Of a stretch of DNA of 64,000 bases, positions 1 to 64,000 are shown one piece after another. A program made the position numbers and the translations under genes. Origin of the DNA: Arenicola marina (lineage: Eukaryota; Annelida; Polychaeta; Arenicolidae); the NCBI GenBank assembly GCA_964019135.1, contig OZ025260.1, forward strand, positions 21,942,254 to 22,006,253. Direction: 5' to 3'. Every line of letters starts with the position of its first letter. Position 1 is the first letter of the stretch. Below the pieces are notes generated by a model. It had not been told where the DNA came from. It searched no databases and was given only the letters and a program-made list of their open reading frames with translations.

Positions 1-28
1 AGTAGGGGATATCCACGGGTCAACCTAC

Positions 29-241
29 CCCTAATGGCGCGCAGCTCCTCGGTAAGCACGCGCAGTTCTCCCGCTAGGTTTCCCTGTTGTTCAGCATCGG
101 AAGGCGCGCCGTCCACTTCCGAGTAGTACTGGGGGCGCTGGCCGTCGTACCAGATCGTGGAGAGTGCGTCCATGAGGGTACTGACCTCGGCGTTGAGGGC
201 ATTGGGGACATCGAAAGCCAAAGCCACGTCAGAGGAACAGT
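29..241 (-). CDS. VWA gene exon 8 (last exon in window)
   Basis: The acceptor is a pyrimidine-rich cttttgcag just above position 241, and a gtaggt donor begins at 28. The 213 bases keep phase 1 to phase 1. The product begins DCSSDVALAFDVPNAL, which resembles the first strand of the upstream VWA domains, but the DxSxS metal motif is not present. The rest is polar and Glu/Leu-rich and may form a helix. It may be a degenerate VWA start or a different C-terminal module. Confidence 0.7.
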
Positions 242-3200
242 CTGCAAAAGAGAAGCGCGTCAGTTAGATTAATTCACATTGATCAGTTTATTTGAGTGGC
301 ACGTACGTCCACGTGTTACACGGTTAGCACCGTGCAATAGTGTTTCATTCTCTAATCATTAAAATTAAATCGATCACTTGTCATTTTTCTTGTTGGTCAA
401 TAGCACTTGGGTTGATGTTTATTGTTGACTTTCATATGCCTATATATATATCTTATCTTATCTATATTTAAATATCTATGTCGTGAACCGTGCATGGACT
501 GAATGCAAGTCTCCTACCTTCGGCTGGAGCTTCCATTAACTCGTCTGGGTAAACCTCTGCAAAAGTAAACAGATCCAGCCGTATTATCACGATGCCTTGA
601 CACGTCATATCATATAATCGGAGGAAATGGTTTGGGATACATGGGGCGCTCTATTCTATGAGCATTGCATCAATGTATTGCCCTTAAATACAACATAGTT
701 ATGTGTCAAAGTTTGGTGAGAAAACAAACCGTAATTTGCCATGTTTAAAACGTCGTTGAACGGTCCTCATACATGCAATATATATATATATGGATATAAT
801 TAATAATAATAATATATATATATATATGAACATAGTTAGTAATAATAATAATATATATATACATAGGTAATAATAATAGTAACATATATATATATATATA
901 TATAATAAATAACAATATGTATATATGAATATAATTATATACCTTCGCAGATGTAATTGATGAGGCTCATTCCATTTTCGACGAGGTCTTGGAAGTCGGC
1001 CAGGAGGTGCAGGAAGAAGTACGACGGTTGGCTGGCGACCCCCAGCATCTCGGCCATGCTGGTCTTGTTGCCGATGCTGATGGCGAAGACGTCGATGCCG
1101 CGCGCCCGGGCCTCGGCCGCTTCCGTTTGAGTGAGGTGGGCGTCTGTGTTGGACTCGCCGTCCGAGAAGAGGACGATGATGTTGTCCGCGGTCTCTCTGT
1201 CTCTCTGGGTGCCGAAAACGTCGCGATAGGCCATTCGGACGGCGCCTGGATGAATGAAGCAGAGGCGGGAAGAGGGTAATTAATGGATTAGGAGTCGATA
1301 TGGCATTGTGATCATGGGAAATCAATTAAATTTTAATTTCAATTAAATCATATATTTATAAAGTGAGAGTCAAAATCAATATTGGTTCCATATAGTGATG
1401 AACATTTTGGGAAATGCTCCACTTGGATAAAATATGGTAATATGTGACCTATGCCTCCATCATGGGTGACCTCTCCCCCCCCCCCCACCCCCGGTTGTGC
1501 CACGGCCTCTCACGAGGCTTACCTGAGGTGTTGGTCCGGGAACCGATCCACTGAAGGTCATCGATGAAGCCATAGATAGCCGCCTTGTTATCAAGGTCAC
1601 CGAGGTTGAGCATCAAGTGGGACTGCGTGCTGTACTGGATCAGAGCGATCTGATTGGCTGACTGTCCCAGCGTCATCGTCCCGATGAAGTCCTTCAGAGC
1701 GGTCTTGACAATGTCGAAGTGGGTCGAGGTGATGGAACCGGAAGCGTCCAGAATGAAGGTGATATCTCTGCGTCCGCAATCCCCGATAAGGACATCTGGA
1801 GCTATACTGCTGATTGGAGCGTGTGTCGACGGCGTGGTGGTCGGAGTTGTTGTCGGAGTTGTTGTTGTTGTCGGAATTGGAGTCGTTGTTGTTGTTGTGG
1901 TGGTGGTGGTGGTGGGGGTGGTGGGTTCCGCGGTAGTTATAACCTCAGTTGTTGTCTCAGCTTCGGTGGTTGTTGTCTCAGCTTCGGTGGTTGTTGTCTC
2001 AGCTTCGGTAGTTGTTGTTTCGGCCTCTGTCGTTGTTGTTGGGGCCATGGTAGTGGTAGGCACTGGCGTAGTGGTCGGTGTGGTGGTAGTGGACGGCGTG
2101 GAAGGGGTGGTCGGGGCGGCAGTGGTCGGGGCAGGTGTGGTCGGAACCTCTCGCTCTGTAAGACAAATTACAACCACATATAAACATTGCATTGATTCAA
2201 TTCAATAGAAGAATGCGATGCCCTCTCATAAACGCAACCGCTTTCTTTTTATTTATCTTCTCTCTTTTTGCCGCTAAACGAATCATAATGCTTAAACAAT
2301 CAATCTTCCGGTGCCACGGAACAAAATGTCAACCGCCAACCAATACATATAGAAGCTATCCATCAATATTCATTCCCAATACTTGGATGGTTGGTTGGTT
2401 TTGTATTCAGGACGCTTTAACCACTTTTGGGTCATATCGCGTCAATGGGAGAAGGAAGGGAGAGTGGAGCCATGTCCCCGGGAGTAACCCCCTACTCTTT
2501 GCGAAGAAACACATGGGATCTTTATCCTGTGACCACACAGACATGATCACAGCGGGGCGCGAACCACCGATTCACGTGCCGTTAGGCTCTCAGGTGGCCA
2601 GAACCCTCAAGGGGAGCGCTATAACCCACTGAGATACCGAACCGGGACCCCAATACTTGGAACCCGGATCCACAGGACGCACCATTCTGCAGGTAACACG
2701 TGGCGTTGACCACGAATTTGACCACTTTGGCCAGGTCGGCGAAGTCTCGGACCACCAGCTTGAAGTACTCGTTGGGGTCGTCGGCAATCCCGTCGAGCTC
2801 AGCGTCGTTCAGCTTGTCGCCGATCCCGATGGCGTAGATCCGGATTCCCTCGGCCCTGGACAAGTCCGCCTCCGGGATGGTGAATTCGTGCTCGTAGGTG
2901 GATACCCCGTCAGTCATGACGATCATGATGTCGGACACGGAGACTCGGTCGTTCACTGGAAGCGGGGAGCCGGGGAGGTCAGTAACGCCATTCAAACAAC
3001 ATCTTGAATAAATTTTTACGGTTAATAATTATATCGGGTTATGGCTAGATTAGAGCAATAATCCTGTATGTTCTTGGCGCTAAAGTGTCATTGCATGGGG
3101 CCTGGGCAACATTTCTAACACTATGTACTGAACCAATGGGCAACATACACATTCGTGACATATTACACATGGTTTCCAAGTCGATCATGTTAATAAATTT

Positions 3201-4770
3201 GAACGTTAGTATGTTTTTAGAGGAAGCTGATCATGATTTGATTTGAGAGATGAAGAAAGAGATACTGAGAAAGGGAGAAACTAGAGGGAGAGAGGGATAG
3301 GAGGAAATAGCGAGAGAGAGAGAGAGAGGGAGGGAACTAGAGGGAGAGAGGGATAGGAAGAAATAGCGAGAGAGAGAGAGAGGGAACTAGATGGAGAAAG
3401 GGATAGGAAGAAATTGCGAGAGAGAGAGAAACAAAATGGGCGACAGAGGGACAGAACGAGAGAGCGAGCGAAAGAAAAACAAAGAGACGACGAGAGAGAG
3501 AAAAGAGTGAGAGAAAGATAGAGAACGAACGAAAGACAGATGATAGGTTGCGTGTATAATGAGTGTATATATTCTAGTTTGTCACTGGCATGGCATGGGA
3601 GAATAGGACAACGGGGGTCTTAAGGTGTTGGTCTTCATCTGTCGTCCAGTGGAGTCAGATGAGATAGGGTCGGCATACAACTCGTTACCAGGCAAAAAGG
3701 AACCTTAACCTTAAATAAATCATCTGCACTGAGTATGATACTGATATTTCCTTCGGCGTCATCAACTTCCTTCAGATACGGCATGTTCATACCTTTGACA
3801 GGAACATATTAAAGACTTCCGACTCACCATTGTCGCCCTTGAAGATGTCATTGCGCGCCGTACGGATCCCGTCGGCAGTGTTAGTGTTCTGATCCTTCCA
3901 CGGGATTGCCGACACGGCGCTCTGGAAGTCCGCCAGGGCGGCGTATTGTCCCAGCTGGACGTCCACGGCGGCTGAGTTGCCAAAGGATACCACCCCGATC
4001 CGGGTTCCGCCAGACACGAAGTCGGCCTCGGAGGCGAAGGTCTCGACGAAGTCGAGCATGAGTTCCCAGTTCTGGAGCTTTACGCTTCCGGATCCATCCA
4101 GAACGAAGGCGATATCCAGAAGACAGTCTTCTGGAAAAGGTAGGGGTATTTAAAACGATGATTATAGCGGCTTCCGTGACCTTCATCAAAGTATCTCGTG
4201 TCAAAGTTATATTATCCTTATTATGGTCATGGGTGTAGTAAATGTGTTTCGCTTTAACCACTGAATGTTTTTGAATCTTGAAATGATCGTGAAAATAATA
4301 TTTATTTTGCATGACACTGATCTAAATTTCATTTCATATATTCATAGTATATTACATAGTATATGGGCGGAAAAGAACAAGTACTCACTGTCACTCTGAG
4401 CGTACCCTCCACAGGAGAGCTGGAACAACATCAAAACATATTCTTTACGCTTTGTTTTGATTCAATATCATAAATTGTCTTTTTTTCGTGAGGGTAAAAT
4501 TATGCTTTCAATTTTACGCAAAGGAACTGTTTCTGTCAGAATGTTAACATTGGACTACAAAATACAACGGCTTAAATAGGTTATAAATGAAAAAAAAAAT
4601 AATAGTGTAACATGATCTACTTAATCTGTATTGTATTATGATCGGTATTAATTGTGCATATACTGATAAATATTGTAATGTGTCCTGTGTTATAATAAGC
4701 CACACACTATGAACGAAAATGAATCAAGACTTACCATCAGAAGGCAAACAGATGCTAAAATAATTTTCAT
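29..4770 (-). CDS. secreted VWA-domain protein, 5' part of gene (8 exons seen, 3' end outside window)
   Basis: Eight exons join in frame on the minus strand: 4770-4735, 4419-4389, 4130-3828, 2955-2683, 2155-1523, 1245-943, 556-518 and 241-29. All introns are GT-AG, and from exon 3 onward every exon boundary is phase 1, as in shuffled extracellular modules. The 610 residues seen are a signal peptide (about 1-20), VWA domain 1 (about 25-205, MIDAS motif DGSGS at 34-38), a Thr/Pro-rich linker (about 218-331), VWA domain 2 (about 340-525, DASGS at 351-355), a short acidic exon and a further module. VWA domains with intact metal sites bind protein ligands through a divalent cation, so an extracellular matrix or secreted adhesive role is inferred. 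The coding sequence continues past the left edge. I do not recognise a specific named orthologue; matrilin/collagen-type VWA proteins share the fold but not this linker. Confidence 0.9.
518..556 (-). CDS. VWA gene exon 7 (39-bp linker exon)
   Basis: This is a short exon with acceptor ttttgcag and donor gtaggag, phase 1 to phase 1. It encodes an acidic linker reading EVYPDELMEAPAE. Its support is the conserved phase and good splice signals rather than homology. Confidence 0.65.
780..935. repeat. AT/ATA microsatellite in VWA intron 6
   Basis: Mixed runs of (AT)n and (AATAAT)n fill the intron directly after the exon 6 donor. Confidence 0.8.
943..1245 (-). CDS. VWA gene exon 6: second half of VWA domain 2
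   Basis: The 303-bp exon is phase 1 at both ends, with acceptor cattcatccag and donor gtatat. It encodes the C-terminal half of a VWA fold: the hydrophobic strand IIVLFSDGESN with the metal-site Asp, then GIDVFAISIGN and the closing helix around LLADFQDLVENG. Exon 6 directly continues the half-domain of exon 5. Its length equals that of exon 3, although the two cover opposite halves of the fold. Confidence 0.9.
1523..2155 (-). CDS. VWA gene exon 5: Thr/Pro mucin-like linker and first half of VWA domain 2
   Basis: The 633-bp exon (acceptor tgtcttacag, donor gtaagcc, phase 1 to 1) first encodes about 115 residues made almost only of Thr, Pro, Ala and Glu. This stretch includes four tandem TTTTEAE-type units and a run of eleven Thr, and is expected to be densely O-glycosylated and extended. 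It then encodes the start of a VWA domain: DCGRRDITFILDASGS (MIDAS) through the ligand-side Thr in SRTNTSG. Long open frames on the opposite strand over this exon are shadows of the Thr codons. Confidence 0.92.
1950..2040 (-). repeat. 21-bp coding repeat (TTTTEAE, about 4 copies)
   Basis: A 21-bp unit with core gttgttgtctcagcttcggt (plus strand) recurs about four times within exon 5 and adds seven residues per copy to the Thr-rich linker. The unit is a multiple of three, so copy-number change would keep frame. Confidence 0.85.
2388..2648 (-). mobile_element. SINE family A, copy 1, with target-site duplication
   Basis: The sequence matches copies at 12.7 kb and 39.76 kb. Read on the minus strand it starts with a tRNA-like A-box (ATCTCAGTGGGTTATAGCGC) and has a degraded B-box. 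A conserved body follows, then a tail of ccaacc repeats. A 13-bp direct repeat, cccaatacttgga, flanks it at 2375-2387 and 2649-2661. It lies in intron 4 of the VWA gene. Confidence 0.85.
2683..2955 (-). CDS. VWA gene exon 4: second half of VWA domain 1
   Basis: The 273-bp exon is phase 1 at both ends, with acceptor ccgcttccag and donor gtgcgt. It encodes VSDIMIVMTDG (third metal-site Asp), GIRIYAIGIGD and the final helix ending near VVNATCYLQN. It joins exon 3 without any gap in the VWA pattern. The gtgcgt donor is less usual, but the next exon's phase confirms it. Confidence 0.9.
3240..3535. repeat. GA-rich simple sequence in VWA intron 3
   Basis: Purine-rich (GA)n sequence with a local direct duplication of about 65 bp built on gggagagagggataggaaga. 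No coding potential was seen. Confidence 0.75.
3828..4130 (-). CDS. VWA gene exon 3: first half of VWA domain 1
   Basis: The 303-bp exon has acceptor ccttttccag and donor gtgagt. The product starts DCLLDIAFVLDGSGSV, a complete DxSxS metal-binding motif. It continues through TRIGVVSFGNSA and reaches the Thr-containing loop QNTNTADGIRTARND that supplies the second metal ligand. It is a canonical half VWA exon. Confidence 0.95.
4389..4419 (-). CDS. VWA gene exon 2: end of signal peptide
   Basis: This 31-bp exon has acceptor gttgttccag and donor gtgagt. It encodes LSCGGYAQSD and completes the secretion signal begun in exon 1; cleavage is likely after about residue 19 or 20. The phases fit exons 1 and 3 exactly. 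Confidence 0.8.
4735..4770 (-). CDS. VWA gene exon 1: start codon and signal peptide core
   Basis: ATG at 4770-4768 is followed by the hydrophobic stretch MKIILASVCLLM, and a gtaag donor directly follows. The start is supported by a TATA box about 140 bp upstream, the hydrophobic leader and the matching phase of exon 2. Confidence 0.82.
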
Positions 4771-4906
4771 GTTGATAATATTCCAGTGTCAAAGTCCAAA
4801 ATGAAGTTCGAATGTTAGGCTCAATTTGGTGTTCCTGCCGATAGCCAGTTGACCAGGTGGTAAACGCTGTCAGTGAGTGTGTGGTTGTCTGGGGCAGAGG
4901 ATCCGA

Positions 4907-4915
4907 CTTTATATA
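4907..4915 (-). promoter_or_regulatory. TATA box of the VWA gene
   Basis: TATATAAAG reads on the minus strand about 140 bp upstream of the start codon, which places transcription start near 4885 and a 5' leader of roughly 110 bases. The placement is inferred from motif and spacing. Confidence 0.7.
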
Positions 4916-4920
4916 GAGGC

Positions 4921-7900
4921 CGAAGTGGATAAAAAAAAAAGTTTGTTCACACGTTTGTACTGCCGTGACGTAGTACCGAAAAGGATCCGGCCTTTTTCAT
5001 TTTAATGTCCACCAAACTGGAAGTACTGACAACTGGTGGGTAGTACTTGTTCCGGTGACGTGGGCTGAGGGGGAGGGGGTGGATGTCGCGTTGGGGGGTG
5101 GGGGGGGGGGCATGAGTGCGAACCGAAAGCATGCAAGCGTGGAGTGAGTGGCTTGTGGCAGGGGTGGGGTTGTTTTAGATGTTGTCTGGAGGATGAGTGA
5201 ATGACTTTGCTGGTAAGGTGCTAAGCACTTGATACAACCACGACAAAGGAGACGGATGACAGGTGGATGGGGGCGCGTCGTGAGGGAAGGGGGTGGTGGG
5301 GGAGGGGAGTGAGGCGGTGGGGTGGGGAGGGGAGGAGGCGGTGGGGGGGCTATTTGTGAACTTCCGGAAGGAAGATAGCATTGGCGTTTACTTTCGTGCC
5401 CAACACCCGCGCTTGTGACATCAACGATAGGCCATCAACAGAGGTGTGCCATCCGACTACCAGTCATCTATTTCACGGTATGTAAACATTTCGCTTTCAT
5501 GTCGGAGCCCTTCGTGGATTTATCGCGCCCCCACCCCCTCCACTTCCCCATGCCACTCCGTAATATGTAGGCATTGCGTATCTCAGAAAAGCATTGCTTT
5601 CTTTTATTGGTACTCACATTCCGTCGCGCGCGGCCACAGTTTTTAGTTTGTTTCGCTGATAAATTATGTCATCCGGCGGGGGAGCCTACCCTCCCCCATC
5701 CCGCCACCCACACACACCGGCCCCACCAGCCCCCCCCCATCCCGCCACCCGCACACACCGGCCCCACCAGCCCCCCCCCCCCCCTCTCTTCGCTATGTCT
5801 GTAACTATGAAATCACCCGTGTGTGTGTGTGTGTGTAAACCAATCCGCGCTGGGCGACCGGCGGACGCACTCAACCGTGACGTCCGCCTTGCAGCGTGCG
5901 CCGCACGCAAACTGTGGTAACACCCCGCCCCCTCGGCACCCCCCCCCCCCCCACCCGCGTGCCCCTCCCCCTCTCGTCCCCGCTACTGCTCCCCTCCTCC
6001 CCCTTGCCCCCTCCCGTGCCGTCCTCCCCTCCCCATCCCATTCCCCTCCCCTCCCCCCCACCCCCACATCGAGGCTAGTGACGTGCGGCGGGCGGGCTGA
6101 GATGACACACTGGTGTGAGGCAGACCCCATGGTGACGACCCAGGCTACGGAGCGTTACCTCCGGCGGGCCAGCCACCGCCAGCCCACTATTAGTCACACC
6201 ACCCGGAAGATCAACCGGGCGTTACGCATGTCCAATGTAAGGCGCCCCCATTCCTCCCAAGCGTCCTTGAAGCACGACTCACATGCTACACACGGCCAGA
6301 CTTACGCCACATTCATTAACCCAATAAACCTACGCCAAAGTAGGTCGGCAATTTCGGGCGGCCCTATGCTAAATTAGGTCGACAATTTCGGGCGTAATAA
6401 TATAACTTGTTCATAACCGCGTAAATGCATATCTGGGTTACAACAATAATTTTTTAAATGCTTTGAATAGAAATGATGGATTTACATTCCTAGCGTTCAT
6501 ATTTAGATATACGACTCTTGTTTGTCAAAAATCTTGCATACAAATCTCCAGCTTAAAGCGTTGGCCCCACGTTAGTGCTTAGCTTGAAGGTAAATCTATT
6601 GAGTATAAACAGACTATAATGGGTTTCAATAGCAGGTCCTTATTCCAAAGAGCAACTAAAACGGCATTCATCAAAGTAGCAAAACTCAGGTCCGCCTTTT
6701 TTTAATTTCTGAGAGCTTTGTCCATTCAGCGCTGTTTGAAAATCATTCACTGACGTCACAAGGTTGACATGTGAGTTTTAACACTATACGTACACCTATC
6801 TGTTGTCGAGGAGGTGCACTTACTAGTATTCATGGTGGAGTGCTTGTCCTGTCATTCAGTTCAAGCCAATGAAAAAGGGACATTCAAAATCGCAACTTGG
6901 GAATAAAAGCTGGTGAACAGAATAATATGAGCCAAAGTTGTATTGGTGCGTCACTAACCGTCACAGGTATCATCTAGAAGATCTTTATTTCTAATAAAAA
7001 TAAACCTCATCATGATGTGGTTATATGTATATTATACAGATAATGGGCAGTAATTTATTTCGATTTAAGAACAAAATGAAAATAAAGATCCATTGGCAAA
7101 AACCCATGGTCATCCAGCAATTTTTTTAAATTCCGCCACTCCTCGTCCCAGGCATAACACACCATCTTCACATTGGAAGCGTTGGCTACCACCCGGTTAT
7201 TTGCACAAAGTTATTAAGAATTAACCATTTGGTCTAAGGACATGTCTTTTTCCTAGCATAGAAATGTCTTTGTGCAATACTTATACATAGAAAGCTAATA
7301 TTATGTACTTTGTTATTGATGTATCAATGAAGTATTTAGTGCAAGGGGAAAAACGTATTATGCAATTAACATACAAGTAATCAACTCATTGGATAAGACA
7401 TCAATGGCATTTGACATATGGAAATCAAATAACCTTTCCCCGTTTTGGCGCGCACACGGGCTAAACTTGGCAAAGCAACCTCCCACAAGAACGGATGAAA
7501 CACATGAAACACCTAACTTGGTAGAAAGTTTACTGTGATTCACGTGAATGCCCAGTGAGTCGCCATAAAAAGTATCCCTTGTAGTACAAATCCGTGCTAG
7601 ATCCTGATACTTGATTCACACGCAACAAAATCCTTGCCCCAACGTAATTGCATTAAATTGGCCCTTGACTGAATTAATTACCGTCATAATAATCAGCGTA
7701 AGCTCGGTCTAATTATCAAATCAGGCTATAATATGTACACCGTGAATACCTGCTTGATACGACCGTGAGTTTTTGGTTGCATATTGAATCAATAAATGAG
7801 CTGATAGTAGTGGTAATTGACGGATATGGGGCCTGGATGGTATTATAATACCCGGATGGCGCCCTGCCAGCAGACATGGCGATCCAGAGATCCCGGATCT

Positions 7901-8235
7901 TACACTGTGGTGATCCGGAGACTGCTTACTCACATGGTCAAGGGTCACCGCGGCGGGATCCTCGGGGTACACGGTGACTACGGCGGGTCGCCCATGTTGC
8001 TATATATACAGATATTATGACCCATATATGTTTAATTATATACCACTTGGTGAGCAATTTAGAATGGTTTATATATTTATTCTATGCTATAGTAACTTGG
8101 CCCCCCAAAGAGATCACCCCTGACCGAATGCACGGTTCTTTTGCATCATATGCTGTAATAGTGGTAAATTTAGTTTATTATTTATTTGCCAGATTAGCTT
8201 TTGCTTATATCGTCACAGCATGTGCTGTCTCCAAG
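4921..8235. other. intergenic, upstream of the VWA gene, no gene recognised
   Basis: About 5035-6075 is low complexity: long C or G runs, (GT)n at 5820-5835, and a duplicated segment of about 47 bp near 5705-5775. A 40-bp imperfect duplication (aggtcggcaatttcgggcg and aggtcgacaatttcgggcg) lies at 6335-6395. The remainder is unique sequence with only short, unsupported open frames, apart from the SINE fragment listed at 7.45 kb. Confidence 0.6.
7448..7530 (-). mobile_element. SINE family B, diverged body fragment
   Basis: The run beginning gcacacgggctaaacttggc and continuing through caacctccca and gatgaaacacatgaaacacc aligns with the body of the intact family B SINE at 19301-19488 in the same orientation. 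The tRNA head is missing and divergence is considerable. Confidence 0.55.
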
Positions 8236-9421
8236 TGTCCGTACGTCCCGTCTCTTTGTGTTTACAGGTGTCCGTACGTCCCGTCTCTTTGTGTTTACAG
8301 GTGTCCGTACGTCCCGTGTCTGTGTTTACAGGTGTCCGTACGTCCCGTCTCTTTGTGTTTACAGGTGTCCGTACGTCCCGTCTCTTTGTGTTTACAGGTG
8401 TCCGTACGTCCCGTGTCTTTGAGTTTACAGGTGTCCGTACGTCCCGTGTCTTTGTGTTTACAGGTGTCCGTACATCTCGTGTCTTTGTGTTTACCGGTGT
8501 CCGTACATCTCGTGTCTTTGTGTTTACCGTTGTCCGTATGTCCCGTGTCTTTGTGTTTACAGGTGTCCGTACGTCCCGTGTCTTTGTGTTTTCAGGTGTC
8601 CGTACGTCCCGTGCCTTTGTGTTTACAGGTGTCCGTACATCTCGTGTCTTTGTGTTTACCGTTGTCCGTATGTCCCGTGCCTTTGTGTTTACAGGTGTCC
8701 GTACGTCTCGTGTCTTCGTGTTTATAGGTGTCCGTACTTCCCGTGTCTTTGTGTTTCAAAGTGTCCGTACGTCCCGTGTCTTTGTGTTTACAGGTGTCCT
8801 TTCGTCCCGTGTCTTTGTGTTTACAGGTTTCCTTACGTCCCGTGTTTTTGTGTTTACAGGTGTCCGTACGTCCCGTGTCTTTGTGTTTACAGGTGTCCTT
8901 ACGTCCCGTGTCTTTGTGTTTACAGGTGTCCTTACGTCCCGTGTCTTTGTGTTTACAGGTGTCCGTACGTCTCGTGTCTTTGTGTTTACAGGTGTCCGTA
9001 CGTCCCGTGTCTTTGTGTTTACAGGTGTCCGTACGTCCCGTGTCTTTGTGTTTACAGGTGTCCGTAGGTCCCGTGTTTTCGTGTTTAGAGGTGTCCGTAC
9101 GTCCCGTGTCTTTGTGTTTACAGGTGTCCGTACCTCCCGTGTCTTTGTGTTTACAGGTGTCCGTACGTCCCGTGTCTTTGTGTTTACAGGTGTCCGTACG
9201 TCCGTGTCTTTGTGTTTACAGGTGTCCTTACGTCTCGTGTCTTTGTGTTTACAGGTGTCCGTACCTCCCGTGTCTTTGTGTTTACAGGTGTCCGTACGTC
9301 CCGTGTCTTTGTGTTTACAGGTGTCCGTATGTCCCGTGTTTTCGTGTTTACAGGTGTCCGTATGTCCCGTGTTTTTGTGTTTACAGGTGTCCGTATGTCC
9401 CGTGTTTTTGTGTTTACAGGT
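8236..9421. repeat. 33-bp minisatellite, about 36 copies
   Basis: The unit has core gtccgtacgtcccgtgtctt followed by tgtgtttacagg. The spacing between unit starts is 33 bp (first two at 8236 and 8269), and one copy near 8310-8340 is 3 bp short. The frames stay open because 33 is divisible by three. No splice, start or homology evidence for a gene. Confidence 0.95.
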
Positions 9422-10030
9422 GTATACTCCCGGGTTTCTAGTGTTTCCATGTGTGCTAGTGCTGCTTATAAAACTTACAGACTACTTGGGAAGGGGGGGG
9501 GGCAGCGGGCGAGCCAGGTGCTGGTCCTCCTCCACTGGACTTAAATATTTGTGGGAGGTGATGAGGTGGTGTGGGGTGGGGGGGGGGGGGTAAACCTCCT
9601 GAACCCCGATCTGTCTACTTCACCAAGACACCAACGAGGGTGGATCCAAGATTTTAAAAGTTATGGGGGAGTCTAGGTCACGGGTTGAGACTTCGAGCAC
9701 GAGTTCAGAATTTACTCGTTCCGCCTGACAGATGGACAATTTTAGTTTAATTGACGGATACACACGAACTTAATTGAAGATAACTGTTGATAATAATACA
9801 AGTCTAATTTGAAGCACGGAAAGTATTTAGCTGTTTGGTTTTAGTAGGATGCCCTAACCTGAAGGTCATATCAAGACAACGAGAAAGGTGAAGGGCCGGA
9901 GAGAAGACCCGTGTCTCCCTCAGTAGACGCATGAGCGGCATTGCATGTCTTGTGTATGTGTAAATGTCAATCCAAGTCCAAGTCCGGGGTTCATTTATTT
10001 TCCTAAATGTGCATGTTTAACAACGGTAAA
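9422..10030. other. intergenic spacer between two minisatellites
   Basis: Unique sequence with two G runs (near 9490 and 9580). No gene or RNA recognised. Confidence 0.6.
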
Positions 10031-11935
10031 CGGGGACGCTGTCACCCGGGCTAAGGCCATAGGGTCGCTGTCACCCGGGCTAAGACCATAGGGTCGCTGT
10101 CACCCGGGCTAAGACCATAGGGTCGCTGTCACCCGGGCTAAGACCATAGGGTTGCTGTCACCCGGGCAAAAAAAATAGGGTCGCTGTCACCCGGGCTAAG
10201 ACCATAGGGTCGCTGTCACCCGGGCTAAGACCATAGGGTTGCTGCCACCCGGGCTAAGACCATAGGGTCGCTGTCACCCGGGCTAAGACCATAGGGTCGC
10301 TGTCACCCGGGCTAAGACCATAGGGTCGCTGTCACCCGGGCTAAGACCATAGGGTCGCTGTCACCCGGGCTAAGACCATAGGGTCGCTGTCACCCGGGCT
10401 AAGACCATAGAGTCGCTGTTACGTGGGCTAAGACCATAGGGTCGCTGTCACCCGGGCTAAGACCATAGGGTCGCTGTTACGTGGGCTAAGACCATAGGGT
10501 CGCTGTCACCCGGGCTAAGACCATAGGGTCGCTGTCACCCTGGCTAAGACCATAGGGTCGCTGTCACCCGGGCTAAGACCATAGGGTCGCTGTCACCCGG
10601 GCTAAGACCATAGGGTCGCTGTCACCCGGGCTAAGACCATAGGGTCGCTGTCACCCGGGCTAAGACCATAGGGTCGCTGCCACCCGGGCTAAGACCATAG
10701 GGTCGCTGTCACCCGGGCTAAGACCATAGGGTCGCTGTCACCCGGGCTAAGACCATAGGGTCGCTGTCACCCGGGCTAAGACCATAGGGTCGCTGTCACC
10801 CGGGCTAAGACCATAGGGTCGCTGTCACCCGGGCTAAGACCATAGGGTCGCTGTCACCCGGGCTAAGACCATAGGGTTGCTGTCACCCGGGCAAAAAAAT
10901 AGGGTCGCTGTCACCCGGGCTAAGACCATAGGGTCGCTGCCACCCGGGCTAAGACCATAGGGTCGCTGTCACCCGGGCTAAGACCATAGGGTCGCTGTCA
11001 CCCGGGCTAAGACCATAGGGTCGCTGTCACCCGGGCTAAGACCATAGGGTCGCTGCCACCCGGGCTAAGACCATAGGGTCGCTGTCACCCGGGCTAAGAC
11101 CATAGGGTCGCTGTCACCCGGGCTAAGACCATAGAGTCGCTGCCACCCGGGCTAAGACCATAGGGTCGCTGTCACCCGGGCTAAGACCATAGGGTCGCTG
11201 TCACCCGGGCTAAGACCATAGGGTCGCTGTCACCCGGGCTAAGACCATAGGGTCGCTGCCACCCGGGCTAAGACCATAGGGTCGCTGTCACCCGGGCCAA
11301 GACCATAGGGTCGCTGTCACCCGGGCTAAGACCATAGGGTCGCTGTCACTCGGGCTAAGACCACAGGGTCGCTGCCACCCGGGCTAAGACCATAGGGTTG
11401 CTGTCACCCGGGCCAAGACCATAGGGTCGCTGTCACCCGGGCTAAGACCATAGGGTCGCTGTCACCCGGGCTAAGACCATAGGGTCGCTGTCACCCGGGC
11501 TAAGACCATAGGGTTGCTGTCACCCGGGCTAAGACCATAGGGTCGCTGTCACCCGGGCTAAGACCATAGGGTCGCTGTCACCCGGGCTATGGCCATAGGG
11601 TCGCTGTCACCCTGGCTAAGACCATAGGGTCGCTGTCACCCGGGCTAAGACCATAGGGTCGCTGTCACCCGGGCTAAGACCATAGAGTCGCTGTTACGTG
11701 GGCTAAGACCATAGGGTCGCTGTCACCCGGGCTAAGACCATAGGGTCGCTGTCACCCGGGCTAAGACCATAGGGTCGCTGTCACCCGGGCTAAGACCATA
11801 GGGTCGCTGTCACGTGGGCTAAGACCATAGGGTCGCTGTCACCCGGGCTAAGACCATAGGGTCGCTGTCACCCGGGCTAAGACCATAGGGTCGCTGTCAC
11901 CCGGGCTAAGACCATAGGGTCGCTGTCACCCGGGT
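10031..11935. repeat. 29-bp minisatellite, about 65 copies
   Basis: The unit core is gggtcgctgtcacccgggct followed by aagaccata. The array is highly homogeneous; recurring variants include gttacgtggg in place of gtcacccggg and aaaaaaa in place of taagacc. The variants occur at scattered repeated positions, as expected from unequal exchange inside the array. Confidence 0.96.
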
Positions 11936-14422
11936 TACCTAACCAACAGGGATGTAATTTCTATTAACATCAAAAATAAAAAAATAAACTAATAATAATA
12001 ACACCGAACGAATAATAAGGTGAGACAAGGGGACAGTATATGTTACTGGTACACAAGTGCCACAGCTTGAGCAAATTGAAAAGTTAAAAATGAAAAGACA
12101 CGGGTATGTATTTATATATATATGTAAATGTAAGCGAGGCTCATACTCGCCATGTTCTGGTTCGTTTAACACAGGCCGCGTACATCATTACATGATGTCA
12201 CCACCCACAACTCTCCCACCTCACCGTGCATCCACCGTACTCAGCCTGAAAAAACATTCTTGACAGCTGTACTTTCGTCATGGCTTCGATTGAGGGCTTG
12301 CGACCGATATTTTATTCTGGCCCAAACGTACTATTTAACTCAGTTTTATGAGGTTGAGACTAATCGTGAATGATATAAATATGATCCTTATTATAATCTA
12401 CGTTAATTGATTAAGGGATTTTATCCGGGTGTCTTTTTATGAGTCGCCGGGTGCGTCGGTGTATGTCAATGGAGCCCAATCATTGCATACATCCAGCCCG
12501 ACCAAACGATAGGGTGCCATTTGTTTAGCATTTAGTGACATGTCCTTATTTCAAAATACTTATATTACTGCTCCTATATTATAAGCTTGCGCAACGTTTC
12601 AATATCACCCAAATATGCATACTCCGGATGACGAAGGAATTATGACATTAGAAAAGCCTGTCCTTACTTATTAGCTAAAAGTTACAATTACGATCGACGG
12701 GGGTTTGATTGGTTGGTTGTCTATTCAGGACGCTTTAACCACTTTTGGTCATATCGCGTCAATGGGAGAAGGAAAGGAGAGTGGAGCCATGTCCCCGGGG
12801 GTAACCCCCTACTCTGTGCGAAGAAGGACATGGGATCTTTATCCTACCACCACACAGACATGGCCACAGCTGGGTGCGAACTATCGATCCACGTGCCGCT
12901 AGGCTTTCAGGTGGCCAGAGCACTTAATGCGAGCGCTCCTGCCCCCTGAGCTACCAGCTCCGGGTGCGTTCAGAGCGACCCACTGAGTGTGGAGGAGGTA
13001 TTTTAGATCGACCACACACACGACACTAACTTAAAAGGAAAATGGAAAACCACAATATCCGGAATTTACCCATAATCAGTACTGATGTCATACAAGTGGG
13101 CGACACATCAGGTGCCCCCATCTCAACGATGAACACTTTTTAACAACAATTCTATTGTGCACAGACAATGGACATCTCGGGTGATGTAGGTAGATAATAT
13201 ATGGCGCATGGTTATGTTTCTTGTGAACTGTGAAGCGGTGAAGCGATGCGATATTAGCTAAGATCCGGTACTTCCCGGTAAGCTCCACAGTCAATGAGAA
13301 GATATAATCTATACTATCTGTGGGAGAGGAAAACTCATATGCTTCAGTCGACGATCTAGCGTTTCAAAATGCAAATTTGCATACAAATATATGTAGCTAC
13401 GGTTTGCATTGCTAACTGGTGACAAGACTAGAGGTATGACAGAAAAGAGGGCAACAGGAAGTCATGCTTACACGATAACTATGATAACCCCACCGTCGCC
13501 ATCAAGTGCGCAGTGACCCGGTCTGGCGCGTGGTGACTGTGACGTCATCACTTAAAATGTCGTCTGCTTTCAAAAAAATACCAGAAGATATTGAAGCCAC
13601 GGGTAACGCGGATATCGTGGAGACACCTGAAGAGATCTCGACGGGTACATTGCGGTCAATCCCCGTGGGTAGTATTTACTGCTGCTTTCGATGGCCCACT
13701 TGAAGTGAAGTGTGTTATTTTCTTAGTTTGGCTTTACAAATCACGATTACATACAAGAACGCCACGCTGAACTCATCTAAGTATTTCACCTCTTGTGAAT
13801 AAGATATATCCTCTTCAACTGGCAAATAATCGAAGCCAAACAAACATGACAGGAGTTTTATGACGTTACCGGTCTGCAGTCTTTCTCGGGGTATTTTCTT
13901 GAAGGGTCTAAATGATATGATAATAGTGACTTACAGGTATTACAAGTATTACGGGCCCTTAATGTACCGTTAACCCATAATGAATATCATAGGTATTGCG
14001 CCCTGATTGCGCCCAAGAAGATTCCCAAATACATCGCGTTTTAGCTAATTTTAAAGTGCCTGATTATTCAATTCCCCTTCAATTAACCCCTCCCCCCGCC
14101 TCACCAGACCCCCCTGCCCCCACCCCCTCGCACCGCCATGAAAGCCGCACACAGGACACAGGCAGACAGACTGTCACCCCAACGACCTGGACAAGTCTCG
14201 CGGAGTCTCGTGACATTCATAACCCGAGTGAATGATGGAAATATGACTCTCGGTTGTTGCGTCAGCCTGGACACATGCAAAGAGTGGGTCTGACTGGCAT
14301 ACACCAACGCATCGGGCCACTCAGTAAAAAACACGCGGATATAATTGATCAATTATAAAAGATATTTTTATATCATTCAGGATTAAACTTAACCTCATCA
14401 AACCGAGGTAAATAGTACGACA
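11936..14422. other. intergenic, no supported gene
   Basis: Unique sequence around one SINE (12.7-12.96 kb). A small frame starting at 13557 (MSSAFKKIPEDIEATG...) looks protein-like and reaches a gtagta sequence that could be a donor, but no continuing exon was found, so it is not called. Confidence 0.5.
12706..12962 (-). mobile_element. SINE family A, copy 2
   Basis: Same body as the copy at 2388-2648: ttggttg tail, ttcaggacgctttaaccact, tcatatcgcgtcaatgggag, gtggagccatgtccccgggg. The minus-strand tRNA head reads GGTAGCTCAGGGGGCAGGAG, a better-preserved A-box than in copy 1. No clear target-site duplication was seen. Confidence 0.82.
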
Positions 14423-17400
14423 GGGTCAACAAGTGTCATAGGTGGGAGAACGGGTCAACAAGTGTGGGAGGTGGCAGAACGGGTCAACAAGTGTGATAGG
14501 TGGGAGAACGGGTCAACAAATGTGGGAGGTGGGAGAACGGGTCAACAAGTGTGAGAGGTGGGAGAACGGGTCAACAAGTGTGAGAGGTGGGAGAACGGGT
14601 CAACAAGTGTGAGAGGTGGGAGAACGGGTCAACAAGTGTGAGAGGTGGGAGAACGGGTCAACAAGTGTGAGAGGTGGGAGAACGGGTCAACAAGTGTGGG
14701 AGGTGGAAGAAGGTGTCAACAAGTGTGGGAGGTGGGAGAAGGTGTCAACAAGTGTGGGAGGTGGGAGAACGGGTCAACAAGTGTGAGAGGTCGGAGAACG
14801 GGTCAACAAATGTGGGAGGTGGGATAACGGGCCAACAAGTGTGAGGGATGGGAGAACGGGCCAATAAGTGTGAGAGGTGGGAGAACGGGTCAACAAGTGT
14901 TGTAGGTGGGAGAACGGGTCAACAAGTGTGGGATGTGGGAGAACGGGTCAACAAGTGTGGGAGGTGGGAGAACGGGTCAACAAGTGTGAGAGGTGGGAGA
15001 ACGGGTCAACAAGTGTGAGAGGTGGGAGAACGGGTCAACAAGTGTGGGAGGTGGGAGAAGGTGTCAACAAGTGTGGGAGGTGGGAGAAGGTGTCAACAAG
15101 TGTGGGAGGTGGGAGAACGGGTCAACAAGTGTGGGAGATGGGAGAACGGGTTAACAAGTGTGGGAGGTCGGAGAACGGGTCAACAAATGTGGGAGGTGGG
15201 ATAACGGGCCAATAAGTGTGAGAGGTGGGAGAACGGGTCAACAAGCGTTGGAGGTGGGAGAAGGTGTCAACAAGTGTGGGAGGTGGGAGAACGGGTCAAC
15301 AAGTGTGAGAGGTCGGAGAACGGGTCAACAAATGTGGGAGGTGGGAGAACGGGTCAACAAGTGTGAGAGGTCGGAGAACGGGACAACAAGTGTGGGAGGT
15401 GGGATAACGGGCCAATAAGTGTGGGAGGTGGGATAACGGGCCAACAAGTGTGAGGGATGGGAGAACGGGTCAACAAGTGTGAGAGGTGGGAGAACGGGTC
15501 AACAAGTGTTGGAGGTGGGAGAACGGGTCAACAAGTGTGGGAGGTGGGAGAACGGGTTAACAAGTGTGAGAGGTGGGATAACGGGCCAACAAGTGTGAGA
15601 GGTGGGATAACGGGTCAACAAGTGTGAGAGGTGGGAGAACGGGTCAACAAGTGTGGGATGTGGGAGAACGTGTCAACAAGTGTGAAAAGTGGGAGAACGG
15701 GTTAACAAGTGTGAGAGGTCGGGGAACGTGTCAACAAGTGTGGGAAGTGGGATAACGGGCCAACAAATGTGAGTGGTGGGATAACGGGCTAACAAGTGTG
15801 GGAGGTGGGAGAACGTGTCAACAAGTGTGGGAGCTGGGAGAACGGGTTAACAAGTATGAGAGGTCGGCGAACGGGCCAACAAGTGTGGGAGGTGGGAGAA
15901 CGGGTCAACAAGTGTGAGGGATGGGAGAACGGGTCAACAAGTGTGAGAGGTGGGAGAACGGGTCAACAAGTGTGAGAGGTGGGAGAACGGGTCAACAAGT
16001 GTGAGGGATGGGAGAACGGGCCAATAAGTGTGAGAGGTGGGAGAACGGGTCAACAAGTGTGAGAGGTGGGAGAACGGGTCAACAAGTGTGAGGGATGGGA
16101 GAACGGGCCAATAAGTGTGAGAGGTGGGAGAACGGGTCAACAAGTGTGAGAGGTGGGAGAACGGGTCAACAAGTGTGAGAGGTGGGAGAACTGGTCAACA
16201 AGTGTGCGAGGTGGGAGAACGGGTCAACAACTGTGATAGATGGGAGAACGGGTCAACAAGTGTGGGAGGTGGGAGAACGGGTCAACAAGTGTGGGAGGTG
16301 GGAGAACGGGTCAACAAGTGTAGGAGGTGGGAGATAGGGTCAACAAGTGTATGGGAGTTGGGAGAACGGGTCAACAAGTGTGGGAGGTGGGAGAAGGTGT
16401 CAACAAGTGTGGGAGGTGGGAGAGCGGGTCGATAAGTGTTGGAGGTGGGAGAGCGGGTCGATAAGTGTGGGAGGTGGGAAAACGGGTTAACAAGTGTGAG
16501 AGGTCGGAGAACGGGTCAACAAATGTAGGAGGTGGGATAACGGGCCAACAAGTGTGAGGGATGGGAGAACGGGTCAACAAGTGTGAGAGGTGGGAGAACG
16601 GGTCAACAAGTGTGAGAGGTGGGAGAACGGGTCAACAAGTGTGAGGGATGGGAGAACGGGCCAATAAGTGTGAGAGGTGGGAGAACGGGTCAACAAGTGT
16701 GAGAGGTGGGAGAACGGGTCAACAAGTGTGAGAGGTGGGAGAACTGGTCAACAAGTGTGCGAGGTGGGAGAACGGGTCAACAACTGTGATAGATGGGAGA
16801 ACGGGTCAACAAGTGTGGGAGGTGGGAGAACGGGTCAACAAGTGTGGGAGGTGGGAGAACGGGTCAACAAGTGTAGGAGGTGGGAGATAGGGTCAACAAG
16901 TGTATGGGAGTTGGGAGAACGGGTCAACAAGTGTGGGAGGTGGGAGAACGGGTTAACAAGTGTGGGAGGTGGGAGAACGGGTCAACAAGTGTGGGAGGTG
17001 GGAGAACGGGTCAACAAGTGTGGGAGGTGGGAGAACGGGTCAACAAGTGTGGGAGGTGGGAGAACGGGTCAACAAGTGTGGGAGGTGGGAGAACGGGTTA
17101 ACAAGTGTGGGAGATGGGAGAACGGGTTAACAAGTGTGAGAGGTCGGAGAACGGGCCAAAAAGTGTGGGAGGTGGGAGAACGGGTCAACAAGTGTGAGAG
17201 GTGGGACAACGGGTCAACAAGTGTGGGAGGTGGGAGAACGGATCAACAAATTGGGAGGTGGGAGAACGGGTCAACAGGTGTATGGGAGTTGGGAGAACGG
17301 GACAACAAGTGTGGGAGGTGGGAGAACGGGACAACAGCGTGGGAGGTGGGAGAACGGGTCAACAAGTGTGAGAGGTGGGAGAACGGGTCAACAAGTGTGA

Positions 17401-20221
17401 GAGGTGGGAGAACGGGTCAACAACTGTGGTAGATGGGAGAACGGGTCAACAAGTGTATGGGAGTTGGGAAAACGGGTTAACAAGTGTGAGAGGTCGGAGA
17501 ACGGGTCAACAAATGTGGGAGGTGGGATAACGGGCCAACAAGTGTGAGGGATGGGAGAACGGGTCAACAAGTGTGAGAGGTAGGAGAACGGGTCAACAAG
17601 TGTGAGAGGTGGGAGAACGGGTCAACAAGTGTGAGGGATGGGAGAACGGGCCAATAAGTGTGAGAGGTGGGAGAACGGGTCAACAAGTGTGAGAGGTGGG
17701 AGAACGGGTCAACAAGTGTGAGAGGTGGGAGAACTGGTCAACAAGTGTGAGAGGTGGGAGAACGGGTCAACAACTGTGATAGATGGGAGAACGGGTCAAC
17801 AAGTGTGGGAGGTGGGAGAACGGGTCAACAAGTGTGGGAGGTGGGAGAACGGGTCAACAAGTGTAGGAGGTGGGAGATAGGGTCAACAAGTGTATGGGAG
17901 TTGGGAGAACGGGTCAACAAGTGTGGGAGGTGGGAGAACGGGTTAACAAGTGTGGGAGGTGGGAGAACGGGTCAACAAGTGTGGGAGCTGGGAGAGCGGG
18001 TCGATAAGTGTGGGAGGTGGGAGAACGGGTCAACAGCTGTGATAGATAGGAGAACGGGTCAACAAGTGTGGGAGGTGGGAGAACGGGTCAACAAGTGTGG
18101 GAGGTGGGAGAACGGGTCAACAAGTGTGGGAGGTGGGAGAACGGGTCAACAACTGTGATAGATGGGAGAACGGGTCAACAAGTGTGGGAGGTGGGAGAAC
18201 GGGTCCACAAGTGTGGGAGGTGGGAGAACGGGTCAACAAGTCTGAGAGGTGGGAGAACGGGTCAACAAGTGTGGGAGGTGGGAGAACGGATCAACAAGTG
18301 TGGGAGGTGGGAGAACGGGTCAACAAGTGTGAGGGATGGGAGAACGGGCCAATAAGTGTGAGAGGTGGGAGAACGGGTCAACAAGTCTGAGAGGTGGGAG
18401 AACGGGTCAACAAGTGTGAGAGGTGGGAGAACGGGTCAACAAGTGTGAGAGGTGGGAGAACTGGTCAACAAGTGTGGGAGGTGGGAGAACGGGTCAACAA
18501 CTGTGATAGATGGGAGAACGGGTCAACAAATGTGGGAGGTGGGAGAACGGGTCAACAAGTGTAGGAGGTGGGAGATAGGGTCAACAAGTGTATGGGAGTT
18601 GGGAGAACGGGTCAACAAGTGTGGGAGGTGGGAGAACGGGTTAACAAGTGTGGGAGGTGGGAGAACGGGTCAACAGGTGTGGGAGGTGGGAGAACGGGTC
18701 AACAAGTGTGGGAGGTGGGAGAACGGGTCAACAAGTGTGGGAGGTGGGAGAACGGGTTAACAAGTGTGGGAGATGGGAGAACGGGTTAACAAGTGTGAGA
18801 GGTCGGAGAACGGGCCAAAAAGTGTGGGAGGTGGGAGAACGGGTCAACAAGTGTGGAGATGGGACAACGGGTCAACAAGTGTGGGAGGTGGGAGAACGGA
18901 TCAACAAATTGGGAGGTGGGAGAACGGGTCAACAGGTGTATGGGAGTTGGGAGAACGGGACAACAAGTGTGGGAGGTGGGAGAACGGGTCAACAGCGTGG
19001 GAGGTGTGAGCACAGATCAACAAGTGTGAGAGGTGGGAGAACGGATCAACAAGTGTGGGAGGTGGGAGAACGGGTCAACAAGTGTGGGAGGTGGGAGAAC
19101 GGATCAACAAGTGTGGGAGGTGGGAGAACGGGTCGACAAGTGTGGGAAGTGGGAGATAGGGTCAACGAGTGTGGGAGGTGAGACAACGGGTCAACAAGTG
19201 TGGGAGGTGGGAGAACGGATCAACAAATTGGGAGGTGGGAGAACGGGTCAACAGGTGTATGGGAGTTGGGAGAACGGGACAACAAGTGTGGGAGGTGGGA
19301 ATGGAATGTTGGTGTTTTAGGCCACTTTTGTGCACATACAGGCTAAATTGGGCCAAGGAACCTCCCGAGACGATGAAGGATGAAGGAATGAAACATGCCC
19401 CAGATTAGGTGCCCGAGCCCGGATTCGAACCCGGGACCTATTGATCTGCGGTCTAGTGCGCTAACCACTACACCAGGGAGGCCCCCGTGTGTGGGAGGTG
19501 GGAGAACGGGTCAACAGCGTGGGAGGTGTGAGCACAGATCAACAAGTGTGAGAGGTGGGAGAACGGATCAACAAGTGTGGGAGGTGGGAGAACGGGTCAA
19601 CAAGTGTGGGAGGTGGGAGATAGGGTCAACAAGTGTGTGGAAGTTGGGAGAACGGGACCACAAGTGTTTAAGTTGGGAGAACGGGACCACAAGTGTGGGA
19701 GGTCGGAGAACGGGTCAACAAGTGTGGAAGGTCGGAGAACGGGTCAACAAGTGTGGAAGGTGGGCGAACGGATCAACAAGTGTGAGAGGTGGGAGATAGG
19801 GTCAACAAGTGTGGGAGGTGGGAGAACGCGTCAACAAGTGTGGGAGGGTTGGAGAACGGGTCAACAATTGTGGGAGGTGGGCGATAGGGTCAACAAGTGT
19901 GATAGATGGGAGAACGGGTCAACAAATGTGGGAGGTGGGAGAACGGGTCAACAAGTGTGAGAGGTGAGAGATAGGGTCAACAAGTGTGAGAGGTGGGAGA
20001 ACGGGTCAACAAGTGTGGGAGGTGGGAGAACGGTCCAACAATTTAGGGAGGTGGGAGAACGGGTCAACGAGTGTGGGAGGTTGGCGAACGGGTCAACAAG
20101 TGTGCATGAGTTGGGAGAACGGGTCAACAAGTGTGGTAGTTGGGAGATCGGGTCAACAAGTGTGGGAGGTGCGAGATCGGGTCGACAAGTATGGTAGGTG
20201 GGAGATAGGATCAACAAGTGT
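14423..20221. repeat. 29-bp G-rich minisatellite, about 190 copies, with higher-order blocks
   Basis: The unit core is gggtcaacaagtgtgggagg followed by tgggagaac. Variant units (gaactggtcaacaag, caactgtgatagatggg, gtgtatgggagttggg) recur in the same order in several blocks starting near 16188, 16741, 17731 and 18458, so multi-unit segments have been duplicated. The only interruption is a SINE at 19301-19488. Frames run through parts of the array, but indels shift them repeatedly and nothing supports coding. Confidence 0.96.
19301..19488 (-). mobile_element. SINE family B, intact copy inserted in the 29-bp minisatellite
   Basis: On the minus strand the element begins gggggcctccctggtgtagt. It carries A-box and B-box Pol III promoter motifs (TGGTGTAGTGG and GGGTTCGAATCC), and a body of about 110 bp follows, ending gcacaaaagtggcctaaaac. 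The 15-bp target-site duplication gtgtgggaggtggga lies at 19286-19300 and 19489-19503. The minisatellite continues in register, matching the uninterrupted block at about 18961-19010. Confidence 0.9.
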
Positions 20222-20582
20222 CAAAGACAGGAAACATATTCCCACCTATTATCCACCAATGCTTGCCACTAAAGAGTAATTGTGTGATGTGGTAATAATA
20301 CATAAATCCGGTGTCACATGCGGAAATGCCCCCACATGCGGTCAGGGCCCTCTTATATTAAATACATGATATTGAGACCGTCTCCGCTCAATGAGTCCGT
20401 ACGGTCAGATACAGGAGGGGCATCTCCGCCGGGGGGAGGGGGGCATTTTCGATGGGAAACCGGCTTGAAAGTTATATCCTCAAGCTCTGAGGTACGCTCC
20501 ACGAGCAGCCTACGACTTACCAGCCAGTGGTGGCATGTAGACCCTATTGGGGACAGTGTCTAATTATCCCTTGACCTTAGTA
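20222..20582. other. spacer between minisatellites
   Basis: Unique sequence of about 360 bp with a G run at 20430; nothing recognised. Confidence 0.6.
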
Positions 20583-22776
20583 GCGCCAGCCGCACCAGGG
20601 CGTCACCATGCGCCCGCCACACCAGGGCGTCATCATGCGCCCGCCACACCAGGGAGTCATCATGCGCCCGCCACACCAGGGCGTCATCATGCGCCCGTCA
20701 CACCAGGGCGTCACCATGCGCCCGCCACACCAGGGCGTCATCATGCGCCCGCCACACCAGGGCGGCATCTTGCGCCCGCCACACCAGGGCGGCATCATGC
20801 GCCCGCCACACCAGGGCGTCATCATGCGCCCGCCACACCAGGGCGTCATCATGCGCCCGCCACACCAGGGCGTCATCATGCGCCCGCCACACCAGGGCGG
20901 CATCTTGCGCCCGCCACACCAGGGCGTCACCATGCGCCCGCCACACCAGGGCGTCATCATGCGCCCGCCACACCAGGGCGTCATCATGCGCCCGCCACAC
21001 CAGGGCGTCATCATGCGCCCGCCTCACCAGGGCGTCACCATGCGCCCGCCACACCAGGGCGTCATCATGCGCCCGCCACACCAGGGCGTCACCATGCGCC
21101 CGCCACACCAGGGCGTCATCATGCGCCCGCCACACCAGGGCGTCATCATGCGCCCGCCACACCAGGGCGTCGTCATGCGCCAGCCGCACCAGGGCGTCAC
21201 CATGCGCCCGCCACACCAGGGCGTCATCATGCGCCCGCCACACCAGGGCGTCGTCATGCGCCAGCCGCACCAGGGCGTCACCATGCGCCCGCCACACCAG
21301 GGCGTCATCATGCGCCCGCCTCACCAGGGCGTCGTCATGCGCCCGCCACACCAGGGCGTCATCATGCGCCCGCCACACCAGGGCGTCATCATGCGCCCGC
21401 CACACCGGGGCGTCATCATGCGCCCGCCACACCAGGGCGTCATCATGCGCCCGCCACACCAGGGCGTCATCATGCGCCCGCCACACCAGGGCGTCACCAT
21501 GCGCCCGCCACACCAGGGCGTCATCATGCGCCCGCCACACCAGGGCGTCATCATGCGCCCGCCACACCAGGGCGTCGTCATGCGCCAGCCGCACCAGGGC
21601 GTCACCATGCGCCCGCCACACCAGGGCGTCATCATGCGCCCGCCACACCAGGGCGTCATCATGCGCCCGCCTCACCAGGGCGTCGTCATGCGCCAGCCGC
21701 ACCAGGGCGTCACCATGCGCCCGCCACACCAGGGCGTCATCATGCGCCCGCCTCACCAGGGCGTCATCATGCGCCCGCCACACCAGGGCGTCATCATGCG
21801 CCCGCCTCACCAGGGCGCCATCATGCGCCCGCCACACCAGGGCGTCATCATGCGCCCGCCTCACCAGGGCGTCATCATGCGCCCGCCACACCGGGGCGTC
21901 ATCATGCGCCCGCCACACCAGGGCGTCATCATGCGCCCGCCACACCAGGGCGTCGTCATGCGCCAGCCGCACCAGGGCGTCACCATGCGCCCGCCACACC
22001 AGGGCGTCATCATGCGCCCGCCTCACCAGGGCGTCGTCATGCGCCAGCCGCACCAGGGCGTCACCATGCGCCCGCCACACCAGGGCGTCATCATGCGCCC
22101 GCCTCACCAGGGCGTCATCATGCGCCCGCCACACCAGGGCGTCATCATGCGCCCGCCACACCGGGGCGTCATCATGCGCCCGCCACACCAGGGCGTCACC
22201 ATGCGCCCGCCACACCAGGGCGTCATCATGCGCCCGCCTCACCAGGGCGTCGTCATGCGCCAGCCGCACCAGGGCGTCCCCATGCGCCCGCCACACCAGG
22301 GCGTCATCATGCGCCCGCCTCACCAGGGCGTCATCATGCGCCCGCCACACCAGGGCGTCATCATGCGCCCGCCACACCGGGGCGTCATCATGCGCCCGCC
22401 ACACCAGGGCGTCATCATGCGCCCGCCACACCAGGGCGTCATCATGCGCCCGCCACACCAGGGCGTCACCATGCGCCCGCCACACCAGGGCGTCACCATG
22501 CGCCCGCCTCACCAGGGCGTCATCATGCGCCCGCCACACCAGGGCGTCATCATGCGCCCGCCACACCAGGGCGTCATCATGCGCCCGCCACACCAGGGCG
22601 TCATCATGCGCCCGCCACACCAGGGCGTCATCATGCGCCCGCCACACCAGGGCGTCATCTTGCGCCCGCCACACCAGGGCGTCATCATGCGCCCGCCACA
22701 CCAGGGCGGCATCTTGCGCCCGCCACACCAGGGCGTCATCATGAGCCAGCCACACGCGCGTCATCATGCGCCCGTC
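20583..22776. repeat. 27-bp GC-rich minisatellite, about 81 copies
   Basis: The unit core is gcgcccgccacaccagggcg followed by tcatcat. Because 27 is a multiple of three and the unit lacks stops in several frames, open frames of about 690-765 codons exist on both strands at once. Most substitutions fall at recurring positions shared between copies (ccacac/cctcac, catcat/caccat/cgtcat). No splice site, leader or homology supports a gene. Confidence 0.96.
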
Positions 22777-23647
22777 ACTCTTGTGACAGGCACGGAGAGG
22801 ACATCATGGCTTGCAGTCATCACCTGCAAGGCATACATGTATAGACTGATGGCGTCAGCGGTTGTCGCATGACTTCCTCTATATAGCGCGAATCGTAGTC
22901 TCCCAAAAGATGATTTGTATTTGCATTTGGATTGTTGTTTATCAAGTAGGCCTACATTTCGGTTTGTTCCACCTTAGGTGAACATTAATATGTGAATTTG
23001 CCGTTGCGAATGTTTGTGAATTTGCCGTTGCGAATGTTTGTGAATTTGCCGTTGCGAACCTCGTAAAGTAAATAAAGTTTATATGAAAACATCACCTGTG
23101 CGTCCCGGAATAGCAAACCTTGTTTCGATCACGAAGTGTTTACTTCCCCGACGATTGTTTATGTTGTTTTTTCGTAAGTAAGATGCAGATTTGAGACTTT
23201 CCTTTACGATATGAAGACAGCGGATCCCAGTGAGAGGAAAATAATTTATTATGACAGTTTTGAATGCGTCTTACCTTGCCCTCAATCGAGCAAGAAATAT
23301 GTCTGGTCGATGGACTTGTAAGCCTTATATTGCGGATCGTGGCGTTCCGCAGTGCCTCCATCTAGTCTCTGTCTCAACCAAGATCCTAAATTATGCAGTA
23401 CACCCGACACTCTTTGTTTCGTTTTGAGTGGCACCATATTTTTGCTTTGGATTGCCACGTTCTCCCACTCTCAGCCCTTTTCGGAGAGCCATATATTCCC
23501 ACGGGTCTACTCCGTCGTCGTCACTCGACACGGCCATTGTGCCATCCTGTCTTCCGCAACACGCTTACCATGTATGTGAAGCCTTTCAGACATGAACTGA
23601 AATGATCGGGTTTAAGCCATTCGGTGCGCACAATGACTAAACGGCCA
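22777..23647. other. intergenic, short tandem repeat only
   Basis: Contains three copies of a unit of about 24 bp (gtgaatttgccgttgcgaat) at 22991-23058. A minus-strand frame from 23361 ends at a gtaaga-like donor near 23275, but no partner exon exists downstream, where only minisatellite follows. Confidence 0.5.
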
Positions 23648-24610
23648 TATAGGGCTATAAAGTCTCGTTCGATTAGACTTCCGGTTTACTCATTTTGGGG
23701 ACAAACAAACGAAGCACGTGTTCGGAACGAGTTTAGAATCTCTGCGCACACTGGTATCCTGACTATCTGTGACGTAGGCGTGACGTGTACGTTACGCAAA
23801 GAGAGAGACTGGGAACCAGACTACCTGCGCAAAAGCCAGGCGCCGAGGGGTGGGTTCATTGCGGAAGGCCTAGCGCTATGATTAAGAATATTTAAGAAAA
23901 TAGCTTCACAAAACGGATAGATGACATATTTTTTATTCGTTTGCGCCATCACAATGACGAATATTTGTTACGACGGGACAATACGACTGAGAAAATATTT
24001 TTTGGCATTTCCTACGAAAACGAGGCATTATGACGTCACACGGATTCTCCCCGGTGACAACATTGGCGCAACGCTTCAAACAGAAAACTTACAAAAATGA
24101 AGAAACTTGGTCTTTTCGTGATCCAAAAGTGAGACGAAAACATCCAACTGGTCTTATTTTATCTTTACCATGTGGTTTAATGACGCACCCGTGTGTTGTT
24201 ACTCCATGCACTGCACATTTTGACAGCGGAATGGTTAAGTCGATCACTTGCTCTCGCCATTTTTTGGTTACCGCGGAGGCACGCGAAACTCTGCGACGTC
24301 ACTCTCTGCTTGGTGAACTTGCGAAAGCCCGGGTGCAGGGCTAAATTAAGAACGTTAGTTTTAGCTTTCGAGTGTTTTGAAGACGGATTTTTCCTTGTAT
24401 ATTCCCAAAGTTCTGCGCTTCATCGCCTCCAAATATTTTAACGTATATCTCCCATAGCCATGTTTAGTGAAATGGTCCTCATAGTCTTTAGAATAAACCT
24501 GGAAAGAAATTGACTTATAGCTGCCTATACTTCAACATGGAGCACGTGTGTTTGTTTGTCCCCAAAACTGAAGTCTCGCGGCCCGATCGCGAGAACTGTA
24601 TAGCCCTATA
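23648..24610. mobile_element. non-autonomous DNA transposon (MITE-like) with about 70-bp terminal inverted repeats
   Basis: The left end starts tatagggctata at 23648 and contains ttttggggacaaacaaac then cacgtg by about 23721. The right end, 24540-24610, is the inverse: cacgtg, gtttgtttgtccccaaaa and finally tatagccctata. Both ends also share a gtctcg-type block between these motifs. Flanking TA may be the target duplication. The interior (about 820 bp) encodes no recognised transposase, so the element is presumably mobilised in trans. Confidence 0.75.
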
Positions 24611-24656
24611 GACAGAAGGAGAACTGACGGACAATATATCAGCATGCGCATGCGCG

Positions 24657-24702
24657 TATAGGGCTGTACAGTTGTCGCGGGTTCTATTTCCGGTTTAGAC
24701 CC
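24657..24702 (+). mobile_element. solo terminal repeat of the same transposon family
   Basis: The sequence tatagggctgtacagtt, then tcgcgggttctatttccggttta, matches the two inverted ends of the neighbouring element, in the same orientation as the left end, only 47 bp beyond the right end. No matching right terminus was found downstream. Confidence 0.6.
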
Positions 24703-26369
24703 TTAATATAGTTAAAGATAACATTATCTCTCTATAATGCATGTGGTCCGTTCGATGAGACTTTGGAAGCGTTGTATTTTGAGGCAAATCATCGATGTTT
24801 GCACCAGTTCTGCTTAGTCCATATAAGGAGCGTTGTTACGTAACCATAGATACCGCGCGCAGACATACGTGTCGGAATGATTATTACGTCATACGGCATG
24901 GAAAACCCCGCGCAGCACATTAGATCGCCTGACACTGACAGTCACTCATGAAACAACAGAATTCTGGTTTAATATGGGTAGGTGCTACCTAAAAATTGCG
25001 AGCGCATATTTATTAATTCAGATATTCCGAGGGGATACATCTAGATTAATATTCAAAATTAATCTCACTTCGGCTTGCCATAAAGAATGTTCTTGGCGGG
25101 ATGACGTATACCATGCACGTGCTTGTGGCATATCATTCGGTTGCTTAGAAACTCCCATTGTGATATCATGTTTATAACATTTCGACATTTAACAACTACT
25201 CACTATGACAGCAGCCGATGGGTGGTCACCAAGAGCGCTCTGCTTGGCAACAGGTATTTAGCGCGTCGCTTATAAATTAACTTTAATTTGAAGTATACAT
25301 CCAGTGTTAACAATGAATAATTTATTCGTTAATTTTGTGGGGCAGCTGATTTAATTATTAAAGACTTCGACCTCTCTTTGCTTGAATATATTTATGTACA
25401 GCTGATATTTACTCCGAATCCGAAAACGTCTCATGGGGGTTGTTACGAGAAATGAAAGCCCTGAGCCTATGCTTGAAATAGACTTTGAACATGCATGCAT
25501 GTTACCTTAAGAGCTCGCTTGCGCTCGCTATCAACTGTCTAACCGGTCATATATTACATAAACCTACTCTGGTAGTTATAATTCTGAAATGCGCATTAAA
25601 TTCTGTGGTTAGTTGTGCATCCAAGGACAGCCTTAGCCGATTTTATGTGTGAAGGGAGTGAAGGCCGACAACCGGAAGATAGGCAACACGTACATCCCGT
25701 TGATGCTAGGCATTGACGTAGAGCATAAGTATCCCTGTGTCGTGAGGTCTCGATCAGATCCCGTAGTGACTGTACAATCCTATTGCTGCACACACACCCA
25801 TGGGGGGGGGGTGGAGGGGGGGGGCAATGGGGGGAGGGTCATGTTCCCAAGTTACGAAGAATACATTTCTTTATACCCAGATCACGATGAATTAAAAGAA
25901 GTCCCCGTATACAGTGGGAAGAGGCCGCTACATGATATAAATTTGGCCATTTCCAAATTCACGGTTATTTAATATTAAAATTCCCGGTTCAGGATTACTG
26001 AAAAATCCTCGATCACGGCGGTCGGCTAATATTCCGTTCCCAGTTAACAGGCATTGTCAGCTTGAGACGAAATATAAATATATATCCGATCTTAAACGTT
26101 ATCAGGCTCCGTTTGCAAGAATTAGGCATTCAAATCTTAATGTGCGATTTTCGGATAATTGCACATTCACATCGTGTATGTCAAGGGCACATACACATGG
26201 GCTGAGCGATATTGAGGGACTAGCGTCGATCACACAGATTCCAACTGCCGGTAAAAAACCTATTGCGTCTGGGGCGTTTTCATCCTCTCATTTCAACAAC
26301 CCATGGGTTTGACACACTGTAAATAGGAAAAAAATGCCATCCGTTAGAGGTCACACTCGTAGTGTCGAA

Positions 26370-26430
26370 TATGCTGTGCTAGGCCAGCCTGGTGCGCGGT
26401 TCGAATCCCACCTGTGCAAATGTCTTCGTT
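26370..26430 (+). mobile_element. SINE family C, tRNA-like head fragment
   Basis: The run ggttcgaatcccacctgtgc followed by aaat contains a perfect B-box and is shared, in reverse orientation, with the copy near 55.0 kb. The A-box side is diverged. Confidence 0.5.
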
Positions 26431-27193
26431 CAAATGTTTATACATGATAAATAACCCAAGTAAAAACAAAACCAAGTAAAGGCGCCCTACGTATATGACT
26501 GCATGTCATACAGGAACACAACTCGACACCCATGAGGGCTAGGCATCCATCAGCAAACCCGAACATGTCTTGATGGATCCACTGTAGGTGTGTTTTTTAC
26601 TGCTGCCATAAAGGTTACGATGCAGCTATATATCATCCTTAATCATTTATTCATCCCCTAGATGCGCCAAGATCAAGACAGATACGGACCACCGATGACA
26701 TGCCATGGTAACCTACCCTGTGTGCCCCCCGCCCTCCCCCCCCCAACCCACCACCACCAACACCGGCATTTATTTCCACACCCCTCACCCCCTCTAACCA
26801 TCCCACCCCTTAAGGAAACCCATCATTGAAAGTCTTTCCTCAGTGACAACACAAAAGGCGTGGCCTGCCTAGGTGTATCACGGTGTGGCTGAATCGAGAA
26901 GGCTGGCCTCACACACAACAGAGAGCCTTCGCCCACCGACGGCAAGGGCAGACAGCAAGGCTATCACGAAAGGAAGGAATATATTGGCTCAAGACACGAC
27001 AATCCGCAATCATTTCTGTGGCTAAAAACTGCGTCCTTTTTCTTCCCTTTAGTTTGTAGCATACGGGGAACCAATTAAGCCACGGGGAAAATAGGTATAA
27101 GGGAGGTGGGGATGTTAGGGTTACCATCTAGTGGCACCAACAGATAATGGTTAATAACGACCCAGTAACGGCTTAAAAGCGACAGTGCTATGT

Positions 27194-27197
<4 letters not shown>

Positions 27198-27228
<31 letters not shown>

Positions 27229-27264
27229 TTCAGGAAAAACTGGCAATGCAATACATAAAACTAA
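27198..27264 (-). mobile_element. short 5'-truncated poly(A) retro-insertion
   Basis: A run of 29 T (27198-27226) is followed by 38 bp of unrelated sequence, and the whole is flanked by a perfect 17-bp direct repeat, gacagtgctatgtaaac, at 27181-27197 and 27265-27281. Read on the minus strand the insert ends ...cctgaaataaa and runs into the poly(A), as for a reverse-transcribed mRNA 3' end. Confidence 0.85.
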
Positions 27265-30200
27265 GACAGTGCTATGTAAACGATTATAAGTGACCAGAAC
27301 CGTAATCACGTAATTCACAGATTATTACTTTAAAAAAAGGCAGTTCTCCCTTGGTCATTACGTTGTTGGGTAATTATCCAGTTTCTTGTTGTAGCAATAG
27401 GCCCTACTTTAATGTCGATTTTGATAGTAATTAATTATTGACTATCAGAAAACTCCAATTACTGATTTATGTAACGTTGCTATCAAAATATTATGTCTGT
27501 TTATGACATGGGTCAAAGCGTTTCCCAATTGATTTTGCAACAAAACCATTGTTGCCAAAAATAATCAGGATCTCGGTCATCCCCACATCCCACCCCTATC
27601 CCATATTCTGATGACATACTGTCAGGTTACACGGCTCATCTCCACCATTAGCCTTAACATGTCCTGGCCTGCGTGGCTCCATTCATAGGGTGACCCAAAC
27701 AACGACGGTTGCTTGGTTAAAACATAGCGTTTCGCCATCCCGAACATTGTTATTTTAGCATTTTGCAATACGCTGTATAACAAAGCAGCGTCCCGTGCCT
27801 GGTGTTCACCTATTTCTGAAGCTGACATGCGCAAGACTTGTTAATGTAACATATGAAGTGTCGATCCACGCCAGCCCTATATGATGATCGCTATATCATT
27901 TATAGGCGGATTGCATCGGCTTCTAAGAAAATGGCTTTATTTATATTCCTTATTCAGTATCACTAAATATGTGCATATCATATACCAACTCTCACGCAGT
28001 CACCATCATCTGACGAGATCTTCGTTATTCTGCCAGCGGGGAACGAAAATATAAAACTGTATTGATATTCTATCAATAAATGAATTGGTCTTTCACCCAA
28101 ATTTTGTGACCATGGTTGAAGGTGACAAACTGTATAGCGTATCACCAGCAAAACAACATATAAGCTACATCTATGATTAATAGCACTTTCGGCTCTAAAC
28201 TGTCATGTATGACAGCTGAATATGGTCATCACGGTCCCCTGTGGTCGGTGCGGTACATGGGAATCCCTGCCGGCTTTGTCGATCTGACGCTCCATGCCTC
28301 GATACTTACTATGGAATAGCGACCCCCCCCCTCTCCTGACCCTTTGTAAAGCTGGCTAATAGCGCAAAACCCCAACAGGAAGCCAAGCCAAAATGTCATA
28401 AAATTTCATCGGTTCATCCCGGACTATCTACCGATGGCGTTGAAATATTTACGAATTGATGTTTCATGAGCGGCTAATATCGGGCGAACTGATGACAGCG
28501 CCTCATGTATCTTCAAAGACTACTAATTGACGATAGGTAATGATGTCTACTGGATCGTGTTTAATGTTCCCTTACCGAATGGAAATATTTTCTGGGATTA
28601 CGATAAATGGGAAAATCAACTCGCTTAATAATCTGAATGCTCGGGAACTAATTGCCGAATGCCTCCATGCCCATCGCCGTTTATGGCGCTGAACATGTCT
28701 GAAGTTTGACACGTTATAATATACGAAATACAAGCGAATAACATATTAATTTGGTTAAGATCAGCTGTATCATCATGCATAGAAGGCATGCGGGTTAAAT
28801 ATACTTTTAGTAGCGATTTTTCAGATTGGATCTGTCAGAAACTCACAAGCAAAATGCCAGTTCATGGAAATCCATCAGTTCCGCCTTCGTTTCATGAACA
28901 AAACACCATTTGGGGTTTCACTTTATTTCATCGAAAATAGAGAGAACTCCCTTCGAACATTGATGAGGCCTATGTGAGATAATATTCCAAGTCGTGATCA
29001 GTCTGCAATAATCTTAGTCGGATACTGCCGCGTATGAGCGGCTTGAATGCTATGTTAGGTAATTGGTGGGCGGTATACAAACGTTACTTCCCCTGTGTAT
29101 GACGAAGCAGCTTGAATGGTATGTTAGTTAATGGGGGGGCTGCATCTAGAGGTTAATGGATGGGCAGTATATATAGCGGTTACTTCCCCTGTGTATGAGG
29201 AGGCAGAAGACGCCGTACATTATCATATGTTCTGGCACATCAGAGCCACCTCACGTACGTGTTCCTTTCTCCTATTGCGTGAGATATTGTCCTTCACTCT
29301 GACGGGAACATGGTAGGCAGCAGCTGGCGCACTGTCACCAGCGACACGCTAAGGGTCTCACAGGGCGAGACCCAGCCCTCGCAGGTCCCGCCTACCGTCC
29401 ATCCCACCCACCCCACTGCTTCCCTCACCTGCCGTAGGGGACGACGCCCCGGGGCAGCGCCACGATAACTTCGGCGGCCCCGATGCGTGCTGGCGCGCGC
29501 GGAGCCCTCATGCGACAGTGGCCGGGTAAGCTGGCTGGCAGCTAAGTCAGGCTGACGTAACATGAGGGCCCAAATCATGCCATCGTGGAGAACGAGGAAG
29601 CGGTGCCTCGCTTGGTCTGGTAGATTATGGCTCGTCGTCGGTCGGTTACGTGACAGCACCCCTGCCATTGTCGCGTGTGTGTGTGTGAAAGAGAGGTCGC
29701 TTGGGTTGGCTAGACACCCGCCCTACCCCACCCCCCCCCCGTCCCCCACACCGCACCTCACCGACCCCCCGCACCCCACCGACCAGACTGATGTGCTGAG
29801 AAGCCGGTGGCTCGCACGCAGCTTCCCGGGACCCCACACCTTGCAGTGATCCCCCACATCGCCAGCGGATCACCACCGCCACCGCCGGTGGCAGTGATTC
29901 CAGCCGGACCCTCTCCTCACATCGGCGGACGTCCTTTTGATAGTACGTACTCTCTAGTGGCGACGGTTCCATACCATGACAGCCACCTTTGATTTAGTCC
30001 ACAGACTAGTCGCGTAACTGGATCTTGGCCTTCTGTGAACAGTCTTCAACTGACCGATATATGCCGAAAATGGTAGGTTATGTTTTTAGATTAACTCTCA
30101 CGTAACTGATGCATTCACATGGTGACATAATCTATTGTTATTGTCGTGATTAGTCACACAAGCACGTCCATCTTATGAGCTGGCCACGTTTCAACTGACG

Positions 30201-31333
30201 CATGTCTTTATTGAACACCATAATCAGGTGACTGAGCTTTGAGATTTAACAAGCGTCTTTTGGGGTTAGAGATTACATAATGACAAAATTATGACAAGAG
30301 TTACACTATGACAGTTATTATTTATGACAATCAAAGATGTAATGGCCCGACATGATCAATGCAGCCAGGACGCGGGTTCTCACAGCATTCGGGATTGGTA
30401 TTTGAACCAAAAAGTACTTGTCTTGACTTATGGCATAATTCTTTCGCGTAATTAATACGGGACCGGTCTGTTTCTTGGGTAATACTAAACCGTACCTTAG
30501 ATTCAAGACAAACAGTGAGATTAGGCGAATATCGGTTTCTCTGCAAACTTGGTTGTGGGTTATATATTTAGTATGTTCCGCATAATGTTTCTTCATATCA
30601 AATCTATGCAAACTTATCCTCATGTTTCTTCGTCATACGATATGTTACCAAAAGTCCTAAATTATGATCAACATGCAGAATATGGGGCCAGGGCGATCTG
30701 TGTGTTGTGTTTGCCGCCCATGAAAACAACAGTTCATGGTCCCAGTTCAGCGACATACCCAGCAAACCCTACAGACCGATCGATATATGACGAAAGTCTT
30801 AAATCTTCGTCATAATAATGTTAAGCCGTCCATAACTATTGGCATTAATATGGGACACAGCCACAACAAGGCCCAAGCCAGTACCCGATGCGCGCCAAGG
30901 CAGCATTACACGAATATGGAAAAACGTCGCTCCCCGACCGCCATGACGTGAATTCGAAGGAAGGCTCGCCGACTGTTATTTCCGTGGCAAGCACATGTGC
31001 CGCAATGTACCGAGTCGGTTTGTCGCTGAATTGTGACCATGAACTATTGTTTTAATGGGTGGCAAACACCAGATTTGTCCCACATGTCCATTGACAATGA
31101 AACAAGGGAATTCCATAAAACACAATAACTCGATAGGGTTCATTCCCGGTTGTCGCGGGAGACACTTTTACTATTACGTTCCCAGCGAAACGCCAGTTTT
31201 ACGCGGCCGACCCCACAAGTCGATAGCTGTACGTGCCAAGTCTCCTTGACGGATATAATGTGTTACATTTCAGGGGGTTTGGGGCGGGGGGGGGGGGTGA
31301 CTGGGGCTTGGAGGGGGTGGGGGGAGGGGGTGG

Positions 31334-31533
31334 NNNNNNNNNNNNNNNNNNNNNNNNNNNNNNNNNNNNNNNNNNNNNNNNNNNNNNNNNNNNNNNNNNN
31401 NNNNNNNNNNNNNNNNNNNNNNNNNNNNNNNNNNNNNNNNNNNNNNNNNNNNNNNNNNNNNNNNNNNNNNNNNNNNNNNNNNNNNNNNNNNNNNNNNNNN
31501 NNNNNNNNNNNNNNNNNNNNNNNNNNNNNNNNN
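31334..31533. other. assembly gap (200 N)
   Basis: Exactly 200 undetermined bases follow a G-rich tract (31280-31333). Open frames crossing the gap are meaningless. Confidence 0.99.
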
Positions 31534-31892
31534 CCCCAGGCAGGACTTCCTAATGCTCGCCTTGATATCACTAAAGCCTTAATCTCGGATCTGGTGTTAC
31601 CATGGGCCGCAGTCAATTCGACAATCGGATAGGTATCCAATTAATCCAATTCTACATTGCTTTCAAAGGTTTGCCATTACAATTATATTTGCTTCAAGCC
31701 CAGCGATAACTCTAAGCACTGTTGGGAAAGATAATTTATTGACGAATGTGCCTCCGGCCATTGGTTAGTTTCGTTCCTTGTTAATTACCGAGGAACCCCC
31801 ACACACCCAGTGATGTATTAAGTGGGGCTGGAATCAGTTAGTCGCCGACCCAGCCGCACTGGCAGCGTAGGTCCTAAACAACAATATAGGTT
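31534..31892. other. spacer, no gene recognised
   Basis: Unique sequence between the gap and the next minisatellite. Confidence 0.6.
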
Positions 31893-34090
31893 CCTAGTCA
31901 GCACGGGATCGGTAACCGCTGACTCCCTAGTCAGCACGGGATCGGTAGCCGCTGACTCCCTAGTCTGCACGGGATCGGTAGCCGCTGACTCCCTAGTCTG
32001 CACGGGATCGGTAGCCGCTGACTCCCTAGTCAGCACGGGATCGGTAGCCGCTGACTCCCTAGTCAGCACGGCACCGGTAGCCGCTGACTCCCTAGTCAGC
32101 ACGGGATCGGTAGCCGCTGACTCCCTAGTCTGCACGGGATCGGTAGCCGCTGACTCCCTAGTAAGCATTGATTCGGTAGCCGCTGACTCCCTAGTCAGCA
32201 CGGGATCGGTAACCGCTGACTCCCTAGTCAGCACGGGATCGGTAGCCGCTGACTCCCTAGTCAGCACGGGATCGGTAGCCGCTGACTCCCTAGTCTGCAC
32301 GGGATCGGTAGCCGCTGACTCCCTAGTCAGCACGGGATCGGTAGCCGCTGACTCCCTAGTCAGCACGGGTTCGGTAGCCGCTGGCTCCCTAGTCAGCATT
32401 GATTCGGTAGCCGCTGACTCCCTAGTCAGCACGGGATCGGTAGCCGCTGACTCCCTAGTCAGCACGGAATCGGTAGCCGCTGACTCCTAGTCTGCACGGG
32501 ATCGGTAGCCGCTGACTCCCTAGTCTGCACGGGATCGGTAGCCGCTGACTCCCTAGTCTGCACGGGATCGGTAGCCGCTGACTCCCTAGTCTGCACGGGA
32601 TCGGTAGCCGCTGACTCCCTAGTCTGCACGGGATCGGTAGCCGCTGACTCCCTAGTCTGCACGCGATCGGTAGCCGCTGACTCCCTAGTCTGCACGGGAT
32701 CGGTAGCCGCTGACTCCCTAGTCTGCACGGGATCGGTAGCCGCTGACTCCCTAGTCAGCACGGGATCGGTAGCCGCTGACTCCCTAGTCAGCACGGCACC
32801 GGTAGCCGCTGACTCCCTAGTCAGCACGGGATCGGTAGCCGCTGACTCCCTAGTCTGCACGGGATCGGTAGCCGCTGACTCCCTAGTAAGCACGGGTTCG
32901 GTAGCCGCTGACTCCCTAGTCAGCATTGATTCGGTAGCCGCTGACTCCCTAGTCAGCACGGGATCGGTAACCGCTGACTCCCTAGTCAGCACGGGATCGG
33001 TAACCGCTGACTCCCTAGTCAGCACGGGATCGGTAGCCGCTGACTCCCTAGTCTGCACGGGATCGGTAGCCGCTGACTCCCTAGTCAGCACGGGATCGGT
33101 AGCCGCTGACTCCCTAGTCAGCACGGGTTCGGTAGCCGCTGGCTCCCTAGTCAGCATTGATTCGGTAGCCGCTGACTCCCTAGTCAGCACGGGATCGGTA
33201 GCCGCTGACTCCCTAGTCAGCACGGGATCGGTAGCCGCTGACTCCTAGTCTGCACGGGATCGGTAGCCGCTGACTCCCTAGTCTGCACGGGATCGGTAGC
33301 CGCTGACTCCCTAGTCTGCACGGAATCGGTAGCCGCTGACTCCCTAGTCTGCACGGGATCGGTAGCCGCTGACTCCCTAGTCTGCACGGGATCGGTAGCC
33401 GCTGACTCCCTAGTCTGCACGGGATCGGTAGCCGCTGACTCCCTAGTCTGCACGGGATCGGTAGCCGCTGACTCCCTAGTCTGCACGGGATCGGTAGCCG
33501 CTGACTCCCTAGTCTGCACGGGATCGGTAGCCGCTGACTCCCTAGTCAGCACGGGATCGGTAGCCGCTGACTCCCTAGTCTGCACGGGATCGGTAGCCGC
33601 TGACTCCCTAGTCTGCACGGGATCGGTAGCCGCTGACTCCCTAGTCTACACGGGATCGGTAGCCGCTGACTCCCTAGTCTGCACGGGATCGGTAGCCGCT
33701 GACTCCCTAGTCTGCACGGGATCGGTAGCCGCTGACTCCCTAGTCTGCACGGGATCGGTAGCCGCTGACTCCCTAGTCAGCACGGGATCGGTAGCCGCTG
33801 ACTCCCTAGTCTGCACGGGATCGGTAGCCGCTGACTCCCTAGTCTGCACGGGATCGGTAGTCGCTGACTCCCTAGTCTGCACGGGATCGGTAGCCGCTGA
33901 CTCCCTAGTCAGCACGGGATCGGTAGCCGCTGACTCCCTAGTCTGCACGGGATCGGTAGCCGCTGACTCCCTAGTCAGCACGGGATCGGTAGCCGCTGAC
34001 TCCCTAGTCAGCACGGGATCGGTAGCAGCTGACTCGCTAGTCAGCACGGGATCGGTAGCCGCTGACTCCCTAGTCAGCACGGGATCGGTA
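31893..34090. repeat. 33-bp minisatellite, about 66 copies, with a 758-bp higher-order unit
   Basis: The unit core is gccgctgactccctagtcag followed by cacgggatcggta. Two main variants (agtcagcacg and agtctgcacg) and rarer ones (agcattgattcgg, acggcaccgg) recur in the same order. A 32-bp copy lacking one C (tgactcctag) occurs at 32481 and again at 33239, 758 bp apart, equal to 23 units minus one base. Confidence 0.96.
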
Positions 34091-34753
34091 TTGAATTCAC
34101 AGGGTGCCATATTTGCCAAAGGAGCACCCGGAGGTGGCGAGGGAGGGGGAACGTTGACAAATTGGTCACGTGCCGAGAGTCATCAGAGCATCGGTGTCCC
34201 GCATAATTGTTTCCGCTGCCCAGTTACCGCCAGTTCGCAATAAGTGGATTTATCGACGATAATTCCTCATACAGGAAGATATCGAACTGAAGCGTTATAC
34301 CAGAAAGACTCCTTCTGCCATGGTAGTGTAACACCTGGTGTTGTTACAGGGTTCAGCGAGGCCATGCGGGGCCTAGTCGCCCCGGAGAAACAGACACGCA
34401 TGGTGGCCGACCAGCGGCCTAAGCAGGCAATCACCAGCTCGGTGACCTCGGGCCGACTGACCAATGAGTTATGTCACCACGCTCACCTGGTATCTATGAA
34501 TGGGTACAGATTACAGAATGGGTCAAAGGCCAGGGACTCGGGGGTTCGACATGCCCACGACCTAATTAATTTCCGATCCTCGAAGATCCAATGCAAGGTT
34601 CCAAGTCATCCACTATGGTATAAGTTCTAATTTTATGCCGTTAAATATATTTTACCGCAAAATTACCACTAAGCTTGACTTTCTTTGTACGTTGGTTGAG
34701 GTGTATAACATCAGGTGGGACTGTAGTGCGTGCCAACTGTTTCTATACCCCTA
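34091..34753. other. unique spacer with an unsupported 128-codon frame
   Basis: An open frame at 34244-34630 on the plus strand has no recognisable domain, signal or splice context. It may be chance. Confidence 0.4.
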
Positions 34754-37461
34754 GGGTGGACAGGACAACTAGTATGATCACTGCAAGGGTGGACATGACA
34801 ACTAGTATGATCACTGCAAGGGTGGACATGACAACTAGTATGATCACTGCAAGGATGGACACGACAACTAGTATGTTCACTGAAACAGTGGACATGACAA
34901 CTAGTATGATCACTGAAATGTGGACATGACAACTAGTATGGTCACTGAAAGGGTGGACATGACAACTAGTATGGTCACTGAAAGGGTAGACATGACAACT
35001 AGTATGGTCAGTGAAAGGGTGGACATGACAACTAGTATGGTCACTGAAAGGATGGACATGACAACTAGTATGGTCACTGAAAGGGTGGACATGACAACTA
35101 GTATGGTCACTGAAAGGGGAACATGACAACTAGTATGGTCACTGAAAGGGTGGACATGACAACTAGTATGGTCACTGAAAGGGTGGACATGACAACTAGT
35201 ATGGTCACTGAAAGGGTGAACATGACAACTAGTATGGTCACTGAAAGGGTGGACATGACAACTAGTATGGTCACTGAAAGGGTGGACATGACAACTAGTA
35301 TGGTCACTGAAAGGGTGGACATGACAACTAGTATGTTTACTGAAAGGGTGGACATAACAACTAGTATGATCACTGAAATGTGGACATGACAACTAGTATG
35401 GTCACTGAAAGGGGGGACATGACAACTAGTATGTTCACTGAAAGGGTGGACATGACAACTAGTATGGTCACTGAAAGGGTTTACATGACAACTAGTATGG
35501 TCACTGAAAGGGTGGACATGACAACTAGTATGGTCACTGAAAGGGTGAACATGACAACTAGTATGGTCACTGAAAGGGTGGACATGACAACTAGTATGGT
35601 CACTGAAAGGGTGGACATGACAACTAGTATGGTCACTGAAAGGGTGAACATGACAACTAGTATGGTCACTGAAAGGGTGGACATGACAACTAGTATGGTC
35701 ACTGAAAGGGTTTACATGACAACTAGTATGGTCACTGAAAGGGTGGACATGACAACTAGTATGTTTACTGAAAGGGTGGACATAACAACTAGTATGATCA
35801 CTGAAATGTGGACATGACAACTAGTATGGTAACTGAAAGGGTGGACATGACAACTAGTATGATCACTGAAAGGGTGGACATGACAACTAGTATGATCACT
35901 GAAATGTGGACATGACAACTAGTATGGTAACTGAAAGGGTGGACATGACAACTAGTATGATCACTGAAAGGGTGGACATGACAACTAGTATGATCACTGA
36001 AAGGGTGGACATGACAACTAGTATGATCACTGAAATGTGGACATGACAACTAGTATGGTAACTGAAAGGGTGGACATGACAACTAGTATGATCACTGAAA
36101 GGGTGGACATGACAACTAGTATGATCACTGAAAGGGTGGACATGACAACTAGTATGGTCACTGAAAGGGTGGACATGGCAACTAGTATGGTCACTGAAAG
36201 GGTGAACATGACAACTAGTATGGTCACTGAAAGGGTGGACATGACAACTAGTATGGTCACTGAAAGGGTGGACATGACAACTAGTATGGTCACTGAAAGG
36301 GTGGACATGACAACTAGTATGTTTACTGAAAGGGTGGACATAACAACTAGTATGATCACTGAAATGTGGACATGACAACTAGTATGGTCACTGAAAGGGG
36401 GGACATGACAACTAGTATGTTCACTGAAAGGGTGGACATGACAACTAGTATGGTCACTGAAAGGGTTTACATGACAACTAGTATGGTCACTGAAAGGGTG
36501 GACATGACAACTAGTATGGTCACTGAAAGGGTGAACATGACAACTAGTATGGTCACTGAAAGGGTGGACATGACAACTAGTATGGTCACTGAAAGGGTGG
36601 ACATGACAACTAGTATGGTCACTGAAAGGGTGAACATGACAACTAGTATGGTCACTGAAAGGGTGGACATGACAACTAGTATGGTCACTGAAAGGGTGGA
36701 CATGACAACTAGTATGGTCACTGAAAGGGTGGACATGACAACTAGTATGTTTACTGAAAGGGTGGACATGACAACTAGTATGATCACTGAAAGGGTGGAC
36801 ATGACAACTAGTATGATCACTGAAAGGGTGGACATGACAACTAGTATGGTCACTGAAAGGGTGGACATGACAACTAGTATGGTCACTGAAAGGGTGGACA
36901 TGACAACTAGTATGGTCACTGAAAGGGTGGACATGACAACTAGTATGTTTACTGAAAGGGTGGACATGACAACTAGTATGATCACTGAAAGGGTGGACAT
37001 GACAACTAGTATGATCACTGAAAGGGTGGACATGACAACTAGTATGATCACTGAAAGGGTGGACATGACAACTAGTATGTTTACTGAAAGGGTGGACATG
37101 ACAACTAGTATGATCACTGAAAGGGTGAACATGACAACTAGTATGGTCACTGAAAGGGTGGACATGACAACTAGTATGGTCACTGAAAGGGTGGACATGA
37201 CAACTAGTATGATCACTGAAATGTGGACATGACAACTAGTATGGTAACTGAAAGGGTGAACATGACAACTAGTATGGTCACTGAAAGGGTGGACATGACA
37301 ACTAGTATGGTCACTGAAAGGGTGGACATGACAACTAGTATGGTAACTGAAAGGGTGGACATGACAACTAGTATGATCACTGAAAGGGTGAACATGACAA
37401 CTAGTATGGTCACTGAAAGGGTGGACATGACAACTAGTATGGTCACTGAAAGGGTGGACAT
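34754..37461. repeat. 33-bp minisatellite, about 82 copies, with 986-bp duplicated block
   Basis: The unit core is gtggacatgacaactagtat followed by ggtcactgaaagg. A 32-bp variant (actgaaatgtggacatgac) recurs near 34912, 35371, 35804, 35899, 36028, 36358 and 37214. Runs starting near 35380 and 36366 are identical over about ten consecutive variant units, showing a 986-bp segmental duplication within the array. Frames are open on both strands for the same arithmetic reason as in the other arrays. Confidence 0.96.
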
Positions 37462-38564
37462 CAAGGTCATTACGGTGAATATGAGTAATTGTATGAACAG
37501 GTCTTAACAGTTCACATGAGTTATTTCGCATCTGCACTGACATGCAATAGGGGACTGTAAACAAGCACATTAGCACCATTGGGTCTCTGCAGATATCGAT
37601 TCTTTGACAACGATCTATGGATGATTACATGCAACGATGTTATTTTTATGAGGATCTCATATCATATAGGGTAAGGGGGGGTATATTATTGGCGGACACG
37701 TCAATCACATAAGCTTTAATTGTCTGGGAACGGCAAATGCATTTTGGTCGTAATCGTGTGTGGTAATTACTTACCCCGTTATCCCCCATGTTCATTCTGT
37801 TAGATACAATGCATGTGTATATATATATATATATGCATCATCGCTATAACAATGCTGCGATCGACAATATTATCTAGGGACAATCCATGAAAAAGCACAA
37901 CAGAAAAACGTCTGTCCCTCGAGCCCCCAGCAGTCATCGACCTCCGTTGGGTCCAATATCACCCCCCCCCCCCCACCCTCACACTTTACACCCTCACACT
38001 TTACCCCGTCAGCCCCCCCCCCCTCCCTCGACCTCCGTTGGGTCCAAAATCAGCCCTCCCCCCCCCCACACACACACACTTTACCCCGTCACCTCACCCC
38101 CCATTGGTGCCTCCATGGCAGCGCACCTGCTAAGCCACTGCCCCATCTTCTCGCGGCACCACGTGGTCTACCTGGGGTGTCTCGACACTCGACCTTTGGC
38201 TTGGTCTCCCGGATCGCCTTAGCCCGGCATAGAGACTTGGAGGGTGAGGATTCCGGACAATGGCTTCATTGTGTCCAATACAGAGGCGCGGGGACAATTA
38301 AGGCGGTGGCGCTCAGCAGCAATTCCGTAATGGTTCATATTTATAGCAGCTTTTACGACTGGGCGTGGTCGGGGGATTGGTAGGACAATATAACGAGGCA
38401 TTACCAGTGTTGTTATTGTTAGCCTGATGGATGCTCTTATCGAAGGTAAGGAAGGAACACCGGTGGTGCTTGCAATCAACCGACCACGATGATAATTAGC
38501 GCTCGGGAGTGTAATGCGACGTAAGTGCAGAGGAAAGGCGGAGGGTCGGGGTGGAGGGAGGAGG

Positions 38565-38800
38565 GTCGAATATATGTGGCAGGGGGGGGGGGGGGTGGAG
38601 GGGGGGGGGTAGAATATATGTGGCAGGGCGTGGGAGTGGAGAGAGGGGGGTTGAATATATGTGGCAGGGGGTGGGGGTGGAGGGAGGGGGTAGAATATAT
38701 GTCGCAGGGGTGGGGGGTAGAGGGAGGGGGTAGAATATATGTCGCAGGGGTGGGGGTGGACGGAGGGGGGCTAGAATACATGTGGCAGGGGGTGGAGAGG
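38565..38800. repeat. G-rich minisatellite, about 45-bp unit, 6 copies
   Basis: Units share tagaatatatgtggcagggg followed by a variable G-rich tract. Confidence 0.8.
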
Positions 38801-39588
38801 GTGGGGAGCAACATAACGTGCGATAAGGGAATCCAGTCGTGGGAGGTTTGCATCAACAGCCTAGAGGGGGGGGGGTGACAATTGATCAGGAACGATGGTG
38901 AGGTTGGCAATAAGTGGGGTGGCCAAATGAGGTTGGGACGGTGGTGTGGTCCAGGTAGCACCTCGCAGTTAGCACATTAGAGTAAGATATCGCCATATTA
39001 CTGTAGTGGGTGAGAATGAAGGAACGGGGCAGGAGGGAGGGGCGGGGGGGTCCTTGGTGACACTTTTCTTTGTTTTCACTTTGCCCACTTGAACCTAAGC
39101 TGTTAGATTCATTACCTTTCCGTCCAGGGAAAGAGGGTGATTGCTGTATGGGCTCCTTATCCCCTAGCACGATAGCTGTCCATTAAACTAACAGGAAATG
39201 GCGGCAAAATTGAACCAACGGTTTATGTTTAAGTTACTCCAGTGGTAAAGGTAGACTCCACGCTTGTATCTTTGTTCCACTGTGTTAACACCCAAGCTAC
39301 CAGAGGCCTAATGATTGTGTTTACCCTTCGTTTATACCTTGTTATTATCGGCGTGACGTCGGCCTGGGTCATTAGCGCTGTGGCATAATGACCATGCCAG
39401 CGCCACGCGCGCTGGACATCATTACCCGATGCCGCGGTCTTCAGTCGATAGTAAAGTGACATCCCTGCCAGTGGCCTCCCAGGTATAGGGCCCCATAGGG
39501 GCTTTTTCGACACGGCGAAACGGCGATTTTTAAAATCGACAACGCGACATTGAGGTTGTCTTAGAATCGACATGCGACATAAGACTTA

Positions 39589-39726
39589 GCGACACGCGAC
39601 GTGGAACTTTTCTTAAAATCGACACGCGACATGGACCTTTTCTTAAAATCGACACGCGACATGGACCTTTTCTTAAAATCGACACGCGACATGGACCTTT
39701 TTCTTAAAATCGACACGCGACATGGC
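39589..39726. repeat. 30-bp tandem repeat, about 4.5 copies
   Basis: The unit is cgacacgcgacatggacctt followed by ttcttaaaat. The flanking sequence from 39490 carries diverged cgacannncgaca motifs of the same kind, suggesting the array grew inside a dispersed repeat. Confidence 0.85.
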
Positions 39727-39754
39727 TACCCCCCCTCAGGGGCCCTAGGTGTAG

Positions 39755-39965
39755 ACTGGTTGGTTGTATATTCAGGAAGCTTTATCCACTTTGGGTTATA
39801 TCGCGTCAATGAGAGAAGGAAGGGAGAGTGGAGCCATGTCTCCGGGGGTAACCCCCTACTCTTTGCGAAGAAGGACACTGGATCTTTATCTTGCGACCAC
39901 CCATACTCAGGTGGCCAGAGAACTCATGGCGAATGCCCTAACCGACTGAGCTGTTGGCGCGGCCC
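39755..39965 (-). mobile_element. SINE family A, copy 3, internally deleted
   Basis: It shares ttggttg, tatcgcgtcaatgagagaag, gtggagccatgtctccgggg and the minus-strand head CAGCTCAGTCGGTTAGGGCA with the other two copies. About 50 bp are missing between the gcgaccac block and the caggtggccagag block. Confidence 0.8.
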
Positions 39966-41679
39966 CTGCCCGCCCGCCTGTTGGCTGGAGACTGGGAGAA
40001 TAAAGCGGGCGGTTTCACAGGCTCCGGGAGAAATAACCCTGTGTGTAGGGGCTAAGCATGAAAACCGAGAAAATATATAAAAGAGAAGTTAGCATTGGCC
40101 GCATCGAGAAACTGCGGTCTTTATTGCGGCTCACTGATGTGTTGGGTGACTTTTGCCGGAATCAGTTTCACCCCCCCCCCTCCCCCGGGCCCCACCCTCT
40201 CTCTATACTGGGCCCACGAGTGAGCAAGATTTGGTTGCGGACTATTGGCTCAGTCTCTTGGGTCATATCCTATGGTATTATATACAGTGGGCAGGGACTA
40301 GTATTATAGTAAACAAAATACCCCTACGTCACTATAAAACAAGACATGTTTCGTATTAAATAAGTCACGAGCAAACCCAATTTTGTCGCCATATATAACG
40401 CCTCAATTTCCTGATATTTTTTCATTGGCGAAGTGTAGGAAGTTTATAAATGGACGGCAGGAACAACATAGCTACGAATTTCGAAATAAGCATTCCTGTC
40501 CAGTCAATTAGCCTTTCCTATTATAATAATTCACGAGGTAATAGTATTACCAATGGTATTGAGCCAACGTAATAGCGTAATTGACACAGTTCCCTCCTGT
40601 TGTCATACCGCTTGGGCCCTGAGCGAGCGGCATATACTTCCTGTCATTAGTTCCAGTGGGTACAGAGACTGGAGACAATGGGAGGGGCCTTCATAGGCCT
40701 TCATCTGTGGCCTTGGGCAGGTATTATCGGGAGGGGGGGGGGGTGGGTGGGGAACTGAACGAGCAGGTCCCAAGCCTGCATGGAGCCCGAGGCGCCCAGA
40801 GACATGAAGCCCCCACCTACATGACCCCAAGCTTCCTGTATATATCCGACCCCCATCACCCACCTCCAACACAGGGTTCCTGCAGATCCTCGTTCCCGCT
40901 CTCCTTCACCCACCCTCACACAAGATACTGTAGATATTCGTTCTCACCCCCACCCCCCACCCCCCTCTCTCCCACCACCCACCTCAACCCTAACTTCCCG
41001 TATATATCCCCCCGCCCTTCCTCACCCCAGGCTTTCTGTATATATCCTTCCCCACCAACCTTCCAGCCGCTCCATGCATTTCACCCGCTACATTAGTACC
41101 GATGTCATATTGTTCATTCTTCAACTTGATGCATTGCTCGAACAAACAATGCTGTGGCCATTATAGCGAATCAACGTTACCATGGCTACAGCCGCACTCT
41201 CCACTGCAGCAGTCGCGATGAATGTGTTGTTATGCGTTGCGTCAACGGGAAAAAAAACGCCGGTCTATCCTTGCAAAAAATCGATATCGATTTTTCCTTG
41301 GGTTTCAGTGTCCTTTCCTACGATGACCGCTCGCCACGCCCGGCTTTCAGCTCGTGACAAGCCCCTACAGCATCCCACAGATCCTATGGGGTGTCCCATA
41401 TTGAACCTGCCATTTGCACCTGACCTGGACCCATTTGAGTCGCGGGTGATCAAAATAGTTTACTAAATATGGGTCAGTCTGTGTCGATATGGCAATCTGA
41501 CACAACTTATTGACTTGTTGTGAGCGGTGTATGAGTGAGATGCGGCACTCGGCGCTGTGAGGCGAGGTAGGGCGTGACATGTCCGGGTGACATGCATTGG
41601 TTATAAATACGTTGAGATACGATTTCATCTTATGCATTCTTGAATATTACTTCGGATGCCTTCTAAGATCAATTGACGT

Positions 41680-42480
41680 TAGGGGGGTGGGGGTATCTTT
41701 TCCTCGATTCCTCGATATTCGCGATTGTCTTACGTCGGTGGATTCGGTTTGTGTGTCTGTTTGTCTTGTCGCGCCATATCTGTCGAATGCCTCAAGATAT
41801 CGACTTCAAAATGCACAAAATGATGCGGAATGGCAACCGTCAGGCTAAGTTTGTAGATGGGCCATGTAGGTCAAAGGTCAAGGTCACAGGAATTTTTCGA
41901 AATTCACTTAACCATTGAAAGATAAGACACAAAAACGGAAAAATCGCTATAACGTTCGCAGTTTTCATTTAATCACGCTGCAATTTATTTCACGTATTGG
42001 GCCCATTAGGACCTTCTATGTCGTTTTTCATTTGTGCGAATCGCTCAAATAGTTTTCCCGCTAAAAATTCCCAAAGTTTAACATGGGACCCTACGGGAGC
42101 ATTTTGGCGGGAAAATGGCCTCCCCAATTTCTCCATGAAGGGGACATGTCAGACAAACGACACCTTGCGTGAGATATAACATTAGTATTTGGGCGTAAAG
42201 TACTATATTGATCAAGGTCACGCTTCAAATGTCAAGGTCACAACAAGGTCAAGGTCACGAATCATGTTTTTCTTTGTAGCTCCGTTAATATTGGCTCAAA
42301 AGATCCGCGGTTTGTCTCAAAGTATTCTTCTGAGAGAGGCACAAAAGAAATGTGGTCTCAGATTTCACCTCACATTTATCGAGCTATTGGATGGTTAAAT
42401 TTGACCCGAATAAAAATGGAGAAAAATCGCTGTGCCTACATGAATGCAGATAGACTTCTTGTATGTCATGGAATCGGTAC
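41680..42480. mobile_element. probable dispersed repeat rich in AGGTCA half-sites
   Basis: Contains gtaggtcaaaggtcaaggtc near 41866 and a cluster of four caaggtca motifs at 42215-42260, separated by about 330 bp of AT-rich sequence. Blocks of this kind are common dispersed repeats in marine invertebrate genomes. No terminal repeats or coding region could be delimited, so the boundaries are approximate. Confidence 0.4.
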
Positions 42481-45374
42481 CAATATTACTGACATCATGT
42501 GTGCCAAATACCATTCAAATTAGACCAGTGCTTTGCACGCAATAAACAACAACAAAACAATAACATGGCCGATCCCATTATAAAGCTTCGATACGCCAAA
42601 TGACTCCCGGCGCGCTGACATTTCGGCCTATACTCTGTCAGTAATGCATGTACATATTCGGCACTCGCTATATATATACCAGTTGCACTTATCCCCAGAT
42701 TTTCGTCTCCCTTCTCAAGCTACGCTTGACGTTCTCGTTTTTTTCTCATCCAGCTTGATCAATCCTCATTTATATTGACCCTTCTGAATTCTTGGCGATT
42801 CGGTCTTACTCTCCCTAATTCTAGAGGATTCATGATTCAGAGAGGATCACCCCCCCCCCCCCATATTAGCGAGGATTCTAAACACTTGTAAGACAATTTC
42901 GAAGCACAAAACCACTCTTTGGAGTTTTTTTTGGTTGGACTTGTTTTGTTTTTTGTTGGACATTTTTGTCCTGTTTGGCAAATGGCGTCATATGGCATTT
43001 CGGCGTAATAATCCCCGATTATGGTAGATACAGCAGTAAACACGTCCTTGACCTCGAACGTCATTGGCGGTCATTGATATGTTCATTTACGTGTACTTGG
43101 CACAAAGCCTTACATATGTCCATTATCGTCTGGCTCAGCAGATGGAAAGCCAGTTTGACCATGAATAGTAAAAGTGTAATGCCACTCTCTCCCTTCGACT
43201 CACTTCGCTAAGGCTCCATTATATCTATGTTGTCGTCTCTTTCCTCAAAGTATTTTCATACTCGATCGCCAGGGCGGCGCCGCGCAAATTGATAGGACAA
43301 GTGCGCTGTGCATTTCTAGAAATTAATTAACCCAGCCTATGCCTAATAACACAGAGTATCAGCTGATAAAAAAACAGATTTCACTCTCAATTAGAACTTT
43401 GTCAAAGTTGTACAAGATGTATTTTGCTGTCTCAAATACCCAGAGCTCGTTATTTTTATGTTTTATGCTTGAAATTTTTTATAATGTTGCAAGAAATTAA
43501 CGTTGGTGTGACCGTTTTTCAAGAATCTGGAAATTCGCCCCCGGCCAACAGCAGCCGTAAAAGCGGAGCTTGCGTAGCGCCACCGTGCGGGAGTTTGTTG
43601 TACTGCGCTTGGAAATGTGTACAGTGTTCTTATGTGTGTACGCTATGGGGATATTACATGTGTTTGCAGACACATTGTGCTTGTTTTTACATGCATTTAC
43701 AACTGTGTTAGGCGGCTCCAGTTGGAATTTAGCCATTCTATTTTCACTTTTACCACATATATAATTATTCGACAAATTAATGAAAGAAACCCCACCAAGG
43801 AAGCATTACTGCCATCAGAGCTCAATCATGCACTCACCAAGCTGGTTGGACCTTTAAACCAACAATATGCTTCTGAAACTACTCTCGGCCGTCCATCGTT
43901 ATGCGTGATCGTTCTTATCGCGATCATCATTAACTTAGGTCTCGCGAAACATTCCTTTTACAGACAAGTCGCCGTGAAAATATTGCTGTAGTGTATGTAA
44001 AGGACAAGGTTATTTATACCACGGATGGACGGGACTGCATAATTGTCGCTGTCTACAGGTAGTCAGGCCTTAAGCCTATCATTAAGCCGCTGAGCGAACA
44101 AATCTGGCACAGGTTGACGGAGACAACTCGACGCCACAGACGGTCTCACACCAGATTTGCTGGACTTTAGGCCAAATGTGCCGAGTGTCGTTCATGTCAT
44201 AATGACGGTGTAATAATCCCTGCATACATGGACACCGTGCTCAGAACTGCGTGTGAGATAACAGTAAAATCTAGGCGGGGGTAAAACGATTAGTCTACCG
44301 GACAGTTTAATTAATTTGGCATCTGCTCAGATCTCGACCACGAACGTTCACCTCCGTTGGTCACAATCAGTACTGCGTCAGTCAGCACACGAGTGGGGGG
44401 GGGGGGGCATAGGCCGATGTCGTCAGTACTCTTAGTTCCTTAGATTTCCTTAGTCACACGCCTCTCTCCTTAGTGCTCTTCCATTTTTTCCGCTCAGGCA
44501 AAGACCGTGGTTGCGTGAGCTTTGTCAGGAGCTCGTGTCTGTGTGTTTTTATGTTGCGTTCGGCCTTTTGAGGTTTGATGTAGTGAAAGGAGGAAGCAGT
44601 ACGGCGATGTTGTCGCGTCGTTTTGTAAAACGTCTACAGGTTAAACGCGTCCACCTCCGTGACGAAACCGATAGGGTTACCGAAGGAGAGCTTCTAATGC
44701 ACGGTGTCTAGTAATGACACGGCGGAATCACCAGGCAGGTGGTCAGGCCGTGTCGGCACCACGAACGGCTCGCCGGGCCCGCTAAACCTTTAAGGCAGTT
44801 TTAGCATGTTTTGTCGTTGAGTCTGTAAAACAACAATTTCAACATCAAACTGCGCGGACGTGTTTATCGCGCGCGGACGTCCTAGCGAGCCGCGGTCGAC
44901 ATCACACAGAATACCAAACATCAAGAAGAGATTGGTAATATACAAATTTTTTTTTTAGCCCGAGCGGGGAGACTTCGGAAAGGTGACTGTGCGTGAGGTC
45001 GGTCGGGTAGGTTGGAGGTGTGAAGGTAGCGGACTGTAGATGCGGCGCCAGAGAAGATCAAGCGAGGTTCAGTGTGGGGCTTGAGTCCAGTAGTAGGTAC
45101 ATGTATTTCTGTGACATCCAATGCAATTAGGCTATTATCCATATACTCGCACTGTTTGTACCATGCATGACCTCTGAAATATAGTACATCAAAAAAACAA
45201 AGGACTCTAAAGGCGGAAGGCATGATTAATTATATCGGGGTGTATCCTTCATCATTAACTGTTGCCAATGGCTTATCATGGGAAAGGTATGGAACTCTTC
45301 TAACCTGAGCATGATATAAAGACATTGGCATTGAGCGCGAGACGAGTGGGCCATATCGTTGTACCAAAGGTAAG

Positions 45375-45690
45375 TGGGGGGGAGGGTGAAGCGGGATGAG
45401 GGGAGGGTAAGTAGGCGAGGTGGGGTGAGGGGTAAGTAAGGGGGCGAGGTGGGGTGAGGGTATGGTTAGGTGGCAAAACAGGGTGAGGAGAGGAGGGTGA
45501 GTAGGCGAGGTGGGGTGAGGGGTAAGTCAGGGGGCGAGGTGGGGTGAGGGGTAAGTAAGGGGGCGAGGTGGGGTGAGGGGTAAGTAAGAGGGCGAGGTGG
45601 GGCGAGGGTATGGTTAGGTGGCAAAACAGGGTGAGGAGGGGAGGGTAAGGGACGAGTCAGGAGAGTGGGGTGGGGTGAGGGAAGAATATA
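45375..45690. repeat. G-rich minisatellite just upstream of the receptor gene
   Basis: About ten irregular units of roughly 28-32 bp built on ggcgaggtggggtgaggggt and aagtaaggg. It ends about 170 bp before the TATA-like box at 45859. Confidence 0.8.
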
Positions 45691-45857
45691 GGACTGACAA
45701 GGAGTGACGCGGCTAGGGGAAGCAGTCGGGGTGGCAGCGGGGGTGGGTGGTGGTGGTAGGCGCTTGAGACGGGTGAAGAATGGTGAAACGTCAGTACAGT
45801 CACCTGTTTACCGGAAGCCATGCATTAGTGCCACCTGGCGGGATCTACGTCTCAGGT

Positions 45858-45866
45858 GTATAAGAG
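45858..45866 (+). promoter_or_regulatory. TATA-like box of the receptor gene
   Basis: gtataagag lies about 40 bp upstream of the start codon. If functional, the 5' leader would be only about 10 bases, so the assignment is tentative. Confidence 0.45.
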
Positions 45867-45897
45867 CGCAACACTTCCTATATTCCAGAGACACGAG

Positions 45898-45962
45898 ATG
45901 GCAGGGTATTGGCTGATTCTGGCTGTGGCCGGATGGGCAGCGGCCGTTGACTCCGCAGAGAC
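45898..45962 (+). CDS. receptor exon 1: signal peptide
   Basis: ATG is followed by a hydrophobic leader ([15 protein letters not shown]). The gtacgt donor after GAGAC gives phase 2, which exon 2 completes. An alternative gtaaca donor 4 bp later would break the frame. Confidence 0.78.
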
Positions 45963-48900
45963 GTACGTAACATAAACTATACTTACACTGAAGTTACTTG
46001 ATATAACTGTACTTTGATGCTGGTACGCGTACACAGTATATGAACTAGCAGAGGAATTACTTCCTATTAAAGTCCATAATTCTCACCACACATTGCTCAC
46101 ATTTGTTTATGACACAATAGGGTGTCTTTTCACTAAGATATTTCGCAACTTTTGCTGGTAAAATATTGCCATTTTATTGGCATTTTGAAGAAAAATGCTA
46201 CATGTTAAATTTATCATATTATATGGCAAACAGGTTCTCGCATAGTATCACCTGAAAATGATTTGCACGAATATGGCTGCACCTCAATACTCGCAGTATA
46301 ACGCTTATACATTTTCGTTGCTTGTAAATTACGATCTATATCTTTAACTCAACAAGGAATAAATCCGGTTATGAGCCCTTAACTCTTACTGAACGATACC
46401 TAGAGCATGTATTTTGTGCAAGTAAATGCCTAACTTTGTACATGTGAGGTACTGGTGCAAGTAAATGCCTAACCTTGTACATGTTAGGTACCGGTGCAGG
46501 TTGCATTGACAATGTTATGAACGGTACGATGTCGTGACAGGAAGCAGGGTGGCAATGATACAATGGCGGGACTGGTGGAGCGACTGTTCCATCCGGCAAG
46601 GTACAAGAGATATGTTCGACCAGGAACTGACGAAGGTGAGTGATACATGTTAAGTGACCATACGCATCATGTTTTTAAGATTAATTTATTGAACCAAACG
46701 GGCGATTATTAACTAAGCATGTGCGATGAATACGAGACTAGGGGTCAGGGAGATACGCCCCAATCACTGGAGCGGTAACCCGCCGCTCCACACTCCGAGC
46801 TAAGCCCCACCCTCGCTTGAGTGTTCTTGAGTCCTTGTCCTTGAGTGTCCTTTTTCGTTAATTTGTCAGTATCTGATGTATCAGTGCCATGAGACCCCAA
46901 TAGGTGGCAGCAATTCACTCATCGAGAACCCGAGGCGCGCCGGTGTTGTGACACATGTCTCCATGAGACCCCAATAGGTGGTAGCACTCCAGGCGGGCCG
47001 GTGTTGTGACACATGTTTGCTTTCGTCTGACGAGTGATTTGATCCTGATTTGATTTGATCCTGATTTGATGTGTATATTATGATATATTGACCATGTGGA
47101 TGCCTGGTACTTCCCCCAGCCAGCCTTGCAGTCTGGGCTAAGCGTTATTCTCTATATAACCTTATGAGAAGATATCTGCACTATGTATTGATTCGTTGTT
47201 TCGGTTATTGGTCGCTTCAGATAGCATGCCAATAGGCTGTGGTTTAATATTTCATGTTCCACCTTCTAACGGTAAATGCCTGAAAGGGAAGTAATGCCTG
47301 GGAGAATTATTTAAGGGGTAATATCTGGCATAGCCTAATAAGTGCGCCATATATAATGTATGTTGGCAACCGCCAATGAAATTACCACTTGAACAAAGTA
47401 TGACGTGTATATCAATCATCAGCAGCAGGGCGTTACCACATGAACTGGGGTCCGATTCGTTAGTCCGCATCCGAGCCAACCTTATATCTTTCTGTCACGG
47501 GGACGCGATTCTATATCCCAATCTTCATTCGAATCGTCCGCCCTTGCCCGATACTGCCGCGAACAAGACTAGGGTCTACAGCTTAGCAACCACGCCCATG
47601 GTCGATACAGTGATGAAGCTTGTAGAACTAAGAGGACACATGCCATAATATGTTATTTGGCATGGGCCTCTGAACCGCAAATCCCCTGAAGAATTAGGCA
47701 AACAGTCACTGACACATTACTCAGATAGCCAGGACATGATGGCCTCCACCCACTGCTGCTTAATAATATCGAATCTCCAAGATGAGGACTGCCCAAGTCT
47801 GGGCGCGCAAACAAACACCTTAAAGGCGATATCGCGAATATCGAGGAATTTACAGATTGCTATTATAAATAGGCAAAGGGTCTTCGCGTTGAATCGGGAA
47901 TTGCACGAATACTGAGCCCCAAAAATTGCCCACAGCCAGTCGGGCGAATCTCCAGATCGAAAAAGATATTCCCTCCCCTCAACATCGAGGGTGGTATGCG
48001 TGGGCTGTCATAAAACAAATGAAACACAATTCCCAATTCGCCTGGACTATATCGTGGATTTCCTGCTGGGCTAGGTGCCCTGGTTTGAGTTGTACTTAAA
48101 CACGCAATTTCCCTTGCCGTAAGTCAACATTTTCATGTTATGTTTTCACACAGTTTTCACTGCCGCAAGTCGAAGGCATGTCCATAATAATGGAGATAAG
48201 GACTCGAAAACATACATTAAGTGTCTTTCTGTTGAAGAATACGACATTTTGAAAGTTATGATTCCTAATGTGGGATATTTTCATCGATGAATCTACGTAA
48301 CTGTTGCATATGCATGAATGCGGGTGAAATGTTCTATTTTCAGGGCGACCCATAACGGTGTATGTGGATATGTTTATTAATAGCATTAGTTCCATCAACG
48401 AGCAGTCCATGGTAAGTAATCGGTCCCCCTCCCCTCCCCCCAGTCACGTGCTATGGATACCCATACCGTCATAATTACCAGATAAGTCGGCAAAATATTG
48501 CGCCAGACAGCGATGCCCATCAATAGAATCATCAATCAATACTTTAGGCTTGTTGCGTATTTTGATTTTCAATATTAATACACATTCGGCCTTCGAGCAC
48601 AAAGGGCTTGAAGGACAAACTGGCTGGGTTGGCATATAGAATGAAGCTGTAAAGCCACGAAAGCATCATCAAAATTGCATCTTAACTGGAAAGACGTTTG
48701 TTACGTATTGTTTGTAGCCATGATGGCAAGGGTCAAGGTCGAAGGGGTGGCGGGAGTGGGGCGTGGGGGGGGGGGGCAAAAAGCAACTTTGATCTAGGAA
48801 ACATCCATTGAGGTATGTATTGTTCAACACTGAAAAAAACCCACATTACATTGATCCATTACTTATTTATCCTAAGTAGCTCGATGGTTGACATCAGTCG

Positions 48901-51900
48901 CACTTTCGAATTTCGCATATTGAAATTAAGGCCTAAATTATGAATTAGCCGCAGGAGCTTGCCGAGCTCAGTAATCGGGCTGAGCTGCAGATCAACAGGT
49001 CGTGGGTTCGCGCTCTGGCACTTGAATCTACGGCACCTTGTAGTTATAGTAGTAATTGATTCGGTACTAGACGAAACAAAAACAAATCAAACGGACCCTT
49101 CAAATGTATGCCAATTATAACCTACTAAATAAATCTATGCGATGTTCATCTAACCGATTTAAATTGCCAGATTTCTAGTTTAGCTTGTATTTGCACAAAA
49201 GTGGCCTAAAACGCCCACATTTCATTGCCCGACAGGACTACACAATGACCCTGTATCTCCGCCAACGATGGAAGGACGAGAGGCTGGCATTTACTGAGTT
49301 CCCGGACCGAGATTACGTACCCTTGAACTATGACCTTTTTGATCGCCTTTGGGTCCCTGACCTGAATATTAAGAACCAGAAGGATGGTCATTTTCGGGAT
49401 ATAACAGTGCCTAACCGGCTGTTGTACCTCTACCACGATGGTATGATCTACTACAGTCAGGGGTAAGTACAGCTCTGTGCCTCTACCACGATGGTCTGGT
49501 TTACTACAGTCAGGGGTACGTACAGCTCTGTGCCTCTACCACGATGGTCTGGTCTACTACAGTATAGCTCTGTACCTCTACCATGATGGTCTGGTCTACT
49601 ACAATCAGGGGTAAGTACAGCTCTTTACCTCTACCACGATGGTCTGGTCTACTACCGTCAGGCGTAAGTACTGCTCTGTGCCTCTACCACGATGGTCTGG
49701 TCTACTACAGTCAGGGGTAAGTACTGCTCTGTGCCTCTACCACGATGGTCTGGTCTACTACAATCAGGGGTAAGTACAGCTCTGTACCTCTACCTCGATG
49801 GTCTGGTCTACTACAGTCAGGGGTAAGTACTGCTCTTTACCTCTACCACGATGGTCTGGTCTACTACAGTCAGGGGTAAGTACAGCTCTTTACCTCTACC
49901 ACGATGGTCTGGTCTACTACCGTCAGGGGTAAGTACTGCTCTGTGCCTCTACCACGATGGTCTGGTCTACTACAGTCAGGGGTAAGTACTGCTCTGTGCC
50001 TCTACCACGATGGTCTGGTCTACTACAGTCAGGGGTAAGTACAGCTCTGTACCTCTACCTCGATGGTCTGGTCTACTACAGTCAGGGGTAAGTACTGCTC
50101 TTTACCTCTACCACGATGGTCTGGTCTACTACAGTCAGGGGTAAGTACAGCTCTGTACCTCTACCTCGATGGTCTGGTCTACTACCGTCAGGGGTAAGTA
50201 CTGCTCTGTGCCTCTACCACGATGGTCTGGTCTACTACAGTCAGGGGTAAGTACTGCTCTGTGCCTCTACCTCGATGGTCTGGTCTACTACAGTCAGGGG
50301 TAAGTACTGCTCTTTGCCTCTACCACGATGGTCTGGTCTACTACACTCGGGGGTAAGTACAGCTCTTTACCTCTACCAATGGTCTGATCCACTACAGTCA
50401 GGGGTAAGTACAGCTCTGTGCCTCTACCACGATGGTCTGGTCTACTACAGTCAGGGGTAAGTACAGCTCTTTGCCTCTACCACGATGGTCTGGTCTACTA
50501 CACTCGGGGGTAAGTACAGCTCTTTACCTCTACCAATGGTCTGATCCACTACAGTCAAGGGTAAGTACCGCTCTGTGTCTCTACCACGATGGTCTGATCC
50601 ACTACAGTCACGTTTATGCACTTATATGAAGAACGGCAGACCGATCCACACTCCGACACTAAACCCCGCCCCCGCCTTTTTCCTTAATCGTGAGTATGAA
50701 ATTGACGATCATAGCGGATCGCAGGTAAAAGTGAGAAGTACAGACCTCTGAAACTGACAACAAAGTGACATGCGGCTTTGCTTGTCCGACTTGTTTGTCC
50801 GACATAACGCACGTGGAAGACCTTTTTTACCACATGATTCGATAAAAGAAACGTCATTGAATGATTGACAGCCTAGAGCTCTCTATTACGAATGGGAGTC
50901 CATCAACCATTGAACATGTCCTAGTCTGCGGCTGGCAGTGCTAAGCAGGTCACCGCTGAATACTTAAAAAATGCTGATCCTACGTCATATGCGGCAAGAA
51001 CATCCCTTTGTTATATATGCCAAGTCGCTGTGCCCAGCCAATTCATTCCCCAGTGGTCACCCAGCTGCCCATCAATGCCGGCTTCCGGCCTCCGTGAGCA
51101 TGGTAACAACACGTGGCCGACACTTGATGTCTGGGCTGTGAATTATAGAGATGGGCGTGGGTGTTTACTGTCACCTGTATCAACGTGTGACTCGACGGAT
51201 GGGAAACTAACTAGCGTTCTGTCGTGTGCGTAACGAATATAACACCGGACGTGTTCATGGGGTGGCAGATGGGGGAAGGCCCCTTTTGTATGGGGCAATA
51301 AGGTATATCTGCCCCCCCCCCCTTTAAATTATGCGCGCCCTGGACCGGCATCATCTTATATATTATAATTGATTAAGCGTCGTAGATTATGTTTTCTTTA
51401 TTTATCTTACTAGAGATTATAAAGTGTGCAAATCATGCTTAACTTGCACCTCTATCACCTACGCCTCGGGTTTTTACTCCTAGTTATTCCGTGTTTTTGT
51501 GGAACAATTTATTGTGTGCCGCCCCCCCCCCCCCCCACTTCAAGAATTCCTGCACACAGCCCTTTGTATCAGTTCACTCCGCAATATGTTGGTGTGTGTG
51601 ATGCTGTGTGCAATGTTTCTACATTATCACTTTCTACATTGTCAATTTTCCCCAGTTTCAAAATTTTTACGTTTCTAGTTTCGCCTTCATGAATTTTCAT
51701 CCTTATAAATTTCCACTTTTTAAAATTACCACGATGACAAATTTCCACTTTCATAAATTTTTAAATTTCTAAATTTCTAAACTGCATAACTTTTCAATCT
51801 TCCAATATTCTGAAATGTTGACTATAGTGTATCAACGGAATCGCCGCCCCACATCGGAGCAGAAGTAGTTATGATCGGCACTGCTGTCCAAGACGAGCCT

Positions 51901-54900
51901 TTCTCACGTCGACAGCAATACACGTCTATGACATCAGCTTGTAATAACATCCTGACAATAAATGTCGATAAATAGACACGGACAGATAATAACTCAAAGA
52001 AGGCGGCCCTTTTCATCTTTTTAAAACTGGTATAATCTCAGTTAATCCCATATTGGAGACTTCATGGTGAGAACATGATGAACAAAAAATATATGTGGTG
52101 GACTTTCGCGCGTCCCCTCGGCAAGGTCCGTGGCATTATTAATGCAATAAAGTCAACAAAATGGCGTCAAAGGCCTCTCGCCTCGGTCTTCAGTCGCTCG
52201 TGTGACGATCTGTTTTAATGTTGCCGGGCAAACACGGGGCACTGTATGCCACGTCCCCACTCCTTTTGAAAAGCCTGCCTGGCGATAAATTAATAATTCA
52301 ATGCGATCTCGTGTCACTTCTGGATGTATTATTAAGGCGTTGTATGTGTTCCCTGGACGTGGTTTACAGGCTGGTGCTCAAGTTGGAGTGCATGATGAAC
52401 CTGGAGAAGTTCCCGATGGACAACCAGTCGTGCCAACTACGCTTCGGCAGCTGTGAGTATACTAATGTCAATCACGTGGTCCATTGTCACATACACGGGT
52501 AACTAGTGAGTAGTGGGGGCAATGCCCCGTGTGGGCCCATCACCAGTGTGGACCCATCACCATTGTGGACCCATCACCAGTGTGTACCCATCACCCGTGT
52601 GGACCCATCACCGGTGTAGACCCATCGCCAGTGTGGACCTATCACCGGTGTAGACCCATCACCAGTATGGACCCATCACCAGTGTGGACCCATCACCAGT
52701 GTGGACCCATCACCGGTGTAGGCCCATCACCAGTGTGGACCCATCACCAGTGTGGACCCATCACCAGTGTGGATAAATCGATCAATTATCACCCTCCACG
52801 CGACGCAACTTTGACCTAATGGCTGTTCAATTGCAAATGCATTAGTCTGAATAAAATCTAACATCAAATATGATAAAACATGAAGACACTACTTTACCAA
52901 ATAGGTGACTGCATCGCTTGCTCTGATAAATAATGGTGCCGTTCCAGGCTGCAACAGAATCACACTACCTGTGTAAAATCCACTGGTGACGTCACTCTAT
53001 TGTTCTCTCACGACATTAGCTTTCTGTAATGTAGTGTGTTAGTCATAATGACGTGGATTTTTAGGAGAAGTTGACGACCTGGGTAAACTTAATGTCCAAG
53101 GAACACGACACGAGTCCGCGTGAGAAGCCCGATGACCCATTGTTATCCGGTAAGCGACAATACCGGATAACAATGGGTCATCGTGTCGTGTTCATTGGAC
53201 ATTAACTTATTACATTACATATATTCATCGTTGAATTGTGCCCGTAGCTACACTGGGATATCCCTCTGATCATCAAATCGGTCATATAGACGCCCTAACA
53301 TTATAGGCGTAAATCCACGAAAACACATTAATAAGAGATTAAATCTATTAAGCACATGGCATTAGAAGGCCTCCATCTGTATCCAGAAACTGAGTCAAAG
53401 ACAAGTCTGGGATGGATCCAGGAACGTTAGATATTGATATTATACTGCTTTATATTTTGATATATCATACTGTATTTTATATTGATATATCATACTGTAT
53501 TTTATATTGATATATTATACTGTATTTTATATTGATATGTTATACTATATTTTATATTGATATATCATACTGCATTATATATTGTTCTACATTATATATT
53601 GATATATTGTCTTACATTATATATTGATATATTGTCTTACATTATATATTGATATATCATACTACATTATATATTGATATATTACACTGCATTATATGTT
53701 GAGATATTATACTGCTTGATATATTGATGTATTATACTGTATTGATATATTATACTGCATTATATATTATGCTACATTATATATTGATATATTGCCTTAC
53801 ATTATATATTGCTATATTATACTACATTATATAATAATATATTATACTACATTATATATTAATATATTATACTACATTATATGTTGATATATTATACTAC
53901 ATTATATATTAATATATTATACTACATTATATGTTGATATATTACACTACATTATATATTAATATACTATACTACATTATATAATAATATATTATACTAC
54001 ATTATATATTGATATATTACACTACATTGTATATTGATATATTATACTACATTATATATTGATATATTATACTACATTATATATTGTTCTACATTATATA
54101 TTGATATATTGCCTTACATTATATAATGATATATTATACTTCATTATATGTTGATATATTACACTGCATTATATATTGATATATTATACTACATTATATA
54201 TTGATATATTATACTGCATTAAATATTGTTCTACATTATATATTGATATATTGGCTTACATTATATATTGCTATATTATACTTCATTATATATTAATATA
54301 TTATACTACATTATATATTGATATATTACACTACATTATATGTTGATATGTTATACTACATTATATATTGAAATACTGCATTATATATGGGTACATTATA
54401 CAACAGTACATAGTTATATATTATGCGACCTAATAACTTACGCGTTACACGGTGATTAAACTCTCTCTTCCCAGACGGTTATACCACCAACGACATCATA
54501 GTCGAGTGGCGGAACATATCGGAACCCGTTCAGGTTTCCGAGGACCTCCTTCTCCCAGAGTTCGACTACCAGTCATCTGGTTACGGCGACTGCACATCGC
54601 ATTTTATAACAGGTAACGTCACCCGTGCTTCGCTTACAATGGCGTGAACGTCATGCCGTGCGAAGGGTAGGAGTCAGCGAGCAGGGGCCGTATTCATAAT
54701 CCACTCGTAAGTTACGCGCAGAAAGTGCATTTTCGTCTTAGCCATTGTGGTGATGCTCATGATTAAGAAATCCTCTTAAATATAATCTTACCACTTTCTT
54801 AATTCAGAAAATATACTCTTGGGGTGACTACTTATGTATTTTGAACCCGATAATCGCTCGACAAATCTTCCACTTATCTACTCGCGTAGCCTATGTGGCG

Positions 54901-57900
54901 ATTATGAATACGGCCCCTGGCCCCTTGCCAGGTAGGATTTTCCGTTTTGCATTGCCTCTTCATATATGGCGCAAACATAAATATTTGCACAGGTGGGATT
55001 CGAACCAACCCAATGGCCATTGTGCAGAGGACAGCCAACAAGAATACAACCTGTTGTGTCTTTTTGCTCGATACACTGTTTTACCAACTGTTTTGATTAT
55101 TGGTTCCCATCCGTCCCTCTACGGGGAGACGATGGATTTCGTGGCTTACTTTGCTGTAATTTAAGTATTCATATTGGTCGTGCGACATCCTGCATACGAC
55201 CAACGTTCGATAAATAACACAATGTTAATAGATTTGCGTTGGTTATCATATCAGCAGGTAGTATTCTTCCAAATTATTGCCTAAAATATTACGCAGAAAA
55301 CTTCGTATATTTCCTTGGTAACTGAATTTGCTGACCACTTCTTTAGATATACACTTTAGAATAATCACTGACGGCGTCTATTGCCTCACTATCTATAGTG
55401 TTAAGAGCAAAGAATGAACATACGTTAGTCAGCAAGCGAGGTCTCTTCATGCCCAACTATGATCGTGCCATCTTTTTGAATTGCTGGAGTTAACATTGTA
55501 ACCATGATCGGGCCATCTTTTTGACTTGCTGGAGTTAACATTGTAACCATGATCGGGCCATCTTTTTGACTTGCTGGAGTTAACATTGTAACCTTGATCG
55601 TGCCATCTTTTTGACTTGCTGGAGTTAACATTGTAACCATGATCGTGCAATCTCTTTGATGTACTGGAATTAACTTTGTAACCATGATCGTGTCATCTTT
55701 TTTACTTGCTGGAGTTAACATTGTAACCATGATCGTGCCATCGTTTTGACTTGCTGGAATAAACATTGTAACCTTGATCGTGCCATTTTTTTGACTTGCT
55801 GGAGTTAACATTGGAACCTTGATCGTGCAATCTCTTTGATGTACCGGAGTTAACATTTTAACCATGATCGTGCCATCTCTTTGACTTGCTGGAGTTAACA
55901 TTGTAACCTGATCGTGCCATCTTTTTGACTTGCTGGAGTTAACATTGTAACCTTGATCGTGCCATCTTTTTGACTTGCTGGAGTTAACATTGTAACCTTG
56001 ATCGTGCCATCTTTTTGACTTGCTGGAGTTAACATTATAACCATGATCGTGCAATCTCTTTGATGTACTGGAGTTAACTTTGTAACCATGATCGTGCCAT
56101 CTTTTTTACTTGCTGGAGTTAACATTGTAACCATGATCGTGCCCTCGTTTTGACTTGCTGGAATAAACATTGTAACCTTGATCGTGCCATTTTTTTGACT
56201 TGCTGGAGTTAACATTGGAACCTTGATCGTGCCATTTTTTTGAATTGCTGGAGTTAACATTGAAACCTTGATCGTACAATCTCTTTGATGTACCGGAGTT
56301 AACATTGTAACCATGATCGTGCCATGTTTTTGAATTGCTGGAGTTAACATTGTAACCATGATCGGGCCATCTTTTTGAATTGCTGGAGGTAACATTGTAA
56401 ACATGATCGGACCATCTTTTTGAATTGCTGGAGTTAACATTGTAACCATGATCGTGCCATCTTTTTGACTTGCTGGAGCTAACATTGTAACCTTGATCTT
56501 GCCATCTTTTTGACTTGTGGAGTTAACATTGTAACCATGATCGTGCCATTTTTTTGACTTGCTGGAGTTAACATTATAACCATGATCGTGCAATCTCTTT
56601 GATGTACTGGAGTTAACTTTGTAACCATGATCGTGCCATCTTTTTTACTTGCTGGAGTTAACATTGTAACCATGATCGGGCCATCTTTTTTACTTGCTGG
56701 AGTTAACATTGTAACCATGATCGTGCCATCTTTTTGACTTGCTAGAGTTAACATTGTAACCACGATCGTGCCATCTTTTTAACTTGCTGGAGCTAACATT
56801 GTAACCTTGATCCTGCCATGTTTTTGACTTGCTGGAGTTAACATTGTAACCATGATCATGCCATCTTTTCGACTTGCTGGAGTTCACATTGTAACCTTGA
56901 TCGTGCCATCTTTTTGATTTGCTGGAGTTAACATTGTACCCATGATCGTGCAATCTCTTTGATGTACTGGAGTTAACATTGCAATAATGATCGTGCCATC
57001 TTTTTGACTTGCTGGAGTTAACATTGTAACCATGATCGTGCCATCGTTTTCACTTGCTGGAGTTAATATTGTAACATTGTGCAGTAGATAAAACCGGTAT
57101 CAACAAGAGAATTATCCGCTTTATTCTTCCTTCCCCAGGCACATTTTCCTGTCGCTACGCCGTCCTACACTTCACGCGCAAGTTCAACTACTACCTGATC
57201 CAGACATTCGTTCCCAGCATGCTCATCGTCATCCTCTCGTGGGTGTCCTTCTGGATCGACATCGAAGCCGTGCCCGCCAGAGTGACGCTGGGACTGCTCA
57301 CCGTACTCACCATGACAACGCAGTCGTCCGGAGTGATCCAGAGACTGCCCCGGGTGTCCTACATCAAGGCCATCGACGTCTGGATGACGGCCTGCCTGGT
57401 GTTCGTCTTCGGCGCCCTGGTGGAGTACTGCATCGTCAACGTGCTGGCCCGCAGGGACAAGGAGCGGCGAGAGGCCAGGGAGGAGCGGGAGAAGATGATG
57501 CAGCTGCAACCCTTTATGCTGGCCAACGCCATCTCGCACATGGCCGAGAGCGCATTGCAGCAGCGCAACGGGGCCAAGAAGGTGAGGAAACTGCGCTTAA
57601 TATAAGGCCTCAGGTTAAGGTTTAGCATTGGAAGGGGTCTGGAAGGAAGGTTCCAGTTTCTAGCGTCGATTTTTCTAAATTCGCAGTGCCGAATGGCTAT
57701 TTTTTACGACGCTACCTGTCAAAGTTCACTGCCGATTTTGTCAAAAATCTGTGTCAATGTCGCTTTTTCATTGTCGGAATTTGAGGGTCAATGTCGAAGG
57801 TCGATTTTTTTAATATGTCTATGTCGCGTGTCGCCATTTACCCCTTTTAGACCCCTATTGGAATTAACGCCGCCTAGTCAAGTGTTTAAACCTTAGACTA

Positions 57901-58353
57901 GATGATGAATAGTGCTAGTGAGTGGCGGGGGGGGGGGGGGGGCGGTACTAAATGGCTCCATTGGAGCCCTCCGAGCCATTCTGGCTGACTAATTATTTTT
58001 AATGAATTATTATCAAAATCTCTCCATATGATCTGACTATGTATGTTATGAAACTAGCATCCTATTGTCGCCCTCTTTGTTCCTAGCCCGGCGACAGCGG
58101 CGCAGTGGGTGCCGGGAAGGATTCCCCGGCGGACCTCCTGGGGCGATTGAGCGCCACCGGCGGCACCACCGGCGGCACCACAGGTATCACCGGCACCACT
58201 GCCACTATGCACTCTGGCAAAAGGAAGCCGTGGTGGGTGGAGGTGAGGGAGAGCAGTGCTCTGCTGGTGGAAATCTTCTCCAGAATCTTCTTCCCGGCCA
58301 TGTTTCTCCTGTTCAACCTCTTCTACTGGGTCTACTATCTCTTCATGTCCTGA
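45898..58353 (+). CDS. glycine-receptor-like Cys-loop ligand-gated anion channel subunit (8 exons, 461 aa)
   Basis: Exons 45898-45962, 46541-46635, 48344-48411, 49236-49462, 52370-52452, 54475-54612, 57139-57581 and 58087-58353 join in frame. The product has a signal peptide (1 to about 20), an extracellular ligand-binding domain, and the Cys-loop between C159 and C173. A second loop-C disulfide (C219-C230) is typical of glycine receptors. M1 is about 243-265, M2 about 271-288 after the anion-selective PAR motif (271-273), and M3 about 306-327. A charged, then Gly/Thr-rich cytoplasmic loop leads to M4 at the extreme C-terminus (about 438-461). Possible N-glycosylation sites are N27 and N193. 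It should form pentameric chloride channels at the plasma membrane. Arg85 (loop D), Thr225 and Phe228 (loop C) match glycine-site residues, but the usual loop-B Glu is Gly178, so the ligand is uncertain. Confidence 0.95.
46541..46635 (+). CDS. receptor exon 2: N-terminal helix region
   Basis: The acceptor is gtcgtgacag and the donor gtgagt, and 95 bp take phase 2 to phase 1. It encodes [18 protein letters not shown], the amphipathic helix preceding the first strand in Cys-loop receptors, and an NDT glycosylation sequon. Confidence 0.8.
46888..47016. repeat. two-copy direct duplication in receptor intron 2
   Basis: catgagaccccaataggtgg...ccggtgttgtgacacatgt occurs at 46888-46959 and, with an internal deletion, at 46962-47016. 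Confidence 0.85.
48344..48411 (+). CDS. receptor exon 3: first beta strands
   Basis: The 68-bp exon has acceptor ctattttcag and donor gtaagt. It encodes [20 protein letters not shown], the family's VxVxxxINSxxSIxExxM strand pattern. It ends exactly before the DYTM start of exon 4, a conserved junction. Confidence 0.93.
48962..49030 (+). mobile_element. tRNA-like SINE head in receptor intron 3
   Basis: An A-box-like gagctcagtaatcgggctg and a B-box-like ggttcgcgctc are spaced as in a tRNA, but the cloverleaf is poor. Probably a degraded SINE. Confidence 0.4.
49173..49222 (+). mobile_element. SINE family B 3' tail abutting receptor exon 4
   Basis: tttagcttgtatttgcacaa followed by aagtggcctaaaac is nearly identical to the 3' tail of the SINE at 19301-19488 (which is on the minus strand there). 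It ends about 13 bp before the exon 4 acceptor at 49235. Confidence 0.75.
49236..49462 (+). CDS. receptor exon 4: ligand-binding core
   Basis: The 227-bp exon encodes [17 protein letters not shown] (loop D with R85), [14 protein letters not shown] (loop A region) and ends at [12 protein letters not shown]. The donor is gtaagt directly after CAGGG. The last roughly 36 bp, plus the start of intron 4, are the progenitor-like first unit of the downstream 53-bp array. If this donor is skipped, the next codon is an in-frame TAA. Confidence 0.95.
49428..50620 (+). repeat. 53-bp minisatellite derived from exon 4 end plus its splice donor, about 22 copies
   Basis: The unit is ctctaccacgatggtctggt, ctactacagtcaggggtaag, tacagctctgtgc. 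The first unit is the real 3' end of exon 4. Most later units keep a consensus donor (ggggtaagta). Intronic units share changes absent from the exon (ctggtc instead of atgatc), so they have been homogenised among themselves. Some copies have lost part of the unit (near 49560 and 50370). Confidence 0.95.
50621..52369. other. rest of receptor intron 4
   Basis: Unique sequence with a C run near 51525 and an AT-rich segment with recurring aaatttc motifs at 51660-51780. No further exon recognised. Confidence 0.5.
52370..52452 (+). CDS. receptor exon 5: Cys-loop
   Basis: The 83-bp exon has acceptor gtggtttacag and donor gtgagt. It encodes [19 protein letters not shown] and the closing SC, with 13 residues between the two Cys and the diagnostic FPMD. 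Confidence 0.96.
52520..52772. repeat. 17-bp minisatellite in receptor intron 5, about 15 copies
   Basis: The unit is gtgtggacccatcacca, with ccagtg/ccggtg variants. It starts about 70 bp after the exon 5 donor. Confidence 0.92.
53084..53208. repeat. long inverted repeat (hairpin) in receptor intron 5
   Basis: A perfect 22-bp inverted repeat (53131-53152 and 53161-53182) encloses an 8-base loop. Outside it a second arm pair, about 28 bp with few mismatches (53084-53112 and 53183-53208), includes aatgtcca and gaacacgacac. About 18 unpaired bases (53113-53130) sit on the left side only. Confidence 0.9.
53448..54420. repeat. AT-rich satellite-like array in receptor intron 5
   Basis: Irregular units of about 25 bp, ttatatattgatatattata followed by ctaca, with shorter 17-bp variants ending gttctaca. 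The array stops about 55 bp before exon 6. Confidence 0.92.
54475..54612 (+). CDS. receptor exon 6: loops B and C
   Basis: The acceptor is ctctctcttcccag and the donor gtaacg. It completes [15 protein letters not shown] (loop B), includes an NIS glycosylation sequon and LLLPEFDY, and ends inside loop C after DCTSHFITG. Confidence 0.96.
54945..55035 (-). mobile_element. SINE family C head in receptor intron 6
   Basis: On the minus strand ggttcgaatcccacctgtgc followed by aaat is identical to the segment near 26.4 kb. The upstream part is a diverged tRNA-like region. Confidence 0.5.
55440..57085. repeat. 45-bp minisatellite in receptor intron 6, about 36 copies
   Basis: The unit is gatcgtgccatctttttgac, ttgctggagttaacattgta, accat. 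A variant unit containing gtgcaatctctttgatgta recurs near 55646, 55826, 56046, 56272, 56587 and 56946. Multi-unit blocks starting at 55646 and 56046 share the same variant order (offset about 400 bp). The array ends about 55 bp before exon 7. Confidence 0.95.
57139..57581 (+). CDS. receptor exon 7: loop C end, M1, M2, M3
   Basis: The 443-bp exon has acceptor ttccttccccag and donor gtgagg. It encodes the second loop-C Cys, M1 ([18 protein letters not shown]...), the PARV motif and M2 ending [24 protein letters not shown] leads into M3, and a highly charged cytoplasmic helix starting [14 protein letters not shown] follows. The pore 2' and 6' positions are Thr275 and Leu279. Confidence 0.97.
57582..58086. 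other. receptor intron 7
   Basis: Contains diverged gtcaatgtcgaaggtcgatt and gtcgcgtgtcgcca motifs (57660-57850) resembling the reverse complement of the segment at 39490-39720, and a G run at 57927. Confidence 0.55.
58087..58353 (+). CDS. receptor exon 8: cytoplasmic loop end and M4
   Basis: The exon follows acceptor tttgttcctag. It encodes a Gly/Thr-rich low-complexity segment ([16 protein letters not shown]), a basic KRKPWW motif, then M4 ([19 protein letters not shown]). The stop TGA is at 58351-58353, so the channel ends almost directly at the extracellular end of M4, as in the family. Confidence 0.95.
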   Translation, partial: PGDSGAVGAGKDSPADLLGRLSATGGTTGGTTGITGTTATMHSGKRKPWWVEVRESSALLVEIFSRIFFPAMFLLFNLFYWVYYLFMS

Positions 58354-59079
58354 TGACTGGAGTCACGCAACAGATGCGTGCTCTCATCAATCAATCACTG
58401 AATCTATTAATTGATTTATCAATCCACGGACTTGACTGTGGTAATAATACTGAATGAGAGCAAGACCAATACCGATGTTCATCAGTAATTAATGACCATA
58501 ATTACTGTACGGAAAAATAGGTCTAATACACAGGATCAGGCGCCACAAAGGACCACGACGTGTCTATCAGGAAACGATATCTCAGTACTCTGTCAAGACA
58601 CTCGGTCAATATCAAAATGAAAGTCGCCAAGGACGATTGAAGCCATAGGGACTTTACGTACCAAATAGTTCACGGATTGTACAGATGTTTCTTGCTCTTG
58701 GAGAATAAGTGCTAAAACTGTCTTTTAGAACAGATACACTCGACTTAATTCGATTTATGGCTGTACGTACATCCGTACACATATATACCAGTCCCCTAAT
58801 TGTTGTATTGGCATTTGCCAATATGTGTTATTTTCATATCCTGTTGTATATTTTGTGATCTGTTTTATCATATGAATGGTCGCATTTATTTGCTGACTGA
58901 GGCAGACCAGACATTCATAATCCGTTATTGCGGAACACGTTACATTCTCTGACTACTGAAAGATTAATCGGTAATATTGTGACCTTCGACACAGACTCAA
59001 CAAAACTGAATGTATCCGAATACATCTTTTTGTATGCGCAATTCTTTATTATTGTTTATCGTGTTTTACAGAATTCCAA

Positions 59080-59085
59080 AATAAA
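59080..59085 (+). terminator. polyadenylation signal of the receptor gene
   Basis: AATAAA lies about 730 bp after the stop codon, with a T-rich downstream tract from about 59112. The 3' UTR would be about 58354-59105. Confidence 0.65.
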
Positions 59086-59177
59086 TATAAAATCCTGACT
59101 CGAGTTCTAGTTTTAACGTTTTTTCCGAGTCCACCAATCTTCAGCGGTTTCAGCGAAGTCAAGAAGAAATCAACGTC

Positions 59178-59284
59178 TATGACAGCGAACATAGCGGACA
59201 TTCTCGCCGTTGGGACATGATGCCGTTATGACGACAGCGAACATAGCGGACATTCTCGCCATTGGGACATGATGCCGTTATGAC
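59178..59284. repeat. 52-bp direct duplication
   Basis: gacagcgaacatagcggaca...gggacatgatgccgttatga is present twice in tandem with one substitution. Confidence 0.9.
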
Positions 59285-59285
59285 G

Positions 59286-59774
59286 AGATGCGATGAGCCG
59301 CTGTCTTGTTTCAGGCGCGATTCAATCGGTTCATCCATCATGTCATTATGACGAGCATTCAGCGAGAACATGGTACCATGTAAGACGTTATGACAAATCG
59401 TGTTCGCTTTGTCCACAGAGCAATTGTTTCAAATGTTCTTGAGTACAAATGATACTGGGTTTTCGCGAACCAATTGTCTAGAACTTCATATATATCAAAC
59501 TGTCTACATCTTGATATAAGAACTGACGTGAATACATTGATGTTCACCATATGGCGTCCGCAGAAGAAAGTCAGGCGACTGACATAAACGAGCTATAAAT
59601 TTACCAGGAAGCCAAATGAATTTTTGCTTTCAATCAAATCTATGACTATAACCCCAGCACAGATAGAATAATAGCAAACAATCCGAGATGGTAGACCTGA
59701 GATGCAGAGACAACCTTAATTAAGGATCCACAGACAGACATTTGTTCAGGTGTGGTTTGAACCAACGGCCGGCC
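59286..59774. other. downstream flank, no gene recognised
   Basis: Unique AT-rich sequence between the receptor gene and the next array. Confidence 0.55.
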
Positions 59775-60890
59775 TTTAAGTGTGGCGTGGCCTTATTGCC
59801 GCATGGTCACACACCTTGGTGGCGCGGCCTTATTTTCGCATGGCCACACACCTTGGTGGTGCGGCCTTATTGCCGCATGGCCACATACCTTGGTGGCGCG
59901 GCCTTATTTTTGCATGGCCACACACCTTGGTGGCGCGGCCTTATTGTCGCATGGCCACACACCTTGGTGGCGCGGCCTTATTGTCGCATGGCCACTTACC
60001 TTGGTGGCGCGGCCTTATTGTCGCATGGCCACACAGCTTGGTGGCGTGGCCTTCTTGTCGCATGGCCACACACCTTGGTGGTGGAGCCTTATTGTCGCAT
60101 GGCCACACACCTCGGTGGCGTGGCCTTATTGCCGCATGGCCACACACCTTGGGGGCGTGGCCTTATTTTCGCATGGCCACACACCTTGGTGGCGCGGCCT
60201 TATTGTCGCATGGCCACACACTTTGGTGGCGTGGCCTTATTGTCGCATGGCCACACCCCTTGGTGGCGTGACCTTATTGTCGCATGGCCACACACCTTGG
60301 TGGCGTGGCCTTATTGCCGCATGACCACACACCTTGGTGGCGTGGCCTTATTGCCGCATGGTCACACACCTTGGTGGCGTGGCCTTATTGCCGCATGGTC
60401 ACACACCTTGGTGGCGTGGCCTTATTGTCGCATGGCCACACACCTTGGTGGCGTGGCCTTATTGTCGCATGGTCACACACCTTGGTGGCGTGGCCTTATT
60501 GCCGCATGGTCACACACCTTGGTAGCGTGGCCTTATTGTCGCATGGCCACACACCTTGGTGGCGTGGCCTTATTGCCGCATGACCACACACCTTGGTGGC
60601 GTGGCCTTATTGCCGCATGGTCACACACCTTGGTGGCGTGGCCTTATTGCCGCATGGTCACACACCGTGGTGGCGTGGCCTTATTGTCGCATGGTCACAC
60701 ACCTTGGTGGCGTGGCCTTATTGCCGCATGACCACACACCTTGGTGGCGTGGCCTTATTGCCGCATGGTCACACACCTTGGTGGCGTGGCCTTATTGCCG
60801 CATGGTCACACACCTTGGTGGCGTGGCCTTATTGTCGCATGGTCACACACCTTGGTGGCGTGGCCTTATTGTCGCATGGCCACACCGCAT
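59775..60890. repeat. 37-bp minisatellite, about 30 copies
   Basis: The unit is cgtggccttattgccgcatg then gtcacacaccttggtgg, with cgcgg/cgtgg, gccgc/gtcgc and ggtc/ggcc variants. Early copies mostly carry cgcgg and late copies cgtgg, giving two subdomains. Confidence 0.96.
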
Positions 60891-63800
60891 GGCTTGGCAC
60901 GGCGGCAATCGTTTCAAAAATACGTCGCCCTCTAAGTTTGGTATTGCGTGAGTTCACAACGAGGAGTGGTTCCTTCAGCGCCAGATATGACATTGTCTAC
61001 GCCCCCCCCCCCCCTCACCCTCCTCCCCCAACACCCCCATGGGGCACCCACGTTACCGCGCTGCCCTGCCACGCCAAGACCCGTTTAAAAGGCAAACACA
61101 TGGGATTTCTTCCCTTCATTGGAGTTCGGAGTGCTGATGGATCGCGCAAAACTGGCCGCCGCTATCATAGCGTAGGTAAATACGCACTCAGCGACTGAAT
61201 GAAAAACCTCCTCGGCGAGAAATTCAAGCTGGGAAGTATACGAGAGGCTCCCAGACGGCACGTTATAGCCGGGCTGTATACCGCGCAGGAGGAATCAATG
61301 CATGCAACAGACGAATATGAAAAGGTTGCAGGAGAAGAGGTTATCGGTTTCTGTTTGATCTCCGGAACATGCCGGTCGAAATCGAATGCACCCATTCCAA
61401 CGTTGCCCATTGACAGATGCGAACACAAAAAGATGGGCTTAAAACGGTATGAAGAATGCGACCAGAAAGCACGGCTTCGTTCCTGTTGATGTTTTTATTC
61501 GTTATTGTTAGATCACCAATGTAGGGTATCTCCGCCACTGGCACGTTCCGTGTGAGCTGTTTACCGATAAAACAATAACGCAGAGACGCATAGTTAATTC
61601 AGACGGATCGTTTGTATATTTTGAGTAAATTTTTGTGTGGCTCCGTCTGAAAGAAATTCTGACTTAACTTTGGTATACGTTTGGCTTTACCTCCTGGTAC
61701 ATTACATGGACTTAACCTCAATGACTGACAAATGCAAAAATATTCTTCGATGGCTACCTCCTTTAGGTATCCAGGTGCATGCTTCACATATATATTTTAT
61801 TTCAACATATAGCTATGGCAATTTATTATAATGAGTATTTGACATATATCTATAATGACAAATGCGCATGGTCTCTGATTGTCTGGTCTATAACGTGATT
61901 GGCTTGAAGGAAATTTGACTAGATCCTGTGATGGTAACCCGTTAGCGTGAGTTCAATCACTGATTTCCGGATAGCGACGTCATCTCCCATTCCTACCTGG
62001 GACACCGAATGAAGATATGCAGGTCGAATCGCACTAACATTGTGATATTTTTTGGCTGAAAGCTAGACGGCTACAGTATCCACGACGGATTTGTGGTGCA
62101 TTCTAAAGTAAAGTTGACCTGTGGTTGAAGCTGAAAACATGGATGAGCATCCCTCGTGACATTATATAATTTCACAAAATGTCAAAATTGGGGACCTTTC
62201 TCTTAATGCGTTTCCAACACTATTATATATTGTTTATATTTATTTGGCCTTTCCCCGGCTTTTCAATTATTTCAATTTCTATACAAAACCTGCTCAAAAG
62301 CAGCACGTGACTTGCAAAGTCCGTTTGAGGTTCAAGTCGATGTCTCTCTGACCTACTCTGCGGGATGAGTGAGGTATCCCAGTGCGTGTTTCACGGGAGG
62401 AAGTCGTTTGTGGGGATGTCGGTTGTCTCGCCTGTCGTGTCGCGAGACACGAGATCAGGCCGTTTCTCCAAATTCGCCCCAAGAAGTACAAGTAAATTTA
62501 AGCCCCCGTCCGCTTACCACCCGCTATCTACGGTGGCAGGAACGCTGCCCAAACAAGTCATTTGGCGTTTAGTTTCGAACCGCTTTTATGGGAAACTAAA
62601 AGTCACCCCTTCACCTTCACTTACGTCGGCGAAAAAGTCACTATAGCCACCATTTACATTTAAACGAGTATTTTTAAGCTCCGCACCCTCTTAGCTTCTT
62701 TTCTGTGTCCAATGGGGGAGAATGGGGGGGAACCCCGATGGGTAGGCAATCGACAGAAAGGAGCTTCGCACCGTTTTTCCACTGCCCATGATACTCAGCC
62801 CAGCAGTCTATGAGTCGCGGCCTGTTGCGAGAGAGAGGAGTAGGGGAGGGGGGGGGGGGGGCGAGAGGGGGTCAGACTAGGGGAAAGGGAGACCTGCTGT
62901 GATTTACGCCCGCCTAAAGCACGTGGCTATTCTGAGTGCTTTAAGAGGCGGCCGTATTGACAGAAAGCACTCCGGGGGTGGCTGCTTACGCTGCCTAACG
63001 CAGTGCCACCGAAAATGGCCTGAAGAGCCAGCTCCCTCGCAGCAAATTGTCCCAGTCCCCTGATTGGCCAGCGCGGGAGACGAGCCTTGCCCTCGGCGCT
63101 TAACCTCCCCCCCGCGTGGCGGAAGTGGGCTGTCCGTGGCCGGAGTTTTTAGTGCTTTAAAATAGCGTGGCGTGGATGAAACAGTGCCAGGTTCCAGAAA
63201 GCACCGCGGAATCCCGAAGACCATTTGTCTCTCTAATTGCCGGACGCCGTGTTGTTGGGGAGTCACTTGAGAGCGGCGAGCGAGGGACCAAAGAGAGGGA
63301 CACAGAGAGAGGGGGCGATAATGTGGGCTACTAAAGGTGCCGGGCGTTGGATGGGGTTTTGCTATAAGGACCTGTGAGTAAATGAAAGCTCGGAAATCAC
63401 GTGTTCACGTACTGTGGCGGGGATAAAAGAAGCGGCCTATGCGTCCATAATGCCCGTTCCAGGAAATGGTGGATGCTAACCTCCAGGATAAGACACACGT
63501 TCAACTGCCAACGTTATATGAACGTGACGCAATTTTGTTCTCCCTTATATCTCTGTCCATACCCTCCCAGAATCTTTCCCCCCCCCCCACCCCCACCCCG
63601 CCCTCGCCATATCTCTATCTATTTCCATACATATACGTGTAAGTTATGTAACATGTTAATCAGTTAGATGTGTTTCCGCTCATCCCTACCATCTGTCTTT
63701 CGCTAGGCTATGGCCAAATATTTCTCTGCTTGCCTCACTCTCGAACGTCTCTACCACTTTGCATTCTACTTGTTATTATGTTATCTCCGTTCAATTATCT

Positions 63801-64000
63801 CTCGCTCGCCTGCTATCCTCGTTCTCGTTTCGCTTCCCTCTTGCTTCCATTAGCGGCCGTGACGGTTTATCATCAGATAATTCAGATGTAATCGTTGCCA
63901 GTGCACCATAATACGAGACTTAAACATCAGCGCTACAAGGGTAACAACCCTAAGTTCACGTGCACCTGTTTGCGGCATCGGCTTCGAGCATAAGTTAATT
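60891..64000. other. right-end intergenic region, no gene recognised
   Basis: C tracts near 61005 and 63575, a G run near 62850, and otherwise unique sequence. The frame at 61199-61489 (96 codons) has protein-like composition but no recognisable domain. The frame at 62365-62646 is likewise unsupported. Confidence 0.5.

Follow-up and report, generated by a model that had tools for sequence, protein, structure and literature searches.

In amphioxus, minisatellite-like tandem repeats lying across exon-intron boundaries, at either end of an exon, have been described as mirages, in the genes Adh3, the globins BflGb6 and BflGb9, troponin C and PGBD5 (PMC3087553, PMC3902484). According to excerpts of these reports, many of the repeat units keep AG/GT, units at the array edges escape homogenisation and array length is unstable (PMC3087553, PMC3902484), and RT-PCR suggests that splicing is regular (PMC3087553). 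A related situation is found in human IFI6 (6-16, G1P3), where a minisatellite supplies several donor sites (Turri et al. 1995, cited in PMC4526556) and downstream repeat units are said to act as donors, giving protein isoforms (PMC4526556). Duplication of an exon-intron boundary together with its splice signals is also the basis of the Rogers model of intron gain by tandem duplication, with a reported case in potato RdRp (PMC4974935). Among annelid genes, earthworm metallothionein is reported to contain intron minisatellites and exon-4 duplicates that are absent from the transcript (PMC12783039). In the literature that we found, mirages are described in amphioxus only, and work on mirages, on minisatellites with splice sites or donors, and on polychaete exon-intron boundaries contained no annelid exon-boundary array.

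We analyzed a 64,000-nucleotide stretch of the genome of the polychaete Arenicola marina (the window; genome size, 867 Mb), for which a sequence-only reading had proposed that the end of a receptor exon and its splice donor were amplified into an array of decoy 5' splice sites. Judged by the layout of its units, this array is a further case of amphioxus-type mirages.

The receptor gene and its 53-bp array

The gene at 45.9-58.4 kb of the window is a complete, intact anionic Cys-loop receptor gene whose open frame encodes both the ligand-binding and the transmembrane domain (Table 1). Both Pfam domains score above the cut-off (PF02931, 153.5 bits; PF02932, 129.7 bits), and the exon edges are those of a gene model. 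Exons 4-5 have glycine receptors as their best solved relatives. Three protein matches, P0001 (top), P0005 and P0023, come from the annelid Paralvinella palmiformis and include, besides the top match, the two highest listed identities; nematode and rotifer proteins follow by E-value. We take 49463 as very probably the authentic donor: with it, exons 4 and 5 are joined in the frame of the protein family, and P0023 reads through the junction in the same way. The SQG at the exon 4/5 junction, an unusual sequence, is shared by the receptor and P0023, and among the matches listed P0023 alone has Gly at the junction position.

Table 1. Positions of the receptor gene and its array, of a neighbouring receptor gene, and of kinesin exons with boundary arrays. 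Window positions are given unless another stretch is named; a slash within a donor sequence marks the exon end.
Feature	Position	Strand	Details
Receptor coding region (gene model)	45898..58353	+	8 coding exons, 461 aa, without internal stop
Coding exons 1-4 (gene model)	45898-45962, 46541-46635, 48344-48411, 49236-49462	+
Coding exons 5-8 (gene model)	52370-52452, 54475-54612, 57139-57581, 58087-58353	+	stop TGA
Receptor exon 4	49236..49462	+	227 nt, phase 2 end, ...TCAGGG; from gene model, PF02931 and tblastn with annelid relatives
Intron 4 (gene model)	49463..52369	+	phase 2; ends gtttacag, exon 5 from 52370
5' splice site, very probably authentic	49463..49469	+	GGG/GTAAGTA; P0023 reads YYSQGL across the junction
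53-bp minisatellite across the exon 4/intron 4 boundary	49423..50610	+	22.7 copies (TRF)
Unit 1	49423..49475	+	last 40 nt of exon 4 (49423-49462) and first 13 nt of intron 4 (49463-49475)
Units 2-5	49476..49676	+	donors damaged in 2, 3 and 5; unit 4 donor intact at 49611
Five-unit block	49624..50153	+	units 5-9 recurring as 10-14 with small differences; 265-bp higher-order duplication; shared variants
Two-unit block	50313..50573	+	units 18-19 recurring as 21-22 with small differences; shared variants
Unit 23, partial	50574..50610	+	array stops short of its donor
Divergent Cys-loop receptor gene	L003 5424-9270	-	its exon 4 about 24 kb downstream of receptor exon 4
Kinesin exon L029/L044	G000:C14		donor type, ~70-bp unit, 29 units matched, reaching the end of the stretch examined
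Kinesin exon L033/L045	G000:C20		donor type, ~92-bp unit, 33 units matched, 32 with donor
Kinesin exon L050	G000:C14:21551397-21552355		both ends amplified
Kinesin exon L036	G000:C17:1217039-1218185		acceptor-side boundary repeat, 61 bp, 2.3 copies

The array at the exon 4/intron 4 boundary proved to be real. TRF returned a single 53-bp array (90% matches, score 1879), and a wrap-around alignment arranged it in 23 rows, the last of them partial. The array spans the boundary as proposed, while the end previously set at 50620 is 10 bp too far. The earlier division of the unit into about 36 exonic and 17 intronic nt was nearly right; the alignment gives 40 and 13 nt. The seam of unit 1 is blurred by a short match of GCTGTTGTACC to GCTCTGTACC, noted by eye, so that its overlap can fairly be given as 40-44 exonic and 9-13 intronic nt. 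Two codons of unit 1 depart from the consensus (ATG ATC in unit 1, CTG GTC in the consensus unit). The composition of unit 1, the end of exon 4 followed by the start of intron 4, agrees with the suggestion that a coding exon edge seeded the array.

Variants that are missing from the array middle are carried by unit 1 and by units 18, 19 and 21-23. The shared variants of the recurring blocks and the divergent edge units are typical of unequal exchange that leaves the array edges unhomogenised. Given these signs of turnover, in particular the block duplications, the array likely varies in length. An extra decayed unit directly after 50610 was not supported (594 of 1000 shuffles were equally good), and a weak match at 50704-50755 was equalled by 41 of 1000 shuffles.

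The divergent Cys-loop receptor gene downstream has an intron of 354 nt that equals intron 4 in position and phase. No boundary array was found at the exon 4 end of this gene, and the sole repeat in the intron, a G-rich one of 51 bp, lies well inside it. Because this neighbour has an intron at the equal position and phase without a boundary array, intron 4 is older than the array, and the array as the origin of intron 4 was rejected.

Other repeats were observed in the receptor gene. Arrays occupy much of introns 5 and 6 (52529-52773, 53437-54424 and 55455-57075), with edges 76, 50 and 63 bp away from exons 5, 6 and 7. A 12-bp repeat (2.3 copies, 58154-58181) falls within the coding sequence of exon 8, where a Gly/Thr-rich stretch precedes the last membrane segment. 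Upstream of exon 1, a G-rich 29-bp array (45393-45671) contains three GGGGTAAGTAA sites, and a possible untranslated exon ends in AAG/GTAAGTGG at 45370.

Repeated donors and their predicted products

Most downstream copies keep the donor, as the sequence-only reading had stated. Seventeen of the 21 downstream donor positions, which lie between 49516 and 50561, are identical to GGG/GTAAGTA, and the remaining four consist of one AGG/GTAAGTA and three damaged sites (GTACGTA in unit 2, a deletion in unit 3 and GGC/GTAAGTA in unit 5). Computed energies of pairing with the U1 end were -11.7 kcal/mol for the authentic donor and the 17 identical ones, and -11.4 kcal/mol for AGG/GTAAGTA. The + strand of the window has 4481 GT sites; 23 of them reach the strength of the authentic donor, and 18 of these, the authentic one counted, lie within the array.

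Past the authentic junction, the reading frame continues as GGG TAA. Use of a later donor had been predicted to lead into TAA directly after this junction, and the prediction held for each of the 20 GT donors tested beyond the first (all but unit 3): every one gave the same 152-aa product, ending in ...YYSQG before TAA, and none gave a coding isoform. This product is without the Cys-loop and without any membrane segment. Its stop lies upstream of four exons, and transcript decay would therefore be expected, as it generally is for transcripts with a stop so placed.

We propose that splicing would occur mostly at the outermost donor, 49463, which is probably favoured by pairing with the exon 4 acceptor across a normal 227-nt exon; later donors would lengthen the exon to 280-1325 nt. 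On this model, some transcripts are likely mis-spliced into the stop-containing extension, without regulation, and would be removed by decay. When identical donors are duplicated in classic test substrates, the intron-proximal one tends to win, a preference that would predict a choice opposite to 49463.

Boundary arrays elsewhere in the genome

Minisatellites, counted as units of 10-100 bp, make up 31% of 180 kb taken as 18 arbitrary 10-kb stretches, and 34% of the window. Two of the arbitrary stretches (L010 and L012) are tandem repeat from end to end, with 68-bp and 31-bp units. In a rotation test within the window, 47% of placements put one or more array boundaries inside exons, and 98% covered one or more exon edges. 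A single overlap among the 8 exons is therefore unsurprising.

A sample of kinesin exons was drawn from elsewhere in the genome as the 38 best stop-free ones among 133 matches, each taken with 400-500 bp on either side; matches with stops were left out, and some of the sampled exons share a gene. Four of the 38 exons (Wilson interval, 4-24%), each at a separate locus (Table 1), had boundary arrays, which affected 5 of 76 edges; the other 34 sampled exons had none. In each case, the exon-adjoining copy can be read as the authentic site, with the array on the intron side. L029/L044 has mostly CAG/GTAGGGG donors, and 27 of the 28 positions after the first retain GT, which has been lost from one. 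Nearly all donors of L033/L045 read ACC/GTGAGTCA, with 31 further GT donors in the stretch examined. The two arrays of L050 consist of ~33-bp units upstream, on the acceptor side (12.8 copies, 74% matches), and of 61-bp units downstream, on the donor side (at least 7.4 copies, 99% matches). Across the stretches examined, the arrays of three kinesin exons hold 7, 28 and 32 GT donors, mostly alike within an array. A further candidate, L026, was dropped; its kinesin match overlaps an array, but the array ends about 10 nt short of the acceptor.

Splice sites are depleted of arrays, not enriched. Measured from profile-match edges in place of exact exon edges, array coverage around the kinesin matches was 8-10% within 25 bp versus 17-23% at 101-400 bp. 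Collectively, these findings suggest that mirages recur where minisatellites are abundant. It is a wider claim, and one that we consider unlikely, that donor or acceptor arrays sit at roughly one exon in ten, and that either the outermost of up to ~30 near-identical donors is reliably chosen or array-length-dependent failure gives many genes an additional, heritable layer of mis-splicing that evolves fast.

Origin of the array and comparison with known systems

The receptor array is most likely a mirage-type minisatellite, a tolerated by-product of chance duplication and unequal exchange. A chance tandem duplication would have captured the final ~40 nt of exon 4 together with the beginning of intron 4, and unequal exchange would have made the array grow into the intron. 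Expansion would have taken place on the intron side because copies there are spliced away. The exon-proximal copy would be held by selection on the protein, and the remaining copies would drift and be homogenised.

The sequence-only reading had instead raised a regulatory role, in which competing donors divert transcripts to the stop and to decay and copy number sets the receptor level; we regard this as quite unlikely. Such a role would fit the identity of 17 of the 21 later donors to the authentic one and the early stop, upstream of four exons, reached from all 20 tested donors. Block duplications that suggest a varying length would fit as well, and IFI6/6-16 is a human precedent for a minisatellite with donors in use (PMC4526556). 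However, the donor columns are not preferentially conserved, with 3 of 10 variable compared to 13 of 43 elsewhere (Fisher p = 1). Predicted RNA structure likewise gave no difference in accessibility between the consensus donor and shuffled units. The predicted chance of an unpaired donor was very low in all copies, and masking of the decoys by RNA was rejected, with 58% of 200 shuffled units as low or lower. Similar arrays occur at four unrelated kinesin loci (4 of the 38 sampled exons), and the amphioxus equivalents are reported without interference with regular splicing, which suggests that they are harmless to it (PMC3087553). Nothing in our analysis favours a possible role of the array in tuning receptor levels.

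Selection might instead disarm the nearest decoys, with distant ones harmless since the resulting exons would be over-long, an explanation that we find very unlikely. Of the four decoys closest to the exon, those of units 2, 3 and 5 are damaged (permutation p about 0.0015, for a pattern picked post hoc), and units 6-21 are intact; the damage may hint at selection against close decoys. However, unit 4 is intact at +148, and array edges diverge in any case. The nearest decoys are also kept in two other donor arrays of the genome, where the damage pattern was not repeated (p = 0.62 and 0.32; for L033/L045, the last of the 33 matched units, at the stretch end and without a donor, was dropped).

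It is highly improbable that the array is an intermediate in intron gain, with AG and GT repeats recruitable as new exons and introns. The authors of the amphioxus work proposed this route (PMC3087553), and the consensus unit carries CTACTACAG 6 nt ahead of the donor. However, intron 4 predates the array, as its counterpart in the L003 receptor gene is free of a boundary array, the implied exons (6 nt) and introns (47 nt) would be very small, and AG is missing from several units. An assembly artefact or a dead gene is extremely improbable even though tandem arrays are hard to assemble and the exon edges are modelled, given 8 open exons with both Pfam domains, private unit variants in coherent block order, and at least one match returned in the genome.

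Interpreted as a mirage-type minisatellite, the receptor array raises the sharp question of how splicing would select the outermost donor when 18 are identical. Such natural arrays would be ready-made tests of the choice between equal splice sites. If the outermost donor always wins, exon pairing or the order of synthesis would dominate donor choice; if it is not always chosen, array length would be a mutable dial.

Compared to the described systems, the receptor array differs from Rogers-model intron gain in that no new intron has arisen and the host intron predates the array. Earthworm metallothionein is likewise an annelid gene with a tandem-repeat intron, although the excerpts of that report describe no splice-boundary array (PMC12783039). 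As in IFI6, a minisatellite supplies donors, but the later receptor donors tested lead to a stop rather than to isoforms. The array is unlike the amphioxus mirages in its host, an annelid neurotransmitter receptor, and in its 53-bp units and 22.7 copies. It resembles them in a unit that holds exonic (40 nt) and intronic (13 nt) sequence, in copies that keep splice signals (17 of 21 donors identical, plus one AGG/GTAAGTA), and in concerted evolution that acts inside the array, in blocks 5-9/10-14 and 18-19/21-22, and excludes its edges.
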